This document shows, piece by piece, positions 1-27,589 of a stretch of DNA of 27,589 nt. The notes under the pieces are model-generated. The model was given only the letters and a program-made list of their open reading frames with translations, was not told the origin of the DNA and made no database searches. Source of the DNA: a virus; the IMG/VR virus record IMGVR_UViG_3300022918_000028, positions 1 to 27,589 of that record; one strand, written 5' to 3'. How positions within the stretch are numbered: the stretch's first letter is position 1; each line of letters opens with the position of its first letter. Both the position numbers and the translations under genes were made by a program.

Positions 1-50
1 CTTTTGTTAACTCAACAGGCGACGGCGAGGCTTACCAAAACTTCCTATAA
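1..50 (+). CDS. C-terminal end of an upstream tail gene (partial)
   Basis: The frame beginning at base 3 is open from the window edge and ends with TAA at 48-50, giving a 15-residue tail FVNSTGDGEAYQNFL. The gene directly before a G/GT-type chaperone pair and tape measure is normally the major tail tube protein, so this is probably its last residues; that identity is inferred from gene order only. The next gene's ribosome binding site follows a few bases after the stop. Confidence 0.5.
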   Translation, partial: FVNSTGDGEAYQNFL

Positions 51-66
51 TTCGAAGAGGTGCCGC

Positions 67-420
67 GTGAAAACAATGAAATATGTTCCGACTCAAGCCA
101 GGGGTGAGGATGCTAAGTTCTCGGGTTTTGTCGAGTTGCGCTTGCCGCGATTTGAAGAAAAACTAAAATACCTGGAATCTTTGAACATAACATTTGATGA
201 AGACGGCACCGTCGATCTTAAAAACAAGCAAAGCAACGTAAAAACTCTGATAAATATGCTTGAAATTGCGGCTGATCATTATGTTACTGTCGATTTGAAG
301 CATATTGATGGCAGAGAGTACAAAGACTATGACGATTTGAGTGTTGACTCAGATTGCCAGTCTATCCTTACAGAGATTTCTAGCGTCGTATTGAACGGGC
401 CGAAGATGGGAAACGGCTGA
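67..420 (+). CDS. Tail assembly chaperone, zero-frame product (lambda gpG-like role)
   Basis: The reading frame is open from the window edge, but GTG at 67 is the likely start because GAAGAGG lies a few bases upstream; ATG 76 is an alternative. The product is 117 aa, mixed charged/hydrophobic, without signal peptide or membrane segment. I do not recognise the family by sequence. The role is inferred from position, directly before the tape measure gene, and from the frameshift signal at its end: the final codons ATG GGA AAC GGC TGA contain the heptamer GGGAAAC in the correct phase for -1 slippage. In lambda the equivalent gpG coats the tape measure protein during tail assembly, and the rarer frameshifted gpGT recruits the tail tube subunit. 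Confidence 0.7.
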   Translation: MKTMKYVPTQARGEDAKFSGFVELRLPRFEEKLKYLESLNITFDEDGTVDLKNKQSNVKTLINMLEIAADHYVTVDLKHIDGREYKDYDDLSVDSDCQSILTEISSVVLNGPKMGNG

Positions 421-453
421 AAGCGGCTATCTTGATTCAGACTAAAGCCGCTT
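408..453 (+). promoter_or_regulatory. Programmed -1 ribosomal frameshift signal
   Basis: The slippery heptamer G GGA AAC (408-414) fits X-XXY-YYZ phasing in the chaperone frame, four codons before the stop (GGC TGA follows). Six nucleotides downstream begins a perfect 8-bp stem, AAGCGGCT (421-428) with AGCCGCTT (446-453), loop 17 nt. Slippery site, spacing and hairpin match the known layout of phage tail-chaperone frameshift sites such as lambda GGGAAAG. Confidence 0.75.
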
Positions 454-644
454 ATAACGGTCAAAGTCTGGTCAATGAAGCCGCTCCCCTGGTTCATGAG
501 TACAATACGCGCGTTCGTCTTGCTAAGCTCGGCTATCGCAGTGATTTGGGCTCGCTGAGCGCCTTTAAAGCCGAGTGTTTCACACTAATCGACCGCACTC
601 TAGATGCGGAACGGGCGAAAGAGGCAAAGAGTGGCAAGAGATAA
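408..644 (+). CDS. Tail assembly chaperone, -1 frameshift extension (gpT-like part)
   Basis: This frame is exactly -1 relative to the upstream chaperone and is open through the slippery heptamer at 408-414 to TAA at 642-644. Slippage after GGA AAC would add 76 residues (R-L-K-A-A-I-L onward) to 116 zero-frame residues, giving a fusion of about 192 aa. A separate start would have to be TTG 432 with no clear ribosome binding site, so expression by frameshifting is favoured. The extension is rich in Ala/Lys/Arg and probably helical near its end (A-E-R-A-K-E-A-K). It overlaps the tape measure start by 14 nt. Function is inferred from the conserved G/GT arrangement of long-tailed phages. Confidence 0.7.
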   Translation, partial: GKRLKAAILIQTKAAYNGQSLVNEAAPLVHEYNTRVRLAKLGYRSDLGSLSAFKAECFTLIDRTLDAERAKEAKSGKR

Positions 645-3492
645 TACGGTAGAGTTTGACATCGTCGCCAATACCGACCCGGCGGCAAAGTCCATCAAGA
701 ACCTCGAGTCGATAGCTGCATCATCCGTTTCCGCAATCTCAGAGACATTTAGTAAACTGCAGGGTGCGGCAAAATTAGCTCTCAGCTATTTTGCTGGCCG
801 TGCGGTAGTAGGTTTTTTTGAAGACTCGGTAGACGCAGCCATAGAGTCAGAATCGGCAGTCGCTCAACTCACTCAGACGCTAAAAAGTCTTGGCGAGTAC
901 ACACCCGACCTTGTCCAAAACTTTACTGAGTTTGCCACTCAGCTTCAGGCTAACTCGAAGTTCTCTGATGAGGCCGTACTTTCTCAGCTCTCACTTGCAA
1001 AGCAGCTAGGCCGTACTGATGAGCAAGCCAAGCTCTTGGTTCAAACTGCAGCTGATTTAGCGACAGCCAACAATGAAGATCTATCGGTATCATTTGATGC
1101 TCTTGCCAAGACCCTCCAAGGCTCTACTAAGGCCCTAGGTACCAGCGTTGCAGACGTCCGTAAGTTCACCGAGGAGCAAGCCAAGGCAGGCGATGCAATC
1201 CTCTTGGTGAGTGAGAGACTTAAAGGTTCTGCTAAAGCCGCAATCGATACCTATGGCGGAGCAGTCAAGCAAGCAGGCTTTGCCTTTGGAGACTTCCAAG
1301 AGGCTCTTGGCACGATCATCATCAAGAACCCGGCACTGATTGCTACGATTCAGCAAGGGGGTAAAGTATTTGCTGAGTTCACAGGATACCTTGAAGCCAA
1401 CGGCGACAAGATTAACGACTTCATAACTCTGGTTGCTAATCTTACCGCTCAGGCTCTCCCTCCGCTTATCGATTTGACAAAGGTACTTGTTAACGCGTTT
1501 GCCGGCCTTGTTCTGGCAGGCGCTAAGCTCACCGAAGGGTTAGCGGGGCTAGCTGCTGCTTTCTTATCTCTAAACGCTGTAAAAACAGGGGTTGAAGCGC
1601 TAGTAAACGGTGTGACGTCAGCATTTGGGGCGATGCTCCAAGCTGTTGCAGAGGTCTTGTCAGCTTTAGGCGACGTGCCAGGGGCAGCAGCAGCGCTATC
1701 TAAAGTAGGCGTAGACCTTAAGAGCGTAACGAAGAGCATTGAAGATTCAGCCGATGCTCTAAGTAATGCCAAGTTTGATGTCAAAAGCCTAGATAACGTT
1801 CAAAAGTCCTTGCAGCAAACCTCTGACGAAGCCAAGGCCTTCGGTGACGGGGTGCTAGAAGCAAGTGTTGCTACAAACAGAGCGTTTAATGCCGTATCTG
1901 ATAGTGTGTCAAAGGCATCTAAGGTCATCGCTCAAGCAGATAGCGAAGCCTCTAGGGCGTCTATCAAAGCCGCCAATGATGCCACGGTTGCAGGACAAGC
2001 TAGAATTAAGGCCTCCGTTGCTGCATCAAAAGCCGCTCTAGATGCTAATGAAGCTGATAAGAAGGCTGCAGTAGAGCGCAAGAAGATGACCGAGGATGCT
2101 ATCAAGCTCCTTGAAAGCATCACCTACAAATCCTTAGATGAGACACAGAAAGTTGCTGCCGATCGCGACAAGGCTTTAGCAGAGATAAATAAATTCTACG
2201 AAGCTAACGTAATCACTGCAGAGCAAGCAGCCACAGCGCGTACACAAATTGAGAAGACAGCTACTGACAAGTATACAGACCTAAACGAAAAGGCCATCAA
2301 AGAAGTCCAAGAGTTCAAGGCTCAAGCATTTAAAGATGACTTGGACAGTATTGAAGGCATCGACATTGCCCGCGAGAATTCTTTAGAACAGCTAAAGAAA
2401 TTCGAAGACGCTGGAAGAATATCGGTTGAAGAGTCCGAGAAAGCACGCACGGCCATCATCACGAGTGCCGAGAAGAAGACATACGACGCTAGAGTAAAGG
2501 CCAATGAGAAGTATGCGGGCGTAGTTTCTAACTTCGTGACAAATGGCTTGCAAGGCTTGGCCTCAAGTGCGGTGTCTCTTGCTGTCGATACGATAGCGCC
2601 AGGCTTTGGAGCTGCGGCTGGTCAAATATTTGGCCTGTTGACGCAGAATACGGAGCAGTTTTCCCAAACTCTCGATCAATTATTTAGTACTGATTTTATA
2701 GACAACCTCTCAAAGAATCTCGTCACGTTTTTATCTAAATTGCCTGAGCTTATTCAAAATTTAGTGACATATTTCTCCGAGCATTCGGATGAAATCATTG
2801 AGCCACTGATTGAGGCGATCATAGCTAGTAGCCCTAAAATAGGTGCTGCGATGGCTCAAGTCGTCACCGATCCCAAGTTCATCGAAGCTATTGCTCTTGC
2901 TGTGGCAAACGGTGCAGCTAACGGCTTAAAGAATTTGGCTGGTCAAATATCTGAGGCTACCAAAAAGGGATTTAAGGATATAGGCCGAGAGCTGACGGGC
3001 TTATTCGCTGGTATATTCGGAGACGCATTTAGTAGTGATGCTATTTATAACGGTCTTAAAAAAGCCTTCGACAAGATCGCTGAGACATTTAAAGACATCT
3101 TCAAGATAGATCTTCCAGGCAGTGGTGGTGGTGGAGGTGTTTTGGGCAAAGTGGGTGGCGCCCTATCTTCGACCTATAAAGCTGTCACCGGAGGTTTATT
3201 TGCAGATGGTGGAGTTGTTCCGAGTGGATTTCCTAATGATAGTTATCCGGCTCGTCTTACTTCCGGGGAGCTTGTGGTTCCAACTGACCTAGTGACTGGT
3301 CTCTCACGCATGATTGCAAGAGACGCTAGCGGTGGAGGTGACAGCAGTGAGATTAACACCGCACTTCTTACACGCTTAGTGTCGCTGATGGAATCGCCGA
3401 CCTTTGTTACTACGTCTGCCGAAGTGAACGGCCGCGCGTTTGCTGATATCATCCTGGAGCTAAATAGAAATAATGCGAGGCTTACAGCATGA
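631..3492 (+). CDS. Tape measure protein
   Basis: A 953-aa protein whose length sets tail length and which is thought to help DNA passage through the envelope. GTG 631 is preferred over ATG 604 because AAAGAGG sits just upstream and the product begins M-A-R-D-N-T. It has long Ala/Lys/Asp-rich helical stretches (roughly residues 370-640, coiled-coil-like), hydrophobic segments around 270-330 and 640-675, and a Gly-rich linker near 840. The C-terminus carries F-A-D-G-G-V-V-P followed by S-Y-P-A-R-L-T-S-G-E-L-V-V-P, a signature common at tape measure C-termini. It is the longest gene here and directly follows the chaperone frameshift cassette. The next gene overlaps its stop by 4 nt. Confidence 0.93.
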   Translation: MARDNTVEFDIVANTDPAAKSIKNLESIAASSVSAISETFSKLQGAAKLALSYFAGRAVVGFFEDSVDAAIESESAVAQLTQTLKSLGEYTPDLVQNFTEFATQLQANSKFSDEAVLSQLSLAKQLGRTDEQAKLLVQTAADLATANNEDLSVSFDALAKTLQGSTKALGTSVADVRKFTEEQAKAGDAILLVSERLKGSAKAAIDTYGGAVKQAGFAFGDFQEALGTIIIKNPALIATIQQGGKVFAEFTGYLEANGDKINDFITLVANLTAQALPPLIDLTKVLVNAFAGLVLAGAKLTEGLAGLAAAFLSLNAVKTGVEALVNGVTSAFGAMLQAVAEVLSALGDVPGAAAALSKVGVDLKSVTKSIEDSADALSNAKFDVKSLDNVQKSLQQTSDEAKAFGDGVLEASVATNRAFNAVSDSVSKASKVIAQADSEASRASIKAANDATVAGQARIKASVAASKAALDANEADKKAAVERKKMTEDAIKLLESITYKSLDETQKVAADRDKALAEINKFYEANVITAEQAATARTQIEKTATDKYTDLNEKAIKEVQEFKAQAFKDDLDSIEGIDIARENSLEQLKKFEDAGRISVEESEKARTAIITSAEKKTYDARVKANEKYAGVVSNFVTNGLQGLASSAVSLAVDTIAPGFGAAAGQIFGLLTQNTEQFSQTLDQLFSTDFIDNLSKNLVTFLSKLPELIQNLVTYFSEHSDEIIEPLIEAIIASSPKIGAAMAQVVTDPKFIEAIALAVANGAANGLKNLAGQISEATKKGFKDIGRELTGLFAGIFGDAFSSDAIYNGLKKAFDKIAETFKDIFKIDLPGSGGGGGVLGKVGGALSSTYKAVTGGLFADGGVVPSGFPNDSYPARLTSGELVVPTDLVTGLSRMIARDASGGGDSSEINTALLTRLVSLMESPTFVTTSAEVNGRAFADIILELNRNNARLTA

Positions 3493-4619
3493 GGACGAAC
3501 CCCAGCGCAAGGTTTATGGCTAACAACTTTATGGGTCGTGGATTCACGTACTCTAGCCAGCAAGCTGCATTCCCTGCCAGCAATGTTTATCACCCGTCGC
3601 GCTCGAAGGTCTGGCGGCCTACTGGAAGTTTTGAGCTTGTTAGCACGGTAAATAATTACATCTATTTTTATGACGGATCATCGCATACAGCCATTGCAAC
3701 GCCCGGATCATATACCGGAGACGAGCTTGCAGCTGAGATACAAACTGCGATGAATGCCGTGCCTGCTTCAAGTGGCGCTTGGGTGGTCACATTTGATAGC
3801 GATACTTACAAGTTTAGCTTTACTAATATTTTCTTAGTAGGACTTGAGACTGGCGAGACAGCCGCTGCTATTTGGGACACGATAGGCTTTGTAAGTGTAT
3901 CGGGAAGTCCAGCCATATCTGTACAGCCTATCGTTTCAGACGAGCCGCGATTTAATAGCTTTGACTGGGTTAAGTATGATACCGGTGTTCCCCAGGTTGT
4001 AACCTTTGTTGCAGTGCTTTGGGGAATAGATAAGGCTTTGCCCCTATCCCAAAACGCCGAAATACGCATTCAGCTCAACAACATTGATGACTGGACAGCT
4101 CCCCCGGTCGATCGCTTGGTTCCCATAACGGATCAGGGTGCTTTCTTATTCCTCGATGACCTCGACGACACCTCCTACCGCTTCGGTCGATTGACGGTGA
4201 AAGATCCCTATAACTATCTGGGGCCAGCTGGTCTTGAAATAGCCAACGTGTATATTGGCGATGATCAGACGATGGACGCAACGAATATTGCTACGGGCTT
4301 TACTCAGACGCTTCTAGATCCAAGCCAGACGCTGCAATCAGAAGACGGAGCCATCTTTGTAGAGATAAGGCCTAGGTATTCTCAGTTCTCAAGCTGCAGG
4401 ATTATGTACGCTAGAGGTGAAGAGGTCGAGGCTCTGCGTCAGCTCTTCTACGACCTAGGCGTCAGGACTCCTTTTTACTTGTCGATTGACCCTAAAACGC
4501 AAGTCTCAGGAGACCTCGGCGAGCTTACGCGCTACGTGATCAACACAAGATCGCCAACTTTTCAGCATATCATACGTGATTACTACACAATCAGTTTTGA
4601 TTTACGCGAGGCATTTTAA
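3489..4619 (+). CDS. Tail tip/baseplate protein, distal-tail region
   Basis: A 376-aa protein starting at an ATGA overlap with the tape measure stop; GAGG at 3477 is its binding site. The N-terminus (M-A-N-N-F... then P-A-S-N-V-Y-H-P-S-R-S-K-V-W-R) resembles a pattern in tail proteins of several siphoviruses, where a galactose-binding-like beta fold has been proposed. Residues about 55-95 contain a Y-T-G-D-E-L-A-A-E-I-Q-T-A-M-N segment seen in other phage virion proteins. Beta-rich, no membrane segments. Its place just after the tape measure suggests a distal tail or hub role; the exact function is inferred. Confidence 0.7.
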   Translation: MRTNPSARFMANNFMGRGFTYSSQQAAFPASNVYHPSRSKVWRPTGSFELVSTVNNYIYFYDGSSHTAIATPGSYTGDELAAEIQTAMNAVPASSGAWVVTFDSDTYKFSFTNIFLVGLETGETAAAIWDTIGFVSVSGSPAISVQPIVSDEPRFNSFDWVKYDTGVPQVVTFVAVLWGIDKALPLSQNAEIRIQLNNIDDWTAPPVDRLVPITDQGAFLFLDDLDDTSYRFGRLTVKDPYNYLGPAGLEIANVYIGDDQTMDATNIATGFTQTLLDPSQTLQSEDGAIFVEIRPRYSQFSSCRIMYARGEEVEALRQLFYDLGVRTPFYLSIDPKTQVSGDLGELTRYVINTRSPTFQHIIRDYYTISFDLREAF

Positions 4620-5099
4620 ATGGCGTATCTGCAGTTTGGCCGGCAGCAGTATTTCAGGGTTTTAGACACAGGCGCTGAAGCGTCGATGGGTTCTTTTCAA
4701 GTCTCTGAAGGCATGGAGCTTGAGTCTATAGTGCTAGACATCTTTGTAAGGGGCGTCATAACCACGCCATACACGCTCACGGTTAGGCTTTATTCGGGCC
4801 AGCCAGGCTTGGTGAATCCAACTTATGTGAGTGATCCTTTCACGTGCTCCATGGACACACTCTTTATAGAAAATAAGGCTAGCTACACAACTAATTGGAT
4901 TGGCTTTGTGCCGATTAATTTTTCTGGCTTTCCTGTTAGCTCGGCTAAACCATATTTTGCAACCCTTCAAGCATCTAACGATTACGTTAAAAGCGACAAC
5001 TCATACGTATCTTTTAATTTAGACTGGTCTTCCCCTGTTAATAACCAGATTACTTCGGGGCTAGCAGGTGCTCGCATGCGCATATTGGGGCTTAAATGA
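4620..5099 (+). CDS. Small beta-rich tail protein, function unknown
   Basis: A 159-aa product starting immediately after the preceding TAA. I do not recognise the family. The sequence alternates hydrophobic and polar residues with many aromatics, as expected for a beta sandwich, and has no signal peptide or transmembrane segment. It sits between two larger tail-tip genes and its stop overlaps the next start by 4 nt (ATGA), so it is almost certainly translated with them and is a probable minor virion or baseplate component. Confidence 0.6.
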   Translation: MAYLQFGRQQYFRVLDTGAEASMGSFQVSEGMELESIVLDIFVRGVITTPYTLTVRLYSGQPGLVNPTYVSDPFTCSMDTLFIENKASYTTNWIGFVPINFSGFPVSSAKPYFATLQASNDYVKSDNSYVSFNLDWSSPVNNQITSGLAGARMRILGLK

Positions 5100-7204
5100 G
5101 TGTCGCAACCGAAAAAGAGAATATGGCTTCAGAGCGCTTCTTATTGGTGCGCTTTAATCCCTCGCGCTTGATTCTGCCAGAGCTAGACACTGGCACTATT
5201 TATTCTATGACTTTCCTGGACGACATCAATAGGCTTGAAAGAAATGGGGTAGCCCTAACCAAGGTAACGGGATCTCTCACCACAAATCAGTGGAGATATA
5301 ATGAAGCTACGAAGCTCCTTGAAGTCTCTCTTGCCTCGGCGCCCAACGAAACCACAAACATTATTATTGCAAATTTTTACCTATACTTTACAGGCACAGA
5401 GTATCGTGCGATCGGCCAAAACCCTGAGGCACCTACTGATAAATATAGGGAATGGCTTCCGAAAATTGTAAATTATCCTTCGATTTTGCAGTCGGTTAAT
5501 AACATTATCTACGGTGTTTTTAGTATTAACGACATGCAAATACAGTTGATTGATGAAGACGGATATCTAAAGCAGCGTCTTAGTGACTATTACTCTTTCT
5601 ATAACAAAGACGTGCAAATATGGCTTTGCATAAACGACGTATCAAATATTCAGAGAGTCTATGTCGGCACCGTGCGGTCAGTCGCATTCTCAAACAGTGT
5701 GGCTACGTTTAGCTGTGTCGACAGGTTTAATACCTTTAAGCAGCTTGCGCTTATGGGTGACACTTCAAATGAAGCATACTTTCTCCAGGACCCGGCGAGT
5801 TTCCCCAACCTTGACGCAAACGCTCACGGTAAGACTTGCCCTTATATCGTTGGCACCTACTCGCGCTTTGTCACTGAGTCGGTCAACATAGATATAGGTG
5901 GTATCACTACAGCTCTTGACATGATTGAAGGGCATCCTGCCTATTGCACTAGCTTTACAAATAACTTTTTAGATTCTACTAACCGCACTTGGGGTTGTTC
6001 TCGCCAAGATACTGCCGTTAGAATTTATAGCATTGGAACCATCACCGCGACGGCTGAAGTCTCTGGCACTAACGGCTTTTCCTATGTGAAGGTCGATAGC
6101 TACTCGGGCTTTACGATTGGCGACACTCTCAAATGGCGTACGACTGGATCGTCAGACCCATTTTATTACGGGATTGTCGCCGGCATTGGCAATTACACCG
6201 TATCTGGAACGCCATATAACCTTTTAGTTAATACCCTAGGCGTTAAAATTCTTGCCACTAGCATGAGCTTTTCCGTGATGAGAAGCTTTGCCGTGCTCAT
6301 CAAGAACAGAAACGGTGACATCATCCGTCCGGTCAATGAGCGTGATTACGTGCTAACAGAAACGACGACCAGTGGGGGTAACAACTTCGTTAGCATCGTA
6401 TTTAACTCTAACTTTGAGTCGCGTTTTGTGGCTTTCTTTGACCCTGCTGGATACCTAGACCCTCGCGAACACACGGTAGAGTTTAGGACTTCAGTGCAAG
6501 AGGTCGATAACCAATACAATCCCACAGTGTTATTTAGATTCTGCCAAGAGGTAGGCCTTCCCGCAAACTCGGCGTCTTTTTCTGAAGTTCAAGACGAGTT
6601 GCCGGTATTGTGTCGTTTCCATATTCCGTATTTTGATGAGGGCGACTACAAGAATTATCTCGATTATGCCCAAGATATCCTTGCATCAACGCTTGGGTAT
6701 CTAACTCTAGATTCAAATTTCCAGGTAAACTACCGCCTCTTTAAGGCCCCTGAGATCGATGGTGCGGTGAGGGATCCCTTTCTCACGCTTCAGGGCAATA
6801 CGTCGACTCGAGTTGACTATGCTGATATTGCCACACAGATCATCGCCTACAATCCGCATTGTGATAGTGCCTTATCTCTAGGGGCAACTTTGTCTCCGTC
6901 AGAGACCAGAGAGTCGGCTAGGTCTCAGTTCCTAAATAGCGTCGTCAACGTCGATAGATTTAGGCACGTATTAGAAGAAATCACTAGTCGCATCGATGCT
7001 CACATGGGGCTTAAGTCTCGCCCTCGGACTATCTATAGATTTGCTACAGCCACACAAGACATCGACACGGAGCTAGGCGATGATTTGACCCTAGATAATA
7101 AGATTGTGTTAGGCGAAACTTCAAGAACGGCATTGAAAGTAACAGGAATAGACAAGTCGCCATCTCGCGTGGTGATTGAAGCAAGCGACCTGAAGGGATT
7201 ATAA
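5096..7204 (+). CDS. Large minor tail protein (probable baseplate hub)
   Basis: A 702-aa protein that starts at an ATGA overlap, with GGGG six bases upstream. The central part (about 190-260) contains a segment C-V-D-R-F-N-T-F-K followed by N-A-H-G-K-T-C-P-Y-I-V-G-T, a mix typical of the large post-tape-measure proteins of siphoviruses with hub or central-fibre roles. The C-terminal third includes D-D-L-T-L-D-N-K-I-V-L-G, beta-rich. No catalytic motif was identified. Its size and place before the fibre gene make it a candidate for the hub that connects tail tube and fibre. The precise family cannot be assigned by eye. Confidence 0.65.
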   Translation: MSVATEKENMASERFLLVRFNPSRLILPELDTGTIYSMTFLDDINRLERNGVALTKVTGSLTTNQWRYNEATKLLEVSLASAPNETTNIIIANFYLYFTGTEYRAIGQNPEAPTDKYREWLPKIVNYPSILQSVNNIIYGVFSINDMQIQLIDEDGYLKQRLSDYYSFYNKDVQIWLCINDVSNIQRVYVGTVRSVAFSNSVATFSCVDRFNTFKQLALMGDTSNEAYFLQDPASFPNLDANAHGKTCPYIVGTYSRFVTESVNIDIGGITTALDMIEGHPAYCTSFTNNFLDSTNRTWGCSRQDTAVRIYSIGTITATAEVSGTNGFSYVKVDSYSGFTIGDTLKWRTTGSSDPFYYGIVAGIGNYTVSGTPYNLLVNTLGVKILATSMSFSVMRSFAVLIKNRNGDIIRPVNERDYVLTETTTSGGNNFVSIVFNSNFESRFVAFFDPAGYLDPREHTVEFRTSVQEVDNQYNPTVLFRFCQEVGLPANSASFSEVQDELPVLCRFHIPYFDEGDYKNYLDYAQDILASTLGYLTLDSNFQVNYRLFKAPEIDGAVRDPFLTLQGNTSTRVDYADIATQIIAYNPHCDSALSLGATLSPSETRESARSQFLNSVVNVDRFRHVLEEITSRIDAHMGLKSRPRTIYRFATATQDIDTELGDDLTLDNKIVLGETSRTALKVTGIDKSPSRVVIEASDLKGL

Positions 7205-7207
7205 AAA

Positions 7208-8290
7208 ATGGCAGGAACAGTTAAGAAATTACAGTTTGCTGAGGGAACTAACGTAGCCGCTCCCACTGATTTAGGGATAGCAAGCTCAACGACTAAGCTA
7301 TCTTCCTATACAAATGACGCGGCCTACGTGACAGCTAACGGCGCTGCGGTTGCAGGCTCTGCATATGTGAGTAGTACCCTAGATCGTTTAAGATACTACA
7401 CAGGCGGCGCATGGTATTCTGCAAGGCCAGACGGCACGCTTACAATAAAAGACTCTGGCAGTGCTAACACTGTCTCTTTGCTAGCTCCTACTCTTGCATC
7501 AAGCTACAGCATAACGCTACCCACTGACGGTGGGACAAACGGATACGCTCTGGTGACTAACGGATCAGGCGTACTATCATATGCTGCAGTCACGTCAAAC
7601 CCTATGACCACTCAAGGTGATATTACTTATGGTGGCGTCTCTGGCGTTCCCACAAGGCTAGCTAAGGGTACAAGCGGCCAGTACCTAAAGATAGGAGCAA
7701 GCGTTCCTGCCTGGGCAGCAATTACCCCATCAGATATCACGGGAACAATTCCTGGATCTTCTGTCACGCCAGCTTTTGGTGCACAAAATATTTCGACCAC
7801 CGGAACTCTTGGAGCTGGTGCAATTACAGGGACCAGCCTAGGGCTAGGATCTACGACAGTTATTAACTCTGCAGTTAAAACAGCTGACACGATCGGTACA
7901 TTCTCCTATGGAACCTGGACACCAGTAAGTAGATTTGGAGCTGGTAACGGCACTAAATCAGATTCAGGTGCGACAGGAACATGGTTGCGCATGGGAATAT
8001 ATATGTTTGTGACCTGGGAGCTAGTAATTAATAAGGGGACAGGTTCGGGCGCCACATTTATCGGAGGATTGCCCATGAATGCTATAGGAGAAAATGTTTT
8101 GACTACAGGCGTAGTAACTCAAACCGGTTTTACTCCTACTACGTCGCAAATTCTTTATAGGCTGGTAGGCGGATCGTCGGAAATTGCTGTAGCATTAAAC
8201 GTGTCTGGCGGTGCAATCGGCTCGATCAATGCTTCAGATCTAGGTTCTTCTGCTGCATTTTATGGTTCAGGTCTTTATCGTATCGCTTAA
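7208..8290 (+). CDS. Tail fibre / receptor-binding protein
   Basis: A 360-aa, Gly/Ser/Thr/Ala-rich protein with AAGGGA about 8 bases upstream of its ATG. Around residues 135-170 it carries T-T-Q-G-D-I-T-Y-G-G-V-S-G-V-P-T-R-L-A-K-G and then G-Q-Y-L-K-I-G...P-A-W, a repeat found in many phage tail fibres. The N-terminus (M-A-G-T-V-K-K-L-Q-F) probably attaches to the tail tip, and the C-terminal 130 residues, starting F-S-Y-G-T-W-T-P, resemble fibre tips with a small beta-rich head. It is the last gene of the structural run, where receptor-binding proteins usually lie. Confidence 0.82.
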   Translation: MAGTVKKLQFAEGTNVAAPTDLGIASSTTKLSSYTNDAAYVTANGAAVAGSAYVSSTLDRLRYYTGGAWYSARPDGTLTIKDSGSANTVSLLAPTLASSYSITLPTDGGTNGYALVTNGSGVLSYAAVTSNPMTTQGDITYGGVSGVPTRLAKGTSGQYLKIGASVPAWAAITPSDITGTIPGSSVTPAFGAQNISTTGTLGAGAITGTSLGLGSTTVINSAVKTADTIGTFSYGTWTPVSRFGAGNGTKSDSGATGTWLRMGIYMFVTWELVINKGTGSGATFIGGLPMNAIGENVLTTGVVTQTGFTPTTSQILYRLVGGSSEIAVALNVSGGAIGSINASDLGSSAAFYGSGLYRIA

Positions 8291-8300
8291 GGGAAAAAAC

Positions 8301-8393
8301 GTGACGGCAGATGTGGGCTACGTGGTATTTCGCATAGGTTTTATCGTCGTTATGATTTTAATATTCCACTTTACTGTAAAGAGGATGGACTAA
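8301..8393 (+). CDS. Thirty-residue single-pass membrane peptide
   Basis: GTG 8301 to TAA 8393 encodes 30 aa: a short polar start, a hydrophobic stretch (G-F-I-V-V-M-I-L-I-F), then K-R-M-D. AAGGG lies 7 bases before the GTG. It follows the fibre gene by 10 nt and precedes a strong inverted repeat, so it would be the last cistron of the late tail transcript. The positive C-terminal end suggests an N-out, C-in single TM. Function unknown; a lysis or superinfection role is speculation. Confidence 0.5.
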   Translation: MTADVGYVVFRIGFIVVMILIFHFTVKRMD

Positions 8394-8398
8394 AAGCC

Positions 8399-8454
8399 CG
8401 CGAGAATCTAAAAAGACGCGTAGAAAGTTGGGGGGCTAAATTTAGATTCTCGCG
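8399..8454. terminator. Perfect 14-bp inverted repeat, probable bidirectional terminator
   Basis: CGCGAGAATCTAAA (8399-8412) is repeated as its exact reverse complement at 8441-8454 with a 28-nt loop. It lies between converging units: the plus-strand tail genes end at 8393 and the minus-strand cold-shock-like gene ends at 8462. No long T-run follows on either side, so termination would be imperfect or Rho-assisted. Confidence 0.5.
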
Positions 8455-8461
8455 AAAGCTC

Positions 8462-8725
8462 CTACAAACCAGTCGGTTTTAAGGTGATCTTAGTCACACG
8501 CATGGTGTGAAGCTCTTCAATTCCTGAGACTTCTGCTTCTATTTCTCGGCCGTGTAATTCCATCAGGCGCTTTTCATCAGCTACTGAAGGGTATGTATAG
8601 TAGTCGTAGGAAACGCCGTCAATCATCGTAGCTGTTATAGGTGCGATAGTTTTTTCAAGTTGCACCCTACCGACTCCATCTCGAACGTCAAACCAAAGTA
8701 TAGTGCCTTGTTGCTTGCGTATCAT
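8462..8725 (-). CDS. Cold-shock-domain-like small protein
   Basis: An 87-aa product whose start is marked by AGGAG seven bases upstream on the minus strand. Residues 7-20, G-T-I-L-W-F-D-V-R-D-G-V-G-R, resemble the first strands of cold-shock/OB folds (G-x-V-K-W-F-N...G-x-G-F-I), although the usual RNP1 aromatic residues are not preserved. Such proteins bind single-stranded nucleic acid. The rest is beta-rich with E-A-E-V-S-G-I-E-E and K-I-T-L-K-P near the end. It is probably co-transcribed with the gene at 8735-8923 just upstream. The domain call is tentative. Confidence 0.6.
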   Translation of the reverse strand: MIRKQQGTILWFDVRDGVGRVQLEKTIAPITATMIDGVSYDYYTYPSVADEKRLMELHGREIEAEVSGIEELHTMRVTKITLKPTGL

Positions 8726-8734
8726 AAGCGTCTC

Positions 8735-8923
8735 CTAGGTTTCGATTAAAAAGTCTTGTGCTTTAATCAACAGCGATTGGTGCATTTGATAGGTAATTGT
8801 TTTTTCTAACTCCTCAGGGGGGAGTACTGTTTTCATAACGTTTAGCTCTAATTGTAGAGTTATAAGGCTGTGTAGATCGCGTATATCGTTTTGTCCGTTT
8901 TCTACTGCTTCAAAGAAGTGCAT
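8735..8923 (-). CDS. Small helical protein, unknown function
   Basis: A 62-aa acidic, mostly helical protein (M-H-F-F-E-A-V-E-N-G-Q-N...) with a strong AAGGGGGA ribosome binding site 6 bases upstream on the minus strand. It is the first gene of a two-gene minus-strand unit with the cold-shock-like gene, separated by 9 nt. No recognisable domain. Divergent from the plus-strand gene at 9090, so the 8924-9089 gap probably contains both promoters. Confidence 0.55.
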   Translation of the reverse strand: MHFFEAVENGQNDIRDLHSLITLQLELNVMKTVLPPEELEKTITYQMHQSLLIKAQDFLIET

Positions 8924-9089
8924 AAATCGTCCCCCTTTTCCTAATTACATACTACTTTTCGGTATATTTACAAAAAACTTTAGGCCTAATTTATAGTCAT
9001 TTGAAAGCATTGGGTTTTTTAGGAGAGCTAAAGTTTATTTAAAAAATGCCGATAAGGAGTAAGTAGGAAGCGAAAAACAAGGGGTATTT

Positions 9090-9368
9090 ATGACAGACTT
9101 AAGCACAGCAAAAACGATCTTAAATCAAATCTTTGCAGCTGACCGTTGGGCCTTGGGCGCTTGGGGTAGTAGGGAAATGGTAGGCCTTGAGGCAGGCGTC
9201 ATAATGAAAGTAAGCGGCACTAAATTCAAAGGTAAAATTGAAATTCAACTAGACTATAATAATGATACCTACACGGTCAGGACATATAAGGCTAATAAAG
9301 TTAGCTCAGAGATGACTGACGTCTACGCTGAGCAACTTGTTCCCGTTCTCGATTCGGTCATTGGGTAA
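9090..9368 (+). CDS. Conserved-looking small protein, unknown function
   Basis: A 92-aa protein with AAGGGG 5 bases before the ATG. Pattern: N-terminal helix (S-T-A-K-T-I-L-N-Q-I-F), W-A-L-G-A-W-G, then beta strands with K-G-K-I-E-I-Q-L-D-Y and Y-T-V-R-T-Y-K. No family recognised. Its 3' end overlaps the 3' end of the minus-strand RHH gene by 63 nt, so the two would be read from opposite strands in the overlap. Confidence 0.6.
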   Translation: MTDLSTAKTILNQIFAADRWALGAWGSREMVGLEAGVIMKVSGTKFKGKIEIQLDYNNDTYTVRTYKANKVSSEMTDVYAEQLVPVLDSVIG

Positions 9369-9530
9369 GTCACCCCTCAAATACTGTATAAGAACACGCT
9401 TTAATAGGGTTTGATACATCAAGCCCTCTTCTTTTGCCTTCGCCTTGAACTCGTCAAGCAAATCAATTGGAAATCTTATTGAGGTTTTAGTGCTGTTTTT
9501 TCTCTTGTCAGAGAATTCTCGAAGACTCAT
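9306..9530 (-). CDS. Ribbon-helix-helix (CopG/Arc-like) DNA-binding protein
   Basis: A 74-aa protein. Residues 13-52 fit the RHH fold: the strand T-K-T-S-I-R-F-P, then L-L-D-E-F-K-A-K-A-K-E-E-G, then Y-Q-T-L-L-K-R-V-L-I-Q-Y-L. RHH dimers insert the strand into the DNA major groove; phage and plasmid members are repressors or antitoxins. No toxin gene is adjacent, so a regulator is more likely. The Shine-Dalgarno before the ATG is poor. A TTGACT...GATGAT promoter-like pair on the minus strand lies at 9621-9592. Confidence 0.75.
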   Translation of the reverse strand: MSLREFSDKRKNSTKTSIRFPIDLLDEFKAKAKEEGLMYQTLLKRVLIQYLRGDLPNDRIENGNKLLSVDVSHL

Positions 9531-9852
9531 TTGGTGTGCCTGTGTGTGCTGGGCTGCGCGCGACTGCAGCTAGTGCAACGTATAAAAAAACATCATCCTC
9601 GAGGACTCGAAGAATAGTCAATTCTTTAGTTGCGGGTCTCCAACCTCTACTTTGCAATGAGTGATAGCTTCCCCGCCTCCAACACGATTTAGCTTATACA
9701 TAAAAGTATGAGGGGAGAAAAGGGGAAAAGTGATTCAAATTTAGACAGGCAGGTTTTGCTAATCCTACCTCCACTAGGCCACTGCCGCGTAGTCGTGATT
9801 TGGTAGGACTAACAAAATTACCGTTTTTATATCACGCCGCGAGTCTTCTTGC
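9531..9852. other. Non-coding region with inverted repeats and regulatory-looking sequence
   Basis: No convincing gene was found in this stretch. It contains a palindrome TCCTCGAGGA (about 9596-9605), a minus-strand promoter candidate (TTGACT at 9621-9616, 18 nt, GATGAT at 9597-9592) and a small hairpin CTTATAC/GTATGAG near 9692-9712. It also has an imperfect 16-bp inverted repeat, TTTTGCTAATCCTACC (9754-9769) with GGTAGGACTAACAAAA (9802-9817), two mismatches. Together these suggest a regulatory or recombination site between the RHH gene and the lysis-side genes. Confidence 0.4.
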
Positions 9853-9858
9853 TATAAT
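9853..9858 (+). promoter_or_regulatory. Extended -10 promoter element
   Basis: A perfect TATAAT preceded by TGC (an extended -10) lies 36 nt before the start of the gene at 9894. No good -35 is found 17 nt upstream (TATCAC), which is compatible with an extended -10 promoter. It would drive 9894-10154 and perhaps the endolysin. Confidence 0.5.
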
Positions 9859-9893
9859 TCATGCGTAATTTTGAAATCACAAAGGAGCTCAAC

Positions 9894-10154
9894 ATGGTAG
9901 GAATTGATCACTCAATGTCTTGTGTCGTGGGTCTTCGTGCGTTAGCTCTTGATGCCGTGGAATTGGCAAAAAGTGGCAGCGTATTGACCAGGCTCCCCCG
10001 TGCAATTGGCCTACTTTCGGCGATATATTCATTTGCCAAAGAAGCTTCTAAGGTCATGCCTGAAATCAAAGACCTCGACGCCGAAGAGAGTAATCTCCTC
10101 ATGAGTGCGGTGTATCAAGCGAGCATGGATGTGATTGCAAAGCTCAGTGAATAG
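9894..10154 (+). CDS. Small helical protein upstream of endolysin, unknown function
   Basis: An 86-aa, mainly helical protein. ATG 9894 is chosen over ATG 9861 because AAAGGAG lies 7 bases upstream and the earlier ATG would be at the predicted transcription start. It has Ala/Leu/Ser-rich amphipathic helices but no clear transmembrane helix and no signal peptide. It is separated by 25 nt from the endolysin, so it may belong to the lysis unit, but no holin signature is seen. Confidence 0.6.
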   Translation: MVGIDHSMSCVVGLRALALDAVELAKSGSVLTRLPRAIGLLSAIYSFAKEASKVMPEIKDLDAEESNLLMSAVYQASMDVIAKLSE

Positions 10155-10179
10155 CTAAGCCCTTTGGGAGGTGAGAGAT

Positions 10180-10671
10180 ATGCCCTTTGCTGACCACGCC
10201 GCAAAAATAATCAAAATCGAGGGTGGGCTAGTCGACAACCCGAAAGATCCGGGCGGCCTTACTAAGTATGGTATATCCCACAGAGCCCACCCCGAGCTTA
10301 CACGCCAGCAAATCATCGATCTCACCCCTGAAGATGCTATAAAAATATACAAAGAAACTTATTGGGCTGGCATCAAGGGAGACTTGATAGAGAAGTACGA
10401 TGATCGCCTGGCACTCATCATGCTAGATATGTCGGTTCATTCCTACTGGACCGCGTCTGTAAAGACTTTGCAGGCTGTTCTATTCAATCTAGGAAGGAAT
10501 GCCGTAAAGATAGATGGCATTATCGGCCCGATCACCCTAGCCTCTCTCAAGCGCTGTGACGCTGACTTGGTTTGCCGAAAGTTTTTAGCCAAACGGATGA
10601 TCTTTTTAAGTGCTTTAACTATTTGGCCCGATAATAAAAATGGCTGGATAGATCGTCTATTTTCCCTATAA
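10180..10671 (+). CDS. Endolysin, GH108 family muramidase
   Basis: A 163-aa peptidoglycan hydrolase. The GH108 core is visible: catalytic Glu14 in I-E-G-G, then D-P-G-G-L-T-K-Y-G-I-S at 23-33. The C-terminal half fits the PG_binding_3 region that accompanies GH108 (K-I-D-G-I-I-G-P...N-G-W-I-D-R-L). ATG 10180 is preferred over GTG 10171 because GGGAGGTGAG lies directly before it. No signal peptide, so release through a holin is expected; family members cleave the glycan backbone at the end of infection. Confidence 0.92.
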   Translation: MPFADHAAKIIKIEGGLVDNPKDPGGLTKYGISHRAHPELTRQQIIDLTPEDAIKIYKETYWAGIKGDLIEKYDDRLALIMLDMSVHSYWTASVKTLQAVLFNLGRNAVKIDGIIGPITLASLKRCDADLVCRKFLAKRMIFLSALTIWPDNKNGWIDRLFSL

Positions 10672-10773
10672 AAAATATCGCCACTCACTCAAGTCACTCA
10701 CTAGTTTTCGGGCAGTGGTATGATACGTCATATTGGCATTGTTGAGTTTTAAGGGAACAAAAGGAGCGACGCT

Positions 10774-10908
10774 ATGGCAATTATCAAAGCCTTGATTTTG
10801 TTAGTCTGCTCGTTGTGTACGTCCCAAGTTGCGGGAACTGATGACACGAAAAAGTGCCTAAAAGCGTGTGAAGAGTTACTTGAGCTAATGACAAAAGGTC
10901 GCGCATAA
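10774..10908 (+). CDS. Small secreted or membrane-anchored peptide after endolysin
   Basis: A 44-aa ORF with AAAGGAG before ATG 10774. Residues 5-17 form a signal-like stretch (K-A-L-I-L-L-V-C-S-L-C-T-S), followed by a charged part with two further Cys (K-C-L-K-A-C) and a helical end. Its position right after the endolysin fits an accessory lysis protein such as an outer-membrane spanin, but a canonical lipobox and Pro-rich region are lacking. A TGGTATGAT extended -10-like sequence lies at 10716-10724. A 17-codon ORF at 10910-10963 follows, too short to call. Confidence 0.5.
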   Translation: MAIIKALILLVCSLCTSQVAGTDDTKKCLKACEELLELMTKGRA

Positions 10909-11056
10909 GATGGCTGCTGAATACATGAACAAGGCTATGCTCATTGCAATGAGAGCTAAATAATAGAGTACAATAACGATAAAAGAGTTTAGCTTGAACT
11001 GCACAGGGGGGTACTTTTTAATATAAGGCATATGTGGGCTCATAGCGAATTACCTT

Positions 11057-11320
11057 TCATTCTAATTCGTATTCTAGATCAGGCCTTGGGTTCTTTAAAA
11101 CCGCTTGATAGGCCTTCAGCATAGCTTGCTCACCTGTATTCCCGTACGCTTCATAGAGACCACCTTGCACCGCACGACCTGTGCGGTATTCGTGCGTCTT
11201 TACAACTGCCTTCCATGTTTGGCTCTCTTCTGAGAAGACTAGGCTAATAGGGGCTATACGCAGTTTATGCCTACGAGCCATATTTTCTAGATGTTTAATC
11301 GTGTCCACAATCTCAGTCAT
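11057..11320 (-). CDS. Small protein downstream of RecT, unknown function
   Basis: An 87-aa protein with AGGAG about 10 bases before the start on the minus strand. The sequence has an N-terminal helix (I-V-D-T-I-K-H-L-E-N-M-A-R-R-H-K), a beta hairpin (W-K-A-V-V-K-T-H-E-Y) and a helix Q-A-M-L-K-A-Y-Q-A-V-L, a size and pattern common among phage early proteins. No family recognised. It is transcribed after the RecT-like gene, separated by 87 nt containing a hairpin. Confidence 0.6.
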   Translation of the reverse strand: MTEIVDTIKHLENMARRHKLRIAPISLVFSEESQTWKAVVKTHEYRTGRAVQGGLYEAYGNTGEQAMLKAYQAVLKNPRPDLEYELE

Positions 11321-11378
11321 CGAACGATAACTCCTATGCTATTATCCCTTAGTACTTCATATTATCGATTCTCCGTGA

Positions 11379-11404
11379 GGGGCGCTTAATTTATTAGGCG
11401 CCTC
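11379..11404 (-). terminator. Hairpin after the RecT-like gene
   Basis: GGGGCGC (11379-11385) and GCGCCTC (11398-11404) pair as 7 bp with one G-U on a 12-nt AT-rich loop, directly after the RecT stop on the minus strand. No T-run follows, so it may attenuate rather than terminate or may protect the RNA end. Confidence 0.35.
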
Positions 11405-11407
11405 TAT

Positions 11408-12247
11408 TCATTCTTGGGTCGTTTCGTCATGCGCTAGCTCTGGGTGCTCATCAAGCATTTGAGCCTCGATTATTATCGCAGTGTACTTATTGATGGCGTC
11501 ATGCTGTGCTTTCATGACCGATTCTAGGTTTAGCGCTACCCCTTCCAGCTCAGCTTTCATTATCTCTGCATATGGTTCGTCGCCTTTCATCTTGGCTGTC
11601 GTGAGAACGCGCTTCCAATGTCTCTCTGCGTATATAGGGTTTACTTCAAGGACTGGGTGTGGTGGTTCTGCTTGCGGTTCGGGCTTTGGTCCGGGCTGTG
11701 CTTGAACGTTCTTTATTTCATACAAGCCCTCATCTGTTATGACGACATCGGGTTCGAGCTCTTCAGTTGTATAGGAGCAGCCTGCAATGGCGTCTGGAAA
11801 CAAGGTCCTAGCCATCTCAGCGACGCAGCGAGACCTGCACATCGCGCGGGGGTATTGTTTCCAGTTGTCTTTATTCCACAGACCGGCTTTTATCGCGTCT
11901 TCCTTATCAAATTTGAAAGTTGTTCTTTTCCCTTTTGTGCGCTGAGCTTCGATGATGCATACCTCATTTTCAATGGTCACAAAGTCGATAATAGCGTTAG
12001 GGTTATTTTTCCAAATAAGACTAAGCATGCCTTCAGGGGAGAGGGTCGGCTTTCCTTTGATGATGCTGATATGAGAGAAGGCCTGCATTGGCGGCATTCC
12101 TAGCTCGTGGCCCTTCATCATTATAGCAATGGCGGCCTCAGGTGTTCTGACAGTTGACGGAAGCATCCCGGAGGCGACGAGTACAGATGCTTGCTCGCGC
12201 ATAACCAACCAATTTTCTCTAATCATCAATGTACTAATCGCACTCAA
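11408..12247 (-). CDS. recT: RecT/Bet-like single-strand annealing protein
   Basis: A 279-aa protein. Residues 35-85 contain A-I-A-I-M-M-K-G-H-E-L-G-M-P-P-M-Q-A-F and I-K-G-K-P-T-L-S-P-E-G-M, and about 135-160 Y-P-R-A-M-C-R-S-R-C-V-A-E-M-A-R; this pattern is typical of the RecT-like recombinases of phages. These anneal complementary single strands and usually work with an exonuclease; here an ERCC4-type nuclease and SSB are encoded elsewhere. TTG 12247 is the start, with GGGGGA 7 bases upstream. The C-terminal third is Pro/Glu-rich then helical. It diverges from the XRE regulator, and a palindromic operator candidate lies between them. Confidence 0.85.
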   Translation of the reverse strand: MSAISTLMIRENWLVMREQASVLVASGMLPSTVRTPEAAIAIMMKGHELGMPPMQAFSHISIIKGKPTLSPEGMLSLIWKNNPNAIIDFVTIENEVCIIEAQRTKGKRTTFKFDKEDAIKAGLWNKDNWKQYPRAMCRSRCVAEMARTLFPDAIAGCSYTTEELEPDVVITDEGLYEIKNVQAQPGPKPEPQAEPPHPVLEVNPIYAERHWKRVLTTAKMKGDEPYAEIMKAELEGVALNLESVMKAQHDAINKYTAIIIEAQMLDEHPELAHDETTQE

Positions 12248-12292
12248 AATTTTTTCCCCCAGGCGTTATCGAGACCTTCAAAGCTTTTCGCC

Positions 12293-12337
12293 TTGCGCAG
12301 AGATATAGGATTAGTATATGAGTATACTTTTAGTCAA
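12293..12337. promoter_or_regulatory. Divergent promoters with a 16-bp palindromic operator
   Basis: AGTATATGAGTATACT (12313-12328) is an inverted repeat AGTATA-N4-TATACT. Plus strand: TTGCGC (12293-12298), 16 nt, TATATG (12315-12320). Minus strand: TTGACT (12337-12332), 15 nt, TACTAA (12316-12311). Both -10 elements overlap the palindrome, so a protein bound there could block both the RecT-like gene and the XRE gene. The XRE protein encoded next is the obvious candidate binder. Confidence 0.5.
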
Positions 12338-12357
12338 CAAGATAATCGAGGTCAAAC

Positions 12358-12609
12358 ATGAGTAAATCTAGCGTTTATACAGTTGAAGAGTTCAAAAAGA
12401 ATATAAAGCGCAATATAAAGAAGAAACTAGCTAAGCTCGGATGGACACCCGGCCGCTTCGCTGAAGAGGTAGGCGTGACTAGAGGAATGGTCAGCAAGTG
12501 GCTCAATGGCGAGAGTTGCCCGGGGTTAACTGCCTTGGCGAGAATATGCACCGCAATGGGTGAAGCGCCAGAATACTTTCTAAGTAAGCCGGTTCGAGGC
12601 GCGAAGTGA
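12358..12609 (+). CDS. XRE-family helix-turn-helix regulator (Cro/CI-like)
   Basis: An 83-aa DNA-binding protein. Residues 23-60 match HTH_3: K-L-A-K-L-G-W-T-P-G-R-F-A-E-E-V-G-V-T, then G-M-V-S-K-W-L-N-G-E, with the second helix as recognition helix. It lacks a C-terminal peptidase or dimerisation domain, so it resembles Cro or a short plasmid-type repressor. GAGG lies a few bases before ATG 12358. It probably controls the divergent RecT-like gene and its own early operon through the adjacent palindrome. It is the first gene of a long plus-strand early operon. Confidence 0.88.
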   Translation: MSKSSVYTVEEFKKNIKRNIKKKLAKLGWTPGRFAEEVGVTRGMVSKWLNGESCPGLTALARICTAMGEAPEYFLSKPVRGAK

Positions 12610-12893
12610 AGGTATTAAAAGGGGGTAAAGGTCCAATGGGCGACAATAAACAAAAGCTAGAAGACCAGACGCTAAAGAAAATCATGGAAATAAGTGCGGT
12701 GTTGGATGGTGTGCATGTAGCTGTTTCAGGTCTGGCTCTTGAGGGTTGCATGACTATTTTGATGAATCATCTTATTGAGTCTGAAGATCTTAACGACAAG
12801 AAGAGTTTCTTGCCTCACTACATCGAGATAATGCAGCGTAGCATTGATGATGCGAGAAAAAGGGTGAGGGAGTTGAGTTATGAATCTGATTGA
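12606..12893 (+). CDS. Small early protein, unknown function
   Basis: A 95-aa protein, or 85 aa from ATG 12636. GTG 12606 overlaps the regulator's stop by 4 nt (GTGA) and has GAGG 8 bases upstream; ATG 12636 has GGGGGT upstream, so the start is uncertain. Mostly helical with a hydrophobic middle (V-L-D-G-V-H-V-A-V-S-G-L-A) and a charged end. It overlaps the next gene by 14 nt. No family recognised. Confidence 0.6.
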   Translation: MKVLKGGKGPMGDNKQKLEDQTLKKIMEISAVLDGVHVAVSGLALEGCMTILMNHLIESEDLNDKKSFLPHYIEIMQRSIDDARKRVRELSYESD

Positions 12894-13176
12894 GGCGCAT
12901 GCGAGCGGTAGAAGATATGACAGAGTGTCGGAAGGATCTACTCCTAGCTGGTTTAGGTATGAAGATAAATCTGATCAGCTAAACATAGAATGCGCTTTGG
13001 CTACTGACTGGCAATTAGAGCCTATACCTGAAAAGACGGTAACTATAAGCCGCAGCCAATTCGTGGGAATTTGTAGAGAGTTGTTAAAAAAAGACGAATA
13101 TGAACCTGCGCTTCAGTGGTTTGCTTATTTTCTACCTGAGCTTGAGATGCGTCTAGGATTGAGGGACTTCGAATAA
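12880..13176 (+). CDS. Small phage protein of the MNLIEA-type family
   Basis: A 98-aa protein with GAGGGAG before its ATG. The opening M-N-L-I-E-A-x3-G-R-R-Y-D-R and a following W-F-R-Y resemble a family of short phage early proteins that begin with an I-E-A-x3-G-x-R motif and contain a conserved Trp. The second half (T-I-S-R-S-Q-F-V-G-I-C-R-E-L-L) is helical. Function of these proteins is not known to me. It starts inside the preceding gene and its stop overlaps the next start. Confidence 0.65.
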   Translation: MNLIEAHASGRRYDRVSEGSTPSWFRYEDKSDQLNIECALATDWQLEPIPEKTVTISRSQFVGICRELLKKDEYEPALQWFAYFLPELEMRLGLRDFE

Positions 13177-13340
13177 TGACACTGATCGATAGGGTTATTT
13201 TAACCGACATCGTCCTGTTTGTGTTTTGCTATGCGGTACAGTGTGCGCAGCCGACTAAAACGAATATGTATACTTACATTGCTTGCTACTCTTTGATGTT
13301 TTTTCCGTTTTTGCTTATTACAAAAATATGGTGTCTTTAA
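13176..13340 (+). CDS. Two-transmembrane small protein, holin candidate
   Basis: A 54-aa ORF whose ATG overlaps the preceding TAA (TAATG), with GAGGGA about 9 bases upstream. Two hydrophobic segments are visible, about residues 7-22 (V-I-L-T-D-I-V-L-F-V-F-C) and 33-50 (Y-I-A-C-Y-S-L-M-F-F-P-F-L-L-I), separated by a short polar loop with Q-P-T-K-T-N. Size and topology fit class II/III holins, but it sits 2.5 kb from the endolysin inside the early operon, so a different membrane role is equally possible. Confidence 0.6.
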   Translation: MTLIDRVILTDIVLFVFCYAVQCAQPTKTNMYTYIACYSLMFFPFLLITKIWCL

Positions 13341-13353
13341 CTAGGGGGTGAAT

Positions 13354-13644
13354 ATGTTTTGTCGCGTTGGATCTCTTATACTAAGTGCTTGTTTAAATTA
13401 TGGTGCGGTCGACGACGACTGTGATTATGACTTCGATGATACTGTTTCCGAAGATAGCGCTCCCTCTAGGCCTGCTACGCCTTATCCTAGCACTCCGTTC
13501 CCATCGCCTGCACCGACTGATGACGAGGCAGATGAGGATGAACAGGAGTTTGATGAGCTCAGTTATTACACCATAACGGTGAGTGATGAGATCATGGGGT
13601 GCGTGACATATAATCCTGAACCTGTTCAGCGTAGGCCTAGGTAA
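13354..13644 (+). CDS. Acidic, proline-rich lipoprotein
   Basis: A 96-aa product from ATG 13354 (AGGGGGTG just upstream; GTG 13348 would overlap that site). The N-terminus M-F-C-R-V-G-S-L-I-L-S-A-C ends in a lipobox L-S-A-C with Cys13 as the predicted lipidated residue. The mature part begins with an acidic run (V-D-D-D-C-D-Y-D), then a Pro-rich segment R-P-A-T-P-Y-P-S-T-P-F-P-S-P, then an acidic tail. Pro-rich lipoproteins resemble outer-membrane spanins (Rz1) but also periplasmic surface proteins; without an inner-membrane partner the spanin idea is weak. Envelope targeting is the safest reading. Confidence 0.68.
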   Translation: MFCRVGSLILSACLNYGAVDDDCDYDFDDTVSEDSAPSRPATPYPSTPFPSPAPTDDEADEDEQEFDELSYYTITVSDEIMGCVTYNPEPVQRRPR

Positions 13645-13899
13645 ATGCGCAAGTACAAGGTCCTAGAAGGTGGTACTAGGTTCTTTCTCGAGGCATATGT
13701 CAACGATCACCTAGAGCATGGTTGGGAACTCCAAGGCGGTGTGAGTATGATTTATCATCCTGTTATGGACGAAGTCTGGTTTTATCAGGCTATGTCAAGG
13801 GTTGTTGAGGTAGTACTATCGGATGGCTGTACTTGTGACTTTCAGCCGGGAAAGTTCTATATGAAGTGCGATTCTTGCGAAAACAAGGCAAATTTTTAA
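13645..13899 (+). CDS. DUF1737-like small protein with C-terminal Cys motif
   Basis: An 84-aa protein that starts directly after the preceding TAA. Residues 3-52 fit DUF1737: K-Y-K-V-L-E-G, V-N-D-H-L-E-H-G-W-E-L-Q-G-G-V-S and W-F-Y-Q-A-M. The tail has C-T-C...C-D-S-C-E-N, two Cys pairs that could bind metal, an addition to the usual DUF1737 core. The protein at 20580 has the same N-terminal pattern, so the two are probable paralogues. Function unknown. Confidence 0.72.
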   Translation: MRKYKVLEGGTRFFLEAYVNDHLEHGWELQGGVSMIYHPVMDEVWFYQAMSRVVEVVLSDGCTCDFQPGKFYMKCDSCENKANF

Positions 13900-13920
13900 A
13901 AAAAGGTGGCGATAAATAAA

Positions 13921-14160
13921 ATGGAGATCAATGAAAAAAAATTATATCAACTTGTAGTTAACGTCGATAGGGAGGGGGCAGCATATTACAATTTTTTCTA
14001 TGTACCTTATTCTCTTAATAGCCTCAAAAGTTATATAGACAAAGGTTTATATGTCAAGTTTATCAAAGACTATCCAGAAATGGAGAAGGCTGTTGTGGTC
14101 TTTGAGGGGAGAAAGCATCTTTTAGAAGAGGTTAAAAGAAATGGGGAATGGAATGAGTAA
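13921..14160 (+). CDS. Small protein, unknown function
   Basis: A 79-aa product from ATG 13921, or 84 aa from GTG 13906. The ATG is preferred because AAGGTGG lies 11 bases before it and would be inside the longer version. It is Lys/Tyr-rich with beta strands (L-Y-Q-L-V-V-N-V-D) and helical segments. Its end overlaps the next gene by 8 nt. No family recognised. Confidence 0.55.
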   Translation: MEINEKKLYQLVVNVDREGAAYYNFFYVPYSLNSLKSYIDKGLYVKFIKDYPEMEKAVVVFEGRKHLLEEVKRNGEWNE

Positions 14161-14356
14161 AATTAGATTCATCGAAGTGACTAAATATCAGGGCAGAGAA
14201 CCTATATATAAGAGGACTGCGATAAATATAGCTCATATACACTCTGTAGGGGAAATTTTTAACCGGTCCTATATTGGGGTCAGTGATAGAGAGATTCAAG
14301 TGCACGAGTCATTTGAGGAAATCTTGGAGATGATTAAAAAAGCTGAGAATTCGTGA
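14153..14356 (+). CDS. FlbD-like small protein
   Basis: A 67-aa product from ATG 14153 with GGGGA 6 bases upstream (ATG 14141 is also in frame). The pattern I-E-V-T-K-Y...I-N-I-A-H-I-H-S-V followed by I-Q-V-H-E-S-F-E-E-I-L-E-M-I resembles the FlbD-like fold that recurs in phages: a first strand, a conserved I-A-x-I, and a final V-x-E-S-x-x-E-I helix. The resemblance is of overall pattern and does not establish function. It precedes the primase by 1 nt. Confidence 0.55.
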   Translation: MSKIRFIEVTKYQGREPIYKRTAINIAHIHSVGEIFNRSYIGVSDREIQVHESFEEILEMIKKAENS

Positions 14357-14357
14357 A

Positions 14358-15143
14358 ATGTTTAGCTATCACCCGGACCAAGGCGCAATAGGCAAAGCTT
14401 TCTGCTTCGCTCGAGGCTGGCAAGCATACCGAGGCCCCGATCAAAGTCTCTCACGCGCTATCGTAGGTTGGGCTACCTCGCCTTCATTGTACGAGGGAGG
14501 ATATAGGAATAAGTCCTCTTTCATTGGCGCAGATTGGCTAGGATTAGACTTTGACGAAGGGCCTTCTCTCTTAGAGATCTACAATACTTTTTGCGACCAT
14601 ATCCACGTTCTAGGTCCTACTAAATCCCATCAGATCTCAAAAAACGGTGCCCCACCTTGCGATCGTTTTAGGCTATGGCTAAAGCTTCCAGAGACCATTA
14701 CGAATACCCGAGACTATGAGGCTACGTTAAGGCAATACGTGCACCGATACGACGCCGATGCTGCGTGTGTCGATGCCGCAAGGCTATTTTGGCCATGCAA
14801 GGAAATCTATAGTGCGGTTTTTGAGGGGGAAACGGCTGATATTGTGCGTGCACCTGAAAAGGAATACGTGAGCGATTCGCCGGTATTCCGTGGGAAGATA
14901 CCTTATTGGGTGAGGGATTATTTAGACGGCGTCTTTCCACCCGGTCGCCCAGCGCATATGCAGCGCAATTTTTACGTCTATAAAACAGCTGTTTGGCTCA
15001 CTCGTAATGGCTGGCAAGAAGAAGAGATCGTAAATATTATAATGAATAGTAAGCTACAGAACTTACCTGGCCGGGCGGCGATGAAGGTCTTTGATGTGAG
15101 AAAAACTGTAAAGAGTGGAATATTGAAGGCGTCTAAGATTTAG
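14358..15143 (+). CDS. Archaeo-eukaryotic-type primase (AEP) like DNA primase
   Basis: A 261-aa protein with the three AEP motifs in order: I, W-L-G-L-D-F-D-E-G with Asp64 and Asp66; II, T-K-S-H with His91; and III, near D-R-F-R-L-W-L-K-L and Y-D-A-D-A-A-C-V-D-A-A-R-L-F-W-P (about residues 131-146). These coordinate metal and nucleotide. The C-terminal part (W-L-T-R-N-G-W-Q-E-E-E) is a helical primase-associated-like segment. It is followed by a P-loop ATPase, a common primase-helicase pair in phages and mobile elements. ATG 14358 lies 1 nt after the preceding stop. Exact family not determined. Confidence 0.78.
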   Translation: MFSYHPDQGAIGKAFCFARGWQAYRGPDQSLSRAIVGWATSPSLYEGGYRNKSSFIGADWLGLDFDEGPSLLEIYNTFCDHIHVLGPTKSHQISKNGAPPCDRFRLWLKLPETITNTRDYEATLRQYVHRYDADAACVDAARLFWPCKEIYSAVFEGETADIVRAPEKEYVSDSPVFRGKIPYWVRDYLDGVFPPGRPAHMQRNFYVYKTAVWLTRNGWQEEEIVNIIMNSKLQNLPGRAAMKVFDVRKTVKSGILKASKI

Positions 15144-15159
15144 ATGTAGTAAAACAAAA

Positions 15160-15258
15160 TCCCCTGCATCGAGCGGATGAGGGGACTTAGCTTGAATCTA
15201 CCTACTACTAATAGGTAGATCCTCTGTGGCAGTGACGATCCGCAAAGTACCCAAGCTA
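15160..15258 (+). ncRNA. Candidate structured RNA: hairpin plus three-way junction
   Basis: Hairpin A: TCCCCT-G-CATC, loop GAGCG, GATG-AGGGGA (15160-15185), 10 bp with one bulged G. Next a junction: P1 TAGCTTG (15188-15194) with CAAGCTA (15252-15258); P2 ATCTACCT (15196-15203) with AGGTAGAT (15213-15220); P3 TGTGG (15225-15229) with CCGCA (15240-15244), one T-G pair. P1 encloses P2 and P3. All pairs were read by eye; conservation and folding energy are untested. I recognise no known RNA family. Confidence 0.42.
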
Positions 15259-15291
15259 TAGCTATATTGCAATAGTGCACGGGTGAATTTT

Positions 15292-15393
15292 ATGCAACTG
15301 TCCAAAAATAAAGCAGTAAACTTTTATTCACCGCTCAAGGTCGAGCGGAATTTTTATTTTGACACAGACGTCGATTTGGCAGCAATACAGTAG
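15292..15393 (+). CDS. Possible 33-residue ORF in the primase-helicase gap
   Basis: ATG 15292 to TAG 15393 encodes 33 aa beginning M-Q-L-S-K-N-K-A-V-N and ending L-A-A-I-Q. GGGTG lies about 7 bases before the start. The ORF runs through a terminator-like hairpin, which argues against it as a normal gene; it could act as a leader peptide. Weak call. Confidence 0.22.
   Translation: MQLSKNKAVNFYSPLKVERNFYFDTDVDLAAIQ
15331..15360 (+). terminator. Rho-independent terminator
   Basis: CCGCTC (15331-15336) and GAGCGG (15343-15348) form a 6-bp GC-rich stem with loop AAGGTC, followed by AATTTTTATTTT. It would end transcription from the early/primase side. Confidence 0.62.
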
Positions 15394-15399
15394 AATGAA

Positions 15400-15430
15400 A
15401 AAAAGCCTCGGGAGCGAACCGAAGCTTTTT
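15400..15430. terminator. Bidirectional Rho-independent terminator
   Basis: AAAAAGC (15400-15406), a C-A mismatch, TCGG, loop GAGCGAA, CCGA, GCTTTTT (15424-15430). The A-run on one side and T-run on the other make it functional on either strand. Two terminators in tandem isolate the helicase gene from the primase operon. Confidence 0.6.
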
Positions 15431-15465
15431 AAGATCAAACCTAGTAACAATAGGAGTGACCACGT

Positions 15466-17145
15466 ATGAATGATGAGAAGAATTTATCGCATAGTGGAAA
15501 GCCAAGCAAGTCTTTAGACTCTAAAATGAGTCCTGTCCAGAAGAATCTGTCAGAAAAAAAACCAAAAAAGAAACACGCTGGCGAAACGCTTTATTACATC
15601 CCTCTTGGACACTCAGACCAGAATTATTTCTTTTATTCCAAGCGTAGCCGCAATCTTTTGCGGATCAATACTTTTAAGACGCCGGAAATTATCGCCCTTG
15701 CTCCTAGAAGTTATTGGAAAATAAGCAACCCCGGCGAGAAAGCTCAGCAGCTCGATACTTACGGTATCGTCGATAGTTTGGTTCGGTCATCTTTGGCTGC
15801 TGGAGTTTTTGACGTTAACAAGGTCCGCGGCCTTGGCGTATGGCGTGAGGGAGAAAGGCTAGTGATTAACACTGGCACCCATGTCATTGAAGATGGACGC
15901 ATCACTGAATTCTCCGATGTCTGCTCTAACTACTTCTACATGATGACTGGAGCATCACTAGCAATCCCACACCCAAACCCTCTAACTGCTCAAGAAGGGA
16001 AGGGTTTCGTAGATGTTTGTCGGAAGTTCAAATGGCTTAACCCTGAAATCGATGCTCTATTGCTTGCTGGCTGGGTCGCTGTCTCTCGAATCGCTGGAGC
16101 CCTCCCAGTGCGTCCGCATATCTGGATCACCGGAGGTAAGGGGACAGGCAAGTCAACGCTATTAGAGGGCCTTGTGAACCCATGCCTAGGCTATGCTGGG
16201 GCTAAGCATGTCTTTCAGGGTATGACTACAGAGGCCGGTATTAGGCAGACTCTAGGCAATTCTTCGCTGCCTATAGTCTTTGATGAGTTTGAGATCACGG
16301 AAGACAAAGCATCTGCCAAAAGGATAGGTGGGGTTTTGGAGCTGATGAGAAACTCATGGAGTGAAACCTCGGGCAAGATTGTCAAAGGAACCCCAGGTGG
16401 AAGGGCTATGCACTTTCCCCTAAACTTCTCGGCTTGCTTTTCATCGATCAGGGTTAGGATTACCAATGATGCCGACGTCTCACGTATATCTGTCTTAGAG
16501 CTAACCCCACATGGTGGTAATCCGCTGCAGCGTAAAGAGCTCGTAACTGCCATGGGGTCTCTCACCGAGCTTTATGGTGAGCGCATCTTCGCCCGAAGCT
16601 GCTTAAATTACCGAAACCTATTAGCTTCCTATGAAATTCTCTCCCAGCAGATTGCAATACTCTCCTCTCAAAGGAAAGGACAGCAGATAGGTATGCTCCT
16701 TTCTGGCGCTTGGATTATGCAGAATGATCATGTGATCACGGTCAATGAGGCAAAAGCTTGGGCCAGGCTTTTTGTGAAGAATGATGCAGCTGAGCAGCAC
16801 AACCAGAATGATGAGGAGAAGTGTCTCACTAGGTTGCTCACCTGGAGGGTCAACGTTAGCGACAAGATGGAAATGGTCCAGGATGTGATCCTCGGCACGG
16901 GTAGTCAGAATGAGGTTGCTAAAAGGGCATTGAGGTCTTTCGGGATCATTGTTGGACCTAAATCTTTCATAGTGGCTAGCAATCATTTGGAACTTGAGAT
17001 GCTTTATGAGAAATCACCATGGAATGGCTGCTGGAATAATTCCCTGAAACGCTTGCCTGGTGCGGTTATCACTAAGCATCAGACCACTTTCGGTGGTGCT
17101 CTTAAAGCACGTGGGGTAATTATCCCGTTAGCACTCATCTCTTAA
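15466..17145 (+). CDS. Replicative helicase/ATPase (P-loop) partner of the primase
   Basis: A 559-aa protein with AGGAGTGACC before its ATG. Walker A G-G-K-G-T-G-K-S-T is at residues 223-231 and Walker B P-I-V-F-D-E-F-E at 270-277. Before these lies a region (about 40-210) that resembles the DUF927-like domain accompanying phage and plasmid primase-helicases. The N-terminal 37 residues are Lys/Ser-rich and probably disordered. After Walker B, a region with I-R-V-R-I-T-N-D-A-D-V-S-R-I-S-V-L-E-L is expected to contain the arginine finger. It probably unwinds DNA at the adjacent origin-like array and works with the upstream AEP primase. Confidence 0.8.
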   Translation: MNDEKNLSHSGKPSKSLDSKMSPVQKNLSEKKPKKKHAGETLYYIPLGHSDQNYFFYSKRSRNLLRINTFKTPEIIALAPRSYWKISNPGEKAQQLDTYGIVDSLVRSSLAAGVFDVNKVRGLGVWREGERLVINTGTHVIEDGRITEFSDVCSNYFYMMTGASLAIPHPNPLTAQEGKGFVDVCRKFKWLNPEIDALLLAGWVAVSRIAGALPVRPHIWITGGKGTGKSTLLEGLVNPCLGYAGAKHVFQGMTTEAGIRQTLGNSSLPIVFDEFEITEDKASAKRIGGVLELMRNSWSETSGKIVKGTPGGRAMHFPLNFSACFSSIRVRITNDADVSRISVLELTPHGGNPLQRKELVTAMGSLTELYGERIFARSCLNYRNLLASYEILSQQIAILSSQRKGQQIGMLLSGAWIMQNDHVITVNEAKAWARLFVKNDAAEQHNQNDEEKCLTRLLTWRVNVSDKMEMVQDVILGTGSQNEVAKRALRSFGIIVGPKSFIVASNHLELEMLYEKSPWNGCWNNSLKRLPGAVITKHQTTFGGALKARGVIIPLALIS

Positions 17146-17149
17146 AGGA

Positions 17150-17502
17150 CTCCTCAAAAGACTCCTCAGCTGAGCATAGTTTGAGGAGAGCTCTGAGGAG
17201 ACACGCGGCCTTGAGCAGCAAGGGTTTGGGTCAAAACTCCTCAGAATCCTCAGAAAAAAATATATAGACGTATAGGGACACACCGCCACGAAAACGTATA
17301 TATATATATTTCTCTAAAAGTTAATATATTATATATGTAAACAGCTGAACGCCTTGGTATGAAAGGCGGCGGTGTCTCCTCAGAGCTCTCCTCAATTTTT
17401 AAGATCTCTGAGGAGAGCTTAGGAGTTTACCTTGAAATACAAATGGTTGCCTATCCTCAGAGCTCTCCTCAAAACATCAAAAAAAATCCTCAAATTGAGG
17501 AG
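17150..17502. repeat. Iteron-like CTCCTCA array with AT-rich core, origin candidate
   Basis: Ten exact copies of CTCCTCA occur here: six forward (17150, 17162, 17237, 17376, 17388, 17465) and four as TGAGGAG (17182, 17194, 17409, 17496). Near copies lie at 17246, 17419, 17453 and 17486. Many are paired at a 12-nt pitch. CTCCTCAGAGCTCTCCTCA (17376-17394) is the exact reverse complement of 17182-17200, and an 18/19 copy lies at 17453-17471. Between the clusters is an AT-rich core (about 17255-17340, with runs of TA steps). The layout matches replication origins: repeats for an initiator and an easily melted core beside a helicase gene. Only one other exact CTCCTCA was noticed (8810-8816). Confidence 0.65.
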
Positions 17503-17508
17503 AGTATA

Positions 17509-17706
17509 GTGGAATACCGCGGCCCCATCCCTCCAAAGAACTGCATCCGTCCATTTGAGTGCATGGGTAAACTGCGCTGCCAGTTCGACCGCACTTGTAC
17601 CAACCACCCGAAATATGATCCGTTTGAGAGATGGAGACCATCGGCTTGGCTTCGAGATCCCAAGCAGTCTAAAAATGTACTGACACCTAGGGCTGGTGAG
17701 AGATAG
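17509..17706 (+). CDS. Small Cys-rich protein, possible metal binding
   Basis: A 65-aa product is proposed from GTG 17509, because GAGGAG (17497-17502) lies 6 bases upstream. The frame is open back to ATG 17359, but that would translate the repeat array and is less likely; ATG 17443 is another option. The core contains C-I-R-P-F-E-C, K-L-R-C-Q-F-D-R-T-C, four Cys that could bind metal, then a basic, Pro-rich end. No family recognised. Its ribosome binding site is one of the repeat copies, which may link translation to the array. Confidence 0.5.
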   Translation: MEYRGPIPPKNCIRPFECMGKLRCQFDRTCTNHPKYDPFERWRPSAWLRDPKQSKNVLTPRAGER

Positions 17707-17742
17707 AAGGGGGTGCAAATTTATTTTCGGAGAGGGGAACAG

Positions 17743-18537
17743 ATGATGAAGGAACGCGGTAATGGCAGGTTTTATTCTAAAATGGGTGGTCTTGTTCTTG
17801 GGCTTAATCTTATTGGTGGTTGTGGTTTTGAAGTTGTTGATACCGGCTATCGGGGGATTCTTACGAGATATGGCGAAATTCAAGGAGAGCCGCTTGCCGA
17901 AGGGCTCTACTTCTACAACCCGTTCTCGAGCGACATCAAAGAGGTCGACGTTAGAGAACAAAAACTAGAGGGTGATATTAATTGTTTTACTAAAGACACT
18001 CAGCACGTTCTAGTGAGATTTGTTATCACGTATTACCCTGACCCTATAAAGATCCACAAGCTATATAAGCAATTTGGCGCAGAGTGGGCAGAAAAAATCA
18101 TCAAGCCTACCGCACTTGGATCGATAAGAGATACCGTTGGCCAATACATTGCCGATGATATAGTAGGCAAACTAGATCAAGCTAAACATAAAGCAGAATC
18201 TGAGCTCATGGCTAATCTAAAAGGTAGAGATATATTTCTCACCCGGCTAGACTTTGTCGGTGTTGACTTCGACAACGCTTATAAACAAGCTATTGAGGCA
18301 AAGGTTGTTGCTGTTCAAAAGGCCGCAGAGGCAAAGAATAAGACTGTAGAAATTGAAGAGAGAGCCAAGCAGAGCATAATTGCCGCTGAGGCTGAAGCTA
18401 AATCGATGACGATTAGGTCACAAGCTTTACAGCAAAACAAAGGCCTTGTTGAATATGAAGCTGTTCAAAAGTGGGACGGCAAGCTGCCTGTTTACATGCT
18501 GGGAAACGGCGCGCTACCTTTCATCAATATTAAATAG
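17743..18537 (+). CDS. SPFH/prohibitin-like lipoprotein
   Basis: A 264-aa product from ATG 17743 (GAGAGGGG 5 bases upstream; GTG 17713 is an alternative). It begins with a positively charged start, a hydrophobic stretch and I-G-G-C, a lipobox-like site with Cys27. Residues about 30-190 match the SPFH/Band 7 fold: G-Y-R-G-I-L-T-R-Y-G, P-L-A-E-G-L-Y-F-Y-N-P-F, V-D-V-R-E-Q-K-L-E-G, then the typical V-G-V-D-F-D-N-A-Y. A long Ala/Lys/Glu helix follows (about 190-240). SPFH proteins form membrane-associated rings that scaffold proteases and microdomains. It is unusual as phage cargo, and an envelope or superinfection role is only an inference. Confidence 0.8.
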   Translation: MMKERGNGRFYSKMGGLVLGLNLIGGCGFEVVDTGYRGILTRYGEIQGEPLAEGLYFYNPFSSDIKEVDVREQKLEGDINCFTKDTQHVLVRFVITYYPDPIKIHKLYKQFGAEWAEKIIKPTALGSIRDTVGQYIADDIVGKLDQAKHKAESELMANLKGRDIFLTRLDFVGVDFDNAYKQAIEAKVVAVQKAAEAKNKTVEIEERAKQSIIAAEAEAKSMTIRSQALQQNKGLVEYEAVQKWDGKLPVYMLGNGALPFINIK

Positions 18538-18548
18538 GGAATACGTAA

Positions 18549-18785
18549 ATGCCAAAGATTGATAAATGTTTCATATTTGTTTGCCAAGATACAGGCCCCG
18601 ATGACGAGGGTATACCTAGCTTTGAAGCGGGAGCAATGAGCTTACCAATGGTTTGCGCTACGCAATCGCAAGCTGACATGATGAGCAATATTGCTGAATC
18701 GATGGCTAAGAATCTAGGGAAACACGTTGAGCTGAGAGTATTCGAAGGCGATTACAAAGTGCTTAAGACGTGGATGCCGGAATGA
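18549..18785 (+). CDS. Small protein after SPFH gene, unknown function
   Basis: A 78-aa protein with AGGGA about 7 bases before its ATG, 11 nt after the SPFH stop. It mixes hydrophobic strands (C-F-I-F-V-C-Q-D) and helices (D-M-M-S-N-I-A-E-S-M-A-K), and its end overlaps the next start by 4 nt. Probably co-transcribed with the SPFH gene. No family recognised. Confidence 0.6.
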   Translation: MPKIDKCFIFVCQDTGPDDEGIPSFEAGAMSLPMVCATQSQADMMSNIAESMAKNLGKHVELRVFEGDYKVLKTWMPE

Positions 18786-18997
18786 ATGAAGAAGACAAAA
18801 CGATACTGCATGAGCTGAATAGTAAAGTTCTCCGTAATGTTGAAATTGAACTAATTATTGAGGCTCTCAAAGCGTATTACTACGACAAGAAGAGCCAGGA
18901 ATTTGACGAAGAACATTATGAAGACGAAGAAATTCGCGATGAAGACGTTTACTATTTAGCGCGTATTTTGGATCTATTTGGGAAACCCATAGAATGA
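18782..18997 (+). CDS. Small acidic helical protein, unknown function
   Basis: A 71-aa protein from ATG 18782 (ATGA overlap with the preceding stop; ATG 18770 is also in frame). Very acidic: D-E-E-H-Y-E-D-E-E-I-R-D-E-D-V, with helical segments L-H-E-L-N-S-K-V-L. Small acidic early proteins often inhibit host DNA-binding proteins, but nothing in the sequence proves this. The next gene overlaps by 4 nt. Confidence 0.6.
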   Translation: MNEEDKTILHELNSKVLRNVEIELIIEALKAYYYDKKSQEFDEEHYEDEEIRDEDVYYLARILDLFGKPIE

Positions 18998-19284
18998 TCA
19001 AAATAATCGGACAACCTCACGGCGGACTTCCTATTAAGCGCTGTCATTTGCCAGGTGTTAAGCTTGAAGTAGAGTGCCCGAACTGCACTGAAACATGGTT
19101 AGCTGAGTTCGATGGTGACGATTTTAACTATCCAGATATGAATGAGATAAATAAGTTGAATTTTATTTGTGAAGTTAATTGTCACTTCGAATGGCAAGAG
19201 AACGTCTTTTTTAAAGTGGATCTGATAGTGTGCTCAGAGCAGTATTACGGCGAAAAGAAAAATGATGAACCTCAAAAGAGCTAA
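18994..19284 (+). CDS. Small protein with two Cys pairs, possible zinc ribbon
   Basis: A 96-aa protein starting at an ATGA overlap, with GGGA upstream. It has a C-P-N-C motif near residue 28 and F-I-C-E-V-N-C-H near residue 58; the two pairs could hold zinc as in a treble-clef or ribbon. The C-terminus is charged. Tightly coupled to the two upstream small genes. No family recognised. Confidence 0.62.
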   Translation: MIKIIGQPHGGLPIKRCHLPGVKLEVECPNCTETWLAEFDGDDFNYPDMNEINKLNFICEVNCHFEWQENVFFKVDLIVCSEQYYGEKKNDEPQKS

Positions 19285-19423
19285 GCGGCAACGCAAAAGA
19301 TACCTCAAAGAACTTACTGATTATAATAGGCCCAAGATTGTATTTCTTAGTCCAAATCGGCCAGCTCCCTATAAACCACCTTTTGAGTGTTATCTGGTGA
19401 TTGATGAAGGATGCGGAAGATGA
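19265..19423 (+). CDS. Small basic protein, unknown function
   Basis: A 52-aa ORF inside the tail of the preceding gene (20 nt overlap) in another frame. The N-terminus is very basic (K-R-A-K-R-Q-R-K-R-Y), then P-N-R-P-A-P-Y-K-P-P-F. The start is ATG 19265 or 19262; the binding site is weak. It ends 20 nt before a terminator. Basic, Arg-rich product suggests nucleic acid binding. Moderate support only. Confidence 0.42.
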   Translation: MNLKRAKRQRKRYLKELTDYNRPKIVFLSPNRPAPYKPPFECYLVIDEGCGR

Positions 19424-19443
19424 AATTTACTCTTGAGCAGCCT

Positions 19444-19472
19444 GGATAGTAATGATGTAAACTATCCTTTTT
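19444..19472 (+). terminator. Rho-independent terminator
   Basis: GGATAGT (19444-19450) and ACTATCC (19461-19467) form a perfect 7-bp stem on a 10-nt loop, followed by TTTTT. It ends the SPFH-containing unit just before the glycosyltransferase start. Confidence 0.75.
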
Positions 19473-19491
19473 GACCATTAAGGGGTTTAAA

Positions 19492-20583
19492 GTGACACCT
19501 AAAAGCGATCTTCGAGTTTTACTCTGTTATAAAAACTTCGGCGCTCATGTCGGAGTGAGCCATATTGGCCTAGGCGTGGCAGCAATGAACACAAGCAAGA
19601 TGCTAACGAGCATCGGCGTGCGTACTGAGGTCTTGCCGCTTAAAGATCAGCACGATTTGCGTAAGCATCTCAATCTCTCCAAGTCTAAGGGCATCACATA
19701 TACGCACGTAAACGTGAGCGCTCCTTGGATTGCAACTGAAGTATTCTCTCAACTCTGCGCGATGTTCCCGCAGACAATTTTCAATATGACTTGCCACAGT
19801 AATGTAGGCTTCCTGCAAGCCGACTCACGTGGCATCGAGCTACTGCGTGAGGGATTGGGCCTTGAGTCAGGGGTTTATAACTTCCACGTGGCTGCCAACT
19901 CTGAGAGGCTCTGCGAGTTTGTACACTCGGCATACGGTGATCCGTGCTTGTATCTGCCTAACCTGTACTATCTAGATCATATGGACCGCTATATGCGTCC
20001 GGGCTGGAGTCAAACAGGTGGCGTATTGCGTATCGGTATCTTTGGTGCAACGCGCTCACTTAAAAACATACTTACTGCCGTCGGTGCTGCAATCATCATG
20101 CATCGTCAATTAAAGGCACAGACAGAGATATGGATCTCAACAGGTCGCGAAGATTCAGGCGAAGTTGGCCGCATCTTGCGCGCAGTGAAAGCCCTAGCAT
20201 CTGACCTTCCAGGCCTAGAAGTTAAATCTGCTCCTTGGTGCTCATGGTCAAGCTTCAGAAAGATCGTTGGATCGATGCATCTATTGATTCAGAACTCTTA
20301 CACCGAGTCATTTAACATGGTGACAGCCGATGGCGTACATGAAGGCGTTCCATCTGTAGTTTCTGAAGCTATACAGTGGGCTCCTCGCGAGTGGAGAGCT
20401 GATGTGGATGACGTCGATGCAGTAGCAAGAGCTGGTATCTCACTGCTCTACGATCCACGCGCTTCGCTCAACGGATTAACCGCACTGCGCAAACATAATC
20501 ATGACGGTGTTAAGGCTTGGATGAGATACTTGTGCGGTCGTAGTGGTCATTTTGATCCTCTATCTTTAGGCGAGACTGTATGA
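19492..20583 (+). CDS. GT-B fold glycosyltransferase (GT4-like)
   Basis: A 363-aa protein with AAGGGG 6 bases before GTG 19492 (TTG 19471 would lie within the terminator's T-run). The N-terminal domain has G-L-G-V-A-A-M-N-T-S-K-M-L-T-S-I-G and the C-terminal domain has L-R-I-G-I-F-G-A-T-R-S-L-K-N (nucleotide-binding side) and Y-T-E-S-F-N-M-V-T-A-D-G-V-H-E-G-V-P-S-V-V-S-E with the E-x7-E-like pair of GT4 enzymes. It would transfer a sugar from a nucleotide donor. Possible targets are host surface glycans (receptor change), DNA bases or proteins; nothing here tells which. It is followed by two overlapping small genes. Confidence 0.75.
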   Translation: MTPKSDLRVLLCYKNFGAHVGVSHIGLGVAAMNTSKMLTSIGVRTEVLPLKDQHDLRKHLNLSKSKGITYTHVNVSAPWIATEVFSQLCAMFPQTIFNMTCHSNVGFLQADSRGIELLREGLGLESGVYNFHVAANSERLCEFVHSAYGDPCLYLPNLYYLDHMDRYMRPGWSQTGGVLRIGIFGATRSLKNILTAVGAAIIMHRQLKAQTEIWISTGREDSGEVGRILRAVKALASDLPGLEVKSAPWCSWSSFRKIVGSMHLLIQNSYTESFNMVTADGVHEGVPSVVSEAIQWAPREWRADVDDVDAVARAGISLLYDPRASLNGLTALRKHNHDGVKAWMRYLCGRSGHFDPLSLGETV

Positions 20584-20792
20584 AGAAATTTGACATCCTA
20601 AGCGCGAATACGAGAGACGGTATGAAGTTGGCAGTAAACGACGCTCTATCTCAGAGCTGGGATTTGCACGGTGCGATGATTGTTATTCGTACTGACATAT
20701 ACGGGAGCGGTGATTCGGTTAGGAGGTTTGAATACATACAGCCGGTGATTAGGGATATGACAGAGATCGAGATGATGGAGAGTAGGAAATGA
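20580..20792 (+). CDS. DUF1737-like small protein
   Basis: A 70-aa protein starting at an ATGA overlap with the glycosyltransferase stop. Residues 3-33, K-F-D-I-L-S...T-R-D-G...V-N-D-A-L-S-Q-S-W-D-L-H-G-A, match the DUF1737 pattern and the protein at 13645. It lacks the Cys-rich tail of that protein. Function unknown; the duplication within one genome suggests a common binding partner or independent acquisition. Confidence 0.62.
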   Translation: MKKFDILSANTRDGMKLAVNDALSQSWDLHGAMIVIRTDIYGSGDSVRRFEYIQPVIRDMTEIEMMESRK

Positions 20793-21052
20793 ACCTGGAT
20801 GAACTACAGGCTATCTGTGACGCTGCAACGCCAGGGCCTTGGTATGTTAGACCTTTGACTACCAATTTCCAGGTAAGGCTAGTTGAATGGAGCAGTCATA
20901 ATCCTAGTTTTCTTGGAGCCTACGTAGATGGACCGTTTAAATCTCCATACGGAGACTACACGGTAAATGATACTAGGTTCATCGTAGCTGCCCGCGAGTA
21001 CATGCCAAAGCTTATAGCTATGGTTAAAAAACACGCGGAGAGCGAATTATAA
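20789..21052 (+). CDS. Ea22-like phage protein
   Basis: An 87-aa protein starting at an ATGA overlap. The opening L-D-E-L-Q-A-I-C-D-A-A-T-P-G-P-W-Y-V and the end N-D-T-R-F-I-V-A-A-R-E-Y-M-P-K-L are the hallmark of the Ea22-like family, common in phage early operons. The family's molecular role is not established. It ends the glycosyltransferase unit. Confidence 0.78.
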   Translation: MNLDELQAICDAATPGPWYVRPLTTNFQVRLVEWSSHNPSFLGAYVDGPFKSPYGDYTVNDTRFIVAAREYMPKLIAMVKKHAESEL

Positions 21053-21076
21053 ACCCGGCATAGTTTGTGAATATAG

Positions 21077-21111
21077 ACTCCTGAACAGCTTAAGCTTAAG
21101 GGAGTTTTTTT
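21077..21111 (+). promoter_or_regulatory. Hairpin with T-run overlapping a ribosome binding site
   Basis: ACTCCT (21077-21082) can pair with GGGAGT (21100-21105); the loop contains the palindrome CTTAAGCTTAAG; seven Ts follow at 21105-21111 and ATG 21112 is next. It could terminate the upstream unit. The same AAGGGAG is the only ribosome binding site of the next gene, so the structure may also control its translation. Confidence 0.5.
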
Positions 21112-21480
21112 ATGGCATTTGACAATACAAAAGATACTGGAAAAGACACGACCAAAACAAGTACAGAGGTTAGTGGAAAGACTAACGCGTCTACTACTAC
21201 TGATACAGATGCAAGCGCAAAATATGAGCAACGCATCGCTGAGTTAGAAAAGAAAGTATCAGACTTAGAAAGCTCTGTATCTTCTCGTTCTGATAATACA
21301 TCCGACATGAACAAGGTTACTGAGCAAGGCAAGAAGATGGAAGAGTGGCTAAACGATGCTAAGCCACGTATTGCTAACAATGAAATTCAAATGGCTGATC
21401 AAAAGAAAGCTATTGCCAATTTCAGAGCAACCCTCTCCGAAGTCCTTTCTAAACTTCAAGACGCCGTCCAGCGGCTGTAG
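21112..21480 (+). CDS. Coiled-coil protein, possible surface or scaffold role
   Basis: A 122-aa protein with a Thr/Lys/Asp-rich, low-complexity start (M-A-F-D-N-T-K-D-T-G-K-D) and then a predicted coiled coil (about 40-115: Y-E-Q-R-I-A-E-L-E-K-K-V-S-D-L-E...). No membrane segment or signal peptide. Its ribosome binding site is part of the hairpin just upstream, and a terminator follows at 21488, so it is a single-gene unit with its own controls. Function unknown. Confidence 0.62.
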   Translation: MAFDNTKDTGKDTTKTSTEVSGKTNASTTTDTDASAKYEQRIAELEKKVSDLESSVSSRSDNTSDMNKVTEQGKKMEEWLNDAKPRIANNEIQMADQKKAIANFRATLSEVLSKLQDAVQRL

Positions 21481-21487
21481 GCTTTCC

Positions 21488-21512
21488 GGCTTCTTCGGAA
21501 GCCATTATTTCT
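21488..21512 (+). terminator. Terminator with UUCG tetraloop
   Basis: GGCTTC (21488-21493), loop TTCG, GAAGCC (21498-21503), followed by ATTATTTCTT. The cUUCGg tetraloop makes the stem very stable; the T-tract is interrupted but present. It ends the coiled-coil gene's transcript. Confidence 0.65.
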
Positions 21513-21530
21513 TGACCTTTGCTCCCCAAT

Positions 21531-21776
21531 ATGAAATTCCCAAGTATTAAATTTTGGTGTGTTGTAATGGGGGTATTCGTGGTCGAATTAGTTCTTACGT
21601 GTGCGATTTTAGGCTGGGGCATCGGTGCTTGTTTGCGTGCTAACAATGATGGCGATGCATTGACTGATTTGCATGGTCTATATGATACTGCCTGGGGTGA
21701 TGAAGATAATAATAGCGATGTGAGAATTGATATTGTCGACCCCGAAGAAATCGACATCATGATGTATCTTCCTTAG
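21531..21776 (+). CDS. Single-pass membrane protein, unknown function
   Basis: An 81-aa product from ATG 21531 (TTG 21519 is in frame; neither has a strong binding site). Residues about 8-33 are a hydrophobic helix (F-W-C-V-V-M-G-V-F-V-V-E-L-V-L-T-C-A-I-L) and the rest is acidic (D-E-D-N-N-S-D-V). Topology is probably N-in with a periplasmic acidic tail. No family recognised. Confidence 0.5.
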   Translation: MKFPSIKFWCVVMGVFVVELVLTCAILGWGIGACLRANNDGDALTDLHGLYDTAWGDEDNNSDVRIDIVDPEEIDIMMYLP

Positions 21777-21815
21777 TGGTTAATATTTGAACACCATAAC
21801 CAAGGTTGGCGTGTG

Positions 21816-22046
21816 ATGAATGAAAAACAAAGTATTAGTATCGGTTCTATTGTTCATTATATGCGCAATGTTTCCTCTGGTGGTGAGTATATGCCAGAGC
21901 TTAGTCCAGCGGTGGTGACTGCTATACATGATGATGGCGATTGTCAGCTCTTTGTAATGAATCAAAACGGAGTTTATTTCTGCAAATCCGCTTATTCAGA
22001 TATGCCAAAACCTGGTTATTGGTCGTGGCCTGTTTCGGTCCTTTAA
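21816..22046 (+). CDS. Small phage protein of the GSIVHY...WP family
   Basis: A 76-aa product from ATG 21816, with AAGG about 10 bases upstream (GTG 21813 is adjacent). The order I-G-S-I-V-H-Y, P-A-V-V-T-A-I-H-D-D-G, L-F-V-M-N-Q-N-G and P-G-Y-W-S-W-P matches a widespread short phage protein with conserved H-Y, P-A-x-V-T and a Trp-Pro end. Its function is not known to me. It ends 57 nt before the beta-helix gene. Confidence 0.62.
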   Translation: MNEKQSISIGSIVHYMRNVSSGGEYMPELSPAVVTAIHDDGDCQLFVMNQNGVYFCKSAYSDMPKPGYWSWPVSVL

Positions 22047-22103
22047 TCCCTTGTGTTATCATTGCCTGGCGTAAGATTTTAACTCTGAAAGAAAGGCTAA
22101 TGA

Positions 22104-24233
22104 ATGTTAAAACGAGCGGCTCAGTATCTTTTATTATCCACTCTATGCCCCATCCCAATAGCTTTTGCCTCTGCACCTCAACCCCTTTGGACCTCTCAGC
22201 CTGTAGCACCCGGGGAATCTGTTGTGGTCGCTTTAGCGCAAACAAGCGACAAGTCCAAGGTTGAACTTTCTCAATTACCTAATGATTCTTGCGGCGGCCC
22301 TTTAAGTGGTATGCAATGCGCTGACTGGAAAACCCCGGCAGTGGCGCTCATTAATGGCGTAGAATCTGAATTTCAAGTTCCTGCCGATTGGCCTGTGGGT
22401 ATGTATTCATACAGAATACAAGAAGGCACTACATGGAGTGATCCAGCTTTCATTAACAAGGCAGAAGTCTGGTTTATCCAAGGTGACAAGGGTAAGACCG
22501 CAACGCCAGGCGGCTGGTTGCAAGTCCATGGCAAAGCACTCTCACTGCCTGGGAAGCAATATCCTTGGATAGCACTTGTCTCCAATAATAAGATTGTGGC
22601 AAAGGTACCAGCCTCTGGGGGTAAGCTTAGCAATACTTACCGTCAACGTTTTACGCTTCCTGACAACTTGCCTGAGGGTTCCTATAAGGTTTACGTTAGC
22701 AACGGATATGGAGGTGCACAGGGATGGACTTTGTATTCCAACCAAGGTTCCTTCGGTGAGCAGATTGAAACGATCAATATTGCAAAGTACACTGAGCCTA
22801 CAAAAGAAATCTTGGTGAAGGATCAAGAAGGAAACAACTGGGACGAAAAGATGGCGGCGGCTCTAAAGCAAGCTGCATCTCAAGGCGGCGCGATTGTCAC
22901 ACTGCCTGAAGGGTATCTCTACTTTAATCAACAGATCAGAATGCCAGAGAACAGCGTCTTGAGAGGTGCAGGACAAGAAAAGACCTACGCTATTTTTGCC
23001 CAAATGCCACCGGATGGCTGTAACTCGGTTATGGGAACTATGCTTTGTGGGCAGCCTCTACCGGGTGACAAGCAAGCAGCGCTTCGTGTATCTGACCTAA
23101 CCCTTTATTCGGGCCAAGACATAGGCACTTGTGCTTTCTTCGGACGTACTGACATTCCTGGATATATGCGTAGAGTCAATTGTGTGTTCCCAAATCAATC
23201 TGGAGGGGACGCAAAAAACTACTGGAAGACCTTTTCTGCTCACCCGTTGGTATCTGCTGTCCTCTTAAAATACGTTAACAACGTTGAGATTAGCGACTCG
23301 TCCCTAGATTGTCGCGGTGGCGTGCAGTTTGTTAGCCAAGCCGCTAACACTAGTAGCGGCTACCTACGTATGGAGCGCAATAAAGTTCGTTATCGCGATA
23401 ACGATTACCGCACTTGGGGCGGAAATGAAAATGTGATTTATGAGAACAATACAATCATCTACGCAGGCAACTGGGGGGACAACGGATATACCGCCGCAAT
23501 GAACGCCAACCCTGGCCTATGGTTCTCAGCTTACGCCTCTAACACGCGTGACTTGTATTTTGGGAACAATGTAAACATTCAAGAAGATCGCACGGTCGCA
23601 ATGAATGGCTCACAAGGAATCACGGTTGACGGCAACTACAACGCATACAAGGGAGGGATCAGCGTTAATGGTGACACCATTACTCTTGCTTCGGTCCCTA
23701 ACGAAGGAGGCAATTTAAGCGGCGGTTCTTTTGTTGCTATTATAGACGGACTTGGCAAAGGTCAATGGCGTACAACTACCGACCGATTTAACGGCAAGCC
23801 TAGCGTCAAGATCAATGCTCCTTTTACAATTTCACCTGACCAGACGTCGGTAGCTGTTGTATCGAGGTTTATTGGTCGAGGCTTGTTTGTTTATAACGAC
23901 TTTGCGGCTCGTCCTTACTTCGGAATTTACTACCCATCGGTCGACATTGTGTTTGCTTACAATACGAATTTAGGTGGAAACATGGCGGGGCAAAATCGCG
24001 GTGGTAGTTCCACGCATTGGGGAGACACAAAAGGATTAGCTTGGAACGTTGAGATAACAGGCAACCAAATAACTTCGAAGAACTGGGCATTTACAAACTA
24101 CATAAGCTTGCCAAATCAACAGATCTACGGACAGGTATATAGGAACAACTATTCCCCGGTTGGTATTACCTATGCTCTGCGTCCTGCTAATGGCGTGGCA
24201 AGTATCTCTGAGGGTAACAAGGGTGGTAATTAA
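22104..24233 (+). CDS. Secreted right-handed beta-helix (pectin-lyase-like) protein
   Basis: A 709-aa protein with AAAGG about 7 bases before its ATG. It starts with a clear Sec signal (M-L-K-R-A-A-Q-Y-L-L-L then A-F-A-S-A, cleavage around residue 22). Residues about 25-215 look like two beta-sandwich domains (W-F-I-Q-G-D-K-G-K-T-A-T-P-G-G-W-L-Q-V-H-G-K-A is IPT-like). From about 240 on a parallel beta-helix begins: A-L-K-Q-A-A-S-Q-G-G-A-I-V-T-L-P-E-G-Y-L-Y-F, then V-L-R-G-A-G, D-C-R-G-G-V-Q-F, E-N-N-T-I-I-Y. This is the architecture of exported polysaccharide-binding or -degrading proteins. A signal peptide is unusual for a virion protein, so a host-expressed exported product is more likely than a tailspike. 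Confidence 0.78.
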   Translation: MLKRAAQYLLLSTLCPIPIAFASAPQPLWTSQPVAPGESVVVALAQTSDKSKVELSQLPNDSCGGPLSGMQCADWKTPAVALINGVESEFQVPADWPVGMYSYRIQEGTTWSDPAFINKAEVWFIQGDKGKTATPGGWLQVHGKALSLPGKQYPWIALVSNNKIVAKVPASGGKLSNTYRQRFTLPDNLPEGSYKVYVSNGYGGAQGWTLYSNQGSFGEQIETINIAKYTEPTKEILVKDQEGNNWDEKMAAALKQAASQGGAIVTLPEGYLYFNQQIRMPENSVLRGAGQEKTYAIFAQMPPDGCNSVMGTMLCGQPLPGDKQAALRVSDLTLYSGQDIGTCAFFGRTDIPGYMRRVNCVFPNQSGGDAKNYWKTFSAHPLVSAVLLKYVNNVEISDSSLDCRGGVQFVSQAANTSSGYLRMERNKVRYRDNDYRTWGGNENVIYENNTIIYAGNWGDNGYTAAMNANPGLWFSAYASNTRDLYFGNNVNIQEDRTVAMNGSQGITVDGNYNAYKGGISVNGDTITLASVPNEGGNLSGGSFVAIIDGLGKGQWRTTTDRFNGKPSVKINAPFTISPDQTSVAVVSRFIGRGLFVYNDFAARPYFGIYYPSVDIVFAYNTNLGGNMAGQNRGGSSTHWGDTKGLAWNVEITGNQITSKNWAFTNYISLPNQQIYGQVYRNNYSPVGITYALRPANGVASISEGNKGGN

Positions 24234-24258
24234 TTAGTTGAGCGTGATATAAGGGTTC

Positions 24259-24295
24259 TAGCGCTGAGATTTTCGCACCCTCGGTTTCAGCGCTA
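24259..24295. terminator. Bidirectional terminator between converging genes
   Basis: TAGCGCTGA (24259-24267) and TCAGCGCTA (24287-24295) form a perfect 9-bp stem with a 19-nt loop. It lies between the beta-helix gene (+) and the nuclease gene (-), and the nuclease stop codon is inside the right arm. T-runs are weak. Confidence 0.6.
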
Positions 24296-24790
24296 ACCTT
24301 TCTCTAGATACCGGGTGAGCTTTTCTAGCTTCTCGTATTCTTTTCTCGCCGCATCATAGAGCATGCTAGCCACATATAGCCCTCCCAATCGAGCATCACC
24401 GGCATAAAAAATGGGTAGACCCTGCCTAGCCCAGCTTACTATTGATCCTCTCACCTGATTTTTAGTTATCTTGCTTTTAGGATTTTTGATCTTCCAAGCT
24501 TCCATCTCTATGTCGATGGCATTTGCTTCTATGACTAAAGCTCGTACGGGATAAGCTAGAAGCCTAATCACATTTTCATCAAAACGTTTACGTTCTCCTC
24601 CGACGCACTGGACTAGATCGGCTAAAGACTTTCGCTCTATTTGTATATGGTGTTCTAGACCCTCAACGCTGTAATCGCCTGCATCAAGCTTGGCAGTAAT
24701 GGTTCTAAGCGGGCTGAGATCGAATGGTGTTTGCTCTCTAGTGTCTATGATAGCCGTAAACTGTGAGGCTGGCGGTGCGGTTTTCTTCAT
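24293..24790 (-). CDS. ERCC4/XPF-type nuclease
   Basis: A 165-aa nuclease from ATG at 24790-24788, with GAGGG a few bases upstream; the longer open frame to 25177 is antisense to SSB and is rejected. The ERCC4 core is clear: I-I-D-T-R-E-Q-T-P-F (residues 13-22), D-A-G-D-Y-S-V-E-G, and I-E-R-K-S-L-A-D-L, the G-D-x(n)-E-R-K-x3-D metal-binding motif. Such nucleases cut branched DNA; phage versions are found with recombinases and SSB. It diverges from SSB, separated by 109 nt that must hold both promoters. Probably acts with the RecT-like protein in recombination or with the replication fork. Confidence 0.88.
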   Translation of the reverse strand: MKKTAPPASQFTAIIDTREQTPFDLSPLRTITAKLDAGDYSVEGLEHHIQIERKSLADLVQCVGGERKRFDENVIRLLAYPVRALVIEANAIDIEMEAWKIKNPKSKITKNQVRGSIVSWARQGLPIFYAGDARLGGLYVASMLYDAARKEYEKLEKLTRYLEKG

Positions 24791-24899
24791 AGAGCCCTCA
24801 GTGCTGATTAAATTTATAACACTAGACCGTATTGATTTGGCACTTGTCGAAAAAAAAACTAACATCTGCGACTCTAAACGAAAGCAGGGGAGTTGAGCT

Positions 24900-25304
24900 A
24901 TGAATAGAGTTGAATTATTCGGTCGTCTAGGCGGAGACCCAGAAGTAAAAACGACAAATGACGTGACCGTCGCCAAATTCTCGATTGCAACGACAGAAAA
25001 ACGCAAAGAGGGCGAGCATACCGAATGGCACCGCATCGTAGCATTTGGTAAACTTGCCGAAGTTTGTGGTAAGTATTTAAGCAAGGGTAGGCAGATTGTC
25101 CTTGAAGGCAAACTATATACCCACAAATGGCAAGATAAGGTTGGCTCAACCCATTGGACCACCGAAGTCATAGCCAAAGAGATTCATTTTATATCTGAAG
25201 GCCGCAAAGAGGGAGCAGAACCCAATTATCCTGTTCCTGATTTTAAGAAAAACGAACCTGCAGATAATAAGGATGATGTAAATATTGAGGATATTCCCTT
25301 CTAA
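24900..25304 (+). CDS. ssb: Single-stranded DNA-binding protein
   Basis: A 134-aa SSB with AGGGGAG 7 bases before its ATG. It starts M-N-R-V-E-L-F-G-R-L-G-G-D-P-E-V, then F-S-I-A-T-T-E, E-W-H-R-I-V-A-F-G-K-L-A-E and K-G-R-Q-I-V-L-E-G-K-L-Y-T-H-K-W, the standard bacterial SSB OB fold (residues 1-105). The tail is acidic and ends D-I-P-F, the tip that recruits partner proteins. Shorter than E. coli SSB (178 aa) because of a short linker. It protects ssDNA for the phage primase-helicase and the RecT-like protein. Confidence 0.95.
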   Translation: MNRVELFGRLGGDPEVKTTNDVTVAKFSIATTEKRKEGEHTEWHRIVAFGKLAEVCGKYLSKGRQIVLEGKLYTHKWQDKVGSTHWTTEVIAKEIHFISEGRKEGAEPNYPVPDFKKNEPADNKDDVNIEDIPF

Positions 25305-25329
25305 ATTTACTTATAAAAGGGCTGGCTAA

Positions 25330-25698
25330 ATGGAATCAGGAGAAACTAAAGCGCCTGGTAAATCTGCCAAGCCCAAGTCTCGGGCAAAGCTTGACCCTGA
25401 AATTCTAGCTATTAGAAATTCGTCATACGAAGAGTTTATGGGTATTTGTCACAAGTACGGCTTGAGTACGCGCCGAGATTTGGACAAAGAGCTTAAGCGC
25501 ACCGACATAACCATGTTCGAGCTCATATGTCGGAGCATGGTCAAGCGCGCCGCTGAGGGTGACAAGGACGCTAGGAAAGAGTTACTTGATCGTCTCTGGG
25601 GCAAGGTGAGAGATAGACAAGTCGAGACGGGCGCTAGCGAAGGCTTTGCATTGGCTTATGATCCATTCCTTAAAGCCAAGGCCGAGGTCAAGGTTTGA
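25330..25698 (+). CDS. Small terminase subunit (probable)
   Basis: A 122-aa protein with AAGGG before its ATG. Basic, Lys/Pro-rich N-terminus, then helical segments (Y-E-E-F-M-G-I-C-H-K-Y-G, M-F-E-L-I-C-R-S-M-V-K-R-A-A-E-G-D-K-D-A-R-K-E-L-L-D-R-L-W-G-K), the pattern of small subunits with an N-terminal DNA-binding part and a central oligomer helix pair. It overlaps the large terminase start by 4 nt. Called mainly from position and pattern. Confidence 0.75.
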   Translation: MESGETKAPGKSAKPKSRAKLDPEILAIRNSSYEEFMGICHKYGLSTRRDLDKELKRTDITMFELICRSMVKRAAEGDKDARKELLDRLWGKVRDRQVETGASEGFALAYDPFLKAKAEVKV

Positions 25699-27056
25699 AT
25701 GTCACCACGCCTACGATAGAAACCTTTGATCCTACGATCATTCCCTACCAGGCGCAGGTGATCAGGGACATCTACCAGAGCTATGATTACTCTCTGGGTG
25801 CTCATGAGGTGCTGCTCTCGGGCTCTGTGGGCTCTGCTAAATCGATTCTCATGGCTCACATAGCCATCAGGCACTGTCTTGAAACGCCAGGCGCTCGCGT
25901 GCTCGTTGGTCGAAAGGCTATGCCTGACCTCAAATCGACGATCTTCCTAAAGATACTTGAGCATTTAGACGGTAGGTTCTTAAAGCAGGATAGGGACTAC
26001 TGGGTTAACTCGACGATTGCTAGCATTGTGTTTAGGAACGGCTCAGAGATCATCTCTCGGTCGTGGTCGGACAAGAGATATAAGAAGCCTCGCTCCTTGG
26101 AACTAAGCATGGCGATCATCGAGGAGCTCACCGAGAACAACGAGGAGGACAAGGAGGTTTATCTTGAGATCTTTATGCGTCTACAGCGTTTACCGCACGT
26201 CCCGCATCAGGTGATCATCTCTGCTACGAACCCGGATAGTCCTAGTCATTGGGCTTATAATCATTTTATCGCCAGCGCTTCACCAACTCGTCATGTTTAT
26301 TATAGCTCGACTGAAGACAACCCATTTCTACCTAAGCAGTACATCGCTCAGCTTAAGCGTGATCTAGACCCTAAGCTTGCGTTGCGTATGATTTACGGTC
26401 AGTGGGTCGAAATACAAGGCGAGGTTATTTACTATCAGTACAGCCATGAAGAGCAATTTATAAATGCCTCTTATGAGATAGACCCCAAATGGCCTATTCT
26501 ATTAAGCTGGGACTTCAACATAGGAGAGGGCAAGCCTATGTCTCTTGTCTTCTGCCAGTACGATCAGGTCAATGATATCTTTCACGTCTTCAATGAGGTT
26601 GTGATACATGGAGCTCGTACAGCTGACACCATTGAAGAGGCCGATAACCGCGGCTTGCTCAAGGCCAATTGGAACTATGGCGTGTGCGGTGATGCAACAG
26701 GTTCTAGTCGAAATACCCGCTCCGTCCAAAGTGATTACGACATTATCCGCAAAGAGCTATCCAACCGAAGCCTTGCATTCAAATACATGGTCCCGTCGAG
26801 TAATCCTCCCGTTCGGCAAAGGCATAACATAATGAATGCATACTGCTTGAATATGCAAAAGCGCCGTCGGATCTTTGTCTACAAAGACGCTCCCACGGCT
26901 GATAAAGGCTTGAGGCTCTCAAAGCTTAAAAAGGGTTCAGGGTATATTGAGGATGATACGCCCGCGTATCAGCATATAACTACTGCTATTGGTTATGCGG
27001 TTATGTTTACCTATAATAGCATGAACAGAAGACAACAAAGCACGACGAGGCTATAA
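25695..27056 (+). CDS. terL: Large terminase subunit
   Basis: A 453-aa DNA packaging motor. It starts at TTG 25695 within the preceding stop (TTGA overlap). Walker A G-S-V-G-S-A-K-S is at residues 43-50, Walker B M-A-I-I-E-E at 139-144 with the catalytic Glu, and a coupling-motif-like I-I-S-A-T-N-P near 175. The nuclease domain begins L-L-S-W-D-F-N-I-G (about 271) and contains V-C-G-D-A-T-G (about 335), the acidic residues that cut DNA. It packages DNA through the portal encoded next. Confidence 0.93.
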   Translation: MNVTTPTIETFDPTIIPYQAQVIRDIYQSYDYSLGAHEVLLSGSVGSAKSILMAHIAIRHCLETPGARVLVGRKAMPDLKSTIFLKILEHLDGRFLKQDRDYWVNSTIASIVFRNGSEIISRSWSDKRYKKPRSLELSMAIIEELTENNEEDKEVYLEIFMRLQRLPHVPHQVIISATNPDSPSHWAYNHFIASASPTRHVYYSSTEDNPFLPKQYIAQLKRDLDPKLALRMIYGQWVEIQGEVIYYQYSHEEQFINASYEIDPKWPILLSWDFNIGEGKPMSLVFCQYDQVNDIFHVFNEVVIHGARTADTIEEADNRGLLKANWNYGVCGDATGSSRNTRSVQSDYDIIRKELSNRSLAFKYMVPSSNPPVRQRHNIMNAYCLNMQKRRRIFVYKDAPTADKGLRLSKLKKGSGYIEDDTPAYQHITTAIGYAVMFTYNSMNRRQQSTTRL

Positions 27057-27060
27057 TCCT

Positions 27061-27589
27061 ATGCTTGAACCTAACGCCATCTATGAAATGGTTAAATGCA
27101 ACTCTGACCTCTTATGTCACAACGAAATTCTTATAGACATATTCGAGGGAAACTTGCTTACCTATATCGCTAAAGATATGGACAGGCAGTTTGACGATAG
27201 AATGCTAAAAGATTGTATGGCTCGCGTTGTTCCTATCAATATTCTGCCAAAAATAATTGATAAGCTCACAAATATTTATCAGACAACTGTTACCCGTGAA
27301 GTATTTAATGGTGCCAAGAAAGATGAAGATCTTCTTGCTTGGTATATCGACAAGCTCGATATAAATGCAGTTTTTAATGATGCAAACGAAATGTTTAATC
27401 TCACCAAAACAGCGCTAATCCAGCCTTTTGTATATGATAAACAGCCCTGTGTAAGAGTTATTTTAAGCGATAAATTTGTAGTTTATTCAACTAATCCTGT
27501 TAAGCCCGCTGAACCTACTGGCATTATATTGCTCATGGGAAAACGAGATGATGTCGATATTTACTACCATTACACGGCAGATAAAATTG
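27061..27589 (+). CDS. Portal protein, N-terminal part (runs off the window)
   Basis: An open frame from ATG 27061 to the window edge, 176 codons, 4 nt after the terminase stop. The translation starts M-L-E-P-N-A-I-Y-E-M-V and contains N-I-L-P-K-I-I-D-K-L-T-N-I-Y-Q-T-T-V-T-R-E-V-F, a helix pattern found near the start of many portal proteins, and F-N-D-A-N-E-M-F-N-L-T-K-T-A-L-I-Q-P-F-V. Position after the large terminase is the normal place for portal. No stop codon within the window. Confidence 0.82.
   Translation, partial: MLEPNAIYEMVKCNSDLLCHNEILIDIFEGNLLTYIAKDMDRQFDDRMLKDCMARVVPINILPKIIDKLTNIYQTTVTREVFNGAKKDEDLLAWYIDKLDINAVFNDANEMFNLTKTALIQPFVYDKQPCVRVILSDKFVVYSTNPVKPAEPTGIILLMGKRDDVDIYYHYTADKI

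Follow-up and report, generated by a model that had tools for sequence, protein, structure and literature searches.

A putative P4/PICI-type replication origin directly downstream of a predicted self-initiating helicase gene in a tailed phage

The repeat array at positions 17150-17502 of a 27.6-kb IMG/VR virus fragment is very probably a phage replication origin, which together with the genes of a small primase and a self-initiating helicase would form a single module of the P4/PICI type; this reading was obtained by sequence comparison and by analogy with the origins of those elements. The whole fragment of 27,589 nucleotides, hereafter called the window, was analysed. It encodes a tape measure protein (604-3492) and the large subunit of the terminase (25695-27056) and is therefore assigned to a tailed phage. 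By analogy, the module is best read as a P4/PICI variant carried by such a phage; outright membership is not claimed, since the element is no satellite and its helicase has no P4/D5 sequence match. A preliminary description of this DNA had proposed that the array binds an initiator, perhaps the helicase, next to an AT-rich unwinding element, and the proposal is supported by arrays of conserved geometry beside orthologous helicases.

The 353-bp array region contains ten exact copies of CTCCTCA/TGAGGAG (17150, 17162, 17237, 17376, 17388 and 17465 on the plus strand; 17182, 17194, 17409 and 17496 on the minus strand) and five copies with one mismatch (17246, 17453 and 17486 on the plus strand; 17212 and 17419 on the minus strand), so that the ten exact copies of the preliminary description were found again and its four near copies were corrected to five. 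Shuffling of the region itself (2,000 shuffles) yielded a mean of 0.10 and a maximum of 3 exact copies, and a mean of 1.6 and a maximum of 6 copies when up to one mismatch was allowed. In the whole window CTCCTCA occurs 13 times (dinucleotide shuffles: mean 3.5, maximum 8), and no 353-nt stretch of the shuffled windows held more than 4 copies of any 7-mer. A count outside the array, which had been suggested as a check, gave only 3 copies in the remaining 27 kb, about the level expected by chance. The one-mismatch site at 17212 was not counted as an iteron, being a probable chance match.

The array starts right after the helicase gene, as had been noted, with the stop codon ending at 17145 and the first repeat at 17150. 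An inverted repeat described as a 19-mer (17376-17394 against 17182-17200) is indeed present but longer, its two perfect arms of 24 nt lying at 17181-17204 and 17372-17395 (plus-strand coordinates), and positions 17454-17473 are an exact 20-nt inverted repeat of 17180-17199. The AT-rich segment reported between the repeat groups was located at about 17241-17340; with 73% A+T it ranks with the most AT-rich 100-nt stretches in the window, and 17253-17340 (up to 77% A+T per 60 nt) was delimited as the core and candidate DNA unwinding element. To the left of this core lies a putative half-origin of six iterons at 17150-17252 (17150+, 17162+, 17182-, 17194-, 17237+, 17246+), with spacings of 9, 43, 12, 20 and 12 nt from the core outward. 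A second half-origin of six iterons was assigned to 17409-17502 (17409-, 17419-, 17453+, 17465+, 17486+, 17496-; spacings outward 10, 34, 12, 21 and 10 nt), and an extra direct pair (17376 and 17388; 17376-17394, plus strand) lies between the core and this right-hand half-origin; the division of the right-hand sites into half-origin and extra sites is our own and was made by analogy with the arrays of the helicase family.

A switch of GC skew at the array, also suggested as a check, is absent, the cumulative skew climbing steadily across the region; the test is a weak one because the fragment is mostly co-oriented phage DNA of 27.6 kb. Nucleotide searches of the array region against known phages gave no match, and an 18-mer sought as an exact match in IMG/VR was not found, so the repeat of the window is itself lineage-specific. 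An RNA role of the array was rejected on the grounds that the region has no match in Rfam and that the sites, which lie on both strands, are phased with the DNA helix, which is also contrary to it. Shine-Dalgarno mimicry was discarded as an explanation of the repeats as well, since of all copies only that at 17496-17502 is placed to serve a start codon (GTG at 17510). This last TGAGGAG is a plausible Shine-Dalgarno sequence for the small gene that begins there and ends at 17706.

With the helicase sequence alone, searches of viral and genome contigs returned no relatives; an alignment query yielded 289 loci in which the helicase end is complete. For 274 of these at least 300 nt past the stop codon were available, and at an identity of 80% they fall into 141 clusters. 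In 41 of the 141 clusters one 7-mer occurs six or more times within 450 nt past the stop codon, compared with 14 of 2,260 other 450-nt windows of the same loci (Fisher p of about 2e-41), and several of these 14 look like iterons of the same kind that were displaced by inserted genes. Arrays exceeding all 200 shuffles within 450 nt of the helicase stop are present in 55 clusters; the other 86 have none within that distance, about ten of them having one farther off. Among close relatives with usable downstream flank, an array was found in 12 of 12 (L018-L028 and L030), and arrays stay behind the helicase gene in lineages whose downstream genes differ. The main test of the preliminary description, namely an array beside orthologous helicases, was thus passed in dozens of lineages, in which the geometry is kept and the letters of the repeat differ. 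The repeats are lineage-specific, most of them varying around a YGTTACC theme, with TGAGGAG of the window among the more divergent ones. That layout and spacing persist while the letters change suggests that every helicase recognises repeats of its own.

In the cultured and complete Bdellovibrio phage phi1422 (NC_019525, L312), 11 copies of GGTAACA follow the helicase stop codon. The Acinetobacter phage Acjo_20 (L013) carries 9 copies of TGTAACA at 1557-1907, which lie upstream of the primase-helicase gene and not downstream of it. At two further loci, other repeats form far denser arrays, comprising 19-21 copies of GCTGCAA about 1.2 kb past the helicase stop of L045 and 11-15 copies of CCGATGC about 0.7 kb past that of L024.

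For the analysis of array geometry, sites were called with lineage-specific matrices. Outward from the core, which measures about 90 bp, the family layout begins with two sites 8-10 nt apart, followed after a long spacer by a cluster of about four, and the two sides roughly mirror each other. Six sites per side is the most frequent number (43 of 102 sides; mean 5.5, variance 2.35). Long spacers correspond to whole helical turns in 89 of 116 cases (classes 32, 43, 53 and 64 nt), and the order pair-spacer-cluster is present in 39 of 77 halves, compared with a mean of 6.9 and a maximum of 14 for shuffled spacings; as the same data served both to choose the spacing classes and thresholds and to test them, the p values for geometry are descriptive, and P4, which was not used in the derivation, served only as an outside check. 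In 43 of 48 arrays the innermost sites of the two sides differ in strand, and the gap between the site groups is AT-richer than the locus in 49 of 51. A perfect mirror is seen in phi1422, with spacings of 9, 10, 15, 63 and 8 nt, a gap of 90 nt, and 8, 63, 15, 10 and 9 nt. In the record of this phage, the corresponding stretch at about 14000-14320, between gp23 and gp24, is a mirror-perfect putative origin of 12 iterons (TGTTACC) that carries no annotation.

The gene that precedes the array (15466-17145, plus strand) encodes a helicase of 559 aa without a fused primase, which is predicted to be the initiator. It belongs to PHROG 35358 (E 3.6e-104), a family that is annotated as 'DNA primase'; in relatives, close ones included, it forms the helicase part at the C-terminal end of a fusion with a TOPRIM primase. 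Here the TOPRIM part is absent, and a separate gene for a small primase of 261 aa of AEP/RepB-primase-like type lies upstream (14358-15143, plus strand; PHROG 2135 DNA primase, E 9e-4; weak RepB_primase matches; a relative in MW202458 is annotated PriCT-1), which looks like a replacement of the primase. The order is therefore primase, helicase and, immediately 3' of the helicase gene, the array. Comparison of the helicase with Pfam, NCBIfam and PDB sequences gave no real match; Walker A and other nucleotide-binding residues are kept across the family. The AlphaFold2 (AF2) model (pLDDT 89.6) has as its best structure match the SCCmec protein Cch (5dgk; Z 15.7, 418 residues), the match spanning residues 43-559 of the helicase, and the SaPI5 primase-helicase is among the further matches. 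According to the model, the protein would combine an AAA+ core, an N-terminal domain and a C-terminal winged-helix domain, as in self-loading helicases of the Cch/SaPI Rep kind.

The likely reader of the repeats, judged from sequence covariation and from analogy, is the C-terminal and not the N-terminal domain of the helicase. The former (residues 447-559; 16804-17142, plus strand) is predicted to be winged-helix-like and gave a pLDDT of 92.5 when folded alone with AF2. Its best structure match is the C-terminal domain of SaPIbov1 Rep (8tch, residues 442-553), a weak one (Z 4.9, 94 of 120 residues aligned), and a Foldseek search with the domain alone returned no significant match (E 3.9). With the other domains controlled for, distances between C-terminal domains correlate with distances between repeat motifs, the effect being modest (partial Mantel r 0.169, p 0.019), whereas in the same test the N-terminal domain (p 0.071), the AAA+ core and the helical part showed no significant link to repeat divergence. 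The suggestion that the N-terminal region reads the repeats is consequently disfavoured, as the C-terminal part alone tracks them at p<0.05. Per-residue association of helicase positions with the motif gave scattered positions and no clear recognition surface. The DNA-binding end is C-terminal in SaPI Rep and Cch2, the C-terminal domain of SaPI Rep acting on iterons directly downstream of its own gene and Cch2 binding direct repeats just downstream of its own gene (PMC7581432). Few repeats are found downstream of cch2, unlike in the window, and the helicase resembles Cch over its full length in structure but differs in sequence (about 11% identity) and in the type of element.

The closest parallels in layout were found in P4 and in the pri-rep-ori modules of PICI/SaPI elements. 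In P4, with iterons GGTGAACA/TGTTCACC, a half-origin likewise has two sites about 9-10 nt apart that a spacer of 43 nt separates from a cluster of about four. The annotated type 1 repeats of the P4 ori have spacings of 10, 11, 22, 43 and 10 nt and the strand pattern −−−+−−, which equals the pattern +++−++ of phi1422 and others; read from the pair (10, 43, 22, 11, 10), this geometry is matched by the two halves in the window (9, 43, 12, 20, 12 and 10, 34, 12, 21, 10). P4 also has an iteron region, crr, directly 3' of the alpha gene (spacings 9, 43, 18 and 14 nt). In contrast to the window, the P4 ori is one half-origin far from alpha, crr consists of two tandem repeats and not of halves flanking a core, P4 is a satellite, and alpha combines a fused primase with a helicase of the TIGR01613/D5 type. 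The window helicase gave no match to TIGR01613, the P4/D5 helicase family, and only 5% hhalign probability against alpha, no sequence kinship being detected outside the nucleotide-binding region; the folds of the wider helicase group are similar.

PICI/SaPI modules share with the window the order of primase, helicase and an array immediately 3' of the helicase gene but reside in satellites, whereas the window has tape measure and terminase genes and its relative phi1422 is a complete phage. The pri-rep-ori of EcCICFT073, which replicates autonomously on a plasmid (PMC6092414), has iterons TGTCTACC that match the repeat theme of the window's helicase family and are spaced 9, 46, 22, 11 and 9 and then 11, 22, 46 and 9 nt. 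This is the same mirrored half-origin turned round, with the pair outermost instead of innermost, and its 46-nt spacer narrowly misses the whole-turn rule. Classical iteron plasmids and lambda-type origins resemble the window in having iterons beside an AT-rich unwinding element, and the lambda iterons sit inside the O gene.

An operator array, whose repeats would be the binding sites of a repressor or an activator (for instance the Cro/C1-like HTH protein encoded at 12358-12609) and would control transcription of the genes after the helicase, is very unlikely. Regulators can use repeated sites, a candidate is encoded in the window and genes on the same strand do follow the array, but arrays track the helicase gene across lineages with differing downstream genes, no sigma-70-like promoter was found in 17050-17800, and the twelve-site layout round an AT-rich core resembles the P4 and PICI origins. 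The helicase protein may itself act on the array in autoregulation. It is quite unlikely that the array is an origin at which the helicase is only loaded and another protein, for instance a DnaA-like factor of the host or a small phage protein that lacks annotation, reads the repeats. Initiator and helicase are distinct proteins in classical iteron plasmids and in lambda, and several small genes of the window are without identification; against this, the repeat sequence tracks the C-terminal domain of the helicase, the helicase resembles the self-loading Cch and SaPI Rep proteins, and the repeats vary by lineage, unlike host DnaA boxes. A role of the array in partition (as a centromere), packaging (pac/cos) or recombination (arm-type sites) is extremely unlikely: repeated binding motifs are used at sites of these kinds too, but the association of the arrays is with the helicase gene, the terminase gene is 8 kb off, and neither a partition protein nor an integrase was recognised in the scanned proteins, a set that leaves out some small ORFs.

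For the preferred reading as a replication origin, we infer that the TGAGGAG iterons are bound by the C-terminal domain of the helicase and that each flank of the AT-rich core, with its approximately six sites, would take up one hexamer of the helicase, the two facing opposite ways. These hexamers would then melt the core and move apart as replicative helicases, and the small primase would make the first primers. There is about an even chance that a geometric code is common to the self-loading-helicase origins of tailed phages, P4 and PICIs, in which the six iterons per hexamer are arranged as a pair, a whole-turn spacer and a cluster of four, mirrored twice round a melting core, while letters and reading domain co-diverge and so give rise to many mutually exclusive origin identities. 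According to a survey from 2018, the origin layout was known in PICIs and in no further bacterial replicon (PMC6092414); compared with the open-access literature, earlier phage reports outside which may exist, the PICI-type layout recurs here in tailed phages. A helicase family whose sole annotation is 'DNA primase', and to which the helicase of phi1422 belongs, hereby gains a candidate origin and a candidate initiator. Fixed spacing combined with changing letters leads to testable predictions on the loading of two helicase hexamers, and the matched pairs of repeats and domains are natural material for a recognition code.

Three further features of the window were recorded. The primase and helicase genes are separated by a gap of 322 nt (15144-15465) with no clear gene. 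Directly after the array region, a gene for a phage SPFH/band-7 membrane protein is located at 17713-18537 (Pfam Band_7, E 1.8e-25). A protein of 709 aa with an apparent signal sequence and without a Pfam match is encoded at 22104-24233, between the small genes and the SSB gene.
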